Shown here: in pieces, positions 1 to 64,000 of the stretch
How the letters are laid out: each line of letters begins with the position of its first letter
How positions within the stretch are numbered: position 1 is the first letter of the stretch
Assembly (NCBI RefSeq): GCF_001457035.1
Contig: NZ_KQ758617.1
Span: forward strand, 1,488,001-1,552,000
Length of the DNA stretch: 64,000 bases
Reading direction: 5' to 3'
Origin: Fictibacillus enclensis
Lineage (GTDB): Bacteria; Bacillota; Bacilli; Bacillales; Fictibacillaceae
Notes under the pieces: generated by a model
Database searches by the model: none
Seen by the model: the letters and a program-made list of their open reading frames with translations, nothing else
What the model was told of the DNA's origin: nothing
Made by a program: the position numbers and the translations under genes

Positions 1-781
1 TGCTTATGCTACGTTAACCGAACTTTTAAAGCGGTCGGTATTGCCAATCATTAATGAAAATGATTCAGTATCGATTGATGAATTAACCTTTGGAGACAAT
101 GATATGCTTTCGGCTCTTGTCAGCGGGCTCGTTCATGCGGATTATCTCATCATTTTGACCGATATCAACGGTTTGTATAACCAAAATCCACGTACGATAC
201 CAACAGCGCGGCGCTATGATTTTCTTGAAGAAATCACAGATGAACACCTGGGGATGACAAATAACCCGTCGTCTTCAAAGTTCGGAACCGGTGGAATGAA
301 ATCTAAGCTGTTGGCCGCTAAAACCGCTTTATCCCTAGGAGTTCAGGTCTTCGTGGGGACAGGGACCGGCAAATCCAAGCTTCTGGAAATTTTGGAAGGC
401 AGGGGGGATGGAACCTATATCGGCAGTCAGCTTGCTCCAGCGTTAAAAACACAGAAGCAATGGATTGCTTTTCACTCTCCGCTTAGTGGTGCGATTGAAG
501 TCGATGATGGAGCAGCCCGGGCGATTTTACATGAAGGAAAAAGCTTGCTCCCGGCCGGTGTTAAAAAGGTTAGTGGCTTGTTTGCAGCTGGTGATGTCGT
601 TGAAATTATCAATACAAATCATGAAGTGATCGGAAAAGGACAGGTTCAATATTCATCTGATGAGCTGAACTTGATTAAAGGAATGGCAAGCCAGGATGCG
701 AAAATGCACACCAACAATCCCCATTCGGAAGTCATTCATCGAAACAAATGGCTATCCATGGCAAAGGAGAAAACAATATGA
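1..781 (+). CDS. proB: Glutamate 5-kinase, 5' truncated by window edge
   Basis: Glutamate 5-kinase makes gamma-glutamyl phosphate from L-glutamate and ATP, the first step of proline synthesis. The frame is already open at base 2, so the start lies outside the window; about 259 codons remain of a family length near 365. Visible are the end of the amino-acid-kinase fold ([31 protein letters not shown]) and then a C-terminal PUA domain (starting near [12 protein letters not shown]), as in long-form ProB. The TGA stop overlaps the proA start as ATGA, implying translational coupling in a proBA operon. Confidence 0.96.
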
Positions 782-2025
782 GTGAACTGCTGATGAAAGC
801 GAAAAAGGCAAAAGAAGCGGTGAGTGACATGCTGACAAAATCAACCGCGCAAAAAGATGAAGCGCTCAGGCTTATTGCCCGTCAATTAATTCAGGAAACG
901 CCTTTTATTCTCGAGGAAAATTCAAAGGACATTGAAACAGCCCGGCAAAAAGGGGTTCATGAATCGTTGGTCGACCGTCTTATGCTTAACGAAGCAAGAA
1001 TTGAAGATATGGCAGGTGCTCTTGAGCAGCTCACTCATTTGCCGGATCCGGCTGGTGAGGTCCTTGAGCGATTTGAACGGCCCAATGGTCTTTCAGTAGA
1101 AAAAATCGCCGTTCCGTTAGGTGTGATTGGAATGATCTATGAAGCACGACCCAATGTAACGGTTGATGCCTCCAGCCTTTGTTTAAAAACCGGGAACGTT
1201 GTGCTTCTGAGAGGCAGTTCCTCTGCCATCCATTCCAATAAAGCACTGGTACATGTCATCCATCAGGCGCTGGAACAAAGCGATCTCCCTGTCTATGCTG
1301 TACAGTTGATTGAAGATACAAGCCGGGAGACGGCTTCCCAGTTATTCAAGCTTAACCAATATCTTGATGTTCTGATTCCAAGGGGAGGAAAAGAGTTAAT
1401 TCAGACTGTAATTGAGAATGCTTCGGTTCCCGTCCTGGAAACAGGTGCAGGCAACTGCCATATCTATATTGATGAAACGGCTCATCGGCAAATGGCCATC
1501 GATATTGTTGTTAATGCCAAAACCCAAAGGCCATCGGTTTGCAACGCTATTGAAAAAGTGATTGTTCATGAGAGCTGGCCAGATGAAAATGTTAAGGAGC
1601 TGGTTGAGACTCTTCAGCAACATCGTGTAGACATAAGAATAGATGCTGCTCTTTGCGATTCATTTCCTTCCCTTACAGTTGCGACAGAGGAAGATTGGCA
1701 TACGGAATACCTTGATTACGTTTTGGCGCTAAAGAGAGTCTCCAGTACACAGGAAGCGATCGAGCATATCAATCATTATGGTTCAAAACACTCTGAAGCC
1801 ATCATCACCGAAAACGAAGAAAATGTGAGTCTTTTTTTTCAACTTGTTGATAGTGCTGCTCTCTATCATAATGCATCAACCCGCTTTACCGACGGATTTG
1901 AATTCGGTTTTGGCGCCGAGATCGGAATCAGCACTCAGAAGCTTCATGCCCGCGGGCCAATGGGACTGCCTGCATTAACATCAAGCAAGTATGTGATACG
2001 GGGGAACGGGCAAATTCGTCAATAA
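778..2025 (+). CDS. proA: Gamma-glutamyl phosphate reductase
   Basis: Reduces gamma-glutamyl phosphate with NADPH to glutamate semialdehyde, the second step of proline synthesis. At 415 residues it has normal length. It is an aldehyde-dehydrogenase-fold protein with the substrate region [12 protein letters not shown], the nucleotide region [13 protein letters not shown] and the catalytic cysteine in [12 protein letters not shown] (about residue 255). An upstream ATG at 748 is in frame, but the start at 778 is preferred: it follows AAAGGAG at proper spacing and gives the usual MSELL-type N-terminus overlapping proB. A hairpin terminator follows, so proBA probably ends here. Confidence 0.97.
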
Positions 2026-2042
2026 TCAAAAACGTTTTTCAA

Positions 2043-2081
2043 AGGAGCAGCCAGTCATGCGCTGCTCCTGTTCGTTGTTTA
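2043..2081 (+). terminator. Terminator after proBA
   Basis: Perfect 9-bp stem AGGAGCAGC / GCTGCTCCT with a 9-nt loop, followed by a T-rich but interrupted tail, 18 bases after the proA stop. Confidence 0.65.
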
Positions 2082-2133
2082 GTGATACTTAAGTGTATAA
2101 TAAAGAGAAAACAACTGAAAGGAATGAATGCAA

Positions 2134-2436
2134 ATGGAAATCACGAGGCACTCAATGGAAAAATTGCAAGACCCCACAGGAATTTTGGAGGGGGAACGTT
2201 ATGAATTTATCATTCACGTCGATGTGGACGAAGAAGATGAACTTTATAGGGAAAACGGAATCTATGTCAAACTGATTTATGTTGTTCAGCCAGGAAATTC
2301 CCGAATTGTACAATATACGCTTTTAGAAAACTATACTGATAACATCATGGATTTTGAACTGGAGGAAGAGGAAGAACAAGAGCTGGATGCGTTTTGTAAA
2401 AGCAAGCTAAGCGCAGGAGAGAGTAATTTAAATTAA
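2134..2436 (+). CDS. Small acidic protein, DUF6509-like
   Basis: A 100-residue soluble protein with a strongly acidic C-terminal third (a run of Glu in ELEEEEEQELD). No signal peptide or membrane segment is visible. The opening (MEITRHSMEKLQDPTGI) and the centre (ENGIYVKLIYV) recall the small uncharacterised Bacillus family labelled DUF6509, from memory only. ATG codons at 2124, 2128 and 2134 crowd the start; 2134 is preferred because GAAAGGAA lies about 10 bases upstream. It stands alone, with terminators on both sides. Function unknown. Confidence 0.7.
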   Translation: MEITRHSMEKLQDPTGILEGERYEFIIHVDVDEEDELYRENGIYVKLIYVVQPGNSRIVQYTLLENYTDNIMDFELEEEEEQELDAFCKSKLSAGESNLN

Positions 2437-2458
2437 CTATAATACATACAAGCTAACC

Positions 2459-2495
2459 AACCAGCATGGATAATTTCACGCTGGTTTTATTTATT
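2459..2495 (+). terminator. Terminator of the small acidic protein gene
   Basis: AACCAGC / GCTGGTT stem (7 bp, 14-nt loop) followed by TTATTTATT, starting about 22 bases after the stop at 2436. Confidence 0.6.
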
Positions 2496-2561
2496 GTGCA
2501 AGGACCCAAAGATATCAACGGTTCTAAAGATTTTTTATATTGTCGACATTGAAAGCTGTAA

Positions 2562-2600
2562 TAAAGACCGACTACCTTATTCAGGTAGTTGGTCTTTTTG
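2562..2600. terminator. Bidirectional terminator, overlapping a small ORF end
   Basis: Stem AAGACCGACTACCT / AGGTAGTTGGTCTT (14 bp with one G-T pair, 5-nt loop). TTTTT follows on the + side and CTTTATTA on the - side. On the - strand the hairpin lies over the last codons and stop of the ORF at 2577-2726. Confidence 0.8.
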
Positions 2601-2726
2601 GTTCTTCAACTCATCTTCTGCTTTATTTACCGTTACCATACGGTGAGCTTCAACAGGTGTTTCCACCGACCCATTGACGACCGGCTTGTATTCTTCCATG
2701 TTATTGTGTCCTGTTCGTTCTGTCAC
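2577..2726 (-). CDS. Small hydrophilic protein (49 aa)
   Basis: A 49-residue ORF with GTG start preceded by AGGAGAGGTG at good spacing; the protein is hydrophilic and charged (NNMEEYKPVVNGSVETP, then a Lys/Glu-rich end). It begins 40 bases after the stop of the DNA ligase gene on the same strand, and its end runs into a terminator hairpin, so it is probably the last gene of that transcript. No family recognised. The ribosome site and terminator argue for a real gene, but length alone would not. Confidence 0.5.
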   Translation of the reverse strand: MTERTGHNNMEEYKPVVNGSVETPVEAHRMVTVNKAEDELKNQKDQLPE

Positions 2727-2766
2727 AGTTTTCACCTCTCCTGTAGTATGTATCACTTTTATCTTT

Positions 2767-3708
2767 CTATGTGTATTGAAAGGTACATTCTGAAGGTGGA
2801 ATATCTAGCAGAGCTTGTATACTCGGCTGCCGGAGTTTTCCAGCTTCCGTCCATTCCGCAAAATGAATCTTGGCGGTCACCTCCGGTTTTACCCAGTAGG
2901 CATCACGGTGCCGTTCAACGAGGTTCACAAAAGGACGCTCCGAAGTTTTAATCGTAATAAGCTTGGAAGTTAAGTTCCGCCAATCCTGAACGGTAAATTT
3001 CCCCGTACCCGTATGCCCGATATAAACGAATTGTCCCTGATCATCATATAACCCAAGAAGAACCGCATTCACTACACCGCCGCTCAACGTAAATCCTCCG
3101 ATCACCGCATTTACATCCAGGGTGTTTTTAATTTTCAGCCAAACCTCGTTCTTCTCACCAATATAATAATGGCTTTGCAGCTGTTTCACCACAATGCCTT
3201 CCATTTCGGAGCTTTTTACCGCTTTAAATAAAGCTTCGCCATCATGATGGGAACGGACCAGCTGAACATGATCATTCGGAGTGATGATCTCAGACAACAG
3301 TGAGATCCTTTTTTCTAGAGGCCATTTTGTTATCCACTCACCATTGTAAAAAAGAACATCGAAAATCATGTAAGTAATAGGGACCTGATGTTGCAGGAGG
3401 CGAACACGGTCCAGGTTTCTTACTCCATCTCTTCTCATTACTTTATGAAAGCTTGGCCGCCCGTTGTCCCCGAGCGCAATGACCTCGCCATCTAAGATGA
3501 CAGATTCGGCCGAACAGTATGTTTGTATAGGAGCCAGTTCTGGATAGTTCGCTGTACGCTCTCTTTTTTTGCGATTAAAAAGACGTGTGGTTTGGCCATC
3601 GGAATAGGTTAGAATGTGTACGCCATCCCATTTGATTTGAGCAATCCATTTTGAAGAAGCAGGGATATTTGTCGCGCTTTTCGGTTCCATGGGAAAAAGG
3701 GGATCCAT
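2767..3708 (-). CDS. ATP-dependent DNA ligase (LigD ligase domain)
   Basis: A 313-residue stand-alone ligase matching the ligase half of bacterial LigD, the enzyme that seals double-strand breaks in Ku-dependent end joining. The nucleotidyltransferase motif I is IKWDG with the adenylated lysine near residue 26; later motifs include LDGEVIALG, MEGIVVKQ and WLKIKN, and the C-terminal half is an OB fold (WVKPEVTAKIHFAEWTEAG). The long upstream extension to 3864 is rejected: ATG at 3708 follows GAGGTGAAC and gives the family's usual beginning. It is divergent from the polymerase gene at 3785, whereas in B. subtilis LigD both domains are one polypeptide. No Ku gene is in the window. Confidence 0.88.
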   Translation of the reverse strand: MDPLFPMEPKSATNIPASSKWIAQIKWDGVHILTYSDGQTTRLFNRKKRERTANYPELAPIQTYCSAESVILDGEVIALGDNGRPSFHKVMRRDGVRNLDRVRLLQHQVPITYMIFDVLFYNGEWITKWPLEKRISLLSEIITPNDHVQLVRSHHDGEALFKAVKSSEMEGIVVKQLQSHYYIGEKNEVWLKIKNTLDVNAVIGGFTLSGGVVNAVLLGLYDDQGQFVYIGHTGTGKFTVQDWRNLTSKLITIKTSERPFVNLVERHRDAYWVKPEVTAKIHFAEWTEAGKLRQPSIQALLDIPPSECTFQYT

Positions 3709-3784
3709 GATGTTCACCTCGGGTATAGATTTACGCCAATCGTTTACACTAGCAGCATCAGTGATCAATAGCGGAGGAATCGTC

Positions 3785-4678
3785 ATGGAAGTACAAGTGG
3801 AAGGCATAGTCATTCCTATTTCACATCCGGAAAAAATGATATGGAAGGAAGCCGGTTTTACCAAGGCTGATTATATCCGCTATTTATTAGAAGTCTCCGA
3901 TTACATGCTTCCTTATACGAAAGACCGGATGCTGATGTACTGGCTGTATCCACATGGAATGCACCAACCCAAAGTGGAGAAGCGTTCCAGACCCGAAAAA
4001 GCACCGGAATGGCTGGTGAGCACCTTTTATAAAGAAAAAGAACGAATATTACTTCATGATAAAGCGACCTTACTATGGCTTGCCAATTGGGGCGCGCTTG
4101 AGTTTCACGTACCGTTTGATCAATACACCAAACCCGATTTCCCATCGGATTTGGTGTTTGATTTGGATCATTCACCGGAAGAATTTGGGGACGTCCTTGA
4201 AATCTCATTGGTCCTGAAAAAGGTATTGGACGGGCTTGGCTTAACCAGTCATGTAAAAACCTCCGGAAAAACCGGCCTGCATCTTTTTGTTCCGATAGAA
4301 CCCTTGTTCTCGTTTGCAGAGGCAAGAAGAGTAAATCAATTTATTGCACAGTATATTCAAGAAAAATATCCAGGTAAAGTAACGTTGGAGAGGGTAAAAG
4401 AAAGAAGGGGAAACAAACTTTATTTTGATTATCTTCAATTATGGAAGGGAAGGACGATCGCTGTTCCCTATGGTCTCCGGGCAATAGAGAATGCATTGGT
4501 GTCTACCCCGGTTACCTGGGAAGAATTAAGTTCAGGTTTTCACCCGAGTGATTTTACTCCATCTGTTGTTCTTCAAAGGCTTAGAGAAAAAGGGGACCTG
4601 TTTGCAACGACGCACAAGATTAAAGAAGAGAACACTTCACGTGTATACGAAATATTATCTTTCACAAAAAAAGCTTAG
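3785..4678 (+). CDS. LigD-type primase-polymerase domain protein
   Basis: A 297-residue stand-alone copy of the LigD polymerase domain (archaeo-eukaryotic primase fold), which fills gaps with ribo- or deoxynucleotides during end joining. Catalytic features are visible: metal ligands in VFDLDHS (D126, D128), the SGKTGLH loop (S160 to H166) and a third acidic residue in LYFDYLQLWKGRTIAVPYG (about D214). ATG at 3785 is chosen over 3689 because CGGAGGAA precedes it. The 76-bp gap to the divergent ligase gene must hold promoters for both. A strong terminator follows. Confidence 0.88.
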   Translation: MEVQVEGIVIPISHPEKMIWKEAGFTKADYIRYLLEVSDYMLPYTKDRMLMYWLYPHGMHQPKVEKRSRPEKAPEWLVSTFYKEKERILLHDKATLLWLANWGALEFHVPFDQYTKPDFPSDLVFDLDHSPEEFGDVLEISLVLKKVLDGLGLTSHVKTSGKTGLHLFVPIEPLFSFAEARRVNQFIAQYIQEKYPGKVTLERVKERRGNKLYFDYLQLWKGRTIAVPYGLRAIENALVSTPVTWEELSSGFHPSDFTPSVVLQRLREKGDLFATTHKIKEENTSRVYEILSFTKKA

Positions 4679-4712
4679 ACTACATTTCAAATGAGTAGTC
4701 TAAGCCTTTTTT
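4665..4712. terminator. Terminator after the polymerase gene
   Basis: Perfect 11-bp stem GCTTAGACTAC / GTAGTCTAAGC with 11-nt loop; AAAAAAA precedes and CTTTTTT follows, so it can act in both directions. It overlaps the stop codon region. Confidence 0.85.
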
Positions 4713-4768
4713 GCTTCGATAGCTAAATCTAAAGCAGCAAAGCATGCTGTTTCAATGCTTATGTAACC

Positions 4769-4911
4769 AACAACATACAACAGAAGGGCTTAGTTTCATT
4801 TCGATAAATGACCAACAAAATCAAATCAATAAATTCCGCATTCATTCTGCATCTCATGTAGATGGAAATGAAGAGGATCTATATTGGTGTATGTATGTTC
4901 CAGTCTTTTAA
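4769..4911 (+). other. Startless open frame, possible gene remnant
   Basis: A frame without a start codon reads about 47 codons to TAA at 4909-4911 (including LSFISINDQQNQ and HVDGNEEDLYWCMY) and has a protein-like composition. I do not recognise it; it may be the 3' end of a lost gene next to the truncated transporter. Confidence 0.25.
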
Positions 4912-4919
4912 ATCCTTGC

Positions 4920-5447
4920 CTCGTAGAACGGATGAAGCCTAACTGGGTCATTACGTTTGGAACTGGGATTGTGACTGCTGCTTCATTGTTCATGTTCTCG
5001 CTAACGGCCGACTCGCCTTCTGCCTTTATTTACATGGCAACAGGATTGGTTGGACTGGGCATGGGGCTCATTTCCCCGATTTTTATGCTTACGATCCAAT
5101 CGTCTGTTCAACAAAAAGAACGTGGAGTTGCAGTGGCATTGAACACCTTTACAAACACGTTCTCCCAGACATTGGGATCTGCGGTCTTTGGTACTATTTT
5201 CAACCTGACTTTGCTTTCTGAAGCAAAGAAAAAAGGCGAGGGAGACCTGAATTTCAACGCCTCGTTCAGCGAAGGTCATGTACCGGAGGACATGGTGTCA
5301 GAGATGCACGGAATCCTTGCTTCTGCCGTTCATGCCATTTATAGCGGAATGCTGCTGGCCGCAGGCTTGAGCTTTGCTGTATCATTTGCTTTAATCAAAA
5401 GAAGAAAATCTAAGAGCAAGGAATATCAGTATTTAAAGCATGGATAA
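4920..5447 (+). pseudogene. MFS drug transporter (DHA2/EmrB-like), C-terminal fragment
   Basis: About 175 residues resembling the last third of a 14-helix MFS multidrug permease: three or four hydrophobic helices, a GLVGLGMGLISPIFM stretch, a QKERGVAVALNTFTNTFSQ loop and a final helix followed by RRKSKSK. Full members have about 500 residues; the N-terminal two thirds are missing and the sequence before about 4920 does not continue the family. The frame can be opened at 4884 but there is no good ribosome site. A terminator survives downstream. It is interpreted as a decayed gene. Confidence 0.8.
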
Positions 5448-5467
5448 ATCGTCCATGCTTTTTTATG
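5435..5467 (+). terminator. Terminator after the MFS fragment
   Basis: Stem AAAGCATGGA / TCCATGCTTT (10 bp, 7-nt loop) followed by TTTTATG. Confidence 0.8.
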
Positions 5468-5551
5468 ACAAATTTTCTCATAAAATGGTGAACGGGCGTA
5501 AAGAATAGATAAAGGATCTAACTAAGACACTCGGAGAGAGTGTGGACGGAA

Positions 5552-6184
5552 ATGGGTGCCGACATGAGAGAAGATTGTGATACCTCCTCGATGAAAGAGC
5601 AAATTGTTGACCATCTTCAACAGGTCAACCAGGGGATTCAACATTTTTTACGCTCATTTGAAACAGAGAGTTATTGCTTATTGGGAAATCTTGAAGAACT
5701 AAAAGCAGAGATTGAACAAATCCAAACTGTTGCAGCTTCCTTTTATTTGAATTGTTATCTTTCACCATACACAGAAAAATACCTGGAGATCTCTACCTGT
5801 ATTCAGCACCTCTCCAGCCAAAGGCACGGCGCTTTAATTGTGGTCGAACGGGAAGAGGCTATTGAAGCATTGATCAGTGCTGGAAATAAAATTGGAGCGG
5901 ATCTTACGTTTCCCCTGCTGGAATCCATTTTTTATCCCGGGAATCCCCTGCATGACGGAGCGGTATTGGTTAGGGGAGAGACGATAGTTTCTGCTTCGAA
6001 TGTGCTTTAGGTATCCGGCATAGAAGCAGGAAATAAAAAATTAGGTACCCGTCACCGGGCCGCAATAGGTTTAACAGCAGTGTCCGATGCACTTGTCCTC
6101 GTAGTCTCTGAAGAAACAGGAAGAGTCTCGTTTGCGGTGGGAGGTAAGCTATTTCCTATTAGTACCTCCAGTTCCATTGTTTAG
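5552..6184 (+). pseudogene. cdaS: Diadenylate cyclase CdaS, interrupted by in-frame TAG
   Basis: CdaS is the soluble sporulation-phase enzyme that makes c-di-AMP from two ATP. It has an N-terminal two-helix regulatory part (here about residues 10-60) and a DAC catalytic domain. Both catalytic motifs are present in one reading frame: HDGAVLV before and [10 protein letters not shown] after a TAG at 6008-6010. The frame continues without shift to a second TAG at 6182. Total length with the stop read through is about 210 codons, normal for CdaS. The stop separates DGA from RHR, so the short product cannot be active. Start is uncertain (GTG 5540, ATG 5552 or ATG 5564); 5552 fits the GGAGAGAG spacing best. 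Confidence 0.88.
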
Positions 6185-6252
6185 TTCTATTATATGTGGG
6201 GATGAATATACTCCTAATGATTTCCTATTTACTTTTGAAGGGAAGGCTGGAC

Positions 6253-6591
6253 ATGCTGAAAAGCTGTAAAACCTGTAAAAATGGTTTGGTTTTGCCTATG
6301 ATTAATATTATCCCTGTTTATCATAAGGGAGCGAGTCTTTACATTCATAATGTGCCTTTTACTGTTTGCACCCACTGCAACACTCATGAATTTGTGGATC
6401 ATTTATCCGAAATCAAACAGGTGGCCAAGAATTTGAATGATGAACATGGAACCCGCACATTTAAATATGAAATTGTTGAGATCAAGGAACCGGGGGACAA
6501 GCCATCCGCCTCTTCCTCCGTCATTTTATTGGGGGCGCTGGTTGGAGAATCGGGTGCACTATGGTATGCAGCAAGAAATAATACCCATTAA
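6253..6591 (+). CDS. YgiT-type zinc-ribbon protein
   Basis: A 112-residue protein starting with a zinc ribbon: CKTCKNG, then VCTHC about 35 residues later, as in the YgiT/MqsA N-terminal domain. The second half is neutral to acidic and ends in a Gly/Ala-rich segment that may be weakly hydrophobic. An earlier ATG exists near 6202, but ATG 6253 follows AAGGGAAGG and places CKTCK at the N-terminus as usual. There is no adjacent toxin gene and no helix-turn-helix domain, so it is not called an antitoxin. Own terminator follows. Confidence 0.65.
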   Translation: MLKSCKTCKNGLVLPMINIIPVYHKGASLYIHNVPFTVCTHCNTHEFVDHLSEIKQVAKNLNDEHGTRTFKYEIVEIKEPGDKPSASSSVILLGALVGESGALWYAARNNTH

Positions 6592-6608
6592 TCTTTTCAC
6601 AGGTTATC

Positions 6609-6640
6609 GCCATTGACTAAACGGGGTCATGGCTTTTTTC
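6609..6640 (+). terminator. Terminator after the zinc-ribbon gene
   Basis: GCCATTGAC / GTCATGGC stem (one bulged T) followed by TTTTTTC. Confidence 0.7.
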
Positions 6641-6716
6641 AATAGAGGAATAGGACCAGATATGAGGAATAGTATCCATAAAGATTACAAGATCAATAGA
6701 TTGAAGGGGAGGAGCA

Positions 6717-7124
6717 ATGGAGAAATACACAGTTTCCAAAACTATAGGTCTTGTTGCAGGCATTATCATTATCCTGTCCGCCCTGGGTTTTGGAGGGCTG
6801 TATATGCTTGGGACCTCTTTGGGAAAAGCGCTTGGCTCACAGACAGGTCCTTCAGTGGATGTACCGTTTATGTTTGTGGTTCTAATGTGTATTTTATTGA
6901 TTGGCTTCATAACAGGATTAGGTTCCCTCGGATTAAGCATGGGGCTCCTTCTCCTGATTGTCTTTTTTAATTCTATAGGTGCTTTGGGAAAAGCGATTGA
7001 AGTCCTGATTCTGTGGGTAAGCGGTGTCTATTTTCTTTTAGGTTATTTCGTTAAAAAAGAGGAATCACAAAACCCTGTCGTTTGGCCAAAAAGCCAGATA
7101 ACAGGGTTTTGTACTCAATCTTAA
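6717..7124 (+). CDS. Small integral membrane protein, unknown function
   Basis: A 135-residue protein with about four hydrophobic segments (near residues 8-32, 50-72, 73-90 and 95-112) and short loops. ATG at 6717 follows AGGGGAGGAG. The last about 18 codons (ESQNPVVWPKSQ and on) lie inside the long hairpin at 7068-7111 that separates it from the convergent GH3 gene, so the C-terminal tail may be a by-product of the terminator. No family recognised. Confidence 0.6.
   Translation: MEKYTVSKTIGLVAGIIIILSALGFGGLYMLGTSLGKALGSQTGPSVDVPFMFVVLMCILLIGFITGLGSLGLSMGLLLLIVFFNSIGALGKAIEVLILWVSGVYFLLGYFVKKEESQNPVVWPKSQITGFCTQS
7068..7111. terminator. Hairpin between convergent genes
   Basis: CAAAACCCTGT / ACAGGGTTTTG, perfect 11-bp stem with a 22-nt loop, located at the meeting point of the membrane protein gene and the GH3 gene. 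It lacks a long T tract, so termination in both directions is an inference from position. Confidence 0.6.
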
Positions 7125-8878
7125 TAGTTCAAGCCGGTTCCATAGGGGTACAGGCCTTCAATGGAAACGGGAAGCTTTCCTCCTGGCTGTGTTCCAAAGA
7201 TCACATCAATCGCTGCTTTCCACGAGGTTGGAACAGGTGAACCCCAGCGCTCAACCGAGTATGTTGAAATGTATGCGCCAACTTCCGGATATTCCTTAAC
7301 ATCATAAGGGAGGCCAAGGGAAACCGCAACAACAGGCTTTCCTGTTTTTTGCAGTTCCTTCACCAGCTTTGCCTGTCCGGCAGGCAGCTCACTTGGAGAA
7401 AACGTAGGAACGATGATTTGGTCCGCTTGTTCAGCGAGCTTTACTGCCTGTTTAATTTCTGCCGTGGTCGCATCTTCTGAAGTGGTAAAGCTTTTTACAT
7501 TTCCTGCCGATTTTTCATCGACCATGCTGGCAATATTGTTGATGAAATTGGTGGAGCCGTAAATTTGCGGTCCTGTTACAAGTGTCAATTTTTTCTCCGC
7601 CGGGTGAAAAGGAAGGACATTTTCATTTTTTACTAGCGTGATCGACTTTCTTGCAACTTCGGCAGCTGTTTCTTTATGTGCCGGTTGATTGACGACATTG
7701 ACAGCTCCTTCAGGATCAACATACCGGTGGCCAAAAAGCTTATACTTAATCTTCAAAGCCAGAACCCTTTTTACCGATTCATTGACTCTTTTTTCGGATA
7801 ATTGGCCGGATTTCAGCGCGTCACTTAAGGCATCAAAAGTTTCAGTTTGTTCGTCCAGATTTCCGGTAGCCATCACAATATCCGCTCCGGCGTTTACCGC
7901 CATCACAGCCGCTTGTCCTGCACCCCATTCCTTGGCGATCGCATGCATGCTCATGGCGTCTGTTACGATCAGTCCTTTAAAGCCCATCTCATTTCTGAGT
8001 AAACCGGTGAGCACCTTCTTGGAAAGCGTGGCAGGAAGTTCCTTGTCAATCGCATTAATAATCACATGGGCCGTCATGATGGAATCTACTCCTGCATCAA
8101 TTGCTGCCTGAAATGGAGGAAGATGCACGGTTTCAAGCGTTTCGCGGTCATATGTAACAGCAGCTAAGCCCAGGTGTGAATCCACGCTCGTATCCCCATG
8201 GCCAGGGAAGTGCTTGGCTGTTGCGACTACGCCATTCTCCTGATAGCCTTTGATTTGTGCGGCGGTCATGCTGGAGACAAGACTTGTTTTTTCGCCAAAG
8301 GAACGTACACCGATAACAGGATTGGCAGGGTTCGTATTCACGTCAGCAACCGGTGAGTAGTTCCAATTAAATCCTGTTGCTTTTGCTTCGAGTGCCGTTA
8401 TTTTGGCCACATCCTTCGCCGCTTTTGCTTGTCGTGTGGCACCAATACCCATTTGCCGTGGAAAAGGGGTTGCATCGGTGACATGTTGTTTTGTCCCGAA
8501 TTCCAAATCGGCGGAAACCAACAGTGGGAGTTTTGGAGAGGTATTGGCAGCCCATTTTTGCAGCTGGTTATTATATTGAGCTGTTGTACGTGCATTACGG
8601 GCACCATAAACAATAACAGAACCTGCTTTGTAGTTTTGAATCAGCTTCCGGGTATCTTCACTCGGCATTTTACTTTCATTATCATGTGTGGAAGGCATGA
8701 CAAGCTGTCCGATCTTTTCCTTAGCCGTCATATTAGCTATGATTTGTTCAATGACCTTATCTTTGGGGGACTTGGGTGGATCGGCATTTCCCTTTAATTC
8801 ATCGGCACCTGCACTAAGAGGCAATAAGAGAGTGGAACCAATAAGAACCGTACTGATAAAAGCACTCATCTTCTTCAT
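7121..8878 (-). CDS. nagZ: Secreted beta-N-acetylhexosaminidase (GH3, NagZ-like)
   Basis: GH3 N-acetylglucosaminidase of the Bacillus NagZ type, which trims GlcNAc from peptidoglycan fragments outside the cell. The 585-residue protein starts with a signal peptide (MKKMSAFIST, hydrophobic core LIGSTLLLPLSAGA). It has the GH3 sugar motif KHFPGHGDT followed by SVDSH, the His-Asp general acid/base pair typical of NagZ, and the nucleophile Asp in IVTDAMSM. After the barrel comes the alpha/beta C-terminal domain present in the B. subtilis enzyme. ATG 8878 follows AAGGAGGG; the in-frame ATG at 8899 is too early. A cre box lies just upstream. No muropeptide importer is adjacent. Confidence 0.9.
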   Translation of the reverse strand: MKKMSAFISTVLIGSTLLLPLSAGADELKGNADPPKSPKDKVIEQIIANMTAKEKIGQLVMPSTHDNESKMPSEDTRKLIQNYKAGSVIVYGARNARTTAQYNNQLQKWAANTSPKLPLLVSADLEFGTKQHVTDATPFPRQMGIGATRQAKAAKDVAKITALEAKATGFNWNYSPVADVNTNPANPVIGVRSFGEKTSLVSSMTAAQIKGYQENGVVATAKHFPGHGDTSVDSHLGLAAVTYDRETLETVHLPPFQAAIDAGVDSIMTAHVIINAIDKELPATLSKKVLTGLLRNEMGFKGLIVTDAMSMHAIAKEWGAGQAAVMAVNAGADIVMATGNLDEQTETFDALSDALKSGQLSEKRVNESVKRVLALKIKYKLFGHRYVDPEGAVNVVNQPAHKETAAEVARKSITLVKNENVLPFHPAEKKLTLVTGPQIYGSTNFINNIASMVDEKSAGNVKSFTTSEDATTAEIKQAVKLAEQADQIIVPTFSPSELPAGQAKLVKELQKTGKPVVAVSLGLPYDVKEYPEVGAYISTYSVERWGSPVPTSWKAAIDVIFGTQPGGKLPVSIEGLYPYGTGLNY

Positions 8879-8903
8879 TGCACTTTCCCTCCTTGGCATA
8901 AAA

Positions 8904-8917
8904 TGTAATCGTTTTCA
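8904..8917 (-). promoter_or_regulatory. cre box upstream of nagZ
   Basis: TGTAATCGTTTTCA on the + strand fits the TGTAANCGNTNNCA catabolite-responsive consensus at every fixed position. It lies 26-39 bases upstream of the nagZ start, a position suited to CcpA repression. Confidence 0.7.
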
Positions 8918-9170
8918 ATGAAAGGGTAGCACCCTTGAACAAGAAGGGTCAATTACCATTTACATAAAATAGAAAAAATGAATCGTATTACATATTTATT
9001 CAGGCACATGTTGGATGAATATGGTAGATTTGTTGCATGTACGAAATCGTTTATCGATAAAAAGCATGAGGAAGTTCTGCCTAGTGAATGAAAAGAGGTT
9101 TTCTCCACTTTCACAGGGAATATAAAGCGTGGATGAATCTTTAAAAAGGATGAAAAAGGAGAGTGGGAGG

Positions 9171-9653
9171 ATGGATGTATTCCTAAGTCAGTATGATTGG
9201 ATCAGGCGCACCCGGGAAACTTTATTTCGTTATTGCGAAACGTTACCTTATGAAGATTATGTAAAAGAGGTAGAAGCATTTGGCGGAGATTCCATTCGAA
9301 ATTTGCACGCTCATGTAGCGGACTGTTACCAGACCTGGCTCGGAATTCGGGCACTTGAAAAGCAGTTTTCCGAAATTAACCCACAGACCATTCACAGTGT
9401 ACAAGATATGCGAGAGATTTTTGCAAAAACAGATGATTTGGTTCTTGAATTTCTTCAAGAATTTAAAGAAAATGGCGACAAAAACATTCAAATCACCAGG
9501 AATGGAGAATCCTGGAATGTAACGGTATTATGGCTGTTTACGCACACGGCCACTCACGAGTTTCATCATAAAGGACAGATTGTAAAAATCGGCAGACAGC
9601 TCGGGTATATTCCGCCGGACACAGATCTCATAGAAGAATTCATTCCTAGTTGA
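9171..9653 (+). CDS. DinB-family protein
   Basis: A 160-residue four-helix-bundle protein of the DinB/YfiT superfamily, metal-dependent enzymes often using small thiols. Three histidines expected for the metal site are visible: one in LHAHVADCYQTW near residue 45 and two in THTATHEFHHKGQI near residues 128-136, the latter being the family signature. ATG 9171 is preferred over the frame opening at 9129: it follows AAAGGAGAG, and the family starts at a Tyr-Asp-Trp helix (SQYDWIRRTRE). The stop overlaps the region before the methyltransferase pseudogene, so the two were probably co-transcribed. Confidence 0.85.
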   Translation: MDVFLSQYDWIRRTRETLFRYCETLPYEDYVKEVEAFGGDSIRNLHAHVADCYQTWLGIRALEKQFSEINPQTIHSVQDMREIFAKTDDLVLEFLQEFKENGDKNIQITRNGESWNVTVLWLFTHTATHEFHHKGQIVKIGRQLGYIPPDTDLIEEFIPS

Positions 9654-9679
9654 CAATTTTCCTGGAAGGAATGGGTAGA

Positions 9680-10291
9680 GTGAATAAAAAGCTGATTAAA
9701 AAATTTAACCGCCAGGCTGAGACTTACGACCGACTGAGGGAAAAACAATTCCAAAAAAAGTGGAGAGAAAAATTAATTGGGGAGGCTAGAGGACATGTGC
9801 TGGAACTGGCGGTGGGCGCAGGAGGGAACTTTCCGTTTTACAGGCTGGAAGAGATTCATACCATCACTGCAGTAGATTTCAGCCCGGAGATGCTTGGAAA
9901 AGCAGAAGAGGCTGCTCAGCACTAACATCTTCCAGTAAAATTTATTGAGAGCGACATTGAAGAGCTGGCTTTTGAAAAACAACAGTTTGATACGGTTGTT
10001 TCTACTCTTTCATTTTGTGGTTATTCCAATCCTGTACGAATCCTTGAAAACGTAAGTACATGGTGTAAACCACATGGACAAGTATTGCTGCTGGAACATG
10101 GAATCAGCTCTAATTTATTCGCCTCGACTTTACAAAGAGCTTTGAATCCTTTGGCTGTTAAAACGGTGGGCTGCCATCAAAATCGTAACATTATGGAGCT
10201 GCTTAACCGCTCGCCTTTAGAAATTCAGAAAGCAGAACATCATTGGCTGGATGTCTTTCATCTTATTTGGGCCACGCCACGAAAGGAATAA
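9680..10291 (+). pseudogene. SAM-dependent methyltransferase broken by in-frame TAA
   Basis: Class I methyltransferase (UbiE/Methyltransf_11 type). Motif I is VLELAVGAGGNFPFY and the acidic end of strand 2 is ITAVDFSPEM. TAA at 9923-9925 stops translation after about 81 codons, yet the same frame continues without shift through FIESDIEEL, STLSFCGYSNP and LLLEHG to TAA at 10289-10291. One nonsense change therefore separates it from an intact gene of about 204 codons. The likely start is GTG 9680 (AAGGA nine bases upstream). Confidence 0.85.
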
Positions 10292-10303
10292 GGAGTGAAC
10301 CAT

Positions 10304-10380
10304 ATGAAGATGGCAGTAGGCAGACACCTGTAACATTGTTTCAAAACCTAAAGGATGCTTCAGTCGGAGAAGAACTATAA
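10304..10380 (+). other. Frameshifted small ORF remnant
   Basis: ATG 10304 follows AAGGAGTG but the frame stops after 9 codons; a one-base shift near 10322 would continue it as TPVTLFQNLKDASVGEEL to TAA at 10378. Probably a relic of a short gene downstream of the methyltransferase. Function unknown. Confidence 0.3.
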
Positions 10381-10385
10381 TAATA

Positions 10386-10425
10386 CCAAAGAAAACTGGC
10401 CTAAAAGTTGGCGAGTTTTCTTTGG
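10386..10425. terminator. Hairpin between convergent transcripts
   Basis: Perfect 12-bp arms CCAAAGAAAACT / AGTTTTCTTTGG around a 16-nt loop, between the methyltransferase relic (+) and the gntR gene (-). The A- and T-rich arms would supply a U-rich 3' side in both directions. Confidence 0.6.
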
Positions 10426-10493
10426 CAATATGCCATATATGATGTAAAAGGGTTGATTTACTCGTTTTTTAACCTTCTATCTGTTACTCAAGA

Positions 10494-11222
10494 TTAGTTA
10501 TAATATCTCTCCATAACAAACTTTGAACGATCTCCTCGTACAACGCTGGCAGAAAATTCGATTGGCAATTCCTTTGAGGAATAAGTGATCGATTCCAGTA
10601 AAAAAGACGGGGAGCCTGCTGGGATGTTCAACAGTTCACTCATGGCTTCATTGGTTAGAATGGGCTCGATGGATTCCACTGATCGGTGGATTTCAATCTC
10701 AAATTTGCTTCTTAACAATTGAAACAAAGAACCCGAACAATCTTCCTGCATCAAACCTGGTGCAACCTTCCAAGGGATAAAAGAGGTGGAATGCTGAAGA
10801 GGTTCTGTTCCGCCATGACGTAAGCGTACAAGTTTGATGACTGGATCCTCTTCATCTATCTCAAGAGCCTGGGCTAAAGAATAATAGGCGGGGATGACTT
10901 CCAATGTAAGGACTTTTGAAAAAGACACCAGGCCGGCATCTTTCATCTGCTCTGAAAAACTCTTCATATTTTGAGAAAGTGCCTCATTGATTTTCGGCTT
11001 TGAAACAAAAGTTCCCTTTCCCTGAATACGATGAATTTTGCCGTCGATTTCAAGTTGTTGCAGTGCCAGACGGATCGTGGTTCGGCTGACATCAAACATC
11101 CGGCATAATTCGGATTCAGTGGGAAGTTGGCTTCCAATTTGATACGTTTCGTTTTTTATCAGTTCCAAAAGCTTTTCTTTAATTAAATAATATAAGGCAG
11201 TTCCAGGGCTTCTATTTATCAT
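10494..11222 (-). CDS. GntR-family (HutC/UTRA) sugar-operon regulator
   Basis: A 242-residue regulator with an N-terminal winged helix (about residues 10-75; LPTESELCRMFDVSRTTIRL and GKIHRIQGKGTFVSKP are typical GntR signatures) and a UTRA ligand-binding domain (about 95-240), which in relatives binds sugar phosphates or amino sugars. It is transcribed away from the sugar operon starting at 11493 with a 270-bp shared promoter region containing a TTTGT/ACAAA-type inverted repeat, so it most likely represses that operon until the imported or phosphorylated sugar binds. Confidence 0.9.
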   Translation of the reverse strand: MINRSPGTALYYLIKEKLLELIKNETYQIGSQLPTESELCRMFDVSRTTIRLALQQLEIDGKIHRIQGKGTFVSKPKINEALSQNMKSFSEQMKDAGLVSFSKVLTLEVIPAYYSLAQALEIDEEDPVIKLVRLRHGGTEPLQHSTSFIPWKVAPGLMQEDCSGSLFQLLRSKFEIEIHRSVESIEPILTNEAMSELLNIPAGSPSFLLESITYSSKELPIEFSASVVRGDRSKFVMERYYN

Positions 11223-11421
11223 ATTCTCACTCCGATTTATCTCTCCTACCTGAATAGTGTATACATATGTTACAACAAATTTGTGAATTTATACAATTTA
11301 TTTAATAGTAGAATTTTTACAAAAATATTCTGTTTTCCCAGCAACTGTCGTTTTTATGCAATTAACGCTATCAAAATCCTTAAGAATTGCTTTATGTAAT
11401 CTAAATATTTAGAAAATTCAG

Positions 11422-11470
11422 TTGACAAGAGATTATAAATCCAATAGATTTGTAGTAACAACACAACAAA
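11422..11470 (+). promoter_or_regulatory. Promoter and candidate GntR operator of the sugar operon
   Basis: TTGACA (11422-11427), 17-bp spacer, TAGATT (11445-11450). An inverted repeat TTTGTAGT (11449-11456) / ACAACAAA (11463-11470), one mismatch, covers the end of the -10 and the start point, a repressor position. A related ACAACAAATTTGT sequence lies at about 11272-11284, nearer the divergent regulator gene. Assignment to the GntR protein is inferred from position. Confidence 0.6.
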
Positions 11471-11492
11471 TTGAGGAAAGGAGGAAAATGTT

Positions 11493-12404
11493 ATGACATA
11501 TGATGTACTGGTAGAGGGCATCATTTCCACGGATGTTATTTTTTCATCCATTCCCAAAATGCCGAATCCTGGAGAAGAGGTCTATTGCGGATCGTTTGAA
11601 TTTACCTGCGGTGCAGCCTATAACACGGCAGTCGCTCTTTCGAGACTAGGGCTGAAGGTGGCAGTCATCGGCCCAATTGGCAATGACTTTCTTAGTCAAT
11701 TTATGAAAGAGAGTTTGGAGGCGGAAGGTGTTTCCACCTCTCTCATGTTACAAGTTGATCAACCTCTTCGTTGTTTATCTGTTTGCATCAATTATGGCGG
11801 AGACCGATCGTTTCTCTCTTTTCAGGACAGCGTTGAAAAACTAAACCTTGCTGATTATGCGTGTTCTGTAATTGAAAACACAGAAGCAAAGGTCTTACAT
11901 ACTTCGGCAGGAAGAGGTAACAAAGGGGTCATTGAAAAGGCCAAAACCAAAGGAATGTTGATCTCTTTGGATGTCGGCTGGGATGAGGAATGGCTGCAGG
12001 ACGACCAATTGAATGAGCTCCTTAAAATGGCCGACATCTTTACACCTAACCAAAAAGAGGCAGAAACAATAACAGGGATTAAAAATCCTTATGAAGCCAT
12101 TGAAAAGCTGGGTAAACATAACACCTCCATCGTTATTAAACTGGGAGAGCTCGGTGCATTGATGCGACAAAATCACACCATCAAAAAAATAGCCGGTTAT
12201 CAATGTGTGGCCATTGATACAACAGGGGCTGGAGATGTTTTCTCTGCCGGCCTGTTGGCAGGGATACTAAAGGGATGGTCTTTAGAGGATTCCGTAAAAT
12301 TAGGCAATTACTGCGGCAGCTGCTCTGTTCAAAGTTTGGGAGGAGCAACCAGCAGTCCAAGCTGGCAACAAGTACAAAAGGATTTTTTGGAACCTATAAA
12401 ATAA
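11493..12404 (+). CDS. PfkB-family carbohydrate kinase
   Basis: A 303-residue ribokinase-fold sugar kinase. The C-terminal PfkB signature with the catalytic aspartate is DTTGAGDVFSAGLL and the N-terminal substrate region includes GGDRSF and GNDF. It is the first gene of the sugar operon, 16 bases before the first GH4 gene, so it probably phosphorylates a monosaccharide released by the GH4 enzymes or a derivative. ATG 11493 follows GAAAGGAGG. The exact substrate cannot be read from sequence. Confidence 0.88.
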   Translation: MTYDVLVEGIISTDVIFSSIPKMPNPGEEVYCGSFEFTCGAAYNTAVALSRLGLKVAVIGPIGNDFLSQFMKESLEAEGVSTSLMLQVDQPLRCLSVCINYGGDRSFLSFQDSVEKLNLADYACSVIENTEAKVLHTSAGRGNKGVIEKAKTKGMLISLDVGWDEEWLQDDQLNELLKMADIFTPNQKEAETITGIKNPYEAIEKLGKHNTSIVIKLGELGALMRQNHTIKKIAGYQCVAIDTTGAGDVFSAGLLAGILKGWSLEDSVKLGNYCGSCSVQSLGGATSSPSWQQVQKDFLEPIK

Positions 12405-12420
12405 ATCAGGAGGATGAATC

Positions 12421-13815
12421 ATGAAACTGACCATATTAGGCGGAGCCGGGATGAGGACTCCCTTATTGATTGAAGGCTTGTTTAAACAAAATGATCTTCA
12501 TTTTAAAGAAGTCACTCTCTTTGATGTAGATGAGGAAAGGTTATCTGTTATGGGAGGCATTTCTCGATTTCTCGTGGACAAATACCAAGGAGATTTTATT
12601 CTTTCATTCACCACCGATATCAAGGAAGCGGTACGAGGTGCGGATTTTATTTTCTCCGCTATTCGTGTGGGTCAGGAGGAAGGACGCGTCCTTGATGAAC
12701 AAATCGCACTTAAGTATGGAGTGCTTGGCCAGGAAACAACAGGTCCAGGGGGATTTGCCATGGGGTTGCGGACCATTCCCGTCATGCTCGAATACTCCAG
12801 GATTATCTACGAGGAAGCACCGGAAGCCTGGCTTCTTAACTTTACCAACCCGGCTGGTTTGATGGCTCAAGCTCTTACTACATATGGAAAACATAAAAAA
12901 GTAATCGGAATATGCGATGCACATGCCGGGATTAAAAATTCGCTGTGCAAGTTTTTAAAGGTGCCTCATACTGACCTGCAAGTTACTTATTTTGGATTAA
13001 ACCATCTGGGCTGGGTTCCTTCTGTTTATGAGAAAGGTGTGGACCGGCTTCCTGAAATTCTTGATCGTTATGAACACCTATCCCGTATTTCGCATACTTT
13101 CCGTTTCTTTGAACCGGAACTGATCCGTAATATGGGGATGCTGCCCAACGAATATTTGTACTACTTTTATTACGCAGATCAGGCAGTAACAAACATCTTG
13201 CAATCGAATCAAACGAGAGGTGAGCAAATTGTTCAGTTAAACCGCCCGCTTCTTGAAAGAGTGTCAGACCTCGTCCAACAGGACCGTATGGAGGAAGCCT
13301 GGGCTGATTATAAAGGAACACTTGATGCGCGGGGCAGCACGTACATGTCCAGGGAAACGACCGGTCAAATCCATGATGTTCACGAAGAAGAAGATACCGT
13401 TGAACTCTCCTTTGAAGAAGAAGGCTATGAAGGTTTGGCCTTCAACATCATCCGCAGTATTGCAAACAACAAACAGCAAATCTTAACGCTAAACGTGCCA
13501 AACAATGGGACAATCACTCAGCTGCATAACGATGATGTGGTGGAAGTTCCTTGTCTTGTAAATAAAAATGGGTATTTTCCAATTAATATTGGCGACGTTC
13601 CGGATTTTGCCCTTTCATTGATCCATCCGGTAAAAACGTATGAGCGGTTAGCCGTGGAATGTGCAGTAAAGGGAGATTATCAAGCGGGGGTAAATGCATT
13701 GACTGTTCATCCTCTTGTCCCTTCATTTACCTCAGCGAAGGCAATGATGGATGATTATCTGACGGCTCACCAAAAGCATCTGCCACAATTCAGAGATAAG
13801 AATATTAACGTTTAA
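12421..13815 (+). CDS. GH4 glycosidase (NAD+/Mn2+-dependent), copy 1
   Basis: Family 4 glycoside hydrolases split phospho-glycosides by an NAD+- and metal-assisted elimination. This 464-residue protein has the N-terminal dinucleotide loop (LGGAGMRTP), the GH4 signature ETTGPGGFAMGLRTIP, NFTNPAG, and the metal ligands Cys and His in GICDAHAG and GLNHLGW. The Cys-His pair suggests a 6-phospho-beta-glucosidase-like member, but the beginning differs from the usual GGGSSYTPEL seen in the second copy. RBS AGGAGG is seven bases from ATG 12421. It lies between the PfkB kinase and the binding-protein gene. Confidence 0.9.
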   Translation: MKLTILGGAGMRTPLLIEGLFKQNDLHFKEVTLFDVDEERLSVMGGISRFLVDKYQGDFILSFTTDIKEAVRGADFIFSAIRVGQEEGRVLDEQIALKYGVLGQETTGPGGFAMGLRTIPVMLEYSRIIYEEAPEAWLLNFTNPAGLMAQALTTYGKHKKVIGICDAHAGIKNSLCKFLKVPHTDLQVTYFGLNHLGWVPSVYEKGVDRLPEILDRYEHLSRISHTFRFFEPELIRNMGMLPNEYLYYFYYADQAVTNILQSNQTRGEQIVQLNRPLLERVSDLVQQDRMEEAWADYKGTLDARGSTYMSRETTGQIHDVHEEEDTVELSFEEEGYEGLAFNIIRSIANNKQQILTLNVPNNGTITQLHNDDVVEVPCLVNKNGYFPINIGDVPDFALSLIHPVKTYERLAVECAVKGDYQAGVNALTVHPLVPSFTSAKAMMDDYLTAHQKHLPQFRDKNINV

Positions 13816-13874
13816 CAATAGATTACGAGTTTTCCAGCAAAACCCCAAAAAAATGTTTAAAGGGAGGGTCTACA

Positions 13875-15200
13875 TTGAAAAAAGGAAAGGTGCTTTTTCT
13901 TTTAATCTTGATTTTTTCTTTATTGGTCGGTTGCAATGCAGCTCCGCCAACAAGCGGAAAGAAAAACGAGGCAAAGAGTGAAAAGCTGAGCTGGAATAAC
14001 AAAAAAGACCTAAAAGGGGAAGAAATCACCTTATTGTGGGTGAATACAGACGGTGCAAACGGGCCTCGTGGAAAAATTTTAAAAGAGTTTACCAAAGACA
14101 CAGGAATCAAAGTGAAAGAACTAGCGGTGGATTACAATTCCCTGTACAACAAGATCACCACCGCTGTTCTCTCCAATTCGGCGGACATTGATTTGGCAGA
14201 AATGGATACGATTTGGGCCGGGCAGTTCATGGAAGGTGGGATTGCCTATGATCTGGCGGACACCGTACCGAAAGAGGTGCAGAAAAAGTATACGCAATCG
14301 TCCCTAAGCTCCGTCATGTATAAAGACCAGCTGGCCGCTGTTCCATTTTTCTCCAGCACAAAGCATTTCTACTGGAACAAGGAGCTTCTTGCAAAAGCCG
14401 GATATAATTCTCCTCCAAAAACGTGGGATGAATTTCGGGAAATGTCTAAAAAACTGACGAAGAATGGTGTATATGGCTCTGCCTGGTCATGGAAACAAGC
14501 AGAAGGATTAAACTGTGACTTTGTCAGCCTCGTATATGGGTTCGGGGGAAAATTCTTTGATGAAAAAGGAGCGCCTGTTTTCAATAAAGGCGGGGGATTG
14601 AAAGCACTTCAATATATGGTTGATCTCACTCAAAAGGATAAAACCGTTGATCCGGCAAGCTTGCAATGGAGTGAGGATGATGTAAAAAATGCATTTTCCA
14701 CAGGAAAGATCGCCATGATGACGAACTGGGAAGGTATGTATCCCGATTTAAATGATCCATCCAAATCCAAAGTAGTTGATAAAACCGATGTCGGATTAAT
14801 GCCGGGAAATGGGGATGTGAAGTCGGCTGCAGTTACCGGTTCTGAGGGCATTTCTTTAATGAAAGACAGTAAACATAAGCAAGCAGCCCTGGAATTCTTA
14901 AAATGGATGAGCACCAAGAAGTTTCAACTTCCGTTGTTTAAGAATGACGGAATGTATCCTACAACGGAAGGACTATATGACGATCCTGATCTAAAGGCGG
15001 CGGACAAAACAAAAACCGTGGACAAAGTCATGAAGCAATTTGAATATGGACAAAACCGTCCCAATGCTCCAGGTTACGTGGAATGGGCGGATATATTATC
15101 TGCTGAAATCCATGAAGCATTGTTAGGGAAAAAATCTGCGAAAGTGGCATTGGATACGGCAGCAAAAAAAATTAAGAAAGCCATTGAAGAGTCAAAATAA
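13875..15200 (+). CDS. ABC sugar transporter, solute-binding lipoprotein
   Basis: A 441-residue family 1 extracellular binding protein anchored as a lipoprotein: short signal (KKGKVLFLLILIFSLL) and lipobox LLVGC. Start is TTG 13875 with GGGAGGG upstream. The mature domain has motifs of carbohydrate binders (WNKELLAKAGYNSPPKTWDE, then MTNWEGMYPDL). It captures the oligosaccharide for the two permeases downstream. A strong hairpin directly after its stop separates it from them, the usual arrangement for making more binding protein than permease. Confidence 0.92.
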   Translation: MKKGKVLFLLILIFSLLVGCNAAPPTSGKKNEAKSEKLSWNNKKDLKGEEITLLWVNTDGANGPRGKILKEFTKDTGIKVKELAVDYNSLYNKITTAVLSNSADIDLAEMDTIWAGQFMEGGIAYDLADTVPKEVQKKYTQSSLSSVMYKDQLAAVPFFSSTKHFYWNKELLAKAGYNSPPKTWDEFREMSKKLTKNGVYGSAWSWKQAEGLNCDFVSLVYGFGGKFFDEKGAPVFNKGGGLKALQYMVDLTQKDKTVDPASLQWSEDDVKNAFSTGKIAMMTNWEGMYPDLNDPSKSKVVDKTDVGLMPGNGDVKSAAVTGSEGISLMKDSKHKQAALEFLKWMSTKKFQLPLFKNDGMYPTTEGLYDDPDLKAADKTKTVDKVMKQFEYGQNRPNAPGYVEWADILSAEIHEALLGKKSAKVALDTAAKKIKKAIEESK

Positions 15201-15208
15201 TGATCAGG

Positions 15209-15240
15209 AAGCGGTTAGGCACTAACCGCTTCTTCTTTCA
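15209..15240 (+). terminator. Intercistronic hairpin (partial terminator or mRNA stabiliser)
   Basis: Perfect 10-bp stem AAGCGGTTAG / CTAACCGCTT with a 3-nt loop, followed by CTTCTTTC, eight bases after the binding-protein stop and just before the permease ribosome site. The pyrimidine tail is weak for full termination. Confidence 0.75.
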
Positions 15241-15253
15241 AAGGAGGATTGAG

Positions 15254-16177
15254 ATGGAAAAATCGGCTGGTAAGTCAGCGAAATTCAGGCTAATGGGTAA
15301 AAAAAAGAGAAAAGATCTACTTTTTGCTGTGATCTTGCTGTTACCCACCTTCTACATACTCTTTAAAACCTTTTTATTTCCCATTTATCAATCGCTCGTC
15401 TGGAGTATGTATAAGTATCACATGCTGGATGGTTCTGATGTGGTATTTGTAGGATTTAGTAATTTTACAGCATTGTTCAAGAACCATGATTTCTGGACGG
15501 CAACCTATTTTACCGGTTACTTTACCGTCATCTCCACTGTAGCGGAATTAGTACTCGGCTTGTTTAGCGCTTTGCTGCTCAATCAGATGTTCAGGGGAAG
15601 AGTATTTTTCCGGATGATTATCATCATTCCCTGGGCGATGCTGACCCTCGTAAACGGTTTGCTGTGGAAATGGATTTTTCAGCCGGGGAACGGGTCATTT
15701 ACGATTATCCTGAAGAAAATTCATGTGCTTAGCGCAAGTGAAAACCCGTTATGGCTGGCTGATGCACATAATATTATTAATTCCGTGGTGGTTGCCGATG
15801 TCTGGAAAATGACCCCGTTTATGACACTTTTACTTTTGGCCGGCCTTCAGGCAATCCCCTCGACACTTTATGAAGCCGCGATGATGGATGGTGCCGGGTT
15901 TTGGAAAAAGCTTTGGTATGTCACCATTCCTCAGTTGTTTCCCATCCTGATGATTGCCGTTGTGCTTCGTACCATTGCCGCATTTCGCGTTTATGACATC
16001 CTGACCGTTTTCACAGGAGATCCAACCACTTCTATTTCCTACCTGACATTCAACAAGGCATTCCGTTACTTTTATCTCGGTGAAGCTTCTGCCATGGCGT
16101 GGGTTTCAACAGCTATCATTCTCGTATTTATTGTCTTGTATATTCGCATGTTAAAGAAGAATTCCCATGAGGTATAA
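15254..16177 (+). CDS. ABC sugar permease, MalF type
   Basis: A 307-residue inner-membrane subunit with about six helices. The ATPase-contact EAA loop is YEAAMMDGAGFWKKLWYVTI and ends in PQLFP. ATG 15254 with AAGGAGG is chosen; the frame open from 15200 would run through the intercistronic hairpin. It pairs with the next gene. No ATP-binding subunit is encoded in the operon, so a shared MsmX-like ATPase elsewhere is likely. Confidence 0.9.
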   Translation: MEKSAGKSAKFRLMGKKKRKDLLFAVILLLPTFYILFKTFLFPIYQSLVWSMYKYHMLDGSDVVFVGFSNFTALFKNHDFWTATYFTGYFTVISTVAELVLGLFSALLLNQMFRGRVFFRMIIIIPWAMLTLVNGLLWKWIFQPGNGSFTIILKKIHVLSASENPLWLADAHNIINSVVVADVWKMTPFMTLLLLAGLQAIPSTLYEAAMMDGAGFWKKLWYVTIPQLFPILMIAVVLRTIAAFRVYDILTVFTGDPTTSISYLTFNKAFRYFYLGEASAMAWVSTAIILVFIVLYIRMLKKNSHEV

Positions 16178-16191
16178 AAGGAGGGATATTC

Positions 16192-17154
16192 ATGTTTGAA
16201 CCAACGATTGAACAGAGAAGCGTCAAAAATGACATCGCAACGGTTAAAAGGAAATCCAGCTTGTTTAAGGTGAAAAGCACAGATCTGATTTCCCCCTTTT
16301 ACTTGTGGTGCGGCTTAATCCTGCTCGCACTGTTTACATTGGCTCCTTTTGTCTATTTGTTTACGTCTTCCATCAGTAAAACCGAAGAGCTGCTTAGCGG
16401 TCATTTGGTTCCTCACTCTCCCACACTGGAAAACTATTATCGTCTTTTTACGGGTAATGGGGCTGCCGAATTTATTGCAGCCATGAAAAACAGTATCATT
16501 GTGTCCCTGGGCACCACGGTGGGCACACTGATTTTGGCCATTTTTGCTTCGTATGCCTTTTCCAAGGTGATGTTTCCATTTCGCAATTCTGCGTTATTTA
16601 CAGTGCTGGCGATGCAGTTGTTGCCGTCCATCTCGATCATCGCTCCGCTCTATGTCATGATGAGAAATGGAATTTCCATTGCTATCCCATTCACCAATGT
16701 CATATTGTTTCAATCGCCTCCTCTTTTGGACACGGTTTGGTCGTTAATTATTTCCTATACGACCTTTTCACTGCCGTTTGCCATCTGGATCATGACCGGC
16801 TACTTCCAAACCATCCCTAAAGCACTGGAGGAAGCTGCCATTATCGATGGGTGTTCTCGTATGGGAAGCTTGTTTCGGATCATTATTCCCCTTGCCATGC
16901 CCGGAATTGCGGCAACCGCTATTTTTACGCTGCTGTTGGCATGGGATGAATTTATGTTTGCCAGTGCGTTCACTCAATCCTTTGCTTCCAAAACATTGCC
17001 GATCGCTATCCGTGAGTTTATTGGCAAGCACAACATTGATTGGGGACTTATGACGGCTGGGGGCTTTATCGCCTCGCTGCCGCCGGTTCTGGTCTCCGTA
17101 TTTCTTTATAAATATATTGTCGGAGGCCTTGCTGGTGGAGGTGTGAAGGAATAA
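16192..17154 (+). CDS. ABC sugar permease, MalG type
   Basis: A 320-residue second permease subunit: a cytoplasmic N-terminal tail of about 30 residues, six helices, and the EAA loop EEAAIIDGCSRMGSLFRIII followed by PLAMPG. The AAAAGGAGGG ribosome site precedes ATG 16192. Its TAA overlaps the next start (TAATG at 17152-17156), so the kinase gene is translationally coupled to the importer. Confidence 0.9.
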   Translation: MFEPTIEQRSVKNDIATVKRKSSLFKVKSTDLISPFYLWCGLILLALFTLAPFVYLFTSSISKTEELLSGHLVPHSPTLENYYRLFTGNGAAEFIAAMKNSIIVSLGTTVGTLILAIFASYAFSKVMFPFRNSALFTVLAMQLLPSISIIAPLYVMMRNGISIAIPFTNVILFQSPPLLDTVWSLIISYTTFSLPFAIWIMTGYFQTIPKALEEAAIIDGCSRMGSLFRIIIPLAMPGIAATAIFTLLLAWDEFMFASAFTQSFASKTLPIAIREFIGKHNIDWGLMTAGGFIASLPPVLVSVFLYKYIVGGLAGGGVKE

Positions 17155-18146
17155 TGACACACATTGTGATGGGGATTGATGGAGGCGGAAGCAAAACACA
17201 TGCGGTTATTGCCGATCAGTCTGGTAACCTTCTTGGGAAAGGATTTTCAGGATGCTCCAACTACCAGGTGAACGGGATTGAGCAAGCGTTCACCAATATT
17301 CAAGAAGCAGTTGCAACCGCCATGCAGGAGGCCCGGCTTTCAAGCACTGATCTTTCTTTTGTCCAGTATGGACTGGCCGGCGCTGATCGTGAAATAGATA
17401 TTCGAACGCTGAAATCAAAGCTTGCAACCCTGCCTTATAAAAAATGGGACCTGGTATGTGACACCATGGAAGGCTTGCGGCTAGGGAGTGATTCCAATAC
17501 CGGAGTCGTTTTAGTAGCAGGGAGCGGTACAAATGCAGCCGGACGAAACCAGGAAGGGAACGTGGTCCAAACTGGAGGTTTCGGTTATCTTTATGGCGAT
17601 GGACAGGTAGGTGGAAATGCACTTGCGACAGAAGCATTCAGATCGGCGGTGCGTTCCTGGGAGCTTCGGGACATTCCTTCGAGCTTAACCGAACGGATCC
17701 CCCGTTTTCTGGGATTTAATACGATGGAAGAAATGTGGAATCATTTCTTGGATAAGGGGGTAACGAAAGTCGACGGCAGACTGGCGATTGTTCTGCATCA
17801 AGCCGCAATGGATGGAGATCTGCTTTCGATCCGGATATTACAAAACGCCGGCAGCGAGCTGGGCATAGCGGCAAACTCGGTGATCAAGAGACTCGGGAAC
17901 TTGCCTTTACCTATTCCCATCGTTCTAACAGGCAGTGTACTGCAAAAGGGGAAAAATCCTGTAGTATTGGATGCATTAAGAAAGACGATCGAGAATGAGG
18001 GACACGAAATCGAGATGATCATTCCACAAAAGGATCCGGTTTTTGGAGCAGTGTTACTGGCATTTGACCATCTTCATTTGCCGGTTAGTATTGAAATTTT
18101 AAACCGAATGGAAGAAGGGTGGATAAGTTATGAAAAACGGGCTTAA
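17154..18146 (+). CDS. BadF/BadG-type ATPase, N-acetylglucosamine-kinase-like
   Basis: A 330-residue ASKHA-fold kinase. The phosphate-1 motif is MGIDGGGSKTHAVIAD, the adenosine/phosphate-2 region is VLVAGSGTNAAG, and GGFGYLYGDGQVGG is diagnostic for the GlcNAc/glucosamine kinase branch. It starts inside the stop of the permease gene and its end overlaps the second GH4 gene by 17 bases. Coupling between importer and GH4 suggests it phosphorylates the imported amino sugar or disaccharide, giving the 6-phospho substrate GH4 needs. Substrate identity is an inference. Confidence 0.85.
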   Translation: MTHIVMGIDGGGSKTHAVIADQSGNLLGKGFSGCSNYQVNGIEQAFTNIQEAVATAMQEARLSSTDLSFVQYGLAGADREIDIRTLKSKLATLPYKKWDLVCDTMEGLRLGSDSNTGVVLVAGSGTNAAGRNQEGNVVQTGGFGYLYGDGQVGGNALATEAFRSAVRSWELRDIPSSLTERIPRFLGFNTMEEMWNHFLDKGVTKVDGRLAIVLHQAAMDGDLLSIRILQNAGSELGIAANSVIKRLGNLPLPIPIVLTGSVLQKGKNPVVLDALRKTIENEGHEIEMIIPQKDPVFGAVLLAFDHLHLPVSIEILNRMEEGWISYEKRA

Positions 18147-19458
18147 AGTAGCGGTGATCGGCGGTGGATCTTCGTATACGCCTGAATTAATTGAAGGCTT
18201 TATTGAACGGCATGAAGAGTTTCCTGTACAGGAACTTTTTCTGGTGGACATCAACGAGGGAAAGGAAAAACTTGAAATCGTAGGAGAATTAGCACGGAGG
18301 ATGATTCAAAAAGGCGGCGTTCCCATTCATCTCACGTTAACGTTTGATAGGGAGGAAGCTATCACAGGAGCTGACTTTGTCATCACCCAGCTCCGTGTGG
18401 GAATGCTTGAGGCAAGATCGAGGGATGAGAGAATCCCCCTCCGTTATCAGTGCATTGGCCAGGAAACCACTGGGGCCGGAGGGTTTGCTAAAGCCCTGCG
18501 GACCATACCGGTGATCCTTGATATCTGTCGGGATATTGAAAAATATGCTCCTGAAGCTTTTTTGATCAACTTTACTAACCCTGCAGGTGTTGTAACGGAA
18601 GCGGTAAATAAATATTCAACCGTAAATGCGATTGGGCTTTGCAACCTACCGATCAACACCAGGAAACAGCTTGCTGAATTCTTAAATGTGGACACCAATG
18701 AAATTGAGATTGAAATGGCAGGAATTAATCATTTGAATTGGACGACAAAAATTTGGATAAAAAACAAAGATGTTACTGAGAGTTTCTTAAAGGGAGAAGC
18801 AGACCTGAAAGGCTTTAACATGAATAATATTCCTGATCTTGAATGGAATCGTGACTTTTTGCAGGCATTGGATGCTTTACCTTGCGGTTATCATCGTTAT
18901 TATTATAAGAAAGATGAGGTTTTGAAACATCAATTAGAGCAATTGCAGGAGACTGGAACCAGAGCGGATGAGGTAAAAAAGGTAGAGGCCGCTTTGTTTA
19001 AACGCTATCAAGATCCCAACCTGTCCATCAAACCACCGGAACTCGCTCAACGAGGAGGGGCATTCTATTCGGAGGCAGCGGTTGATATCATGTCCTCCAT
19101 TTATAACAATAAGAAAGATATTCAGACCGTAAATGTGCAGAATAATGGGATCCTATCCTGTCTTCCTGATACCGCTTCTATTGAAGTCAATTGCGTGATT
19201 GACCGTCAGGGTGCTCATCCCATTCAACTTACTACCAAAATCGATGCAAGAATCCGCGGATTGCTGCAAGTGGTAAAAGCGTATGAAGAAATGACCATTG
19301 AAGCTGCAGTTCACGGAGACTATGCCATGGGACTGCTCGCCTTGATTACTCATCCGCTGGTGAAGAGTGCTTCTGTTGCAGAAAAAATATTCCAAGACAT
19401 TCTAAATGAAAATAAGACCTTTCTGCCACAGTTTTTTTCAGAAAGCAAAACGGTATAA
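18130..19458 (+). CDS. GH4 6-phospho-beta-glucosidase-like enzyme, copy 2
   Basis: A 442-residue GH4 enzyme of the LicH/CelF/ChbF type with the standard nucleotide-binding start VIGGGSSYTPELIEG, signature ETTGAGGFAKALRTIP, FTNPAG, and Cys/His metal ligands in IGLCNLPI and AGINHLNW. E. coli ChbF of this family cleaves phosphorylated, monodeacetylated chitobiose, so a GlcNAc- or GlcN-containing disaccharide is a plausible substrate here. The start overlaps the upstream kinase gene. A terminator follows, ending the operon. Confidence 0.92.
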   Translation: MKNGLKVAVIGGGSSYTPELIEGFIERHEEFPVQELFLVDINEGKEKLEIVGELARRMIQKGGVPIHLTLTFDREEAITGADFVITQLRVGMLEARSRDERIPLRYQCIGQETTGAGGFAKALRTIPVILDICRDIEKYAPEAFLINFTNPAGVVTEAVNKYSTVNAIGLCNLPINTRKQLAEFLNVDTNEIEIEMAGINHLNWTTKIWIKNKDVTESFLKGEADLKGFNMNNIPDLEWNRDFLQALDALPCGYHRYYYKKDEVLKHQLEQLQETGTRADEVKKVEAALFKRYQDPNLSIKPPELAQRGGAFYSEAAVDIMSSIYNNKKDIQTVNVQNNGILSCLPDTASIEVNCVIDRQGAHPIQLTTKIDARIRGLLQVVKAYEEMTIEAAVHGDYAMGLLALITHPLVKSASVAEKIFQDILNENKTFLPQFFSESKTV

Positions 19459-19468
19459 GCAAAAGCTC

Positions 19469-19502
19469 CGGGACTGGGAGAAATCTCTCAGTTCCGTTTT
19501 TA
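19469..19502 (+). terminator. Terminator of the sugar operon
   Basis: CGGGACTGGGAGA / TCTCTCAGTTCCG stem (13 positions with two G-T pairs) followed by TTTTTAT. Confidence 0.8.
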
Positions 19503-19574
19503 TGAGTGAAGGCAGGACCATATAATGTCAAAAACTTAATTTGTTAAAGTATTAAAAATTTTTTGATAAATCTG

Positions 19575-19603
19575 TTGAAAAGTAAGATATGGAGTGGTTT
19601 AAT
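19575..19603 (+). promoter_or_regulatory. Candidate promoter of glcEFD
   Basis: TTGAAA (19575-19580), 17-bp spacer, TTTAAT (19598-19603): a sigma-A-like pair about 105 bases before the glcE start. Confidence 0.45.
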
Positions 19604-19672
19604 AAAGCTATATATTTTTAAAAACTGAAAAAAGGAAAAGGCAATATTTTTTTAAGCAATTAATGAAACAGT

Positions 19673-19689
19673 GTTTCTTATTACGAAAC
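19673..19689 (+). promoter_or_regulatory. 17-bp palindromic operator of the glycolate regulon (glcE site)
   Basis: GTTTC-TTATTAC-GAAAC. The same pattern occurs before the malate synthase and permease genes, there with the centre in opposite orientation (GTAATAA). It lies just upstream of the glcE ribosome site. The IclR protein at 28326 is the likely ligand, by position only. Confidence 0.6.
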
Positions 19690-19707
19690 AACCGGAGGTG
19701 GAGAGTA

Positions 19708-21033
19708 TTGCTTGAGACAGTATCGCTGTCGGATTTAACCTCGATCTTACCCCAAGAACAAATCATGGTCGAGGAAGAGAATGACCATCCCCTAGGCAAT
19801 GGAGGGTATATCACCGTTTTTCCTGAAACTGAAGAGGAAATTCAGGTCATTTTAAAATATGCCGGGGACCATGATAAAAAGATTACGATTCAGGGCAGGG
19901 GAACAAAAAGGGGTTATGGAGGACAAAATGAAAAAGCTGACATTTTGCTTTCGTTATCGAAATACAAAGGGATTGTTGAACATACGGTTGGAAATATGAC
20001 AATCACTGTGAAGGCAGGAACCCCTTTTCACGAGCTGCAAACGTACCTGGCCGAGCACCAGCAGCGCGTTTCCCTAGATCCTGCGTGGCCAGAACAGGCC
20101 ACGATTGGCGGTATTATCGGATCGAATGAAAGCGGTCCCAAGCGGCTAGGTTATGGTTCCTCACGAGATGTAGTCATTGGGTTGCGTATGGTTTATCCTG
20201 ATGGCTCAATCATACGGTCCGGGGGAAAGGTCGTAAAAAATGTGGCCGGTTATGATATGAACAAACTGTTTATTGGATCCATGGGTACGCTGGCCGTTAT
20301 GTCTGAAGTGGTTCTTAAACTGCGTCCGCTTGCAAAGTATGAAAGCTTGGTGCTCTTGTCCTTTCCGGAAGGAAATCTGGAGGCGGTTCGCTTGTTTGCC
20401 ACGACTCTTTTGGAATCCATGATGGAACCTGTCACTCTCGAGTTGTTAACACCAGCTCTCTCGGAAAGACTGACCGGTCAACGAGTTTATACGATGGCGA
20501 TCAGTTTCGAGGATGTAAAGAGTGCTGTGCATTATCAGGAGGAATTCGTCAAAAGCATCTCTCCAGCCCAGGTCCAAATGGACATCTTGCCCCAAGAAAA
20601 AGCAAAGGCGTTTTGGGATCAATTCTATATCCTCAGGCCGAATGGAGCCCTACCTTCCACCGATACTGAAACAGTTGCAACTGTCAAAATCGGCGTTACC
20701 AATCTTGACGTCGTTCATGTTTTAAAGGAAAGCGAGCTCTTGCAAGACAGCCACAATTTGGTGATTCAGGGGCACGGTGGATTAGGACATGGTTTGTGTC
20801 AAGTGACATTGAAAGGAGCAAGCGATAATATCCTGAGTGCTATAACTCATCTCCGGCAAGTTGTAGAACAGTTAAACGGTTATCTTATCGTGACACATTT
20901 ACCTTACGTTCTCCGGCAGCAGGTCAGTGTGTGGGGCAAGCCACCATCCTATTTTTATCTGCTGGAAGGAATTAAAACCAAAGTTGACCCCAAGAGAATT
21001 CTTAATGACAAACGTTATGTGGGAGGGATCTAA
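19708..21033 (+). CDS. glcE: Glycolate oxidase FAD-binding subunit GlcE-like
   Basis: A 441-residue FAD-linked oxidase subunit of the GlcE type that works with GlcD and GlcF to oxidise glycolate to glyoxylate. The PCMH-type FAD domain shows ITIQGRGTKRGYGG, ATIGGIIGSNESGP and GGKVVKNVAGYDMNKL, the last being characteristic of GlcE. An ATG at 19663 is in frame but upstream of the palindromic operator; TTG 19708 has GGAGGTG seven bases before it and is preferred. Operon order is E-F-D, unlike E. coli D-E-F. Confidence 0.9.
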   Translation: MLETVSLSDLTSILPQEQIMVEEENDHPLGNGGYITVFPETEEEIQVILKYAGDHDKKITIQGRGTKRGYGGQNEKADILLSLSKYKGIVEHTVGNMTITVKAGTPFHELQTYLAEHQQRVSLDPAWPEQATIGGIIGSNESGPKRLGYGSSRDVVIGLRMVYPDGSIIRSGGKVVKNVAGYDMNKLFIGSMGTLAVMSEVVLKLRPLAKYESLVLLSFPEGNLEAVRLFATTLLESMMEPVTLELLTPALSERLTGQRVYTMAISFEDVKSAVHYQEEFVKSISPAQVQMDILPQEKAKAFWDQFYILRPNGALPSTDTETVATVKIGVTNLDVVHVLKESELLQDSHNLVIQGHGGLGHGLCQVTLKGASDNILSAITHLRQVVEQLNGYLIVTHLPYVLRQQVSVWGKPPSYFYLLEGIKTKVDPKRILNDKRYVGGI

Positions 21034-21035
21034 GC

Positions 21036-22394
21036 GTGAGCACAAGGGAAAGCGATGTGAAAGAACGCCCGGCATGTACAACCACAAACCTGAGCAATTA
21101 TCATTGGAGCGATCCCCCTGACGAAAATAAATGGGCGGATTGTGTGCATTGCGGGATGTGTCTGGAATCATGTCCCACGTATGAACTCACAGGCCAGGAG
21201 CAACATTCTCCCCGAGGACGAGTTCATCTCATCAAATCGGTCGCCGAAGGAAAAATCGAGGTCAATGAACAGTTTATGGATCCGGTTTTCGCCTGCCTGG
21301 ACTGCCGTGCATGTACAACTGCCTGTCCTGCGGATGTGGATGTCGGGGGACTGATCGAAGAGGCGCGTGGGCAAATTCGTAAAGCCATGCCATTGACAGG
21401 CTACAGAAAAACCGTCAGCAATTTCTTCCTGCACAGTCTATTTCCTCATCAGAACCGATTGAACACCGTTGGCGGGTTATTAAAATTTTATCAAAAGAGC
21501 GGGATGCAAAAGGTCGTCCGCAAAACCGGACTGTTAAAGGTAATGCCTGATCATCTGGCAGAGATGGAAAGAATCATGCCAGTACTGACAAAACCCGTGC
21601 GCCAAAAATACAAGAATCAAAATGTGATTAAAGCAAAAGGCGAAACCAAGCATGAGGTTTCCTTTTTAACGGGATGTGTCATGGATGTGATGTTCAGTGA
21701 CATTAATGACGCTACAATTAATGTTCTGACCCGAAACGGTAATGATGTGGTCATTCCGCAAAACCAGACATGCTGCGGTGCTCTTCACGTGCACGCGGGT
21801 GATCGGGAAATGGGAAGAAAGCTTGCTAAACAGAACATTGAGGCATTTAACGATGCAGAAAAAATCATTGTTAATGCCGCAGGATGTGGCTGCATGATGA
21901 AGGAATATGCGGAATTGTTCCGTGAAGAGCCCGAATGGCACGAAAAAGCGCTGGCGTTTTCCGCCAAGGTGGAAGACGTATCGAAATATCTTCATGACAC
22001 GGGGTATGAAAAGCCACAGGCCGAAATAAACACCCGCATCACCTATCACGATGCCTGCCATTTAGCACATGGACAGGGAGTACGTCAGGAGCCTCGTAAC
22101 ATTTTGCTTGATATCCCGGGCGTTGAAATGGTCCATATGCCAAACGCTGACCGCTGCTGCGGAAGTGCCGGAATCTATAATATTACCAATCCTGAAATGG
22201 CGGGAGCTGTGCTGGAAAGCAAGATGGAGAATGTACCGGATGACGTGGAGATGATCTCGATGGGAAATCCCGGCTGCATGCTTCAAATGGCGATGGGCGT
22301 CCAAAAATATGGGCGGAATCAAAAAATTGTTCACACTGTTCAGCTGCTCGACTGGGCCTACCAGAAAGAAGATGGCTTAAGGGGGCAAGAATAA
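21036..22394 (+). CDS. glcF: Glycolate oxidase iron-sulfur subunit
   Basis: A 452-residue subunit passing electrons from the flavin subunits to the quinone pool. Two 4Fe-4S motifs are visible near residues 35 and 87 (CVHCGMCLESCP and CLDCRACTTACP), followed by two CCG domains (CCGALHVHAGD and CCGSAGIYN). The start is GTG 21036, two bases after the glcE stop, with GGGAGGG upstream. The last base of its stop is shared with the first base of the glcD ATG at 22394. Confidence 0.93.
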   Translation: MSTRESDVKERPACTTTNLSNYHWSDPPDENKWADCVHCGMCLESCPTYELTGQEQHSPRGRVHLIKSVAEGKIEVNEQFMDPVFACLDCRACTTACPADVDVGGLIEEARGQIRKAMPLTGYRKTVSNFFLHSLFPHQNRLNTVGGLLKFYQKSGMQKVVRKTGLLKVMPDHLAEMERIMPVLTKPVRQKYKNQNVIKAKGETKHEVSFLTGCVMDVMFSDINDATINVLTRNGNDVVIPQNQTCCGALHVHAGDREMGRKLAKQNIEAFNDAEKIIVNAAGCGCMMKEYAELFREEPEWHEKALAFSAKVEDVSKYLHDTGYEKPQAEINTRITYHDACHLAHGQGVRQEPRNILLDIPGVEMVHMPNADRCCGSAGIYNITNPEMAGAVLESKMENVPDDVEMISMGNPGCMLQMAMGVQKYGRNQKIVHTVQLLDWAYQKEDGLRGQE

Positions 22395-23845
22395 TGGGAC
22401 GAAAGGGACTGAAAACAAAAGATAAACACATTAAGAATCTCGCAAAGATCGTAGGCGACCGTTCGATTTTACACCATAAAGAGGATTTATTGGCGTACGA
22501 CTGTGATGGATTTACGATCCACAAGTATTTGCCAAAAGCGGTTGTTTTTCCAAAGGATACACAGGAGGTTGCCCGTCTCGTCAACTATTGCTCAGATAAC
22601 GGGCTGCCTTTTCTCGCTCGCGGCGCAGGCACAGGTTTGAGCGGCGGAGCCATTCCCGTCAACGGAGAAGTGGTGATCAGTCTGGTTAAAATGAAAAAGC
22701 TGCTGAGTGTAGATTACGAGAATAGAAGAGCGGTGGTTGAACCCGGATTCGTCAACCTGAAGCTGACCAACTCCATCTCGGATAAAGGGTATTACTATGC
22801 ACCTGATCCATCCAGCCAATATTGCTGTACGATTGGCGGGAATGTGGCAGAAAATGCGGGAGGCGCTCATTGTCTGAAGTATGGGGTGACCACAAATCAC
22901 ATTTTGGGACTGGAAGTGGTTTTGCCAAACGGTGAAATCATTGAAATCGGCAATAACGGGGTTCCTGATGCGCCTGGGTATGATCTCCTCGGATTGATTA
23001 CTGGCTCGGAAGGAACGCTGGGAATCGTGACCAAAATCACCGTCAGGATTCTGAAAAACCCGGAAGCCAAACAGACTGTGCTCGCCTATTTTAATGACGT
23101 TTCAGACGGGAGTCATGCGGTATCGGACATTATCTCTGCTGGTATTGTTCCTGCTGCGCTTGAAATGATGGATAAAACAGCCATTGAAGGGGTGGAGGCC
23201 GCAGCCTTTCCTGTGGGACACCCGAGAGATATTGAAGCGCTGCTGCTCATTGAAGTAGATGGCATCTCTGCCGGGATTGATGAGCAAATCAGCCAGATTC
23301 TCGACGTCTGTAAAAACCGGAATGTCAGGGAAGTAAAAGTCGCCCAGGATGAAGCAGAACGGGCCAGATGGTGGGCGAACCGGAAGACAGGATTCGGTGC
23401 CATGGGTGCCATCTCTCCCGACTATTTGGTACAAGACGGAGTCATCCCGCGCAGCCGGCTGCCGGAAGTGCTAAACAGAATCAACCAGATCAGTGAAGAA
23501 TCCGGCCTTCGCATCGCCAATATTTTTCATGCAGGGGACGGAAATCTTCACCCGCTCGTTCTTTTTGACGCAAGAATTCCGGGTCAAACGGAATTGGCCA
23601 TCGCCGCAGGCAGTGCGTGTTTGCAAGCTTGTGCAGATGTTGGTGGAACCATTACGGGAGAGCATGGAGTGGGAATTGAGAAGAGAGAAGAAATGCGCTT
23701 CGTGTTCACCGATGAAGAAATACAGGCCCAGACCGATATTCGAGAGGTGTTTAATCCGGGGAACCTGTTAAATGCCGGTAAATTATTTCCAAGTCCGGGT
23801 CGATGTGCTGAAGTCAAAAAAGAGATAAAAGAGGCAGCACTTTAA
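22394..23845 (+). CDS. glcD: Glycolate oxidase FAD subunit GlcD
   Basis: A 483-residue D-2-hydroxyacid dehydrogenase-type flavoprotein. FAD motifs are ARGAGTGLSGGA, PSSQYCCTIGGNVAENAGG and GLITGSEGTLGIVT; the C-terminal FAD-oxidase domain contains NIFHAGDGNLHP and GEHGVGIEK, with the metal or substrate histidines. Third gene of glcEFD. No terminator is obvious before the malate synthase promoter region. Confidence 0.94.
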   Translation: MGRKGLKTKDKHIKNLAKIVGDRSILHHKEDLLAYDCDGFTIHKYLPKAVVFPKDTQEVARLVNYCSDNGLPFLARGAGTGLSGGAIPVNGEVVISLVKMKKLLSVDYENRRAVVEPGFVNLKLTNSISDKGYYYAPDPSSQYCCTIGGNVAENAGGAHCLKYGVTTNHILGLEVVLPNGEIIEIGNNGVPDAPGYDLLGLITGSEGTLGIVTKITVRILKNPEAKQTVLAYFNDVSDGSHAVSDIISAGIVPAALEMMDKTAIEGVEAAAFPVGHPRDIEALLLIEVDGISAGIDEQISQILDVCKNRNVREVKVAQDEAERARWWANRKTGFGAMGAISPDYLVQDGVIPRSRLPEVLNRINQISEESGLRIANIFHAGDGNLHPLVLFDARIPGQTELAIAAGSACLQACADVGGTITGEHGVGIEKREEMRFVFTDEEIQAQTDIREVFNPGNLLNAGKLFPSPGRCAEVKKEIKEAAL

Positions 23846-23868
23846 AATCGTGTATTTTCCGAAAATAG

Positions 23869-23898
23869 TTGAAAGCGATTTATACTTCGTGCTATTAT
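23869..23898 (+). promoter_or_regulatory. Candidate promoter of glcB with imperfect cre
   Basis: TTGAAA (23869-23874), 18-bp spacer, TATTAT (23893-23898). TGAAAGCGATTTAT at 23870-23883 matches the cre consensus except for the final CA, so CcpA control is possible but weak. Confidence 0.5.
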
Positions 23899-23922
23899 TT
23901 TTTCAACATCATACAAAACAGC

Positions 23923-23939
23923 GTTTTGTAATAACAAAC
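23923..23939 (+). promoter_or_regulatory. 17-bp palindromic operator (glcB site)
   Basis: GTTTT-GTAATAA-CAAAC, one arm mismatch, 12 bases before the glcB ribosome site AAAGGAGG. Same spacing and centre as the permease site at 29410. Confidence 0.6.
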
Positions 23940-23966
23940 AATAAATACTAAAAGGAGGAACAAGCG

Positions 23967-26144
23967 ATGGAAAACTATGTTCAAAAAGGTAATTTGCAAG
24001 TAGCTCAAGAACTTTATGAGTTTATTCAATCTGAAGCACTACCGGGAACCGGGGTAAACCCTGACACGTTCTGGTCGGAATTTGAAGGACTGATTCAGGA
24101 TCTCACACCAAAGAACAGGGAATTATTAGCGCGCCGTGATGAAATTCAGGACCGGATTAATGAATGGCATCTGGACCATAAGGACCGGTTCGATTTTGAA
24201 TCGTATAAGGAGTTTTTACAGGAAATCGGTTATCTTGAACCGGAGGCAGAGGATTTTGAAATTACCACCCAAGGAGTGGATGATGAGATTGCCATCCAAG
24301 CCGGACCGCAGCTGGTGGTTCCGGTGAACAATGCCCGTTATGCCATCAACGCGGCGAACGCCCGTTGGGGAAGCCTCTACGATGCGCTTTATGGAACGGA
24401 TGCTATCAGTGAAGAAAATGGGGCCGAGCGAGGTGCTAGTTACAATCAGATTCGGGGTGAAAGGGTCATTGCCTTTGGAAGAGAGTTTCTTAACCAAACC
24501 ATTCCTTTAAAAGATGCTTCTCATGAAGACGCGGTTCAATATCGTGTGGTCGACGGGGAGTTATCCGTTACGCTACATACCGGAAATACCACAGGACTGG
24601 AAGATTCCTCAAAGTTTGCTGGGTTTCAAGGGTCGTTAGAAAATCCAAACGCCCTTTTGTTCAAAAACCATGATCTTCACTTTGAAATCCAGATTGACCG
24701 CAATCATCCCATCGGTAAAACCGATGATGCAGGAGTGAAAGACATTTTGATGGAAGCAGCCATCACTACGATCATGGACTGTGAAGATTCAGTAACGGCT
24801 GTTGACGCCGAGGATAAAGTACTTGTCTACCGAAACTGGCTGGGTCTTATGAAGGGAGATTTATCCGCTACCTTCCAAAAAGGAAGCAAATCCATGACTC
24901 GTACCCTTAACGCCGACCGCCAATATACGACTCCTGCAGGAAAAGAGTTCTCATTGTCAGGGCGATCATTAATGTTTGTCCGTAATGTCGGCCACTTGAT
25001 GACGAATAACGCGATTTTGGTTGATGGAGAGGAGATTCAGGAAGGGATTCTTGATGGAGTAATCACGAGCCTTTTGGCCAAACATTCTCTTCTCGGTAAT
25101 GGAAGCTATCAAAACTCCTCAAAAGGATCCGTCTATATTGTTAAGCCGAAAATGCATGGATCAGAGGAAGTCAGATTTGCCAATGAACTTCTCGGTCGAG
25201 TGGAAGATATGCTTGAACTCGAACGCAATACCATTAAAATCGGCGTAATGGATGAAGAACGTCGAACGTCCCTTAATTTAAAGGCTTGCATCCGCGAAGT
25301 CAAAAACCGGATCGCCTTTATCAATACAGGCTTTCTTGATCGAACCGGCGATGAAATCCATACATCCATGGAAGCTGGTCCGATGATCCGTAAAAGTGAC
25401 ATGAAATCATCCGCCTGGCTGCAAGGCTATGAAAAATCCAACGTATTTACGGGTCTGGAGACAGGCTTCCAGGGTAAGGCCCAGATTGGTAAAGGAATGT
25501 GGGCGATGCCTGACCTGATGGCAGATATGCTGAAGCAGAAGATTGGCCACCCAAAGGCCGGAGCAAATACCGCCTGGGTACCGTCGCCTACAGCCGCTAC
25601 GCTGCATGCCCTGCATTACCATCAAGTGGATGTTTCCAAGGTACAGGATGAGCTTAAAAAAGAATCCAAGGATTTACGGGATGATATTTTGGAAATCCCG
25701 GTCGTGAAACGTGCAAATTGGAGCGCAGAAGAAATTCAACAGGAATTGGACAATAATGCGCAAGGGATATTAGGCTATGTCGTACGATGGGTGGAACAGG
25801 GCGTCGGCTGTTCCAAAGTGCCGGATTACTATGATGTGGGACTGATGGAAGACAGGGCAACTCTCAGAATCTCCAGCCAGCATATGGCGAACTGGCTGCA
25901 CCACGGAATTTGCACAAAAGAACAAGTAAGGGAGACGTTAGAGCGGATGGCCAAGGTAGTAGATGAACAAAATGCCGGAGATCCATCCTATCTCAGAATG
26001 TCCGATAACTATGACCATTCAGTTGCGTTTCAGGCAGCATGCGACCTGGTCTTTAAAGGCTTTGAACAGCCAAACGGTTACACAGAACCTATCCTGCACC
26101 GCCGACGTATTGAAGCGAAAGCCAAATATGCCATCAAACAGTAG
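23967..26144 (+). CDS. glcB: Malate synthase G
   Basis: Condenses glyoxylate with acetyl-CoA to malate, disposing of the product of glycolate oxidase. The 725-residue length is that of isoform G. Signature regions include [33 protein letters not shown]-type acid residues here as [13 protein letters not shown], and [14 protein letters not shown]; the C-terminal catalytic Asp is in the helical region after GQHxANWLHHG, here [20 protein letters not shown] precedes ATG 23967. Confidence 0.95.
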
Positions 26145-26196
26145 CAGAATGCCTGCTCGCACCGGCTTTATTAGAACATAAACAAACCTGGTAAAG

Positions 26197-26230
26197 CAGT
26201 AATTTCACGGGTTCGATCGTGAGATTACTG
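26197..26230 (+). other. Intercistronic hairpin between glcB and malic enzyme
   Basis: CAGTAATTTCACG / CGTGAGATTACTG, 13-bp stem with one G-T pair and an 8-nt loop, without a T tract. It may attenuate or protect the glcB transcript rather than terminate it. Confidence 0.6.
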
Positions 26231-26257
26231 TTCAACAATACGTGAGGAGTTGAGAAT

Positions 26258-27463
26258 ATGCAAAACCTTAAGGAGAAATCGCTTGAACTTCACAAACAGT
26301 CCAAAGGAAAACTCAGTGTGGCGGTTAAGGTTACGATCGAAAATGCAGATGACCTGAGTTTGGCTTATTCTCCGGGAGTCGCAGAGCCGTGTAAAGCCAT
26401 TTACCAGGATCCGCAAAAAATTTACGATTATACGATCAAAGGAAATGTGGTTGCGGTCGTTTCTGATGGTTCAGCCGTATTAGGATTAGGAAACATCGGC
26501 GCAGGAGCATCGATGCCGGTTATGGAAGGAAAAGCGGCGCTATTTAAGGCCTTTGCAGGAATTGATGCCTTTCCGATCTGTTTAAACACGCAGGATGCCG
26601 AACAGATCATTCAAATTGTCAAATCAATAGAGCCGACATTCGGCGGGATTAATTTAGAGGATATTTCAGCCCCTAACTGTTTCATTATTGAAGAACGGCT
26701 GAAAAAAGAAATGGATATCCCTGTTTTTCATGATGACCAGCATGGAACAGCCATTGTTACGGCAGCCGGCTTAATAAATGCGCTGAAGGTCGTCAACAAA
26801 CGGATTGAGGATACAAAAATTGTTGTAAATGGAGCCGGGGCTGCAGGGATCGCTGTAACGAAGCTGCTAATCAATATGGGCGTGAATGATCTCATTCTTT
26901 GTGATTCCAAAGGGGCGATTTTTGAAGGACGAGCCTATGGAATGAACGCCATGAAAGATTGGATTTCTGTTCTCACCAACAAAGAGAACGCAGAAGGAAG
27001 CTTACAAGACGTCATTAAAGAAGCCGACGTCTTTATCGGAGTTTCAGTGGCTGAGGCCGTAACGCCGGAAATGGTAGAATCCATGGGCAAAGACCCGATT
27101 ATTTTTGCCATGGCTAATCCTATTCCCGAAATTATGCCTGTGCTTGCCAAGGCGGCTGGTGCGGCTGTAGTGGGAACCGGACGTTCCGATCTTCCCAACC
27201 AGGTGAATAATGTCCTGGCGTTTCCCGGTATTTTTAAGGGTGCTTTACAAGTCTTTGCTTCTGAAATCAATGAAGAAATGAAAATAGCAGCTGTTTATGC
27301 TATTGCTAACTTAATTACAACCGAAGAACTAACCTATGACTACGTCATTCCTCATGCCTTTGATAAGAGAGTCGTAGAAGCAGTGGCCAAAGCGGTAGCA
27401 GATGCTGCCATTTCCACAGGGGTGGCCCGGAACATTAGTATGAAACAACCTACCAATTACTGA
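26258..27463 (+). CDS. NAD(P)-dependent malic enzyme
   Basis: Oxidatively decarboxylates malate to pyruvate, draining the malate made by GlcB. The 401-residue short bacterial form shows the malic signatures YSPGVAEPCKAI, GNVVAVVSDGSAVLGLGN, FHDDQHGTA (metal/substrate site) and the Rossmann loop VNGAGAAGIA. It resembles YtsJ-type enzymes; cofactor preference cannot be settled by eye. GTGAGGAG precedes ATG 26258. It is followed 14 bases later by the FAH-family gene in the same operon. Confidence 0.93.
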   Translation: MQNLKEKSLELHKQSKGKLSVAVKVTIENADDLSLAYSPGVAEPCKAIYQDPQKIYDYTIKGNVVAVVSDGSAVLGLGNIGAGASMPVMEGKAALFKAFAGIDAFPICLNTQDAEQIIQIVKSIEPTFGGINLEDISAPNCFIIEERLKKEMDIPVFHDDQHGTAIVTAAGLINALKVVNKRIEDTKIVVNGAGAAGIAVTKLLINMGVNDLILCDSKGAIFEGRAYGMNAMKDWISVLTNKENAEGSLQDVIKEADVFIGVSVAEAVTPEMVESMGKDPIIFAMANPIPEIMPVLAKAAGAAVVGTGRSDLPNQVNNVLAFPGIFKGALQVFASEINEEMKIAAVYAIANLITTEELTYDYVIPHAFDKRVVEAVAKAVADAAISTGVARNISMKQPTNY

Positions 27464-27476
27464 GAGGAGTAGCAGA

Positions 27477-28256
27477 ATGAAATTTACTAGATTTAAGGTT
27501 CAGTCTTCTGTATTAACAGGGGTTTTAACGGAAGACCGTACCATCAGTGAAATCAAGGGAGACCTGTTTGGTAAATGGGAATATACCGGACAAACGTTTT
27601 CCGAATCGGACGTTAGGTTTCTTGCTCCAATTGCTCCGAACCAAATCATTGGTATTGGCGCCAACTATGTATCCAAGACAGACGAGCTTCCAAGTGAGCT
27701 TCCGGAAATCCCTGTTTTTTTCTTTAAGCCAACCTCCTCGGTAATCGGACCTGAAGAAGATATCATCATACCGGGCAATATCGAACAGGTTAAGTTTGAA
27801 TCAGAGCTTGCGATAGTCATTGGAAAAGAAGCAAAGAATGTCCCGGAAGAAGAGGTGCTTGAGTATGTTTTCGGGTATACTGTCGGCAATGATGTGACCG
27901 CACCTCAATATTTCCATCAAGCCGGCCATTGGACCATTGGCAAATCATTTGATACCTTTACTCCACTAGGACCGGTCATTGAAACGGAGCTGGACCCTTT
28001 CAATGTTATTGTCGAGGCAAAGCTGAACGATGTTATAAAACAAAACAGTCCCACGAATTTAATGATCATTCCCATTCGTAAAATGATTTCCTATCTTACC
28101 GGAGTCATGACGCTTAAACCTGGTGATGTAATCTTAACGGGCAGCCCTGTCGGCGCGGAATTTGTGGGAGCAGGTGATGTGATCGAATGCGAGATCAAGG
28201 AAATTGGGAAACTCCGCAACACGTTTGCTGCAGCCAGAGAACGCATCCAAGCTTAA
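27477..28256 (+). CDS. Fumarylacetoacetate hydrolase-family enzyme
   Basis: A 259-residue FAH-fold enzyme acting on beta-diketo or oxaloacetate-like acids. The metal ligands fit the family (Glu pair in FESELAIVIGKEA and Asp in YTVGNDVTAPQY); the C-terminal signature is LKPGDVILTGSPVG. Placed after malic enzyme and malate synthase, an oxaloacetate decarboxylase or tautomerase role (as for FAHD1 and Bacillus YisK) is plausible, but acylpyruvase activity is equally possible. AGAGGAG precedes ATG 27477. Confidence 0.85.
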   Translation: MKFTRFKVQSSVLTGVLTEDRTISEIKGDLFGKWEYTGQTFSESDVRFLAPIAPNQIIGIGANYVSKTDELPSELPEIPVFFFKPTSSVIGPEEDIIIPGNIEQVKFESELAIVIGKEAKNVPEEEVLEYVFGYTVGNDVTAPQYFHQAGHWTIGKSFDTFTPLGPVIETELDPFNVIVEAKLNDVIKQNSPTNLMIIPIRKMISYLTGVMTLKPGDVILTGSPVGAEFVGAGDVIECEIKEIGKLRNTFAAARERIQA

Positions 28257-28325
28257 GTGAATCATCCATGGCCCGGTGGCAGATATGCTATAATTTTCTT
28301 AAACTTACAGATGAGGTGAGGGGTT

Positions 28326-29123
28326 TTGGAAAGAGAGAATATGGTGAAGTCCGTCAGCCGGGCACTGGATATCATTACCCTGGTCAGTTTGAAAAAAGGC
28401 GGATTGGGTGTAACTGAAATCGCAAAACAAATCGATATCAACAAAAGCTCTGTCTATCGGATCCTGTCAACTTTGGTGCTGTATGGCTATATTGAACAAG
28501 ATAAAGAAACAGGGCGTTATAAGCTAGGATATAAATTCTTGGAAGTTAGTTCGAAACTGCTTGAATCCATCGACCTGAGAGCGGAAGCAAAACCGTTTCT
28601 CCAGGAGCTGGAAGATGAAACAAATGAAGTCGTCCATCTTGTTGTCTTTGATCAAGGTGAGGTCGTCTATATTGAAAAATTGGACGGAAACGAAACTCTC
28701 CGTATGCATTCCAAGGTGGGAAAGCGTGCCCCGATGCATTGTACATCGGTAGGGAAAGCCATCCTTGCTTCACTGCCGGCGAACGAGGTCGTGGAAATTC
28801 TCCAGCGTAAAGGAATGCCGAAGCATACGGACAAAACCATAACAGACAAAGATCTTTTTCTAGAAGAATTAAATCAAGTAAGACAGAAGGGCTATGCACT
28901 AGATTTGGAAGAAAATGAAACGGGCATCACGTGTATTGCAGTACCCATCTACGATCATTTGGGAACGGTAGCTGGTGCGGTTAGCATCTCTGGACCAACC
29001 CTTCGTATGACCAATGAACGTCTGGAACAGCTCAAGCCCCGCATGCAACAAATCGGCATGCAACTTTCTGCCCGGCTTGGTTATACGAACGAAGATTTCG
29101 TTCAGATGAAAAAGGAAAGTTAG
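28326..29123 (+). CDS. IclR-family transcriptional regulator
   Basis: A 265-residue IclR protein: N-terminal winged helix (about residues 8-65; GVTEIAKQIDINKSSVYRIL) and a C-terminal effector domain (HCTSVGKAILA, ITCIAVPIYDHLGTVAGAVS). IclR relatives sense glyoxylate, pyruvate or aromatic acids. It sits between the catabolic genes and the permease, each preceded by the same 17-bp palindrome, so it is the natural candidate regulator. TTG 28326 follows GAGGTGAGGGG; ATG 28341 is an alternative. A good TATAAT lies near 28290. Confidence 0.9.
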   Translation: MERENMVKSVSRALDIITLVSLKKGGLGVTEIAKQIDINKSSVYRILSTLVLYGYIEQDKETGRYKLGYKFLEVSSKLLESIDLRAEAKPFLQELEDETNEVVHLVVFDQGEVVYIEKLDGNETLRMHSKVGKRAPMHCTSVGKAILASLPANEVVEILQRKGMPKHTDKTITDKDLFLEELNQVRQKGYALDLEENETGITCIAVPIYDHLGTVAGAVSISGPTLRMTNERLEQLKPRMQQIGMQLSARLGYTNEDFVQMKKES

Positions 29124-29130
29124 TGAAAAG

Positions 29131-29167
29131 AAGAGGAACGGGTTTTGAACAATCCGTCCTCTTTTTA
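29131..29167 (+). terminator. Terminator after iclR-like gene
   Basis: AAGAGGAACGG / CCGTCCTCTT stem with one mismatch around a 12-nt loop, followed by TTTAT. Confidence 0.75.
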
Positions 29168-29200
29168 TGTACAGAATTTTTAAAATATACAGAAAATAAA

Positions 29201-29230
29201 TTGACGCGGTGTTATGAAAGCGATTACAAT
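29201..29230 (+). promoter_or_regulatory. Promoter of the permease gene with overlapping cre
   Basis: TTGACG (29201-29206), 18-bp spacer, TACAAT (29225-29230). TGAAAGCGATTACA at 29215-29228 fits the cre consensus at all fixed positions and overlaps the -10, the classic CcpA repression layout. A leader of about 210 bases follows; apart from the palindrome at 29410 nothing was recognised in it. Confidence 0.7.
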
Positions 29231-29409
29231 AAATTTTGAAACTCTCCTATTACAGCAGGAAAGGAGTATAAAGAACCTTCTTTTAAAAAATCTATTATAA
29301 TTTCATCTCATCTCTCTCATCAAAGATCCCACCCTTAGACATCCTTCCATTCATGATTCAACGAATTAATTCCTTAGTGTTTTTTTATTTAAGAATTTCG
29401 GGAAACGCG

Positions 29410-29426
29410 GTTTGGTAATAACAAAC
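29410..29426 (+). promoter_or_regulatory. 17-bp palindromic operator (permease site)
   Basis: GTTTG-GTAATAA-CAAAC, perfect 5-bp arms, ending six bases before the AGGAGG ribosome site region. Confidence 0.65.
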
Positions 29427-29448
29427 AAAAAACAGGAGGTTTTATTTG

Positions 29449-31158
29449 ATGTCATGGAAGCAAATCTATGATCCAATTGGCGATAGTATTGGCCTCTCTG
29501 CACTCGTTGCTCTTATCCCTATTTTGTATTTATTATGGGCGTTGGCTATAAAACGCATGAAAGGTTACATAGCGGGGTTAACTACATTGGTTGTGGCTCT
29601 CTTTGTGGCTGTGCTGGTCTACGGCATGCCAGCAGGAATGGCGGCCATGTCCATTTTGCAGGGTGCTGTCTATGGACTGCTGCCCATTGGCTGGATCATC
29701 GTTGCATCGGTCTTTTTGTATAAGCTGTCGGTAAAAACGGGGCAGTTTGATATTATTCGAGATTCCATTGTTTCTATAACAGAGGACAGGCGTTTGCAGG
29801 CATTATTAATCGCCTTTTCATTCGGTGCCTTCCTGGAAGGGGCTGCCGGGTTTGGCGCCCCGGTTGCCATCTCTGCCGCTTTGCTTGTAGGATTGGGTTT
29901 TAACCCTCTCTATGCTGCGGGTCTTTGTTTGCTTGCCAACACCGCTCCTGTAGCCTTTGGAGCCATTGGATCGCCTGTTATTGCGATTGAAGGACCAACG
30001 GGAATGTCGGCGATTGAGGTTTCCAAGGTGGTCGGCCGTCAGCTGCCCTTTTTATCGGTTTTCGTGCCGTTTTACCTCGTCGTTTTGATGGCAGGCTTCA
30101 AAAAGGCATTTGAAGTGATTCCTGCTATTCTCGTATCGGGGGTCTCGTTTGCGGTCACACAGTTCCTTGTTTCCAATTATCTTGGACCGGAGCTTCCGGA
30201 TATCATCTCAGCATTGGTATCCATCATCGCCTTAACCTTGTTCCTAAAAGTTTGGCAGCCCAAAACGGCATTTCGTTTTAAGTCTGAAATGGGGCAGGCG
30301 GAAATGGCGGCAGGTAACGCGGAATCCATTCATGTGATTAAATCGGATGGTAAAAAAACCTACACCTTGCCGCAAATTTTAAAAGCCTGGTCACCGTTCA
30401 TTGTCTTAACATTCATCATTTCTGTTTGGGGCATACCGACCATAAAAAAGGCACTAATTGGACAGTATGAAGGAACAAATACTCTGCTTCAGGGGTTGAA
30501 TTCTCTTGGAAGCTATCTCAGTTTTCATCCGGCCGTCCCCGGGTTGAACAATTTAATAATCGACGGAAACGGCCAGCCCATTGCGGCGCTGTTTAAGTTG
30601 GAACTATTAGCGGCAGCAGGCACGGCCATTTTAATCTCGGCCATTATTTCGAAGTTCATTCTAAAAATCGGCTGGAAAAGCTGGTTTTCAACTTTTATTG
30701 AAACGCTGAATGAACTGAAGTTCGCCTTGGTAACCATTGCATCAGTTGTGGGGTTTGCTTATGTGGCCAATGCTTCAGGTATGAGTATTACACTGGGGAT
30801 GACACTCGCTGCTACAGGTTCTCTGTTCCCGTTTGTTTCTCCGATTCTTGGATGGTTAGGAGTATTTCTGACCGGTTCCGATACGTCTGCCAACTTATTA
30901 TTTTCAAGCCTACAAAAAATTACGGCAAACCAGGTAGGAATGGACCCCATCTTGGCTATTGCGGCAAACAGCAGCGGTGGTGTAACAGGGAAAATGATTT
31001 CACCTCAATCCATAGCGGTTGCTTGTGCGGCCGTGGGTCTGGGAGGAAAAGAATCCGATTTGCTCCGCTTCACTATAAAGCATAGCATCATCCTGCTTCT
31101 CATCATTTGCTGCCTCACGTATTTGCAATCCACGGTATTATCATGGATGTTGCCGTAG
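29449..31158 (+). CDS. Lactate/glycolate permease (LctP/GlcA family)
   Basis: A 569-residue H+-coupled 2-hydroxyacid symporter with 12 or more hydrophobic segments. Family stretches are FGAFLEGAAGFGAPVAISA, LLANTAPVAFGAIGSP and LTGSDTSANLLF. The family moves both L-lactate and glycolate; linkage to glcEFD and the shared operator favours glycolate. ATG 29449 is used, although TTG 29446 directly before it has slightly better spacing to AGGAGG. Confidence 0.93.
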   Translation: MSWKQIYDPIGDSIGLSALVALIPILYLLWALAIKRMKGYIAGLTTLVVALFVAVLVYGMPAGMAAMSILQGAVYGLLPIGWIIVASVFLYKLSVKTGQFDIIRDSIVSITEDRRLQALLIAFSFGAFLEGAAGFGAPVAISAALLVGLGFNPLYAAGLCLLANTAPVAFGAIGSPVIAIEGPTGMSAIEVSKVVGRQLPFLSVFVPFYLVVLMAGFKKAFEVIPAILVSGVSFAVTQFLVSNYLGPELPDIISALVSIIALTLFLKVWQPKTAFRFKSEMGQAEMAAGNAESIHVIKSDGKKTYTLPQILKAWSPFIVLTFIISVWGIPTIKKALIGQYEGTNTLLQGLNSLGSYLSFHPAVPGLNNLIIDGNGQPIAALFKLELLAAAGTAILISAIISKFILKIGWKSWFSTFIETLNELKFALVTIASVVGFAYVANASGMSITLGMTLAATGSLFPFVSPILGWLGVFLTGSDTSANLLFSSLQKITANQVGMDPILAIAANSSGGVTGKMISPQSIAVACAAVGLGGKESDLLRFTIKHSIILLLIICCLTYLQSTVLSWMLP

Positions 31159-31180
31159 ATTGTTACTAAAAGATCAGAAA

Positions 31181-31220
31181 AAGCAGTGATCCTAATTGGG
31201 AATCACTGCTTTTGTTTTTT
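31181..31220 (+). terminator. Terminator after the permease gene
   Basis: AAGCAGTGAT / ATCACTGCTT stem, 11-nt loop, followed by TTGTTTTTT. The stem is nearly the same as in the terminator at 34686. Confidence 0.85.
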
Positions 31221-31281
31221 GCATTTCATTAATTAAATTGCAGAATAACTATGACTATTGTCTGAATTGACTGTAAATTTA

Positions 31282-31310
31282 TTGACAAGCACTTTGAGGT
31301 AGGATAAGCT
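31282..31310 (+). promoter_or_regulatory. Candidate promoter of the D-amino-acid operon
   Basis: TTGACA (31282-31287), 17-bp spacer, TAAGCT (31305-31310), about 50 bases before the first gene. Confidence 0.55.
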
Positions 31311-31361
31311 TTGTCGAAAATGATAGATAACCGTTTGAGTCTACTAATATAGGAGGAAATT

Positions 31362-32450
31362 ATGGATACACCTGCACTCGTCATTGAAAAAAGAAAACTG
31401 GATGCAAATATTCAAAAGATGGCAGACATTGCCCGAACAAAAAAGGTTCATTTAAGACCCCATACAAAAACCCATAAGAACCCAAAGATTGCGAAGCTTC
31501 AGTTGGAAGCTGGCGCCGCTGGCATTACAGTCGCAAAAGTGGCAGAAGCTGAGGTAATGGCCGAGCATGGTATTGATGATATTTTCATCGCTTATCCTCT
31601 TGTCTCAGAAATAAAAATTCAAAAAGCCATCGATTTGAGCAGAAAAATAAGATTGATTACTGCGTTTGACAGTCTCGAAGGGATACAAAAACTGTCTCAG
31701 TCAGCAGAGACAGCCGGCGTTGTTCTCGAAGTGCGGATGGAGATTGATTCCGGTCTTCGCAGAACAGGAGTCCTTTATGATGAGGCGGTTGAACTTGCCA
31801 GGAAGGCAAAGGAGCTGCCCGGAATAAAGTTAACCGGAATCTACACCTTCCGGGGACCCATTTTGGATGGAAAACCAACTTTGGATATTGAGGAAGCAGG
31901 AAGACAGGAAGGACAGCTGATGGCGGATTTGGCAGAAAGGCTTAGGGCGGAAGGCGTGCCAATCACCGATGTCAGCGTAGGATCCACTTCCACCTCTGCT
32001 TCCGCTGCAGAAGTTGAAGGGATAACGGAAATCCGCCCCGGCACCTATGTCTTTTATGACAGGATGCAGGAAAAGTATCATTGCTGTTTACACGAGGAAT
32101 GTGCGGCTGCCATTCATGTCACCGTTGTCAGCAAACCATCAGATTCTCTTCTGATCGTAGATGGTGGAAGCAAAACGTTCGCTACCGATGTGCAGCCTGG
32201 TCAGTCGCCTATATTTCTGGAGGGATTCGGGGAAATCATTGGACACCCGGAAATGCTGCTTGAACGGCTGACAGAAGAACACGGAATGGTTGCGGTTCAT
32301 GGAGAAACGAATGTACAAATCGGAGATGTACTTCAGGTTATACCCAATCACATATGCAGCACAGTGAATCTCCATAATGACGTCTTTTTGAAAAACGAAG
32401 ATGGGACTTTGGAGAAGCAAGCAGTCCTTGGCAGAGGAAAAGTTCAGTAA
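31362..32450 (+). CDS. D-threonine aldolase-like PLP enzyme
   Basis: A 362-residue fold-type III PLP enzyme (alanine racemase N-terminal barrel) of the D-threonine aldolase / D-serine dehydratase group. The PLP lysine is in LRPHTKTHK near residue 33; the C-terminal metal site of the group appears as PNHICSTVNLHND (His and Cys). Substrates in the group are D-threonine, D-serine or other D-3-hydroxy amino acids. It is first in an operon with a D-aminoacylase and a RidA protein, which supports a role with free D-amino acids. Confidence 0.88.
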   Translation: MDTPALVIEKRKLDANIQKMADIARTKKVHLRPHTKTHKNPKIAKLQLEAGAAGITVAKVAEAEVMAEHGIDDIFIAYPLVSEIKIQKAIDLSRKIRLITAFDSLEGIQKLSQSAETAGVVLEVRMEIDSGLRRTGVLYDEAVELARKAKELPGIKLTGIYTFRGPILDGKPTLDIEEAGRQEGQLMADLAERLRAEGVPITDVSVGSTSTSASAAEVEGITEIRPGTYVFYDRMQEKYHCCLHEECAAAIHVTVVSKPSDSLLIVDGGSKTFATDVQPGQSPIFLEGFGEIIGHPEMLLERLTEEHGMVAVHGETNVQIGDVLQVIPNHICSTVNLHNDVFLKNEDGTLEKQAVLGRGKVQ

Positions 32451-32464
32451 AGGAGATGTAGGCT

Positions 32465-34099
32465 ATGCTGGATTTAGTCATCCAAAACGGCCGGATTGCA
32501 GATGGATCGGGTAATCCCTGGTTTTTTGGAAGTGTTGGCATCAAGGATGGGATCATTGTTGAGGTCGGTGCCGTGAATAGTGAGAGCAGGGAGACAATCG
32601 ATGCAAAACGGAACATCATATCGCCGGGATTTATTGACGGCCACTCTCATTCGGATCTGCTTGTTCTTAACCGTCCGATGATGGATATAAAGCTGCAGCA
32701 AGGGGTGACTACAGAAGTCGTCGGAAACTGTGGGCTTGCTCCTGCTCCTTTTGTTCCCAAATACGGGGCACTGCTGAAAGAATACATACAGCCTGTCGTC
32801 GGTGAGACGCAGTGGGAATGGCCATGGCATTCGGTATCCGACTATATCAGAGAATTGGACAGAACAGGAATCTCTGAAAATGTATCAACCTATGTGGCAC
32901 ATGGCGCCCTCAGGATTGCTGTCATGGGGTTTGCAGGCCGCCCCGCTGATAAGCAAGAGTTGAACATGATGAAGGAAATGCTTAAAGAAGGGATGAAAGC
33001 AGGGGCGATTGGTTTGTCGATCGGCCTTTTATATTCTCCAGGAAGGTATGCCTCCAAGGAAGAACTGGCGGAACTATGTCAGGTCCTGCCCAAATACAAC
33101 GGAATTTTATCGACCCATATTCGCGGAGAAGGAAAAAATCTTATTCCTTCCATAAAAGAAGTCATCTGGATTGCAGAAAAAGCAGGTGTCCCTCTACAGG
33201 TAAGCCACTTGAAAGCGGCCGGCAGGCGGAACTGGGGCAAGGTGCTGGAAGCGATGGAACTGCTTGAGGAAGCAAGTGCACGAGGACTGGATGTGACCTG
33301 TGATGTTTATCCGTATGATGCAGGATCTACATCACTTACCACGTTACTACCTCCATGGAGCCTGGAAGGCGGAATTCCCGCTTGTCTTGATCGAATCAGA
33401 GAACCAGCTACACGCCGAAGAATGATAGAGGAACTTGGAGAAGAGCAGGAGGAGTGGGATAACCTGGTTGTTTCAACCGGTTGGGATAATGTCGTCGTTT
33501 CTTCTCTTTCCTGCCACAAGGAATGGGAAGGAAAAAGCATTGACGCCATCAGCACTGAAATCGGAAAGAGTCCTGCTGAAGCGGCATTGGATTTGCTGCT
33601 AGAAGAGGGCGGAATGGTTTCTATTATTTACTATCACATGTCCAATGAGGATGTCGAGCAGGTGGTGAAATGGGACCGTTCGCTCGTCATTTCTGACAGC
33701 CTAGGTTGTGAAACGGGTAAACCGCACCCTCGGTCATTCGGAACCTTTCCCCGCCTTTTTTCCAAATATGTACGCGAAGACAAGTCGCTTACACTGGAAC
33801 AAGCGATCCGCAAAGTGACCTCCTTTCCGGCACAGCGGTTTTCCCTGGGTAAACGGGGATTGATTGTTCCCGGCTACCATGCGGATTTAACCATATTTGA
33901 TGAGAAAAAGATTACTGACACAGCGACTTATCATGATCCGATCCAGCAACCTGAAGGAATATCCCACGTGATTGTCAATGGGATACTGACCATTAGAGAA
34001 AAAGAAAACCTCAGACAGAGCGGCGGAATGGCAATTAAAGCCGCAGCGGCTAAGTGTCTGTGCCAACACCACACAAAACAGGAGGCAGCTCATGGCTAA
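32465..34099 (+). CDS. N-acyl-D-amino-acid deacylase (D-aminoacylase)
   Basis: A 544-residue amidohydrolase that removes the acyl group from N-acyl-D-amino acids. The N-terminal metal motif is FIDGHSHSD, followed by the family stretch VTTEVVGNCGLAPAP with the bridging Cys, then HIRGEG and VSHLKAAG; the C-terminal strand GYHADLTIFD is typical. It is 14 bases downstream of the PLP enzyme gene and overlaps ridA by 8 bases. Likely substrates come from D-residue-containing peptides or wall material. Confidence 0.92.
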   Translation: MLDLVIQNGRIADGSGNPWFFGSVGIKDGIIVEVGAVNSESRETIDAKRNIISPGFIDGHSHSDLLVLNRPMMDIKLQQGVTTEVVGNCGLAPAPFVPKYGALLKEYIQPVVGETQWEWPWHSVSDYIRELDRTGISENVSTYVAHGALRIAVMGFAGRPADKQELNMMKEMLKEGMKAGAIGLSIGLLYSPGRYASKEELAELCQVLPKYNGILSTHIRGEGKNLIPSIKEVIWIAEKAGVPLQVSHLKAAGRRNWGKVLEAMELLEEASARGLDVTCDVYPYDAGSTSLTTLLPPWSLEGGIPACLDRIREPATRRRMIEELGEEQEEWDNLVVSTGWDNVVVSSLSCHKEWEGKSIDAISTEIGKSPAEAALDLLLEEGGMVSIIYYHMSNEDVEQVVKWDRSLVISDSLGCETGKPHPRSFGTFPRLFSKYVREDKSLTLEQAIRKVTSFPAQRFSLGKRGLIVPGYHADLTIFDEKKITDTATYHDPIQQPEGISHVIVNGILTIREKENLRQSGGMAIKAAAAKCLCQHHTKQEAAHG

Positions 34100-34553
34100 C
34101 ATTGAACTTAGACTGAAGGAACTGGGAATTGAATTACAAAAAGCACCGCCACCAGGAGCGGTGTATGTCCCTGCAAAAACCGTAGGAAACCTGGTCTACA
34201 CATCCGGTGCCGATTGCAGGATCAATGGAGAACTGATGTACAAAGGCAAATTGGGAAGCGATCTGACCGTGGAGCAAGGATATAAGGCAGCAAGGCAGAC
34301 CATGATTAACCTTCTGGCTGTTTTAAAGGAGCATGTCGGAGACCTTGACAGGATCAAACAAGTCGTTAAATTGCTCGCCTTTGTAAATTCGGCCGACGGG
34401 TTCGTGGAGCAGCCCTATGTCATCAATGGGGCGTCAGAACTGCTTGAAGAAGTCTTTGGAGAAAAAGGAAAGCATGCCAGATCGGCTATTTCCTCCAATG
34501 AACTGCCATTTAATACCCCAGTAGAAATAGAGATGATCGTTGAAATTGAGTAG
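34092..34553 (+). CDS. RidA/YjgF-family protein
   Basis: A 153-residue RidA-family protein, slightly longer than the 125-residue archetype. RidA deaminates reactive enamine/imine intermediates released by PLP dehydratases. It resembles the YjgF-like group with LVYTSGADCRI and the C-terminal PVEIEMIVEIE. In this operon it would clear 2-aminoacrylate-type products of the PLP enzyme. ATG 34092 lies within the end of the D-aminoacylase gene, with AGGAGG just upstream. Confidence 0.9.
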   Translation: MANIELRLKELGIELQKAPPPGAVYVPAKTVGNLVYTSGADCRINGELMYKGKLGSDLTVEQGYKAARQTMINLLAVLKEHVGDLDRIKQVVKLLAFVNSADGFVEQPYVINGASELLEEVFGEKGKHARSAISSNELPFNTPVEIEMIVEIE

Positions 34554-34604
34554 AACCGGATCAGGTTTAAGAAAGGCATCATTCAAGCAAAGGGGAGTAG
34601 TACG

Positions 34605-34661
34605 ATGGAAAATAACCAGCGGGATGATCTATACTTCATCGGCAGAAGAGGTGCTCAGTAA
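34605..34661 (+). other. 18-codon ORF with good ribosome site
   Basis: AAAGGGGAG precedes ATG 34605; the peptide (MENNQRDDLYFIGRRGAQ) stops at 34661, just before a terminator. It may be the start of a deleted operon gene or a short peptide. Not recognised. Confidence 0.25.
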
Positions 34662-34685
34662 TAAGCAGGTCACGCCATAGGAAAT

Positions 34686-34726
34686 AAAAAGCAGTGAACC
34701 CGCTGTACTTGGAATCACTGCTTTTT
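34686..34726. terminator. Terminator of the D-amino-acid operon
   Basis: AAAAAGCAGTGA / TCACTGCTTTTT, perfect 12-bp stem with 17-nt loop, symmetric A and T tracts, so usable in both directions. Confidence 0.85.
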
Positions 34727-34766
34727 ATTATTCATACATTTTTTAGCAATCCTTAATATAATTAAA

Positions 34767-34919
34767 CGGCACAAGAATAGGGGGATTTTTAAAAGAGTTA
34801 ATGAGATTCCAGAGGTGATTGTACGGCATATTGCAAATAAAGTTCTTCTTCCAATGCTCACGAAAAAGGATTGGCAACAATATAGTGAATCGAGAACAGC
34901 GAAACGGTTATGTGGTTAG
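34767..34919 (+). pseudogene. Transposase remnant, possibly Tn3 family (DUF4158 region)
   Basis: A startless 50-codon frame (NEIPEVIVRHIANK and DWQQYSESRTAKR) recalls the N-terminal region of Tn3-family transposases, where a V-x-x-x-I-A-x-x-L helix is followed by Y-x-x-R-T-x-x-x-H. It ends at TAG 34917. Short and degenerate, so the family call is tentative. Confidence 0.35.
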
Positions 34920-35195
34920 CTTGTTTTTTCTGGTTGACCTATTTTTTAGGTACTATTTGAGGTAGCCGGGATTAAAGAACAGTTAAGTAACAATAAGTTG
35001 ATCTGTTAAAGGGGGTAGAATGTTGAGTAAAGCTCCTTGTCCTAAAGGTCTGTTCAATAAATAAAAACGGTGTCTCTTTTGAGGAAGAATACGCTTCGGT
35101 GTTGAAAGTAAACAATATTTTTCGCACTTTTTACTTTATTTGTAGTGAACAACATATCATTCTATAGAAGAAAATTATTTCTATAGGAGGTTTCA
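34920..35195 (+). other. Gene-free leader before the SDR gene
   Basis: No gene of normal size. It contains a 14-codon ORF at 35020-35064 (MLSKAPCPKGLFNK) behind AAAGGGGGTAG, of unknown meaning. The rest is AT-rich without a clear promoter. Confidence 0.3.
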
Positions 35196-36176
35196 ATGGA
35201 TCACAAGGATCAAAGTCGTCAATTAGACCAAATAAAGCAAATGCAACAAATGTTTAAAGCGAACATGAAAACTCATCCTTATCCCATGTACCCTAACTAT
35301 GGGAAAATCACACGCTACGAAGAAATTCCGATAAGTTTACCTGAACAGCGACAGCTGCGCCATCCCGGAGTGGAAAAATTTATGGTACCCCTTCCAATTA
35401 TCGAAAACCCGAACTATAAAGGGAGTGGAAAGTTAACAGGAAAAGTAGCACTTATTACAGGGGGTGACAGTGGTATTGGTGCAGCAGTAGCAATTGCGTT
35501 TGCTAAAGAAGGCGCAGATGTTGCTATTTCATACTTAGATGAACATGAGGATGCAAATAGAACAAAAACAAGGATTGAGCAACTCGGACAACGTTGTTTT
35601 CTAATGCCTGGTGACTTGCGGGACAAACAACAGTGTATCTCCATTGTAGAACAAACAGTAAATACGTTTGGACGTCTCGATATTCTTTGTAACCACGTTG
35701 GTATCCAATTCCAACAGCTAAGTCTGCTTGACATTACAGATGAGCAATTCGATGACACCTTCAAAGTTAATATATACTCTCATTTTTACACAACAAGAGC
35801 AGCGCTTCCTCATTTAAAACCAGGCAGCTCAATCATTGGCACTTCTTCAGTGGTAACGTATGTAGGTGAGCAGCAAATGATTGATTATACGGCAACAAAA
35901 GGCGCAATAGTGGGTTGGACACGTGCCTTGGCTAAAAATGTCGTGAAACAAGGGATCCGAGTCAATGCCGTCGCGCCCGGCCGAATTTGGACCCCACTTA
36001 TTTCAGCAAGTTTCTCGTCAGACCAAGTCGCTGTATATGGAGCATTTAATCCAATGGAACGAGTTGCCCATCCATTTGAACTCGCACCAACCTTTGTCTA
36101 TCTTGCTTCTGATGATTCTCGTTTTGTTACTGGTCAAGTTCTTCATGTTGATGGGGGAGAATCCACACATTCCTAA
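35196..36176 (+). CDS. SDR-family oxidoreductase (general-stress type)
   Basis: A 326-residue short-chain dehydrogenase of the YhdF/YdaD (Gsp39) type, which has an extra N-terminal extension of about 75 residues, here Gln/Met/Pro-rich ([19 protein letters not shown]). The Rossmann motif is TGGDSGIG near residue 90; the catalytic set is Ser in IIGTSSVV and Tyr-x-x-x-Lys in [19 protein letters not shown] follows. RBS AGGAGG precedes ATG 35196. Physiological substrate unknown. Confidence 0.9.
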
Positions 36177-36194
36177 TGGAAGGGGGTTACCATT

Positions 36195-36359
36195 TTGAGA
36201 TATGAATTTAATCCAGAAGTAAAGCTATTGCTAGTAAACCATTCAAATGAAAAAGTAAAGATGGACTATATCGAGGACTCCTGGCCAATGTCTAAAATAG
36301 CACTTAGACCACCATACTATTACCACCCAAGTTACGAGCTGGATTATCCGATCATCTAA
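36195..36359 (+). CDS. Small protein (54 aa) after the SDR gene
   Basis: TTG 36195 follows GGAAGGGGG, 18 bases after the SDR stop, so it is probably co-transcribed. The peptide is polar with an aromatic C-terminal part (RPPYYYHPSYELDYP). No family recognised; the ribosome site and compact spacing are the only support. Confidence 0.45.
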   Translation: MRYEFNPEVKLLLVNHSNEKVKMDYIEDSWPMSKIALRPPYYYHPSYELDYPII

Positions 36360-36571
36360 ATAATAACAGACAAAAAGACTTCTATACACAGGTGGAAGTC
36401 CATTCTTCGCTTAGGTTTCACAATTATGCTTACTTTCAATTCATCCATTTAAACTAATAAGAAAAGAGTTATCACAGTCGTTTTAAAGGCCGGAGGGATA
36501 GCATTAGTAGATATAGAAAGTTTATCGTCTAGACCCAGGGAAGAAATTATTGGTAAAGTATACCTCAATAT
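36360..36571 (+). other. Gene-poor spacer
   Basis: No start-bearing ORF. One frame is open without a start from 36453 through the terminator hairpin into the 36672 ORF, which I take as chance or relic. Nothing else seen. Confidence 0.4.
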
Positions 36572-36603
36572 AAAAACACACCTTTATAGGTGTGTTTTTA
36601 TAA
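36572..36603. terminator. Bidirectional terminator
   Basis: AAAAACACACCT / AGGTGTGTTTTT, perfect 12-bp stem with 4-nt loop. Confidence 0.9.
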
Positions 36604-36671
36604 ATTTTTATTATATTGTTGTATATGACTTATGTCACAACGAAACGAATACGCTGCCATCCAAGATAGAG

Positions 36672-36941
36672 GTGTACAGAGATACCGAGGAAAACATCGA
36701 ACAGTTCTTTGGGATTTCTAATGAACAATATGATCATTTTTTGGATGCTATCGTCAGGCACAAAGAACGCAGGATTGGTCGACTAAAAAACATCCTAGTA
36801 CGAAGAGAGTTATTATTACCTGGTTACGAGCTGGAATTTGTTGCTGAAACCAATACTCTAGGACCCTATCAAGTGTTTTGGAAAGTAAAAAAGGGAGGAC
36901 AAATGGCCATTTCTAAGGATTGTAATGGTAGATGGTTCTAG
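36672..36941 (+). pseudogene. Fragment resembling a CD-NTase C-terminal sensor (AGS-C) domain
   Basis: An 89-codon frame beginning at GTG 36672 without a convincing ribosome site and open further upstream without a start. An N-terminal helix (QYDHFLDAIVRHKERRIGRL) is followed by LLLPGYELEFVAET and LGPYQVFWKVKKGGQMAI. The order helix, PGxxLEF, G-P-Y-x-V-x-W-K-V recalls the AGS-C domain at the C-terminus of CBASS cyclic-nucleotide synthases, which senses ligands. The catalytic nucleotidyltransferase part is absent, so this would be a relic. Identification is from memory of the motif and needs a profile search. Confidence 0.3.
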
Positions 36942-36957
36942 AGTTTTATATATTTGA

Positions 36958-37155
36958 TTAATGAGACAGCTCATGGAAAGCGGCTGTGAACTGTTCAAAA
37001 GTTGCTGTCCCAAAACGTGTTTTATCTCCATGAAAGAAAATGTCCATTGCTACTTCCTGAGCATCCACCACTGAGCAGTCTCTAGCATTCATGATTAACC
37101 GCAAATACGATATAAAATACGACTTTGCGAGAGCCCCTCCACGATTAACGATCAT
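36958..37155 (-). CDS. Small protein (65 aa) in ArsR-type regulon
   Basis: A 65-residue soluble protein (MIVNRGGALAKSYF, DAQEVAMDIFFHGDKTRFG) with ATG 37155 preceded by AAAGGAGGAAATGA. It lies 13 bases after the stop of the other small gene on the same strand, so the two form an operon downstream of an ArsR-type operator. One Cys (ARDCSVV) only. No family recognised; the context suggests induction by arsenic or another thiophilic metal(loid). Confidence 0.55.
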   Translation of the reverse strand: MIVNRGGALAKSYFISYLRLIMNARDCSVVDAQEVAMDIFFHGDKTRFGTATFEQFTAAFHELSH

Positions 37156-37168
37156 TTCATTTCCTCCT

Positions 37169-37342
37169 TTAGCAAGCACATGAGCAGCAAGGTTCCAGTG
37201 TTAAGGAAGGTTTAGAGACGGCTCGTTTCCTCGCTTTGTTACTTTCTTTTCGATTCTGATACATCCACGCCACCCGAGCTTGCCTTTCCACTTTTTCCTG
37301 ACGAGACTTTGCCCAAAGGTAAACCGCATATTCATTAAACAT
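37169..37342 (-). CDS. Small basic protein with Cys-rich tail (CCSCAC)
   Basis: A 57-residue basic protein (many Arg/Lys: KARKRAVSK) ending in PCCSCAC, four cysteines in the last six residues, a likely metal(loid)-binding tail. ATG 37342 is preceded by AAGGAGGAATTTATA. The promoter region carries two overlapping palindromes of the type found before arsR/arsI, so ArsR control is likely. First gene of a two-gene operon. It is not a known metallothionein family by eye. Confidence 0.6.
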   Translation of the reverse strand: MFNEYAVYLWAKSRQEKVERQARVAWMYQNRKESNKARKRAVSKPSLTLEPCCSCAC

Positions 37343-37369
37343 TATAAATTCCTCCTTCATCAAATAAAG

Positions 37370-37396
37370 TTGATATATTTATCAAAAAAAATTGAT
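37370..37396. promoter_or_regulatory. ArsR-type operators before the Cys-tail operon
   Basis: Two overlapping inverted repeats: TTGATATATTTATCAA (37370-37385) and ATCAAAAAAAATTGAT (37381-37396). The same half-sites (ATCAA/TTGAT) recur in the arsR-arsI intergenic region. Confidence 0.65.
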
Positions 37397-37421
37397 TAAA
37401 ACCGTAAAAAAAGAGATGAAA

Positions 37422-37745
37422 CTAGCAGCTGGGCTTAAAAATACAGCACAGCTCATGGGAAAGCAAATGATTAATTTCTTTCGTATTGATGCTGTAATAG
37501 CTGTTGGTTCCCTTGGTCTCTTTATGGATGATGCCAGCGTCCCACAGAATCTTTAAATGGTAAGACAGTTTGGATTGCGTCATTCCCATTAATGGTGCCA
37601 GATCACAAACACAAGTCTTTCCTCGTTGAGTAAGGATATTCATAATATGAAGCCGCTTTTTATCGGCCAACGCTTTAAACTGGCTTTCATACCTTTCAAA
37701 TTCATTGTCTTGTTGCATGTCTTGAAGCGGAATTTCTTTTTGCAT
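37422..37745 (-). CDS. arsR: ArsR/SmtB-family repressor
   Basis: A 107-residue winged-helix repressor with helix-turn-helix MGMTQSKLSYHLKILWDAG. Thiols for As(III) are CVC in GKTCVCDLAP and a C-terminal group (HELCC and a final Cys). It is divergent from arsI across a 161-bp region with three ATCAA/TTGAT palindromes, and a fourth and fifth lie downstream of it before the Cys-tail operon. Probably represses both units and is released by As(III) or methylarsenite. Confidence 0.88.
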   Translation of the reverse strand: MQKEIPLQDMQQDNEFERYESQFKALADKKRLHIMNILTQRGKTCVCDLAPLMGMTQSKLSYHLKILWDAGIIHKETKGTNSYYSINTKEINHLLSHELCCIFKPSC

Positions 37746-37761
37746 GGTACATCACCTCGTT

Positions 37762-37890
37762 TTGATAAATTTATCGTATATCGTAGGACAGGGAGTTGTC
37801 AATTCTTTTAATCAAAAAAATTTGATAAAAAGGAGTTGCAATTGGAAATGGTTGCTACTAAACTAAAATTAATCAAAAAAAATTGATTAA
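37762..37890. promoter_or_regulatory. Three ArsR-type palindromes in the arsR-arsI promoter region
   Basis: Sites at 37762-37777 (TTGATAAATTTATCGT, one mismatch), 37811-37826 (ATCAAAAAAATTTGAT) and 37869-37890 (TTAATCAA and TTGATTAA arms around six A). The last sits directly before the arsI ribosome site. Confidence 0.7.
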
Positions 37891-37906
37891 CATGGAGGGA
37901 TTAGAC

Positions 37907-38359
37907 ATGAACGTACACGTTGGTTTAAATGTCACCAATTTAGAGAAATCCATTGAGTTTTATTCACAGGTATTTGACGCATCACCTGTTAAAGTAAAAT
38001 CGGATTATGCCAAGTTTTTACTACAAGATCCAGGTCTTAACTTTACGTTAAACCTGAAAGATGAAGTGTCAGGAAACCAGGTCGGCCATTTTGGGTTTCA
38101 GGTAGAAGATGCAAAAGAGGTCCTAAAACACAAAAGTCGTTTAGAGAAACTTGGTTTTTTCGCCCGCGAGGAAATGGACGTGACATGCTGCTATTCGAAT
38201 CAGGATAAATTCTGGGTCACTGATCCTGACGGCAACGAATGGGAGTTCTTTTATACGAAGAGTGACGTAGAGAGCATGGAACCAAAGGATTCAGCTTGTT
38301 GTGCACCGCAAACTCAAAAGATTGAGATAACAAAATCATCATCATCATCTTGTTGCTAA
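37907..38359 (+). CDS. arsI: ArsI/CadI-family C-As lyase (VOC fold)
   Basis: A 150-residue vicinal-oxygen-chelate protein. ArsI uses Fe(II) and O2 to remove the methyl or aryl group from trivalent organoarsenicals, giving As(III). The diagnostic adjacent cysteines are in MDVTCCYSNQDKFWVTDPDG; metal ligands are the His near the N-terminus (MNVHVGLNV), a His in QVGHFGFQ and the Glu in NEWEFFY. A Cys-rich tail (DSACCAP and a final SCC) is also present. ATG 37907 with TGGAGGGA is used instead of the frame opening at 37883, which lies inside the operator. Terminator follows. Confidence 0.9.
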   Translation: MNVHVGLNVTNLEKSIEFYSQVFDASPVKVKSDYAKFLLQDPGLNFTLNLKDEVSGNQVGHFGFQVEDAKEVLKHKSRLEKLGFFAREEMDVTCCYSNQDKFWVTDPDGNEWEFFYTKSDVESMEPKDSACCAPQTQKIEITKSSSSSCC

Positions 38360-38365
38360 GAGCAT

Positions 38366-38403
38366 AAAAAGAGGCCCCTCCTAAATAGGAGAGGCCACTT
38401 TTA
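38366..38403. terminator. Bidirectional terminator between arsI and the acr3 relic
   Basis: AGAGGCCCCTCCT / AGGAGAGGCCACTT imperfect 12-bp stem with 4-nt loop; AAAAA before and TTTT after. Confidence 0.75.
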
Positions 38404-38490
38404 GTTGTAAAAAGATACATAGCCCATGATTACAAAAAAAGTAAGAAGAGCAATCAATACCACCAGACCAATCCATACTCTTTTTTTCAT
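38401..38490 (-). CDS. 29-aa single-helix membrane peptide linked to acr3
   Basis: ATG 38490 starts two bases after the acr3 stop (TAATAATG) with AAAAGGGATG upstream, suggesting coupled translation. The peptide has a basic start (MKKRVW), one hydrophobic helix (IGLVVLIALLTFFVIMGY) and ends SFYN. It could be a small partner of the arsenite permease. It remains open although acr3 itself is broken. Confidence 0.45.
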   Translation of the reverse strand: MKKRVWIGLVVLIALLTFFVIMGYVSFYN

Positions 38491-38492
38491 TA

Positions 38493-39538
38493 TTACATCA
38501 TCCCTTTTGGTTGGTTGAAATACTTTCGTTGGAACCATACGGCCACATTTACGAGAGCGATCATGACAGGTACCTCGACAAGCGGTCCAATAACAGCAGC
38601 AAATGCTGCACCAGAATGAATGCCAAAGACTCAACAGCAACGGCGATGGCCAGTTCAAAGTTGTTGCTCCCTGCTGTAAACGCTAGGGTTGTTGTAACAG
38701 GGTAGTTCGCCCCGATCTTCTTTCCGAGATAGAAAGAAACAAAAAACATCACGACAAAGTAAATCAGAAGCGGTATCGCAATACGAACGACGTCGAGTGG
38801 CAAGGTTAAGATGGCGTCTCCTTTGAGGGAAAACATAACGAGGATCGTAAAAAGCAAGGCAATAAGCGTAATGGGACTGATTTTAGGGATGAACTTTGTT
38901 TCATACCAGGTTCTATCTTTCGTTTTTATGAGGATTAAGCGAGTGAGCATACCTGCGATGAATGGAATGCCAAGATAAATAAATACCGACTTTGCTACCT
39001 CGCCCATGGTTATATCCACAACCGCTCCTTCTAAACCCAGCCATTTGGGAATAACGGTAACAAAGACATACGCGTAAACCGAGAAGAATACCATCTGAAA
39101 CAAAGAATTAAACGCCACCAGTCAAGCGGCATATTCTCGGTCTCCGTTTGCGAGATCATTCCAAACAATCACCATCGCAATGCAACGAGCCAATTCGATG
39201 AGAATCAATCCCACCATGTATTCTGGTTTATCAGGCAAGAGAAGAATAGCCAGCACAAACATAAGAATGGGGCCGATGATCCAGTTTTGCACAAGGGAGA
39301 GCCCCAATACTTTCACATCTCGAAAGACACGCCTCATCTCTTCATAACGTACTTTTGCAAGGGGAGGATACATCATGAGGATCAGACCGACGGCAAGTGG
39401 AATGGAGGTTGTACGGACCTGCCATTCATTTAGCCCATCGACAAACTTAGGAAATAAAGACCCTAAGCCTATTCCTATAGCCATCGCCGTAAAAATCCAA
39501 ACCGTTAAATACCGATCCAGAAAAGACAAACGTTTCAT
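38493..39538 (-). pseudogene. acr3: Arsenite permease Acr3, broken by TGA and a frameshift
   Basis: Acr3 exports As(III) through ten helices. The frame begins at ATG 39538 ([16 protein letters not shown]) and matches the family ([23 protein letters not shown], containing the conserved thiolate Cys), but TGA at 39119-39121 replaces the Gly codon expected before LVAFNS. The same frame resumes ([18 protein letters not shown]) to about 38630, where a one-base shift occurs after [11 protein letters not shown]; the shifted frame continues as [19 protein letters not shown] to TAA 38493-38495. Two independent lesions mark a real pseudogene. Confidence 0.9.
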
Positions 39539-39564
39539 TTGAACAATTCCCGTTCTTGTTGGTA

Positions 39565-39886
39565 TTAACAATTGCAGTGGAGAGTTATCTGGGACTTTTC
39601 GATCTTTCGCATGTTTTCGGTTTGGTCTGGAACATGAGCTAATAGGTCGTCAATCAAAGGGTATATTTCACTTTGAAGGATTAAAGAATAATACACCCAG
39701 CGTCCTCGGCGTTCTTCTTGAATCAAACCGCTGTCTTTCAGTTTTCGTAGATGTTGGCTGATGGACGGCTGGCTCATATCAAAGACCTCATTCAATTCAC
39801 ATACACAACAGTCACGGTGCTTCAGAATGACGACGATCGTTAAGCGTGTTTTGTCACCCAGCCAGCAATTTTAAAGCCTGAGCCAT
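39565..39886 (-). pseudogene. ArsR-family repressor, frameshifted
   Basis: The downstream part reads DCCVCELNEVFDMSQPSISQ and on as a normal ArsR with CCVC thiols and helix-turn-helix, but the N-terminal part (MAQALKLL, about 39886-39862) is in another frame and joins it only by a shift just before GDKTRLTIV. It lies 26 bases upstream of the broken acr3, so arsR-acr3 was an operon that has decayed. Confidence 0.8.
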
Positions 39887-40097
39887 CTTATCTAAGGGAA
39901 CAGTCCTCGAAGGAATTGACGTACACCTCCCATTCATTCATAGTCATATAACTATATGTAGATTACTGGAGTGATGAACTAATAAATTGTTAACGGTTTG
40001 TAAAGGTTAAGCGTGAGGATAAATTTATGGTTGAATATATAATAATATACTTATACAATGATGAATGAAAATGATGTTGATGTGAGGAGGTGCTTAC

Positions 40098-40451
40098 ATG
40101 ATTACCAATGAAACTGTTGAATTAGACGTCGCTGCAAATATTCTAAAGGTTCTTGGGGATAAAACCAGACTGGCGATGGTCAAAATTGTTTCAGAGAATG
40201 AATGCTGCGTATGCGAATTTGTGGATTTGTTCGACATGAGCCAGCCTGCAGTCAGCCAGCATTTGCGGAAGTTACGGGACAGCGGGATTGTGAAGGAACG
40301 GAGAAAAGGCCAGTGGATCTATTATTCATTGAACCCTTCCTACCCGTATCATTCCTTTGTGCTGCAAATTATAAAAAATCTTCCCAGCCAACATTATCGA
40401 ATTGAAGAATTAGAAGCACAAGGAAAACGAGTAACTTGTTGCGATGAATAG
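40098..40451 (+). CDS. arsR: ArsR-family repressor of the intact arsenic operon
   Basis: A 117-residue repressor with As(III)-binding thiols (ENECCVCEF), recognition helix MSQPAVSQHLRKLRDSG and a C-terminal CC pair (RVTCCDE). It is closely related to the decayed copy on the other strand. GTGAGGAGG precedes ATG 40098. It is the first gene of arsR-arsB-arsC. AT-rich repeats such as ATATACTTATAC at about 40043-40056 are possible operator sequence. Confidence 0.92.
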   Translation: MITNETVELDVAANILKVLGDKTRLAMVKIVSENECCVCEFVDLFDMSQPAVSQHLRKLRDSGIVKERRKGQWIYYSLNPSYPYHSFVLQIIKNLPSQHYRIEELEAQGKRVTCCDE

Positions 40452-40466
40452 GAGGTATCAGTTTTT

Positions 40467-41765
40467 GTGGGCTCAGTAATTATTGCCAGTGTCATCTTCT
40501 TAGTTACACTAACGCTTGTCATCTGGCAGCCGAGAGGCCTTAATATTGGTTGGAGTGCTTGCGGGGGAGCGGTTTTAGCCCTCCTGTTCCAAGTGGTCTC
40601 CTTCGAGGATGTGATCGACGTAACAGGCATTGTTTGGAATGCCACGCTTACCTTTGTAGCGGTCATTATTATTTCCCTTATTTTAGATGAAATTGGGTTC
40701 TTCGAGTGGGCGGCCCTTCATATGGCTCGCTTTGCTAACGGGAATGGAATCAAAATGTTCTTGCTCGTTACGGTACTCGGGGCGGTTGTTGCAGCCTTTT
40801 TTGCCAATGACGGAGCAGCGTTGATCCTAACACCGATTGTACTCGCCATGGTGCGTAACCTGAAATTTGAGGACAAGATGATCCTGCCATTTATCATGGC
40901 CAGTGGATTTATCGCCGATACGACGTCACTTCCTCTTGTGGTCAGTAACCTGGTGAACATCGTTTCTGCCGACTTTTTTGGCATCAGTTTTTCCACGTAT
41001 GCAAGCCGAATGATCGTACCCGATCTTTTCAGCTTGCTGTCCAGTATTTTGGTGCTGTATCTGTATTTCAGAAAAAGCATTCCAAAATCGTATGACGTCA
41101 ACGAGTTGAAGAAGCCTGCGGATGCGATCAAAGACCTGGAGATGTTCAAGTCATCCTGGTTTGTACTTGCCGCCTTGCTGATTGGCTATTTTGTTGGAGA
41201 ACTTTTCTCTGTACCTGTATCCATTATCGCGGGAATCATCGCGATTGTTTTCTTGCAAACGGCAAGAAAAAGCAATGCCGTACAAACGAAAACAGTCCTC
41301 AAAGGGGCACCATGGGCGGTTGTCTTTTTCTCCATTGGGATGTATGTGGTCGTTTATGGACTGAAAAACGTGGGGCTAACGAGTCTTTTGGCTGACTTGA
41401 TTCAGAATGTCACCCACCATGGGTTGTTTGTCGGCACGGTTGGAATGGGCTTTATTTCCGCCATTATCTCATCGATCATGAACAACATGCCAACCGTTAT
41501 GATTGACGCCTTGGCGATTTCAGACACCCATACCACAGGGGCGATGAGAGAAGCCTTGATCTATGCGAACGTCATTGGTTCTGACCTTGGACCTAAGCTC
41601 ACACCGATCGGTTCGTTGGCCACGCTGCTTTGGCTTCATGTGTTAAACACTAAAGGGGTAAAAATCTCGTGGGGATACTATTTCAAAGTAGGTATCGTCT
41701 TAACGGTTCCAACGTTATTCATTACCTTGACGGGACTTTATATCTGGTTATCCATCATTCATTAA
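40467..41765 (+). CDS. arsB: ArsB-type arsenite efflux permease
   Basis: A 432-residue ArsB/NhaD-superfamily carrier exporting arsenite, with 11-12 hydrophobic segments. Conserved regions are [31 protein letters not shown] and [19 protein letters not shown]. Start is GTG 40467 with ATAGGAGG. It is unrelated in sequence to the Acr3 relic next door, so one arsenite exporter type has replaced another. Confidence 0.93.
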
Positions 41766-41786
41766 TTCTCTGAAGGAGTGTTTCAA

Positions 41787-42206
41787 ATGCCAAAAAAAAC
41801 AATTTACTTCTTATGTACAGGAAACTCGTGCAGAAGCCAAATGGCTGAGGGCTGGGGTAAAAAACTTCTTGGGGACGAGTGGGAAGTGAAAAGTGCGGGC
41901 ATCGAAGCTCACGGCTTGAATCCGAACGCCGTAAAAGCGATGAAGGAAGTGGATATCGACATCTCCAACCAAACGTCCGATATCATCGACCCTGAAATCC
42001 TGAACAACGCAGACTTCGTGGTGACCCTTTGTGGAGATGCAGCCGATAAATGCCCGATGACACCACCTCACGTAAAACGTGATCACTGGGGATTTGATGA
42101 CCCTGCGAAAGCTCAAGGAACAGAAGAAGAAAAGTGGAAGTTCTTCCAGCGTGTTCGCGATGAAATCGGAGGTCGCATCTCCACCTTTGCGAAAACTGGA
42201 GAATAA
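41787..42206 (+). CDS. arsC: Thioredoxin-coupled arsenate reductase
   Basis: A 139-residue low-molecular-weight-phosphatase-fold ArsC, the same length as the B. subtilis enzyme. The catalytic P-loop is CTGNSCRS (Cys near residue 10) and the redox pair sits in [14 protein letters not shown] (about residues 82 and 89). It converts arsenate to arsenite for ArsB. ATG 41787 with GAAGGAG is used rather than the GTG at 41778. Confidence 0.95.
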
Positions 42207-42218
42207 GAACCAATGTGC

Positions 42219-42336
42219 CAAGGGGCAACTCTTGGCCTTTTCTCTAAACGATATATAAGTATACTGGAGTAATCAACAATTAATATTGATATCAATAAAG
42301 TATAAAAAACCCATCGTAATGATGGGTTTAATCTTT
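42219..42336 (+). terminator. Two terminator-like hairpins after arsC
   Basis: First: GCCAAG / CTTGGC near 42220-42235 followed by CTTTTC. Second: AAACCCATC (42307-42315) / GATGGGTTT (42321-42329) followed by AATCTTTT. The second also faces the convergent sigma-54 regulator gene. Confidence 0.65.
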
Positions 42337-42450
42337 TAAAGCTACTTTCAATAATCCATTCATTACTTGCTTAAAGCATCTTCACCATTTACGCTCATAG
42401 GATTTTTAAAGAATATAAAGATCTTTAACGTGATTAAACTGGGCCATACA

Positions 42451-43797
42451 TCAATTGGTGTGCATATTGAATGTTTTAATTTTCTTCACAAGGGTTGAAT
42501 GGTCTACTCCTAAATAGGCCGCAGCTTTCCTAATAGAGGGCTTCCTCTGTAATGCATCTTCAATTAATCTTTTTTCAAAGAGTTTGACCCGCTGTTTTAA
42601 AGGAAGAATGGATTCAGGATGATTTTGAATCCTGAAGTGAGGCGGGAGGTCAACTGGTTCAATCGTAAGGGAAGGAACCGAAACAATCATGCTTTCCACT
42701 AAATTTCTTAATTCTCTAACATTCCCTGGCCAATGATAATTTTCCAATATGTGAAGCGTATCTTGTGAGATATGCTTCTCGACATTATACAATTTACAGA
42801 AATGAACAAAAAAGTGCTGCAGCAGAGCATGGATATCTTCTGGACGTTCACGCAAAGACGGAACGTTCAATTCTACAACCTGCAAACGATAAAATAGGTC
42901 TTCCCGGAATTTACCTAGTCTGACCAATTCCTTTAGATTTTGATTGGTAGCCGAGATAATTCGAATGTCCAATTGCTTCGTTTTGGTTCCTCCAACTCGC
43001 TGGACTTGCTTCTCTTGGAGTACACGGAGCAATTTGACCTGCAGCGCTAGCGGCAGGTCACCTATTTCATCAAGAAGAACGGTCCCTTTATCCGCCAGTT
43101 CCAACAACCCGATTTTTCCTTCCTGGCGCGCTCCAGTGAACGCGCCCTTTACATGGCCAAACAACTCTGACTCTAATAACGGCTCAGGAATGGCCCCGCA
43201 GTTCACTTTAATAAAAGGCTTATCTTTCCGGTCACTTAATTGATGAAGTAAGTCGGCGATGACTTCTTTTCCTGATCCGGAAGGGCCTAACAATAAAATA
43301 CTTGTAGGGAAGGATGCCACCTGCTCTACTTTTTGAATAACTTCCTTCATTCGGACACTTTCGAAGATCACTTGTTCATCCGAGCCATCTGTCATAAACG
43401 TGTAACGGTTTTGGCTCATTTCTGAAAAACTTTTCGCCTTTGTTAACGCTTTAGTCATCCTATTTAACTGAGTAATATCGCGGACACTTGTCACGACCAT
43501 CTGAATCTCACCAGATTCGTTGAATACGGGATTTCCGGTGACGATCACATCTTTTTGTTGTTTCCCGATTTTCTGCAAAATTGATATCCTCTTTTTAGCA
43601 TCCAATACGAGTAGAGAGACAGACTGATCAAAATATCCTTTCGACATTAACTCACTCATGTGCTTGCCGACTAGCTCCTCTCTTAGGAACCCAGTCATTT
43701 CCTCATAAGCCGAATTAACAAGTAAGGTCTTGCCTTCTTTATTTACCACATAAATACCGTCGGTTGAAAATTCAAGAACCTTTTCTAATTTATCCAT
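42451..43797 (-). CDS. Sigma-54-dependent activator (PAS, AAA+, Fis-type HTH)
   Basis: A 448-residue enhancer-binding protein. Residues 1-110 form a PAS sensor (FSTDGIYVVNKEG, VTSVRDITQLNRM); about 150-390 an AAA+ domain with Walker A GPSGSGKE, sigma-54 contact loop GAFTGA, and LLDEIGDLPL; about 410-448 a DNA-binding helix pair (PSIRKAAAYLGVDHSTLVK). ATG 43797 with AAGGAAGG is chosen; a start at 43860 would lie inside the palindromes. It is divergent from the aldehyde dehydrogenase operon, whose upstream region has four matching palindromes and a -24/-12 promoter, so it is very probably its activator. Confidence 0.92.
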   Translation of the reverse strand: MDKLEKVLEFSTDGIYVVNKEGKTLLVNSAYEEMTGFLREELVGKHMSELMSKGYFDQSVSLLVLDAKKRISILQKIGKQQKDVIVTGNPVFNESGEIQMVVTSVRDITQLNRMTKALTKAKSFSEMSQNRYTFMTDGSDEQVIFESVRMKEVIQKVEQVASFPTSILLLGPSGSGKEVIADLLHQLSDRKDKPFIKVNCGAIPEPLLESELFGHVKGAFTGARQEGKIGLLELADKGTVLLDEIGDLPLALQVKLLRVLQEKQVQRVGGTKTKQLDIRIISATNQNLKELVRLGKFREDLFYRLQVVELNVPSLRERPEDIHALLQHFFVHFCKLYNVEKHISQDTLHILENYHWPGNVRELRNLVESMIVSVPSLTIEPVDLPPHFRIQNHPESILPLKQRVKLFEKRLIEDALQRKPSIRKAAAYLGVDHSTLVKKIKTFNMHTN

Positions 43798-43826
43798 GAT
43801 AAAAAAACCTTCCTTGTTTAAAATAT

Positions 43827-43941
43827 GGTGAAAAACATCACCGGTGGTGAAAAACATCACCGGTGGTGAAAAACATCACCAGCTTTATTATACAACCATT
43901 CGTTCATAATTAGGGTTTTCTGTGGTGAATTTTATCACCAC
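43827..43941. promoter_or_regulatory. Four palindromic upstream activating sites
   Basis: Three identical GGTGAAAAACATCACC copies at 43827-43842, 43846-43861 and 43865-43880 (19-bp period), and a variant GTGGTGAATTTTATCACCAC at 43922-43941. They lie 55-180 bases upstream of the sigma-54 promoter, the usual enhancer distance, and directly upstream of the regulator gene, allowing autoregulation. Confidence 0.88.
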
Positions 43942-43993
43942 ATTAGATTCAACACAGCCTTGCCATCCTACTCAACACCGGCTTTTTTAGTTT

Positions 43994-44009
43994 TGGCATG
44001 GATCTTGCA
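43994..44009 (+). promoter_or_regulatory. Sigma-54 promoter (-24/-12)
   Basis: TGGCATG-GATC-TTGCA. GG and GC are at the canonical distance and only one base of the TGGCAC part of the consensus differs. The start codon of the next gene is 35 bases downstream. Confidence 0.9.
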
Positions 44010-44043
44010 AGTATGTGAAGAAGTGAAAGGAGGGAAGTTCATT

Positions 44044-45471
44044 ATGAATATAAAAGGTTTATTTATCAATGGTGAGTCAGTAATCAAGCAAAGAACCTAC
44101 GATCTCCGGTCTCCATATAACGGAGAATCTATCGCCACGATTAGTATGGCAGATCAAGAAGATGTAAATCGGGCAATCGATGGGGCTCAGGCAGCTTTTG
44201 AAGTAATGAAAGAAATGCATGCCTATCAACGCTCTGAGATCTTGTTAAGGGTTGTGCAAATCTTTGAAGAAAGGAAGGAGGAGTTAGCTCGTGTATTGGT
44301 ACAGGAAGCCGGCAAACCGATTCGCACCGCACGTGGAGAAATCGATCGAACCATTGCTACCTACCAGCTTGCTGCAGAGGAGGCAAAAAGGATTTATGGG
44401 GAGACGATTCCGATGGATGCAGCCCCAGGCGGTGAAAATCGAATCGGGTTTACATGGAGAGAACCATTAGGCGTAGTGGTTGCAATTAGCCCTTTTAACT
44501 TTCCGTTTAATTTGGTCGCCCACAAATTGGGTCCAGCCATCGCTGCAGGAAACACGGTTGTTTTAAAACCTGCTGAACAAACGCCATTAAGTGCATATCT
44601 TACCGCTGAAATTTTTCAGCAGGCTGGACTTCCGAATGGAGCTGTTCAGGTAGTGGCAGGTAGTGGCAGAGAACTCAGTGATGCTTTAATCATGGATCCA
44701 AGAGTCAAGAAAATTACTTTCACAGGCAGTTCTCAAGTAGGTAAAGCAATTAAGGCAAAAGCGGGATTAAGAAAAGTAACATTGGAACTTGGTTCAAATT
44801 CCGGGTTAATTGTCGAACCGGATGTCCCTTTGGAAAAAGTGATTCAGAGATGTGTGGAAGGGGCATTTTCCTTTGCTGGCCAAGTTTGTATTTCACTGCA
44901 ACGCATTTATGTCCATGAATCGATTTATGAGGATTTTAGTAAGCGTTTTATAGAACACACTAAACAATTAAAACTTGGTGACCCGTCGGAAGAAACTACT
45001 GATATAAGTGCCATGATCAGTTCCCAGGAGTTGGAGCGGATCGAATCGTGGGTAACTGAGGCCGTAAAGCAGGGTGCCAAAATTGGCATCGGGGGTGCAA
45101 GGAATGGAACTATTTTTCCACCAACCGTTTTGCTGAACGTCAAACGAGATATGGCAGTTTCATGTCAGGAAACGTTTGCTCCCGTGGTTTCAATCGTGCC
45201 CTATAAGAAACTAGATCAAGCGATTAACATGGTGAACGATTCAGTGTATGGACTCAATGTGGGGATTTATACCCAAAACATTATCAATGCCTTGCATGCG
45301 GCACGTAAGTTGGAGTCGGGCGGCGTGATAATCAATGATATCCCAACCTTTAGGCTCGATCATATGCCTTATGGCGGTGTGAAAGAAAGCGGTTACGGTC
45401 GTGAAGGAATTAAATACGCGGTTGAAGAAATGACCGAATTAAAATTCGTTACAATGAAAACCACTTTTTAA
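44044..45471 (+). CDS. NAD(P)+ aldehyde dehydrogenase
   Basis: A 475-residue aldehyde dehydrogenase with glutamate in LELGSNSGLIVEP, catalytic cysteine in FAGQVCISLQRIY and coenzyme loop FTGSSQVGKAIK. In company with a lactonase and an iron alcohol dehydrogenase it is a candidate succinate-semialdehyde dehydrogenase for gamma-butyrolactone breakdown (BlcA role), though the active-site neighbourhood also resembles lactaldehyde or glyceraldehyde-3-phosphate (GapN-like) enzymes. ATG 44044 follows AAAGGAGGG and is downstream of the sigma-54 start point; the earlier ATG at 43960 is not. Confidence 0.9.
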   Translation: MNIKGLFINGESVIKQRTYDLRSPYNGESIATISMADQEDVNRAIDGAQAAFEVMKEMHAYQRSEILLRVVQIFEERKEELARVLVQEAGKPIRTARGEIDRTIATYQLAAEEAKRIYGETIPMDAAPGGENRIGFTWREPLGVVVAISPFNFPFNLVAHKLGPAIAAGNTVVLKPAEQTPLSAYLTAEIFQQAGLPNGAVQVVAGSGRELSDALIMDPRVKKITFTGSSQVGKAIKAKAGLRKVTLELGSNSGLIVEPDVPLEKVIQRCVEGAFSFAGQVCISLQRIYVHESIYEDFSKRFIEHTKQLKLGDPSEETTDISAMISSQELERIESWVTEAVKQGAKIGIGGARNGTIFPPTVLLNVKRDMAVSCQETFAPVVSIVPYKKLDQAINMVNDSVYGLNVGIYTQNIINALHAARKLESGGVIINDIPTFRLDHMPYGGVKESGYGREGIKYAVEEMTELKFVTMKTTF

Positions 45472-45484
45472 GGGGGAGTACTAC

Positions 45485-46333
45485 ATGACTAATATTATAA
45501 AGCCTAATCCTAAACTTTATGTCCTGGATAACGGTCGGATGAAGATGGATAAAAATTGGATGATCGCCATGCATAACCCGGCAACCATTGACAACCCAAA
45601 TGCACAAACCGAATTTGTTGAGTTCCCGGTTTACACCGTTCTCATTGATCATCCTGAAGGTAAAATCCTTTTTGATACCGCCTGCAACCCGAATTCCATG
45701 GGTCCTGATGGACGGTGGGGACAAGCAACTCAAGCCATGTTTCCGATTTCCATGGGAGAAGAATGTTACCTTCATAACCGTTTGGAACAGCTGAATGTAC
45801 GGCCTGAAGATATAAAGTACGTAGTCGCTTCCCACCTTCATTTAGACCATGCAGGTTGTTTGGAACTGTTTACAAATGCAACGATCATAGTACATGAAGA
45901 CGAGTTGAACGGTACACTCCAATCTTATGCACGCAATCAAAAGGAAGGGGCCTATATTTGGGCAGATATTGATGCGTGGATCAAAAATAACCTTCAGTGG
46001 CGAACAGTAAAACGGAGTGATGACAATCTCCAATTAGCAGAAGGCATCAAGATTTTAAATTTTGGGAGTGGCCATGCCTGGGGCATGATTGGACTTCACA
46101 TCGATATGCCGGAATCGGGCGGAATTATCCTTGCTTCAGATGCGGTCTATACGTCGGAAAGCTTTGGTCCACCGATTAAACCGCCTGGCATCATCTACGA
46201 TTCTCTGGGCTATGCAAATGCGGTTGAAAAAATACGCAGAATTGCTCAAGAAACAAATTCTCAGGTCTGGTTTGGACATGATCCTAATCAATTTAAAGGG
46301 TTTCGTAAATCTACTGAAGGCTATTATGAGTAA
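45485..46333 (+). CDS. Metallo-beta-lactamase-fold lactonase (AttM/AhlD-like)
   Basis: A 282-residue dinuclear-zinc hydrolase of the N-acyl-homoserine-lactone / gamma-butyrolactone lactonase group. Zinc ligands are visible in order: SHLHLDHAG, His in GSGHAWGM, Asp in LASDAVY and His in WFGHDPNQ. The gene lies between the aldehyde dehydrogenase and the alcohol dehydrogenase, as expected for a BlcC (AttM) counterpart that opens gamma-butyrolactone to 4-hydroxybutyrate; quorum quenching could be a side or main activity. GGGGGAG precedes ATG 45485. Confidence 0.88.
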   Translation: MTNIIKPNPKLYVLDNGRMKMDKNWMIAMHNPATIDNPNAQTEFVEFPVYTVLIDHPEGKILFDTACNPNSMGPDGRWGQATQAMFPISMGEECYLHNRLEQLNVRPEDIKYVVASHLHLDHAGCLELFTNATIIVHEDELNGTLQSYARNQKEGAYIWADIDAWIKNNLQWRTVKRSDDNLQLAEGIKILNFGSGHAWGMIGLHIDMPESGGIILASDAVYTSESFGPPIKPPGIIYDSLGYANAVEKIRRIAQETNSQVWFGHDPNQFKGFRKSTEGYYE

Positions 46334-46346
46334 GGGGGAATCTTAA

Positions 46347-47534
46347 ATGAGTTTTGCTAAGCTAGTTTTTGCCCCATTAAGTTATACCGGATGGGGTGCT
46401 TTAGAACAACTATTACCCGAAGTCGAAAAATACGCGCCTAAGAAAATACTGGTGGTCACAGATCCCATGCTTGAAAAAATAGGGTTAGTCGAGTGGGTGA
46501 CTACTCCCCTAAAAGAGAGCGGGTTTCAAGTTACGGTATATACGGATGTGGTACCTGAACCACCTTTAGAAACAGGTGAGAAGCTAGTTTCCTTTGCCCG
46601 AGCAGGCCAATTTGAAATGGTGGTTGGCTTCGGTGGAGGTAGTGCATTGGATTTAGCCAAATTAGCAGCCGTTCTGGCGGAGCATGAAGGATCAGTAGCC
46701 GACTATTTAAACCTCACCGGAACAAAGAAAGTAGAAAAGAAAGGATTGCCCAAAATCCTCATCCCGACAACTTCTGGTACGGGTTCGGAAGTGACAAATA
46801 TATCCGTCTTGTCCTTAGAAACAACAAAAGACGTCGTTACTCACGATTATCTTTTAGCAGATGCTGCCATTGTCGATCCTGAATTAACGGTTTCTGTTCC
46901 AGCGAAAGTCACAGCAGCCACCGGAATTGATGCATTGACCCATGCGGTGGAAGCCTATATTTCGGTTAATGCAAGCCCAGTGACCGATGGTTTAGCCCTT
47001 CAAGCCATTCGTCTCATTGGCCGTTCATTACGAAAGGCCGTTCATAATGGCAATGATAAACAGGCCCGGATCGATATGAGTAATGGGAGCTTTATCGCAG
47101 GACTAGCATTCTTTAATGCCGGGGTAGCGGGTGTTCATGCGTTAGCCTATCCATTGGGCGGTCAATTCCATATTTCCCATGGTGAATCAAACGCGGTATT
47201 ACTGCCCTATGTCATGGGTTATATCCGAAAAAGCTGCACGGCAAAAATGGCGGATATCTTAAACGCGCTCGGGGGCAACTCTAGCTATTTATCTGAGGAA
47301 GACGCCTCTTACAAGTGCGTTGAGGAACTGGAGAGGCTTGTAAAAGAGGTTGGAATTCCATCAACATTAGCAGAGTTTGATATACCTGAATCCGCTTTGG
47401 AACGCCTCACTCAAGACGGGGTCCAGCAAAGACGTATACTGGCCAGAAGCCCTTACCCATTATTGGAGGAGGACATTAGGAACATTTATCAATCTGCTTT
47501 TAACGGTGTTGTCACTGAGCCAACGAAGCGGTAA
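46347..47534 (+). CDS. Iron-containing alcohol dehydrogenase
   Basis: A 395-residue group III alcohol dehydrogenase. Nucleotide loop GFGGGSALDLAKL and TTSGTGSEVT; metal ligands in GIDALTHAVEAY (Asp, His) and HALAYPLGGQFHISHGESNA (two His). In a butyrolactone pathway it would oxidise 4-hydroxybutyrate to succinate semialdehyde (BlcB role). Starts 13 bases after the lactonase stop. No clear terminator follows before the IS relic. Confidence 0.92.
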   Translation: MSFAKLVFAPLSYTGWGALEQLLPEVEKYAPKKILVVTDPMLEKIGLVEWVTTPLKESGFQVTVYTDVVPEPPLETGEKLVSFARAGQFEMVVGFGGGSALDLAKLAAVLAEHEGSVADYLNLTGTKKVEKKGLPKILIPTTSGTGSEVTNISVLSLETTKDVVTHDYLLADAAIVDPELTVSVPAKVTAATGIDALTHAVEAYISVNASPVTDGLALQAIRLIGRSLRKAVHNGNDKQARIDMSNGSFIAGLAFFNAGVAGVHALAYPLGGQFHISHGESNAVLLPYVMGYIRKSCTAKMADILNALGGNSSYLSEEDASYKCVEELERLVKEVGIPSTLAEFDIPESALERLTQDGVQQRRILARSPYPLLEEDIRNIYQSAFNGVVTEPTKR

Positions 47535-47584
47535 ATGAATTCTATTCCATATCAAAAGCCACTGAATGAATAAAAACTCCTTGA

Positions 47585-47775
47585 GGACACTGTAGAGTGA
47601 CCTAATTAAATGAGACAAAGGAAAAAACACCCCCCATGGTCGTAAATACAATTATCGACAAAGTGGAGGTGTTTTTTCTTATGATGAGAAAAAGAAGGTC
47701 TATTCAGGAGAGCTAAAAAGAGAAGTGATTCGTCTAAAATTACCATTTGGGATTAAGAATCGTACGCAAAGCCCT
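47585..47775 (+). mobile_element. IS3-family relic (orfA fragment and probable left end)
   Basis: GTAGAGTGACCTAATTAAAT near 47591 looks like an IS terminal repeat. A hairpin of AAAAAACACC and GGTGTTTTTT arms follows. After ATG at about 47682 the orfA-like sequence VYSGELKREVIRLKL is readable only after a frameshift and soon ends. No orfB or right end is seen. Confidence 0.55.
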
Positions 47776-47797
47776 TGAGAACATTATGTTTGTTTTT

Positions 47798-47825
47798 AGT
47801 TAACATAATATATATTGAAAGGCGT
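47798..47825 (-). repeat. Left dif-like site (XerD arm intact, XerC arm divergent)
   Basis: Read on the + strand: AGTTAACATAA (XerD arm, 47798-47808), TATATA centre, then TTGAAAGGCGT in place of the XerC arm (6 of 11 positions match the arm recalled for B. subtilis dif). Twenty consecutive bases (47797-47816) are identical to the right site at 54513-54532, in the same orientation. Confidence 0.75.
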
Positions 47826-48144
47826 AAAACGTGGAGTTCTACCTCCTTAACAAGTGCATATGTGAAACCTTTTCTAGGTATTTCTCTGCGGTGTTTCTTA
47901 TTTACTTTTTTATTCCGTTACCTACCTTTAGGGAAGGTGATTCTTTTGTGAAATCGGCCCATTAGCTACACTTGTTCAAAAGTTCCCACTTTTTCATTGA
48001 GGGCACTTGAATTGGAATCCTCTCTTTTTTTAGTCTGCTTTAGCATTAATTGTAGCTTTGCTTAACCTTGTTCAACTAACTGGCAGGATTGTGGAACTAA
48101 GAGTTTAATTATGAGTAGTAACTAAAGATTATAATTATAAGGAG
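47826..48144 (+). other. Gene-free stretch inside the left end of the dif-flanked segment
   Basis: AT-rich, no credible ORF, no terminator or recognised repeat. Only the GNAT gene's upstream region (AAGGAG near 48140) is identifiable. Confidence 0.5.
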
Positions 48145-48666
48145 ATGGACGTTATTTCAAAACAAAATGAAGAACGACAAATACAAATTAACATTTGGGA
48201 AGACAAAGACCTTGATCTACTTGTTAAATTAAACGCACCAGAAATGATGGAACATCTCGGAGGGTCTGAAAGTAATGAACAGGTTCTAAAGCGTCATAAA
48301 AGGTATCTTGAACTTGGTGAAAAGGGGAAAGTGTTTAGCATTACCCTAAGTCCTGATTTTGAAGTGGTTGGTTCAGTTGTATATTGGCAATCAACTTGGA
48401 ATAATGAATGTGTTTATGAAATTGGATGGAGCATACTACCACAATTTCAAGGGAAAGGGATAGCAACACATGCCGTTAAACTAGCAATTAATGAAGCAAT
48501 AAAGGAAAGGAAATATCAATACATACATGCTTTCCCTTCGGTTGAAAATCCTGCTTCAAATGCCATTTGTCGAAAGCTCAACTTTTCATTTATATCAGAT
48601 TGCAAATTTGAGTACCCACCAGGTAATTTCATGCATTGTAACAATTGGCGTTTGGACATAAAGTAA
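48145..48666 (+). CDS. GNAT-family N-acetyltransferase
   Basis: A 173-residue GNAT protein of the RimJ/RimL or antibiotic acetyltransferase type. The acetyl-CoA loop is PQFQGKGIATHAV, preceded by the beta-bulge strand YEIGWSILP, and followed by NPASNAICRKLNF, the typical C-terminal helix motif. AAGGAG overlaps the ATG region at 48145 closely, so the true start may be slightly downstream. Acceptor unknown. Confidence 0.85.
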   Translation: MDVISKQNEERQIQINIWEDKDLDLLVKLNAPEMMEHLGGSESNEQVLKRHKRYLELGEKGKVFSITLSPDFEVVGSVVYWQSTWNNECVYEIGWSILPQFQGKGIATHAVKLAINEAIKERKYQYIHAFPSVENPASNAICRKLNFSFISDCKFEYPPGNFMHCNNWRLDIK

Positions 48667-49162
48667 ATCATAATTGGTTTTTCAACAATCGGGTGCTTAT
48701 GTTAAAAATGGGATGGCTGTGGTGAACCCGTTTTTTTAGTGTGCTAACGGGGCAGGTTAGTGCTCTAGCCAGCTAGTTTGGCTTAAAGACCACAAGGGTA
48801 AATAGAGATAGATCTAGATATAGGGGAGCAATTGAAAATGAAATAACAAAGAAAGAGATATATTGTGAAACTCGAACGCAAAAGATCAAATGCGACGGCG
48901 AAGACCTGAAAGACCTTTGGGAGATTGTGATTTCCGGTTTCCGGTCATAAGCCTTACATCAAGGCATTGATTTAGTTAACCATCCATAAGTACACGATAG
49001 AGTTCACGCTTGCCTTATTTACAACAATTTTATAACGAAAAACTATCGATCAACGCGAATTGTTGAACAGGATTTTGGCTCTTCCACGATCTTAATATAA
49101 AAATCCCATGAAGAAGTGATCTGGAAAGTGTGAATACTAATATTATTAAAGGAGGTTCATTT
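48667..49162 (+). other. Gene-free stretch with degenerate repeat motifs
   Basis: No ORF with a ribosome site except the hydrolase start. Contains two members of a degenerate repeat (about 48683-48700, ATCGGGTGCTTATGTTA; about 48744-48765, CTAACGGGGCAGGTTAGT) found again at 50.1 and 51.2-51.5 kb. Confidence 0.45.
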
Positions 49163-49978
49163 ATGCCGTTCATTGATGTAAACGGAACTACGCTTTACTA
49201 CCAGGATACCGGTCTAAAAGATGCACCAGCCTTGGTTTTCAGTCACTCATTATTCTTTAATAGTCGAATGTTTCATAAACAAGTGGAACGGTTTGCTGGT
49301 GAATACAGAGTCATTTGTTATGATCATCGGGGGCAAGGGAAAAGTGCTAAAGATACGTTGGACATGCTTGATTTGGATACATTGACAGAGGATGCGGCAG
49401 CACTTATTAAAGAGCTTGTTTTAGGCCCCTGTCATTTTGTAGGTAACTCTATGGGGGGCTTCATTGCTTTGCGTCTGGCTGCAAGGCATCCAGAACTCCT
49501 TATTACATGTACAGTGCTGGGGACATCCGCTGAAGAAGAATATAAAATAGATGAATTTCAGCCAATTGTTGAGCATCTACAGATTTATGGAGGCAAGCCT
49601 ATGTCCCAAACTTTGATATACATTATGTTTGGAGACACGTCACTTGAAGATCCGTCTTTTGCGAATGAACTCAATTTCTGGAAGGATCACATAGAGGGTT
49701 TGGATCGTACGATTGGCGATGCTGCGTATCAGGTGGTTCATCGCAAACGAATCCTGAGTGAACTAAATGAAGTGGATGTTCCGATGTTGGCGATTGCAGG
49801 AGCTGAAGATCATGCCTATACGGTTGAACAGTCGAATAAAATTGCAGTCACAGTAAGAAATGGTGTGTGTAAAGTCATTGCCAACGCGGGCCATTCTCTG
49901 GCACTTGAAACTCCGGAAGAAGTTAATTCGTTTCTTGCTGAACATATCTGTAATTCCGGTAAGTATTATTCAGAATAA
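49163..49978 (+). CDS. Alpha/beta hydrolase (3-oxoadipate enol-lactonase-like)
   Basis: A 271-residue alpha/beta hydrolase. Oxyanion region FSHSLFFNSRMF, nucleophile elbow GNSMGG (Ser near residue 96), acid in the GAEDHAYT region and catalytic His in NAGHSLALE. The overall plan fits PcaD-like enol-lactone hydrolases or related esterases. ATG 49163 with AAAGGAGG is used instead of 49130. No aromatic-degradation genes are adjacent, so the substrate is open. Confidence 0.88.
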   Translation: MPFIDVNGTTLYYQDTGLKDAPALVFSHSLFFNSRMFHKQVERFAGEYRVICYDHRGQGKSAKDTLDMLDLDTLTEDAAALIKELVLGPCHFVGNSMGGFIALRLAARHPELLITCTVLGTSAEEEYKIDEFQPIVEHLQIYGGKPMSQTLIYIMFGDTSLEDPSFANELNFWKDHIEGLDRTIGDAAYQVVHRKRILSELNEVDVPMLAIAGAEDHAYTVEQSNKIAVTVRNGVCKVIANAGHSLALETPEEVNSFLAEHICNSGKYYSE

Positions 49979-50389
49979 GCATTGCAAAAAAAGGGTTGTT
50001 TTGTGCCTGAATTAAAATATACCTTTAAAACTAGAAATCTCTTTCTTGTTACACACAAAAGATTTTTTAAGATACTGCGGCCATGTTTGGCGGCTTTTTT
50101 CTTTATTGTTCTTTATACTTTCTTAGTTATGGAAGAATTAAAGAGGGTGCGTTAGTTGAAACTAATAGAGGCTGCTAAAGCAGCCTTCCTTAGAAGTATT
50201 TATCGTAGAAATATTGCCTTATTTTTCCACTAAGATGGGCATAGACTTATACAATCATCATGCAATATCTGCCTGCCAAGTCGTTAACCGCAGTTATTTT
50301 TTTCTGTTGTTTATCCTTGATAGACAAGTGTGCTTGCAACCATATATACTTAAAGAAAATATTGACACTTATCTGAGGAGTATTTTTTT
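49979..50389 (+). other. Gene-free stretch with hairpin and repeat motif
   Basis: A repeat member near 50146-50165 (GAGGGTGCGTTAGTTGAA) is followed by GGCTGC TAAA GCAGCC (hairpin, about 50171-50186). GCGGC-containing sequence followed by CTTTTTT near 50079-50102 may terminate the hydrolase transcript. A 66-codon ORF at 50214 lacks a ribosome site and is not called. Confidence 0.4.
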
Positions 50390-51226
50390 ATGGGTTTTGA
50401 AAAGGCAAATCTAATTGAAGAATTCGCACATTTTTTAAGTAAGAAGGCTGAATCAATTAGCAGGGAAATTGTTAATTATAATGTGAGTAAGATAGAAATA
50501 ACATTACCACAAGAAATAATAGATAAATCAATTGATACTAATGCTGAATTTCTTAAGTTTTTGGGGAGTACGCTTAAATTTTCGAATGTAGAGGTTGAAC
50601 CTATATTCATTGAATGGCTCATCAAACAGGAAACACCGGAAGATACTCAATATATTGAAAAAGAGCTATCGAGTCTTATAAAACCTTATGCGGATACAAG
50701 ACAGCTATTAATAAAAATTTTGTCTCAATTATGCATGGACTATGGACTAACTACTGAGGAAGTTATCACTGTAACCAGTAGATTAAGCTATTTTCTCGAT
50801 TTAAGTATTACTGAAACTATTCTTAAGCGAGAGAGAACAACAAAAGAAGCCGAAGAAAAGCAAAACCAGAAGATCACAGAACTATCTTCACCCATAATCC
50901 CTATACAAAATGGTATGGCGGTTCTCCCGATAATTGGAGATATTGATGTAGAAAAAAGTGAATTTATTATGAATAGAGTCATACCCAGAGTCACTGAGTT
51001 GAAAATTGAATGTGTTATTATTGACTTCTCAGCCATTGCCTCTATCGATACCGAAATTGCGGCTCGAATCTTTACAATATATGATGTTCTTAGGTTGTTA
51101 GGAATCAAAGCGGTGTTTACAGGGATTAGAACGGATTTAGTTTCAAAAATTATCAACTCAGGCATCAATTTTTCGAGTATCAAAACTTACGCCACACTTC
51201 AACATGTTTTACAAGATATTAGATAA
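50390..51226 (+). CDS. RsbR-like STAS protein (stressosome co-antagonist)
   Basis: A 278-residue protein with an N-terminal helical, globin-like part of about 155 residues, a linker rich in Glu/Lys/Gln, and a C-terminal STAS domain (about 165-278; MAVLPIIGDIDVEKSEFIM, VIIDFSAIASIDTEIA, GIKAVFTGIRTDLV). That architecture is RsbR-type, structural subunits of the stressosome that controls RsbT and sigma-B. The second phosphorylatable Thr/Ser position (ASIDTEIA) looks retained. No rsbS, rsbT or sigB lies nearby. GAGGAG precedes ATG 50390. Confidence 0.88.
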   Translation: MGFEKANLIEEFAHFLSKKAESISREIVNYNVSKIEITLPQEIIDKSIDTNAEFLKFLGSTLKFSNVEVEPIFIEWLIKQETPEDTQYIEKELSSLIKPYADTRQLLIKILSQLCMDYGLTTEEVITVTSRLSYFLDLSITETILKRERTTKEAEEKQNQKITELSSPIIPIQNGMAVLPIIGDIDVEKSEFIMNRVIPRVTELKIECVIIDFSAIASIDTEIAARIFTIYDVLRLLGIKAVFTGIRTDLVSKIINSGINFSSIKTYATLQHVLQDIR

Positions 51227-51547
51227 TTGGTTCCTCTATGATGGGGAAGTTAGTTAAAAAGCAGCCGAGTCAGTGCGAACCAAAATCATAGGTGACTCGT
51301 ATTACTCAAACAGCATATAGAACATCAAAGGATCGCTGCGGCGGTTCTTTTCTTTTGCGACCCGGAAGTTATTAGGCACTTCTAGAGCTGTGAATTTTTT
51401 TCAGGTTTTATTAAAGTGGGAGTATATCTTATTAAGCTAACGGGTGCGTTACTTTAAGAACTTCAGCTGACATTACAGGCGGCTTTTCTTATTGAGATAC
51501 AGGACAGGTTAGTTGAAGAAGGAAATAAACTTTAAAAAGGAGAATAT
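51227..51547 (+). other. Gene-free stretch with three repeat members
   Basis: Repeat members near 51243 (GGGGAAGTTAGTTAAA), 51438 (CTAACGGGTGCGTTACTT) and 51503 (CAGGACAGGTTAGTTGAAG). GGCGGTTCTTTTCTTTT near 51340 is terminator-like. No ORF of note. Confidence 0.4.
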
Positions 51548-51787
51548 TTGGAACTTAGACCTATTAAGTACCTTATGCTTTTCAAAGAGGATGATGATTA
51601 TGAAGAAACAGAAGAAGATCTTGATATTTCTAAAACAATAACTACTTTTCTGCTTTTAATGATGTTTATACTGTCATCTACTAAAATGATTCATGATTAT
51701 CTCAGTGCAGCTGTCATAATAATTATTTTAGTTGTCTTCTTTTATAAGAAGAAACAATTAGAAAAAAAGGACTCTAATCATATTTAA
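51548..51787 (+). CDS. Small membrane protein (79 aa)
   Basis: TTG 51548 follows AAAAAGGAG. The 79-residue protein has an acidic N-terminal part (EDDDYEETEEDLD), two adjacent hydrophobic segments (ITTFLLLMMFILSS and AAVIIIILVVFFY) and a lysine-rich end: a two-helix hairpin with charged flanks. No family recognised. It is followed 73 bases later by the aaRS-like gene on the same strand. Confidence 0.6.
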   Translation: MELRPIKYLMLFKEDDDYEETEEDLDISKTITTFLLLMMFILSSTKMIHDYLSAAVIIIILVVFFYKKKQLEKKDSNHI

Positions 51788-51860
51788 GCATAGTAATCGG
51801 AACGTCCCATATTTGGAGCGATTTTTGCCTTTAAACACTTGAAGTAAAGGGGGTACCGCA

Positions 51861-52790
51861 ATGGAGTCAGATCCATCATATATTCTTGAGCGAATTGTTA
51901 AAGAACTGGGTGTGGAACAGATCGTTGAATTACTGGCTGATCGAATACCAGAAACAGATTTATACACGCTCTTACTTTATGTTTTTCGAGAGAAGACCCA
52001 AAGGTTAGTTCCCAGCGAATTACTTAAAAGGTACCAGGCAAACCGTTCGGTGCATCCTGCTTCAGTTGATCCTATCCAGTTAAAGCAACTAGAACTAGAT
52101 ATTTTGAAAATAGCAAGCAACCATTTCGCTACACCAGTTCAGTTATCTCCCGTGGCTCCTTTAGGATCTTGTTCTGTTGTAGCGACAGTCGATCAAAATA
52201 AAGTGCTTTCTGCAATCAGAGGAACTGAAGTAGTGTCAGACGCGACCAACCTTCTAGCTTTGCATATTAGCGATTTGTTAAAATCACGCAAAAAGAGCAA
52301 CAGGGAGGACTATATCCGCTTATGCACAACCCATCGACATGTTAGAACTCAATATTTCAATAATCCTGGAATGTTTCCACATTTTCATCTGTTCTGTATG
52401 GTCACTTCTGGTACAGATACAGGTTCTTATCAGTTCGAAAAGCAATCATTTTGGGAGCACATTACCGTGTACCAAGATATATTCCAATCATTGTTCCAAT
52501 CAGATATTGAGGTTATCCTAAGTGGCCGTGATGGTTATAAAGATTCCGAAGGGTTGCTGCGGAGAGTTGCACAGCTTGGGAAACGGTTTTCGATTAAAGT
52601 ATCAATAAAGGAGCCTAATTTAGAAAATCAGTATTATAAAGGTTTACAATTTACTGTCATCACGAAGATAAACGGAGAAGAACATAACATTGGTGATGGT
52701 GGATTCGTCGATTGGTCACAAAAATTATTGGGAAGTAAAAAACAACGGTTGATTATTAGTGCCATAGGCTTAGATAGGCTACTTTTGTAA
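51861..52790 (+). CDS. Orphan class-II aminoacyl-tRNA-synthetase-like protein
   Basis: A 309-residue protein I place by motif reading near class II synthetase paralogues. After an N-terminal helical part (about 1-95) comes APLGSCSVVATVDQNKVLS (about 99-118), then a motif-2-like strand pair THRHVRTQYFNNPGMFPHFH (about 157-176) with the Arg-x-x-x-F pattern and following loop, a GDGGFVDW stretch (about 278-285) and a motif-3-like ending SAIGLDRLL. It has no tRNA anticodon domain and is far shorter than real synthetases. Free-standing members of such groups modify proteins or act as regulators (for example HisZ, PoxA), so aminoacyl-adenylate chemistry is possible. GGGGG precedes ATG 51861. Confidence 0.6.
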   Translation: MESDPSYILERIVKELGVEQIVELLADRIPETDLYTLLLYVFREKTQRLVPSELLKRYQANRSVHPASVDPIQLKQLELDILKIASNHFATPVQLSPVAPLGSCSVVATVDQNKVLSAIRGTEVVSDATNLLALHISDLLKSRKKSNREDYIRLCTTHRHVRTQYFNNPGMFPHFHLFCMVTSGTDTGSYQFEKQSFWEHITVYQDIFQSLFQSDIEVILSGRDGYKDSEGLLRRVAQLGKRFSIKVSIKEPNLENQYYKGLQFTVITKINGEEHNIGDGGFVDWSQKLLGSKKQRLIISAIGLDRLLL

Positions 52791-52895
52791 ATTGGTTATT
52801 ACAGTACAGAGGATCAACTAAAGCACTGCTTCGTTTCTATATTTTCGGGTGTTTTACTTGAAAAAATATTTCAACTATTAAGCACACAGGAATCT

Positions 52896-52937
52896 AATAA
52901 TTAGAAAGCAACCTGTTGTGGTTGCTTTCTAATTATT
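52896..52937. terminator. Strong bidirectional terminator
   Basis: Perfect 18-bp inverted repeat beginning AATAATTAGAAAGCAACC with a 6-nt loop, between the aaRS-like gene (+) and the two small genes (-). Confidence 0.9.
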
Positions 52938-52979
52938 ATTCTTGATTGTCTGCTGTTTTTGATTCTATGTTAGATCTGT

Positions 52980-53072
52980 CTATTGACTTTGTATATTTTT
53001 CTTGGTTACCAGATTAGTCTGCATCTGTTCGGGTATTCCATTTACTATATTTAAATGTGTTTTTATTGGCAT
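52980..53072 (-). CDS. 30-aa peptide with strong ribosome site
   Basis: ATG 53072 follows TTGGAGGTGG at ideal spacing; the peptide (MPIKTHLNIVNG, then VTKKNIQSQ) is polar. It lies 26 bases after the stop of the 63-residue gene on the same strand and before a strong terminator. No family recognised. Confidence 0.45.
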   Translation of the reverse strand: MPIKTHLNIVNGIPEQMQTNLVTKKNIQSQ

Positions 53073-53098
53073 TATTAATCCACCTCCAATAATTAATT

Positions 53099-53290
53099 TC
53101 AAAATTCCTGTCCTTCTTTCGATTCTAGAAACGAATCGATTGATTCATCCAATAATCTTTCCCGATTAGGGTCTTCATTAATATCTGAATCCATTTCCAT
53201 TTCTTGTTTAAATATGCCGTATGTATCATCTTCTTTATTTAGATTACTATGTTGGACTGGTTTAGTTCGATTATTTTTTTGATGTGTCAT
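53099..53290 (-). CDS. Small acidic protein (63 aa)
   Basis: ATG 53290 follows AGAAGGAG. The 63-residue protein is highly charged with a basic start (MTHQKNNRTKP) and acidic rest (NEDPNRERLLDESIDSFLE), probably disordered in part. It resembles in style small Bacillus spore or stress proteins, but no specific family is recognised. First of two small genes ending at the 52896 terminator. Confidence 0.55.
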   Translation of the reverse strand: MTHQKNNRTKPVQHSNLNKEDDTYGIFKQEMEMDSDINEDPNRERLLDESIDSFLESKEGQEF

Positions 53291-53539
53291 GTAATCTCCT
53301 TCTATAACAAGTATTTTAATTTAGTATGAACAATTGATCTAATATAATCCAATTCTTTTTAAATCAAGCATTAAAAGAGGTAGCATGGCGATAATGTTTA
53401 TAAGATGTAGAAGAAATTTTTTATAAAAATGGTACAATTAAAGGTTTAAAAGTAATCAATTATCACCATTTGGTGACAGCAAAAGCATTGTAGCAGAAAA
53501 GGCCTTGCGAGACAGGACAGAATTCATCGCAGCTCCACC

Positions 53540-54083
53540 AGATGCCCTGTGCATTTCTGTGCCTTTAATATTCTGTATCATGAAGGTGAATCTGTGATGA
53601 TCTTCCCTTGTTAGAAAGGAAAAAGTTATTGGATTCAGTTGTTAACGAAAGTGAGTGTCTAACGCAAATCCGTTGGATGAAAGGCAAAGGAATTGAGTTG
53701 TTTTCACTTTGCCAGGACAATGGGCTAGAAGGAATTGTCTTAAAGAAGGCAAGTTCCAAATATCAAATCGATTACCGCTCTCCAGCATGGATAAAAGTCA
53801 TCAATTATCAATATGAAGACGTATTTGTCATTGGTTATCGTAAGAAGGAGTTTGGTTGGATACTTGGTAAGATTATAGACGGTAAAATGAAAATAGTGGG
53901 GTTACTGAGTTTGTGCCGCATGTAGCACGAAAGGAATTTAATCAAACGATCGATGGTTTGGTTTTGAATGAAACAGAAAACGTTGTCTATCTGAAGCCAA
54001 CTGTACGATGTACCGTCAAGTACATAAACTATACGAAGGCAGGAATGTTGCGTATGCCTGTTTTTGTGAAGTTTATAGACTAG
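53540..54083 (+). pseudogene. Second ATP-dependent DNA ligase, multiply frameshifted
   Basis: Readable pieces follow the ligase order in different frames: PVHFCAFNILYHEGESVM (about 53546-53599), then after a one-base shift DLPLLERKKLLDSV through NGLEGIVLKKASS (motif IV) and PAWIKVINYQYEDVFVIGY (motif V region), then after a shift near 53905 TEFVPHVARKEFNQ and the OB-fold end VRCTVKYINYTKAGMLRMPV. The N-terminal KxDG region is gone or unrecognisable. It is not a copy of the intact ligase at 2767; the sequences differ throughout. Confidence 0.85.
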
Positions 54084-54100
54084 AAATTTGAACTAAACTT

Positions 54101-54130
54101 AGACTGCTCTTAAGGGCAGTCTTTGTTTTT
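54101..54130 (+). terminator. Terminator of the ligase relic
   Basis: AGACTGC / GCAGTCT stem with 8-nt loop followed by TTGTTTTT. Confidence 0.75.
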
Positions 54131-54334
54131 GAACCTCCTTATATCCCTCCAATTGGGGATTGGACAACCGTGTTCAACTAACAAGTCACAGAGCTCAACG
54201 GAACGATCATGTTTGATCAAAAACTCCGCATAGAGCTTGAGATCAAATGCGTAACTTTTTAAGGTATTCGGCGAGTAATTTTTCTCCACGTGCAAATACA
54301 TGAGAAAGTCATCAGTAGCTTGTTGAATGTTCAA
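54110..54334 (-). pseudogene. Tyrosine recombinase, N-terminal fragment
   Basis: TTG 54334 with CGGAGGTCG upstream begins a frame whose first 50 residues form the SAM-like DNA-binding domain of tyrosine recombinases (ATDDFLMYLHVEKNYSPNTL, then SYAFDLKLYAEFL). After ELCDL the sequence leaves the family and runs into the ligase terminator. The catalytic domain (R-H-R-Y residues) is missing. It lies 180 bases from the dif site and points away from it. Confidence 0.75.
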
Positions 54335-54513
54335 TAAAATCGACCTCCGGAAGATAAATTTCATTATGGAACGGTCCCGTAAGTTATGAGACGGCCGTGT
54401 GAGTTATCGGGTCGACACACAATATTATCGTAAACTTGGGCGGTGGAAGTACCGGATATGAGATGTTATAGGAACTTGAGGGAAGAAACTTATGGTACGT
54501 TTGTGTTTTTTCT

Positions 54514-54541
54514 AGTTAACATAATATATATTCTAGGAAGC
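54514..54541 (-). other. dif chromosome-resolution site
   Basis: Read on the + strand: AGTTAACATAA (XerD arm), TATATA (centre), TTCTAGGAAGC (XerC arm). Against the B. subtilis dif sequence as I remember it, 26 of 28 positions agree. XerC/XerD homologues (CodV/RipX) would resolve chromosome dimers here. Confidence 0.88.
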
Positions 54542-54892
54542 TATGTAGAAGAAGTTGATTTCTGTATCAATTGATAAGTTTTCTTGGTATAATGAGACGA
54601 AATTAAAAATTTCATTGATCAGTCACCCGTTGTTAAAAAACTAATATTATACAAATTTATAAAGAAGGAATTTAAAATTGAAGAATATATCCTGCTTATT
54701 TTTGCCTCCATTGTTATTCTGAGTACTGTTGGACACCAGCCAAAAGGCGGTTTCAAAGATCCTCGTGAAAAATCACGAACAAAATCTTTTCATCCTCGGG
54801 ATTCACAACCGCCAACAACTGGTATGTAATATATAAATCTCCATCTCATCAATGAAATCTCCGAAAGCTCTTCCGGGTATGAATGCACACTT
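54542..54892 (+). other. Spacer right of dif with a startless small membrane ORF
   Basis: A frame ending at TAA 54827-54829 encodes EEYILLIFASIVILSTVG followed by a charged tail (about 50 residues), like a one-helix membrane peptide. The only in-frame initiation triplet behind AAGGA is ATT at 54677, so translation is doubtful. Nothing else seen. Confidence 0.3.
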
Positions 54893-54942
54893 AAAAATTC
54901 CCCCTTGATTAAGACATGACTAGTCTTACAGAGGGAATTTTT
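54893..54942. terminator. Bidirectional terminator before the GH cluster end
   Basis: AAAAATTCCC / GGGAATTTTT outer arms with an inner TAAGAC / GTCTTA stem; serves the - strand cluster that ends at 55018. Confidence 0.8.
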
Positions 54943-55017
54943 ATGTGTTAAAAGCTCTTAACGGCCTCCTCAAAGGCTGTACATACACGATTTTTGATTC
55001 GGAGGAGCTGTCCTCCT

Positions 55018-56151
55018 TCACAGTCCAAAGGGAAGTATTTCTTCTTCTATTGTTCTTCCCGACGTTCTGTATTCCCAGTCCACCAGGTCATAAAACGGAA
55101 ACCAGGTATAACCCGTTATGGGCTTCCCCTGTTCCCTTCCCTTCTGTAACACATCCAAGCTTTCATGGAGCCAATCCATTCGTTCCTGCTCTGTTCCCCG
55201 ATAACTGGTTTCGGTAATAAACACCGGTTTATTATACCGATGAAGAAACCGGTCAATGATATCCATTAAATCATTCGCGGTTCCCATTACATGGGGGAAA
55301 TGAGCGCCTGAGGAAGCCCCTTCTGACTGATGAACACTAAATTGTGGATAAAAGTTGATCCCCGCGATATCGAGATCAATTTTATGTTCAGAAAACCAAT
55401 TAAGCTGCTCATCCGTCACCCCATGTTCCTGAATCCAGGGAAGAAGGACCTTGTTTTCACTCAACCTCCCCTGAATCATTTCCCATGAATACATGGAAAG
55501 CTCGCTCCACCTTTTTCGTTCCAGCTCTAAAGAAGCGTCATCGGTACTTGGCGGATAATACTTTTTCGTAGCATCAACATGGACCGCAATGCTCTCAGGA
55601 TTGATCGATTTGACTTCCTCAACCGTATGAATAATTCCTTTTCCGAGCTGCATCATCAGCTGATTGAATCCTTTAAGCCCTTGTTGATATGGCGGCCATT
55701 TTCCTAGAAGCCCACAATACTCTGCATTCACATATGGCTCGTTCAGCGGGGTGAAATAGGGCGTCACGTCTTTATACCGTTGAAAAAAAACGCCCGCAAA
55801 GCGTGCCACAGCCTCTGGATACTCGGGGTTTAAAAACTCTTGCTTCAGCCAGCCGGGCGTACCGTAATGCATCAAATCGATAATAGGTACCAGCTCCCGG
55901 TGCTCCCTGAAATAATCCATTACCTGATCCACCCACAACCAGTTATACTGACCTTTCGTTTCCTCTACCCCATGCCAGGGTATTCCGTAACGAATCATGC
56001 TAGATCCACTATTTCTCGCCAAGTCCAGGTCTTCTCTCCATTTTTCATAATGCTGGGTCAATGCATACTCATCAAGGGGACGTTCGCCCCGCTCGGTCTG
56101 GATCACAAAGGTATCTTCAATCCCAACTGCAAAAGCAAAATTTTTCATCAT
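55018..56151 (-). CDS. GH1-like beta-glycosidase
   Basis: A 377-residue TIM-barrel glycosidase, short for GH1. The acid/base motif is FTPLNEPYV (T-x-N-E-P) and the nucleophile is in FITETSYRG; SSMIRYGIPWHGVE and DLMHYGTPGW are barrel strands of family-1-like enzymes. No signal peptide, so it acts in the cytoplasm on imported oligosaccharide. Start MM at 56151/56148 with AAAGGTGAT. It begins 3 bases after the GH2 stop on the same strand. Confidence 0.8.
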   Translation of the reverse strand: MMKNFAFAVGIEDTFVIQTERGERPLDEYALTQHYEKWREDLDLARNSGSSMIRYGIPWHGVEETKGQYNWLWVDQVMDYFREHRELVPIIDLMHYGTPGWLKQEFLNPEYPEAVARFAGVFFQRYKDVTPYFTPLNEPYVNAEYCGLLGKWPPYQQGLKGFNQLMMQLGKGIIHTVEEVKSINPESIAVHVDATKKYYPPSTDDASLELERKRWSELSMYSWEMIQGRLSENKVLLPWIQEHGVTDEQLNWFSEHKIDLDIAGINFYPQFSVHQSEGASSGAHFPHVMGTANDLMDIIDRFLHRYNKPVFITETSYRGTEQERMDWLHESLDVLQKGREQGKPITGYTWFPFYDLVDWEYRTSGRTIEEEILPFGL

Positions 56152-56154
56152 TTA

Positions 56155-57915
56155 TCACCTTTGATCATTAATGGATTTAATTTTGGACAGCTCACACTTC
56201 GGTTTGCGGTCATAGGTAAGCAGTCCGTTGATTTCTTGTTCCACATCGGTCAGCTGCGTATAACAAAACCCCTGCACAACAGAAGACCTCATTAAAGCTT
56301 CAGTTACGTTCCTGTACTCCTCGATCAGTTCTTCCCCGCTTTCAACTGAAGAATAGCCCCATCCTGCTGCTGACACCTTGTACGCAATTCCCCCATATTC
56401 CGTAATCATAATCGGTTCCTTCTGATAACTAAAACCTCGCGCATAGATGGCACGGTTGGCAGGCTCAGTAGAAATGGCACTTTCGGTAGTTTCATAGGCT
56501 TTTTCCATCTCGGTCGATGATTGATAATTATGAATGCCGCAAATATCAGATTGCGTATGTTCCCAGCCCTCGTTGGATAGCACCGGGCGGGTCGTATCCA
56601 GAGATTTTGTTAAATGGTACATCGCCTGTGAATGAGCTTGCTGCTGAGCATCACGTTCTACCCGGGAGATACCCCAGCTTTCATTAAGCGGAACCCAGAC
56701 AATTAGTGAAGGATGGCTGTAATCCCGTTTTATCGCTTCAATCCATTCACGGGTAAGGCGGCCAGCGGCCTGCTCACTGTATTCGGCCGCATTGGCCATT
56801 TCTCCCCATACAAGAAAACCAAGTTTATCGGCATGATAAAAAAACCGCGGGTCCTCGACCTTTTGGTGCTTTCTTGCCCCATTAAACCCCATCTCCTTTG
56901 CCAACAGGATGTCATTCTTTAAATCGTCGTCACTGGGAGCCGTCAGCAGGCCGGTTGGGAAGTATCCTTGATCCAGGACGAGTTTTTGGTAATAAGGCTT
57001 GTTATTCAATAAAATTTTTCCGTTTTCAATCGAAATTTTTCTCATACCAAAATAACTGGAAATCGTATCAAGCGTGGATGTGTCATCTTTTAAAACAAGC
57101 TCCACATCAAACAGGTTGGGGTGCTCAGGAGACCAATACCAGCCCGCTCCATGAATATTGCTTCGTTCGGTAAAACGGCTGCGAAGGTCAATGTTTCGTT
57201 TCGTATAGGTGTCATGCAACGATAACAAATCCTGAATAATCACCTTCCCTCCAAAAGAGATACGAACCTCTGCCTTCAAGTTTTCTAAAAGTCGGCTAAC
57301 CTCCAGCTCCATCCCGATCGATCCGTTGTCAATATCCGGTGTCCAGCGAATAGAAGTGAAATGGACAGGATCTACCGGTTCAAGCCACACCGTCTGCCAG
57401 ATCCCTGTTGTTCTTGTATAAAAGATCGATTCTGATTGTTCTTTCCAATATTGCTTGCCCCGTGGAATGGTCTCATCTTCCGACGGATCTTCTACACGAA
57501 TCACGAGATCATTTCTATTACTTTCATTCAGGTACGGTGTAACGTTATGCGAAAAAGAGGTATGACCGCCTTCGTGAAAACCGACGAGTGAACCATTCAC
57601 ATAGACCCATGAACGATAATCGATCGCACCAAAATGAAGATACAATTCTTTCCCCTTCCATTCGTCAGGAACAAGAAGCTCTCGTTCATACCAGACTACA
57701 TCGTGAAAGGCGGTTTGATGAATCCCGCTCTCTTCACATTGATAAGCAAACGGTACCTGGATTTTTAATGATTCTTCAGGCAATCCATTCTTGTACCATC
57801 TTTTATTCATCCCTTCATTTTCATCATCAAAGATAAAGTTCCATTCACCGTTTAAATTTAACCAAATGTCCCGCTGAAATTGGGGACGTGGGTATTCGCT
57901 GCGTTTTTGTGTCAT
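56155..57915 (-). CDS. GH2 glycosidase (beta-galactosidase/glucuronidase type)
   Basis: A 586-residue GH2 enzyme with the three standard N-terminal parts: sugar-binding jelly roll (about 1-180; YRSWVYVNGSLVGFHEGGHT), immunoglobulin-like domain (about 180-285) and TIM barrel with acid/base WVPLNESWG and nucleophile MITEYGG. It lacks the C-terminal domains of LacZ, as usual for short GH2 members. Cytoplasmic. AGGAGG-like GAGGAGGC lies before ATG 57915. It follows the disrupted ABC genes, 13 bases after them. Confidence 0.9.
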   Translation of the reverse strand: MTQKRSEYPRPQFQRDIWLNLNGEWNFIFDDENEGMNKRWYKNGLPEESLKIQVPFAYQCEESGIHQTAFHDVVWYERELLVPDEWKGKELYLHFGAIDYRSWVYVNGSLVGFHEGGHTSFSHNVTPYLNESNRNDLVIRVEDPSEDETIPRGKQYWKEQSESIFYTRTTGIWQTVWLEPVDPVHFTSIRWTPDIDNGSIGMELEVSRLLENLKAEVRISFGGKVIIQDLLSLHDTYTKRNIDLRSRFTERSNIHGAGWYWSPEHPNLFDVELVLKDDTSTLDTISSYFGMRKISIENGKILLNNKPYYQKLVLDQGYFPTGLLTAPSDDDLKNDILLAKEMGFNGARKHQKVEDPRFFYHADKLGFLVWGEMANAAEYSEQAAGRLTREWIEAIKRDYSHPSLIVWVPLNESWGISRVERDAQQQAHSQAMYHLTKSLDTTRPVLSNEGWEHTQSDICGIHNYQSSTEMEKAYETTESAISTEPANRAIYARGFSYQKEPIMITEYGGIAYKVSAAGWGYSSVESGEELIEEYRNVTEALMRSSVVQGFCYTQLTDVEQEINGLLTYDRKPKCELSKIKSINDQR

Positions 57916-57928
57916 ACATTTGCCTCCT

Positions 57929-58258
57929 CTATTTGATCCCTGTTTGTGTAATTCCTTTTATAAATTGGCGCTGGCCGACCAAGAAAATCGCTAACATCGG
58001 CAGAGTTGCCAACGTTGTCAATGCCATTAGCTTTCCGTAAGAGGAAACGAAACTTCCTTGCTGCATAATCGCAATTCCCGTAGTAATGGTCCGAAGCTCA
58101 ATCGAATTCGTGGAAACGAGCGGCCATAAAAAATCATTGTAAATCGTCATGAATGTAAAGATGCCAAGCGTCCAAAGCATCGGTTTGGCTGAAGGCAGCA
58201 CAATACGTACAAATACCTGCCATTTGTTTGCTCCATCAATCACGAAATTCCTGTGCAT
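57929..58258 (-). pseudogene. ABC sugar permease (MalG type), C-terminal fragment
   Basis: About 105 residues comprising the EAA loop remainder (VIDGANKWQVFVRIVLP) and the last two or three helices, ending GQRQFIKGITQTGIK, typical of MalG-type subunits. The N-terminal two thirds are missing; the sequence joins directly to the binding-protein fragment near 58240, so an internal deletion removed the rest. Confidence 0.88.
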
Positions 58259-58775
58259 TTTTAGGCGGAGTATTGGGATCCAATCCGGCTTTTTTGAAAA
58301 GGTCTTTGTTCCAATAAAACATCAGCGGGTGAATATCCAGCGGTATGCCATAGGTGCTGCCGTTAACCTTGGAAGCTTGAAGCGCTTTTGGGTGGTAATC
58401 CTTTTCGCTGATTTTTTTGCTCTTGGTCAGAATGCTTGTTTTTAAAAGCTGATCTTTTGTCGCATAATCTACAATGCGGTCCGCGTGCATGATCATTAAG
58501 TCTGGCAAATGATTTTTTGAACTCAGGGTCAAATTCACCATTTTGTAATAGTCGGATGATGGAATGATCTGCAAATCCACGTTGTATTTCTTTTGCGATT
58601 GATTATACGACCTGACAATCTCCTCAAATTTCGGACCGTCCGGACCTGAAAATGGAACCCACAGCTTTACGTTCTTTTTATCTTCGCCTGTGGCGCTTGT
58701 CTGCTGCCATGAACAACCGGCAAGCATGACGCAGATGATCATTAATACCAACCCTGCAACATTGATCTTTTTCAA
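58236..58775 (-). pseudogene. ABC solute-binding lipoprotein, N-terminal fragment
   Basis: TTG 58775 with AAGGAGGGG begins a lipoprotein (signal then lipobox MLAGC) of the family 1 sugar-binding type. About 179 residues remain (FYWNKDLFKKAGLDPNTPPK) of an expected 420-440 before the frame stops at the deletion joint. It would be exported but not functional. Confidence 0.88.
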
Positions 58776-58790
58776 TTGTTCCCCTCCTTT

Positions 58791-58806
58791 TTAAAAGCGC
58801 TTTCAA
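58791..58806 (-). promoter_or_regulatory. cre box upstream of the GH cluster
   Basis: TTAAAAGCGCTTTCAA is a near-perfect palindrome of the TGAAAGCGCTTTCA type, placed right upstream of the ribosome site of the binding-protein gene, a roadblock position for CcpA. Confidence 0.8.
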
Positions 58807-58859
58807 ATATGGGCCTATTATTACATACAAACATATTTCATTTCAACTTTTTTATAAAT

Positions 58860-58888
58860 AAAAAACCGGACTCCATTAAGAATCCGAT
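58860..58888 (-). terminator. Terminator after the HTH regulator
   Basis: On the - strand CGGA / TCCG-containing imperfect stem (AATCGGATTC and GAGTCCGGTT) followed by TTTTTATTT, eight bases after the regulator stop. Confidence 0.6.
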
Positions 58889-58895
58889 TCTTGAT

Positions 58896-59804
58896 TTATG
58901 AGTATTTAATTTTCATGAGCAAATCCTGTTCGTAATTGCCGAATTTAGAGCCGAAAATATTTAGACCGCCTACTTTCTCGGCATCCCGCTTGACGCCAAA
59001 GGTTACGGAAACATAGGGTTTTTCTTCTAACTGAAGGGTTTGAACAGTATGATCTGAAATCTTCAAACTGTCGACAAAACTGCCGCTCTCATTCACCTTC
59101 CATTGTTTTAGCATTCCATACTGTGTATTGTGGTCTTCCCACCAGGAAGGTGTAAGAAATCCCCGTTCCCCGCCAAAATCTGAAGGGCTTGTCCATGTAC
59201 CGATTTCAATCCCATTAATCCAGCAGGTTATATCAGAAGGCCAATCCAGCTTGTGATAAGGAGCTTCCGAACACATTTCCACACTCAGGCTGATTTCTTC
59301 CACTTTTGACCCATAGGGCACACGGTTTGGAAAGTGATATTCCAAAAATCCTGCTCTGAACCATATGATTTGCGCATCTTTGCGCTCCGGTTCAAAGAAG
59401 GAGCGCTGATCATCAATAATACTGATAATCCCGTTCTCGCTGGCAAGACCGCAGGTCGGCTCAACTTCGCATTGAACATAATTTCCAATCGGCATTTCGA
59501 GTGTAATGAACTTCTCAGGCGCTTCTTTTTTACTGGCCAGATCAATGACGATGCGGTCAAAGCGTTTGGAACTCACCTTCTGGCTGCCGCGTCCAGGTAC
59601 GATTTCGGTCGCAATTAAACCCGCTTCTTCCAGCTTTTTAATGTTCACGGCAGCGGTGGAAAAGGGAATCTCCAGCCTTTCTGCCAAGTCGTTCACATTT
59701 TTGGGCCCTTCCGTCAGGACACTCAGCATTTCCATCCGTTGCTGATTCCCAAGCGCTTTGCTTACCGCTAATGCTTCTTCTAGTGTTAAATGCAGTACTC
59801 TCAC
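58896..59804 (-). CDS. ArsR-type HTH regulator with large C-terminal domain
   Basis: A 302-residue regulator. Residues 1-85 are an ArsR-like winged helix (ALGNQQRMEMLSVL, NDLAERLEIPFSTAAVNIKK, LEEAGLI). The remaining about 210 residues form a beta-rich domain with Trp-rich motifs (WINGIEIGTWTSPSDFGGER, SWWEDHNTQYG), an architecture seen in regulators next to glycoside hydrolase clusters; the domain may bind a sugar. GTG 59804 follows GGAGGTC. It precedes the cre-controlled GH cluster on the same strand and has its own terminator. Confidence 0.8.
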   Translation of the reverse strand: MRVLHLTLEEALAVSKALGNQQRMEMLSVLTEGPKNVNDLAERLEIPFSTAAVNIKKLEEAGLIATEIVPGRGSQKVSSKRFDRIVIDLASKKEAPEKFITLEMPIGNYVQCEVEPTCGLASENGIISIIDDQRSFFEPERKDAQIIWFRAGFLEYHFPNRVPYGSKVEEISLSVEMCSEAPYHKLDWPSDITCWINGIEIGTWTSPSDFGGERGFLTPSWWEDHNTQYGMLKQWKVNESGSFVDSLKISDHTVQTLQLEEKPYVSVTFGVKRDAEKVGGLNIFGSKFGNYEQDLLMKIKYS

Positions 59805-59951
59805 ATAGACCTCCGTTTTATTACAAAAAATAGTGTTATAAAAAGATATAATGCATCGGGTACTTATTTGTCAAGGGGATATCTCTTATGGATACTGACA
59901 GTCCCTCCTTTTTAACTAGGTCATTGTATTCGACCACAGCTTGTTTGCACT
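59805..59951. other. Promoter region of the HTH regulator
   Basis: AT-rich. An imperfect inverted repeat TTTTATTAC / GTGTTATAAAA (about 59816-59842) lies just before the regulator start and could be its own operator. No ORF. Confidence 0.35.
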
Positions 59952-60040
59952 GGACTTGCGGAAACCCATGCGTATGACGGAAAAGCGCTAAGCTACAACA
60001 ACTGCGATGATAGTGCCGTTACAAAGAAAAAGTTAAAAAT
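59952..60040 (+). pseudogene. Truncated paralogue of the DUF2690-like protein
   Basis: A startless frame reads LAETHAYDGKALSYNNCDDS and AVTKKK, clearly related to residues 30-58 of the intact gene at 60112 (LAETHTYDGKSPYYNHCADS). It diverges at about 60040. A tandem copy has been cut down to one segment. Confidence 0.75.
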
Positions 60041-60111
60041 CAGGAATGATGATTTTGGCCATACACCCGCGGTTAAACAGACTGGTACTAACCTTAAGGA
60101 GGTGCTGATGA

Positions 60112-60582
60112 ATGAAAAAGGTCAAGAGAATACCTATGGTTCTGTCTATCGTCATAACTGCCATTCTGGCATCCCTTCATCCCGCGAACTCAACACTAGC
60201 TGAAACCCATACGTACGACGGTAAAAGCCCCTACTACAATCATTGCGCGGACAGCGCGGTAACCAAGGATAAAGTGTGGATTGATTCTGTTTCTTACGTT
60301 GAATTAAAATACAGTACGTTGTGTAAAACGGTGTGGGCCAAAGTAATCCTCACTAGAAACGCTACTTCCAACTATGAAGCAGATGCCAGAATTGTCCGCA
60401 GTACAGATGGAAAAGCTTATACATGTGACAGTTCTGGCGGAAACGGAGCTGTAAATAAAGGCCAGACTTCCTGTTATACAGCGATGGTTATGATTACAAT
60501 CCCAGAAAATCACAAGCTCAAGGGAAACACGCCATTGCCAACAGTGATGCCCTATAATCAAAAAGAAACCATTTGGTATTAA
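60112..60582 (+). CDS. Secreted DUF2690-like protein
   Basis: A 156-residue exported protein with signal peptide MKKVKRIPMVLSIVITAILA and probable cleavage after the Ala-rich stretch before ETHTYDG. The mature part has paired cysteines (NHCADS, STLCKTVW, YTCDSS, TSCYTA) and a strand pattern VELKYSTLCKTVWAKV typical of DUF2690 domains in Gram-positive secreted proteins. Function unknown. AAGGAGG precedes ATG 60112. Confidence 0.8.
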   Translation: MKKVKRIPMVLSIVITAILASLHPANSTLAETHTYDGKSPYYNHCADSAVTKDKVWIDSVSYVELKYSTLCKTVWAKVILTRNATSNYEADARIVRSTDGKAYTCDSSGGNGAVNKGQTSCYTAMVMITIPENHKLKGNTPLPTVMPYNQKETIWY

Positions 60583-60675
60583 GGTATAATAAATAATGAT
60601 ATTTTTCTCTTCATCTGAGTATATTTCAATGTGGATAACCATTCACATCATGAAAATGCGTAGGGGGATGAGGAA

Positions 60676-61065
60676 ATGAAAAAGATTCAAAGTATCTATT
60701 GGATTTTTACAGGTTTATTAGCGGTGCTTATGCTCGTCGGTTCCATTCCGGATATCGCCAAAGTCGAATCAGCGGTTGACTTGTTTAATCATCTTGGATA
60801 CCCGGAATACTTGCTTCCATTCCTAGGTGTGGCCAAATTGCTCGGAGTGATCGTACTTTTATTGCCTGGCTTTTCACGTTTAAAAGAATGGGTATATGCA
60901 GGATTTGTATTTGATCTGGCAGGAGCCACCTATTCCACGATCGCAGTTGGCGATCCCTTCAGCTCCTGGTGGGTAATGGTTGTTGGGCTGATTCTTGCTG
61001 CAGGGTCCTATGTGTACCACCACAAAAGATTGCAAGCAAAAGCTGCGGGCAGTGCGAGTTTCTAA
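60676..61065 (+). CDS. DoxX-like membrane protein
   Basis: A 129-residue protein with four hydrophobic helices and the DoxX-like features IYWIFTGLLAVLMLVGSIPD, HLGYPEYLLPFLGVAKLLG and EWVYAGFVFDLAGATYS. Members are often near redox or stress genes; the role is unknown. GGGGATGAGG precedes ATG 60676. Terminator follows. Confidence 0.82.
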   Translation: MKKIQSIYWIFTGLLAVLMLVGSIPDIAKVESAVDLFNHLGYPEYLLPFLGVAKLLGVIVLLLPGFSRLKEWVYAGFVFDLAGATYSTIAVGDPFSSWWVMVVGLILAAGSYVYHHKRLQAKAAGSASF

Positions 61066-61072
61066 TGCTAAA

Positions 61073-61108
61073 AAAGGCAGGCTCACATAAAGTGAACCTG
61101 CCTTTCCA
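61073..61108. terminator. Bidirectional terminator
   Basis: AAAGGCAGGCTCAC / GTGAACCTGCCTTT (one mismatch, 5-nt loop), flanked by AAAA and TCCATTT. Confidence 0.8.
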
Positions 61109-61117
61109 TTTCCTTGA

Positions 61118-61239
61118 TTACTTTTCTTGTCCTTTTGTCTGCTCAGCGTTAAAGGTCCATTTCAGGTTTAGAGAATCACCCTGAAACACGTTTTGATCTT
61201 GTCCGTTATCCACGAACCCCTTACTCACACCATTTTTCT
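61118..61239 (-). pseudogene. Camelysin/TasA-family C-terminal remnant
   Basis: A startless frame of about 40 codons reads KKNGVSKGFVDNGQDQNVFQ and GDSLNLKWTFNAEQTKG to TAA 61118-61120. This is the C-terminal signature of camelysin (CalY) and TasA-type matrix fibre proteins. The rest is missing: the frame runs straight into the end of lhgO. Confidence 0.7.
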
Positions 61240-62451
61240 TTAAGCGAGTTTTCCATTTAGTTCGAAACGTTTAGCAATCTGCTCAACTATTGCATTACCT
61301 ATTTGAATGGACGCAGTAGCTGCAGGAGATGGGGCATTGCAAACATGCAAAGAACGTTCACCAGAGAAGATGGCAAAATCATCTACCATGCTGCCGTCAT
61401 ACTTAATTGCCTGTGCTCGAACGCCCGCATGGGTTGGAACAATATCCTTTTCTGTTAACTCCGGAATCAGTTGCTGCAAACTATTTAAAAACGCCTGCTT
61501 GCTGAAGGAACGCACGTACTCTTTCAGGCCTTCCTTCATGTTAGGCATTGCCATCTTCCAGAAGCCCGGATAGGTCAATACCTCCAAGAGCTCTTTCACA
61601 TTAATGTCCTTTTTGGTATAACCCTCACGTTTAAAAGCTAATACTGCGTTGGGTCCCGCATGTACATCCCCATTAATCATCCGAGTAAAGTGGACACCAA
61701 GAAATGGAAAATCAGGATTAGGTACCGGATAAATTAAATGTTTTACGAGATGCCTTTTTTCAGCTGTCAATTCATAATACTCACCTCGGAATGGCACAAT
61801 TTTCATACCGGTATTTAAATCGGCCATTTTAGCCACGCGATCACTGTGTAAACCCGCGCAATTGATTAAAAAGCGTGCTTTTATCGTACCTCGGGTTGTC
61901 TCAAGTGATACACTCTCCTTCTCTTCAGCTATGTTTTCCACTTTCGTACCAAGATGGATTTCGCCTCCACCTTCTTCAATGATACGGGCAAAAGTACGGG
62001 ATACACCTTTATAATCTACAATACCTGTACTTGGCACCCGGATCGCACCCACTCCTTTTACATGCGGCTCTATCTCCCGAAGTTCTTCTGGCACAATTTT
62101 CATAACATCCAGCTGATTCTGCAAGCCCCGCTCATATAGATGCTCTAACAACGGCAGTTCTTTCCGTTCGGTCGCCACGATGACTTTCCCGCAGACATCA
62201 TATTTAATTCCATGTTCCTTGCAGAAGTGCACCATGGCTTTACTCCCTTCGCGGGCAAAACGTGCCTTGAAACTCCCTGGTTTATAATAAATACCTGAAT
62301 GGATTACCCCACTGTTATGACCCGTTTGATGATGGGCCAAGTCCTCTTCCTTTTCGATGACGATAATTTTTGAGCCAGGGTATTGCTTCGTAAGAGCCAT
62401 GCCTGCTGATAAACCAACGATTCCTCCCCCTACGATAGAAAAATCATACAT
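61240..62451 (-). CDS. lhgO: L-2-hydroxyglutarate dehydrogenase/oxidase
   Basis: A 403-residue DAO-type flavoprotein. N-terminal FAD loop IVGGGIVGLSAGMAL, then the LhgO-specific HHQTGHNSGVIHSGIYYKPG and PSTGIVDYKGVS. It oxidises L-2-hydroxyglutarate to 2-oxoglutarate, feeding electrons to quinone or oxygen, a step of glutarate (lysine) catabolism. ATG 62451 with AGAGGGATA is used; the frame opening at 62511 lacks a ribosome site. It follows gabD on the same strand by about 100 bases. Confidence 0.92.
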   Translation of the reverse strand: MYDFSIVGGGIVGLSAGMALTKQYPGSKIIVIEKEEDLAHHQTGHNSGVIHSGIYYKPGSFKARFAREGSKAMVHFCKEHGIKYDVCGKVIVATERKELPLLEHLYERGLQNQLDVMKIVPEELREIEPHVKGVGAIRVPSTGIVDYKGVSRTFARIIEEGGGEIHLGTKVENIAEEKESVSLETTRGTIKARFLINCAGLHSDRVAKMADLNTGMKIVPFRGEYYELTAEKRHLVKHLIYPVPNPDFPFLGVHFTRMINGDVHAGPNAVLAFKREGYTKKDINVKELLEVLTYPGFWKMAMPNMKEGLKEYVRSFSKQAFLNSLQQLIPELTEKDIVPTHAGVRAQAIKYDGSMVDDFAIFSGERSLHVCNAPSPAATASIQIGNAIVEQIAKRFELNGKLA

Positions 62452-62552
62452 AATATCCCTCTTTTTTAATGGTAATTTAGATCTGGGCCGTTCACTTTTC
62501 CATACTTGCATGAGAGGGCAAAGATCACCATGACCTTTGCCCTGCTTGCTTT

Positions 62553-63983
62553 TTATTTGGTTTGAATCTTCATCGATAGATACTTATCCTCTAAATAATC
62601 ATCAATTCCCTGGTGGCCGCCTTCACGACCCATTCCACTCTCTTTTATCCCTCCGAACGGAGCTTGGGCTACAGTCGGTATTGCATCGTTCATACCAATG
62701 ATTCCAAATTCCAAAGCTTCTGAAACTCTGACGGACCGACTGGCATTCTGTGTATAAAAGTACGCCGCTAAACCATAAACCGTATTATTCGCTTGTTGAA
62801 TCACTTCTTCTTCTGTGTCAAAAGGTATAATGGGAGCCACAGGTCCGAATGTTTCCTCATTGGTAATCAGCATTTCATTCGTTACTTCATCCAAAATGGT
62901 AGGTTCATAGAACAATCCATTGGAAAGTTCTCCCTTCAGCCTTTTCCCGCCGCAAAGAAGACGAGCTCCTTTATCTAAAGCGTCTTGTACGTGCTCTTCT
63001 ACCTTTGATAACCCATCACGGCTTACCAGAGGCCCCACCTCAACGGTTGAATCCAGGCTATTACCGACTTTAAGAGCTTTTGTTTTTTCCAAAAATAGTT
63101 TTGAGAACTCCTCAATAACTGAACGCTGAACATAAATCCGATTTGCACAAACACACGTCTGTCCTGTGTTTCTAAATTTACTGGCAACGGCCCCTGCTGC
63201 AGCTTCTTCCAGATCCGCATCATCAAACACAATAAATGGAGCATGCCCGCCAAGTTCTAGTGACAATCTCTTTAATTGGGAAGCCGATTTGGCGACCAAA
63301 AGTTTTCCCACCTCAGTAGAACCTGTGAAAGATATCTTCTTAACCACCTGATTATCAAAAATCTCGTCTGAAATAGGACCAGAATCCCCGGTTACCACAT
63401 TCACAACACCACGCGGAACTCCCGCCATTTCCACCAATTTACCAAATGCAATGGCACTGATAGGAGATTGTTTGGCTGGCTTCACAATCCCTGTACATCC
63501 TGCAGCCATCGCCGGGCCGATTTTTCGAGTCATCATGGCTAGCGGGAAATTCCAAGGGGTAATGGCAGCCACTACTCCGATCGGTTGACGAATCACCATT
63601 AATCTTTTATCAGGTGTGGAAGCAGGAATGGTTTCCCCATAGATCCTGCGTCCTTCTTCAGCAAACCACTCCAAATAACTGGCCGCAAAGAACACTTCCC
63701 CCTGTGCTTCCTTAAATGGTTTTCCCATTTCCATGCTCATAATTTCAGCTAATTCATCTTTGTATTCATGCATAAGATCACGAATTTTCAATAGATATTT
63801 ACCGCGTTCCCCTGCGGTTAATTTCGACCAAGACTTAAACGCTTCACCAGCAGATTCGATGGCCTGCTTTGTTTCGAAGCGTCCTCCTTTTGGAACTTGG
63901 GCGACGACTTGACCGTTGGATGGATTAGTAACTGAGAACGTTTCTCCGCCCTGAGCGCTTGTCCATTCCCCATTTATAAACAT
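62553..63983 (-). CDS. gabD: Succinate-semialdehyde dehydrogenase (GabD-like)
   Basis: A 476-residue aldehyde dehydrogenase. Coenzyme loop FTGSTEVGKLL, Glu in LELGGHAPFIVFDD, catalytic Cys in NTGQTCVCANRIYV, and the GabD-like ending GGHQGIDDYLEDKYL. The Cys-x-Cys (TCVC) resembles the redox switch of SSADH. It would oxidise succinate semialdehyde from GABA or 4-hydroxybutyrate to succinate. The frame stays open to the window edge with no ribosome site before ATG 63983, so a few N-terminal residues may lie outside. Confidence 0.9.
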   Translation of the reverse strand: MFINGEWTSAQGGETFSVTNPSNGQVVAQVPKGGRFETKQAIESAGEAFKSWSKLTAGERGKYLLKIRDLMHEYKDELAEIMSMEMGKPFKEAQGEVFFAASYLEWFAEEGRRIYGETIPASTPDKRLMVIRQPIGVVAAITPWNFPLAMMTRKIGPAMAAGCTGIVKPAKQSPISAIAFGKLVEMAGVPRGVVNVVTGDSGPISDEIFDNQVVKKISFTGSTEVGKLLVAKSASQLKRLSLELGGHAPFIVFDDADLEEAAAGAVASKFRNTGQTCVCANRIYVQRSVIEEFSKLFLEKTKALKVGNSLDSTVEVGPLVSRDGLSKVEEHVQDALDKGARLLCGGKRLKGELSNGLFYEPTILDEVTNEMLITNEETFGPVAPIIPFDTEEEVIQQANNTVYGLAAYFYTQNASRSVRVSEALEFGIIGMNDAIPTVAQAPFGGIKESGMGREGGHQGIDDYLEDKYLSMKIQTK

Positions 63984-64000
63984 TTTTAGTTCACTTAAGT

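Follow-up and report, generated by a model that had tools for sequence, protein, structure and literature searches.

Positions 47798-54541 of the window (the whole stretch of 64,000 nucleotides of Fictibacillus enclensis DNA analysed here) are probably the decayed remains of an integrative element that docked at the chromosomal dimer-resolution site dif, a reading to which we give a probability of roughly 0.8 whichever enzyme catalysed the insertion. Most likely, the segment is a decayed member of a family of islands with fuller relatives elsewhere in Bacilli, and is stacked on the remnant of another element. Sequence comparison shows the anatomy of the sites, the linkage of a recombinase gene to dif, the junctions of relatives' islands inside dif and the stacking of these islands.

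Two dif-type sites in the window

A preliminary description of this locus proposed that Xer recombination had integrated an element between two direct repeats. The repeats hold up as described: they are identical over 20 of 20 bases in the same orientation (47797-47816 and 54513-54532), and the XerD arm and centre are intact in both, whereas the XerC arm is canonical in the right site and divergent in the left. In the dif matrix scan the right site scores 46.8 (of 47.3), which makes it a full dif, and the left one, hereafter the half-site, scores 25.4, its XerC arm agreeing with dif at 5 of 11 bases (Table 1). The near end of the segment, at dif, carries a recombinase relic on the XerD side and the motifs of the family; the far end has the intact XerD arm and centre beside a degenerate XerC arm. 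As in IMEX, one end of the segment, and of its fuller kin, has a whole dif and the opposite end a dif mimic; in excerpts of PMC5357621 and PMC9765430, inserted GGI and LME-1 are described as having a wild-type dif on one side and a modified dif on the other.

The 19-mer formed by the XerD arm and centre has two copies in the window, still two when two mismatches are allowed, and genome-wide it is found with at most one mismatch at two places, both in the segment (the reversed 19-mer, a control, has one genome-wide match). Each of six genomes of the same genus has exactly one match. The site is AT-rich, and such sequence could resemble dif by chance, but the 19-mer was absent from all 100 dinucleotide shuffles of the window; with two copies genome-wide, chance likeness is extremely improbable and was set aside. 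GC skew changes sign at the dif: five stretches on its left have values of +0.04 to +0.11, and on its right the value is -0.12. The SpoIIIE recognition octamers sought to orient the terminus occur 0 times in the window.

Table 1. Features of the segment and its left flank, in window positions
Feature	Position	Strand	Remarks
153-bp repeat	47593..47745	.	94% identity to C1:2024175-2024325; looks by eye like the first part of an insertion sequence
Probable near-end remnant of another, stacked element	47770..47797	-	Outside the half-site
Far half-site	47798..47825	-	XerD arm and centre as in dif; XerC arm degenerate, inward-facing
GNAT acetyltransferase ORF	48145..48666	+	Inside the segment
Alpha/beta hydrolase ORF	49166..49978	+	3-oxoadipate enol-lactonase-like, under family cut-off
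STAS-domain ORF	50390..51226	+	
309-aa ORF	51861..52790	+	No family reaching cut-off
ATP-dependent DNA ligase, broken fragments	53608..54083	+	
Relic of dif-linked Xer-like recombinase	54110..54364	-	About 50 N-terminal residues; homology 54182-54334
Near-end motif 2 GTTTACGATAA	54425..54435	-	ATAA at +86; putative role as for motif 1
Near-end motif 1 AGTTCCTATAA	54466..54476	-	ATAA at +45 from XerD arm; putative accessory half-site
Complete chromosomal dif	54514..54541	-	XerC arm, TATATA centre, XerD arm; XerD arm toward the segment

A recombinase gene beside dif

Homologues of the dif-linked Xer-like recombinase (int) were found at 22 places: 2 in 100 genomes (E<=1e-70), 13 in 12 of 397 genomes (E<=1e-62) and 7 in 7 of 398 genomes (E<=1e-90). 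In 17 of them (12 + 5) a full dif lies upstream, on the XerD side and in the same orientation, one further place has a half-site instead, and four (L055, L061, L284 and L286) have neither where expected. The site matrix for one dif scan of these places excluded the dif of G294 and G264 (G numbers denote genomes) and included those of G005 and G008; the matrix for the far half-site and later scans included the dif of both G294 and G264. Among the 80 matches listed in a scan of named genomes, at least three clearly belong to the family.

In a phylogenetic tree, int forms a clade with a support of 100/100, and the XerC and XerD proteins of these hosts fall outside it; the tree tool warned that int and XerD meet on long branches. 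Two int proteins (L041 and L066) score 221-249 bits, below the NCBIfam cut-offs of 330-335 for XerC/XerD orthologues, and both host XerC and XerD are also present in the 12 int hosts checked. Full-length members keep the recombinase motifs, and several other copies are broken. Among 50,697 phage records none of the close relatives of int reaches 60% identity (best listed, 34.7%), all relatives in 72,556 plasmid records are below 60% (none above 35% among the best ten listed), and matches in viral_contigs are at most 38% over part of the protein. Relatives of int in the phage and viral collections thus do not mark the islands as prophages, and a phage or plasmid origin was set aside with all relatives there below 60% identity.

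The tie of this recombinase to dif across genera recalls XerS/difSL (PMC5357621) and XerH/difH (PMC9765430), likewise Xer-family recombinases encoded beside their own dif in the excerpts of these papers. Int could accordingly be a dimer-resolution recombinase of this kind, with the islands gathering at the terminus in some other way. Yet XerS and XerH are single-recombinase systems of dimer resolution, whereas int hosts also have XerC and XerD; int is distributed patchily (12 genomes of 397 in one search, 7 of 398 in another) and several copies are broken, in the tree the int of G363 groups with that of G238 and not with that of its congener G264, and the junctions of the islands lie in the dif core (see below). 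We consider this explanation very unlikely.

Fuller islands and a model for their integration

Five relatives have islands of 28.7-41.1 kb that extend from dif to a half-site resembling that of the window; hosts of fuller islands include Peribacillus saganii and Geobacillus thermodenitrificans. Far half-sites in the orientation of dif are found in G363, G294, G341 (two), G209, G234 and the window; in G008 the half-site is on a different contig. Where the host has an unusual dif centre (TAAATA in G363, TTTATA in G294), the half-site has the same centre; the XerC' arms are unlike the host XerC arm. In a scan of 15 genomes with int or a relic at dif, which left out five class-level int genomes, 8 had no far half-site within 20-60 kb. 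Defence genes, of BREX-type or type I restriction systems, are present in all five fuller islands (a raw count, in islands only), and so is a second recombinase, homologous in all pairs; gene content was drawn from chosen ORFs, 10 of 21 in G341 and 3-7 per island in the other defence scans. The cargo of the five is phage defence for the most part.

The clearest empty site is that of G338 compared with G209: the XerC side matches at 86% over 1051 bp and the far flank at 79% over 100 bp, starting at the centre, and G338 matches neither inner end of the G209 island. G055 has the same pattern. The agreement is partial for G242 with G363, where the XerC-side match is short (38-79 bp), and for G045 with G294; G045 additionally aligns with part of the G294 near end (78% over 58 bp) and with 22 bp that precede the far arm. 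The comparison for G234 is weak, with a far-side match of only 19-24 bp. Judging by these alignments, the insertion junction in relatives falls within the dif core, as in IMEX; for the window, its anatomy suggests the same. Far flanks often contain the near end of another element of the family, with matches of 97% over 496 bp (G294), 90.5% over 528 bp (G341), 92.5% over 40 bp (G008) and 67% over 406 bp (G363): the islands stack. A search with the outer flank of G341 gave scattered matches, one of which, at the dif of G440, is 37 bp long.

The fuller kin imply an attP with a degenerate XerC' arm, a centre, a XerD arm, accessory motifs and int, in this order. A circular intermediate would recombine with chromosomal dif at the common centre, presumably by means of int as a third, Xer-like tyrosine recombinase. 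The product would read host XerC arm, centre, element XerD arm and int, then cargo, then XerC' arm, centre and host XerD arm: dif would be restored next to int, and the far end would be marked by a half-site. With dif rebuilt in this way, dimer resolution could survive and a next element could insert and stack. We regard it as rather probable that these islands are an undescribed family of mobile phage-defence islands of Bacilli, with their own third Xer-like recombinase and with dif as a rebuilt dock for successive islands that leaves segregation unharmed.

Insertion at dif, as first proposed, is shown for relatives by their empty sites, and the window has the matching anatomy; since relatives carry their own dif-linked recombinase, the host Xer is just one of two candidate catalysts. 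In classical IMEX, host XerC and XerD would integrate the element and int would do something else. This fits the presence of both enzymes in 12 of 12 hosts, the intact XerD arm and centre of the half-sites, and the reliance of known IMEX on host enzymes in excerpts of PMC5357621 and PMC9765430. It fits poorly with the position of int, which in 17 of the 22 places is the outermost gene, next to the attachment site, with the recombinase motifs kept by full-length members and with XerC' arms dissimilar to the host arm; in the GGI and TLC-phi sites quoted in PMC5357621, moreover, the XerC arm is kept and the XerD arm diverges, the reverse of what is seen here. Within the probability given to a docked element, we leave host enzymes a minor and rather doubtful share.

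GGI, TLC-phi and Legionella LME-1, as far as described in these sources, resemble the present islands in being inserted at dif and differ from them in using host Xer, in their cargo, which is phage defence here, and in their hosts, which are Bacilli here; the Xer-exploiting elements covered are from Proteobacteria (PMC5357621, PMC9765430). Acinetobacter pdif modules and dif-targeting IS1202-family elements also place accessory genes or insertion sequences at dif-like sites, but excerpts of their descriptions do not mention a tyrosine recombinase that they themselves encode at dif. We found no published description of islands with such a recombinase in open-licence PMC papers. Helicobacter TnPZ is likewise a mobile island that encodes an Xer-family recombinase, XerT, and is not known to insert at dif. 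If confirmed, the family described here would account for the movement of BREX-type and type I restriction systems and for their gathering at the terminus, it would differ from known elements in the arm that degenerates and possibly in the supplier of the enzyme, and it would make dif occupancy without blocked dimer resolution a directly testable question.

Contents and flanks of the window segment

The recombinase relic and the repeat motifs near 54.4 kb that the preliminary description pointed out are both genuine. Over its residues 11-61, the relic ORF has 78% identity to the recombinase that stands intact beside dif in the congener G005, and the motifs are conserved near-end motifs, with the ATAA of the first at +44 to +46 and that of the second at +84 to +87, each in 14 of 15 near ends compared; these ends are partly kin by descent, and shuffles of the motifs therefore overstate their independence. 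PADLOC found no defence genes in nine window ORFs, no second tyrosine recombinase was recognised in window ORFs (Pfam, NCBIfam in part, PADLOC) and the far-end ATAA motif was not found in the window by eye. The missing second recombinase and defence cargo are taken as decay or replacement.

Parts of 54183-54611, a stretch that spans the right site, have matches on either side of it in the dif regions of the congeners G004, G005 and G006, because the same element end is common to them and the window; a plain native neighbour of dif was dropped as an explanation once this common part proved to be an element near end. Since the near end is shared, the insertion probably predates the species. Positions 53505-54092 are 88% identical to DNA about 4 kb from the dif of G002. 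Two interior pieces (47839-48092 and 51511-51863) are present near the dif of G006, which has no half-site, and the segment may thus be composite. The single inserted segment first proposed stands as regards its dif and half-site; both sites would have bounded one element, which is now decayed, may be composite and probably sits on the remnant of a further one.

Alternatively, the left site could be left over from a duplication or rearrangement of dif with no element involved. The block 42319-47591 is inverted across dif in G005, a repeat adjoins the left site, and the empty-site check first suggested gives its results at fuller islands (G338 and G209); at the window locus, congeners match the half-site and a little flank over 29-34 bp only. 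We hold such a leftover to be unlikely, as the anatomy of the half-site, its orientation and its outer flank all fit the element family. This flank (47770-47797) shares 22 of 28 bases with the near end of G238 and 20 of 28 with each of those of G363, G380 and G345, a short match, below BLAST reporting at 1e-3; the int-less congeners share 13, 13 and 9 of 28 bases and the best other dif flank 17.

Two dif-like sites in the window

The window comes from a host genome of 4.5 Mb in 10 contigs, and the sign of the GC skew changes at the complete dif on the right, which we located by a site-matrix scan (Table). The preliminary description had claimed a dif-like partner to the left, in which XerD arm and centre are intact and the XerC arm is divergent. 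This was borne out: the two sites share 20 identical bases in the same orientation, and the left one, hereafter the half-site, keeps 5 of the 11 bases of the XerC arm. Allowing up to 2 mismatches, the 19-mer made of XerD arm and centre has no third place in the window, and it is absent from 100 of 100 shuffles of the window. Allowing up to 1, it has no further position in the genome. The reversed pattern, taken as a control, matches this genome once. Each of the six congeners (G001-G006) has one match to the 19-mer. The GC content of the segment between the sites is 36.4%, versus 41.8-46.3% in its surroundings.

Three congeners (G004, G005, G006) match the window on either side of the right site, within parts of 54183-54611. 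At first sight, such spanning matches are evidence against an insertion there. Yet those inside the site do not count against it, because that part is the end of the element itself, and it includes the 5' part of a tyrosine recombinase gene (int). G005 has the complete gene; the copies of G004, G006 and the window are broken, and a search of the 1.5 kb next to dif found no copy in G001, G002 and G003. With the G005 protein, the recombinase relic already recognized in the window shares 78% identity over residues 11-61 of the relic ORF. The two window sites would once have bounded one element.

Other features were seen around dif. The window block 42319-47591 is found inverted on the opposite side of dif in G005 at 94% identity, a rearrangement across the terminus. 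In G001:C20 (L032/L033), another tyrosine recombinase, 26% identical in the int comparison, lies on the XerC side of dif, at a distance of 491-1588 bp. On the XerD side of dif at 225894 in G003:C1 (L023/L036), there is an ORF with its end ~25 bp from the site and a LAGLIDADG-like domain match (E 7e-6) over its first 140 residues; this dif has an altered XerD arm (TTATGTCTACT), a change shared with G034. In G046, a 115-kb contig that is perhaps a separate replicon bears a second dif-like site (G046:C2:35532, L102), in which the two arms are present and the centre is altered.

A recombinase family linked to dif

Homologues of int were identified in 2 of 100 relatives (G005 and G008; E<=1e-70). 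Among 397 genomes of the order, 12 carry them at 13 places (E<=1e-62), and among 398 of the class, 7 carry them at 7 places (E<=1e-90). At 17 of the 22 places (12 plus 5 class-level), int has a full dif upstream, at ~120-215 bp by our own count over the full-dif places; the XerD side of dif faces int, and the orientation is the same throughout. The second int copy of G341 (L062) has a half-site upstream, not a full dif. L055 (G257) and L284 (G617) have no dif and carry several copies of a repeat bearing TTTGTGTC upstream of int; the near end, i.e. the island end at dif with int, seems interrupted in L284. Partial dif-like sites with arms in reverse order lie beside int at L061 (G390) and L286 (G752) and may mark elements that inserted the other way. 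Geobacillus thermodenitrificans DSM 465 encodes a protein almost identical to that of G294.

In a tree that carries a long-branch warning, the int proteins fall into a 100/100 clade, separate from their hosts' own XerC and XerD; the G363 protein is paired there with the G238 protein and not with the one from its congener G264. Both XerC and XerD, labelled by similarity, are present in 12 of the 12 hosts checked. The closest solved structure to int is the XerD entry 1a0p, and two members have scores lower than the NCBIfam XerC and XerD cut-offs. Full-length members display the usual catalytic motifs: an arginine box, GKG-K-ER, HHLRH, LGH and YTH. The protein would catalyse recombination, and the islands would have a circular form.

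Islands between dif and a half-site

We scanned the XerD side of dif for half-sites over 20-60 kb (1.5 kb in G008, at a contig end). Those found in relatives resemble the one in the window, the XerD arm and centre being intact and the XerC arm degenerate. A far half-site was seen in 7 of the 15 scanned genomes with int or a relic at dif, a count leaving out the five class-level genomes with full dif. None was found over 20-60 kb in G005, G264, G238, G380, G345, G322, G004 and G006. The half-site of G008 sits on a different contig from dif. Unusual host dif centres are repeated in the half-site (TAAATA in G363, TTTATA in G294).

Table. dif and half-sites in the window and in relatives
Site	Position or distance from dif	Orientation	Remark
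Window, complete dif	54514-54541	minus strand	site-matrix scan
Window, half-site	47798-47825; 6.7 kb	as dif	XerD arm and centre recur; degenerate XerC arm inward
G341, first half-site	36.2 kb	as dif	
G341, second half-site	40.7 kb	as dif	1 changed XerD-arm base
G363, half-site	39.4 kb	as dif	
G294, half-site	31.2 kb	as dif	
G209, half-site	41.1 kb	as dif	
G234, half-site	28.7 kb	as dif	

Empty sites, proposed earlier as a check, were seen for islands of relatives, most clearly in G338, a congener of G209, while the window is placed by its anatomy only. G338 has a single dif and no half-site within the 20 kb examined; it matches G209 on the XerC side through dif inclusive (86% over 1051 bp) and, from the centre, the outer side of the half-site (79% over 100 bp), and neither inner end of the island. 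G055 also matches G209 (71% over 629 bp, 84% over 62 bp) with inner ends unmatched. For G363, the match to G242 starts at the centre and runs outward (83% over 483 bp); a short one lies on the XerC side. G294 is matched by G045 on either side (77% over 189 bp, 91% over 85 bp), though also within its near end; G234 has a far-side match of just 19-24 bp. These alignments indicate that the dif core is the insertion point in relatives, G209 being the best case.

The DNA outside a far half-site is commonly a further near end of this family, i.e. islands stack in relatives as judged from their flanks. The far flank matches the genome's own near end in G294 (97% over 496 bp) and at the first half-site of G341 (90.5% over 528 bp), the G264 near end in G363 (67% over 406 bp) and the window near end in G008 (92.5% over 40 bp); G234 gave short matches alone (30-46 bp). 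No near-end match was found at E 1e-3 outside the half-sites of G209, G341 (second) and the window. Compared ungapped, the 28 window bases outside the half-site agree at 22 positions with the G238 near end and at 20 with those of G363, G380 and G345, versus 13, 13 and 9 in congeners that lack int; among other dif flanks the best agrees at 17. Among 179,919 background positions, one reached at least 19, namely the G363 near end itself. A 153-bp repeat immediately beyond these bases may have truncated an older element there.

Cargo was searched with PADLOC and Pfam on chosen ORFs. PADLOC identified BrxA, BrxB, BrxC, PglX, DrmD and LmuB in the G341 island, type I restriction and methylation enzymes in those of G363, G294 and G209, the last also with LmuA/LmuB-like proteins, and a type I restriction enzyme in that of G234. 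A second tyrosine recombinase occurs in 5 of 5 islands (homologous in 10 of 10 pairs, 25-41% identity), and a small resolvase in those of G341, G234 and G209 (both Pfam). The G209 island encodes an actin-like protein of the kind that serves plasmid partition. The window segment encodes a GNAT, an alpha/beta hydrolase, a STAS protein, an ORF without family and ligase fragments, with no PADLOC match among 9 ORFs; it is most likely a decayed, perhaps composite, member of the family.

The anatomy, dif linkage, core junctions and stacking are apparent in the sequences of relatives. The preliminary idea of a Xer-integrated element holds for insertion at the dif core, seen in relatives, but these islands carry their own Xer-like recombinase. 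In the best reading, these are a family of dif-docking, IMEX-like islands with this recombinase, and the window segment is a relic of one. Searches of open-licence full-text papers gave no published description of such islands.

Motifs at the island ends

Two positions between the XerD arm and int carry ATAA, +44 to +46 and +84 to +87, each in 14 of 15 near ends. The longer KTNCNATAA, similar to the XerC arm (ACTTCCTATAA), is present in 25 forward copies and one reverse copy (300 shuffles: mean 1.1, maximum 7). By eye, a similar motif lies 11-12 bp inside the degenerate arm at 4 of 8 far ends. These motifs are probably accessory half-sites. In the window's genome and relatives, the motif stands at +38/+39 beside 8 of 31 dif-type sites, three of which (G035 L005, G042 L009, G044 L012) belong to families outside the main set. 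No int fragment was found within 1.5 kb of dif in G035 and G042; G044 has one that is 95% identical to the G008 int.
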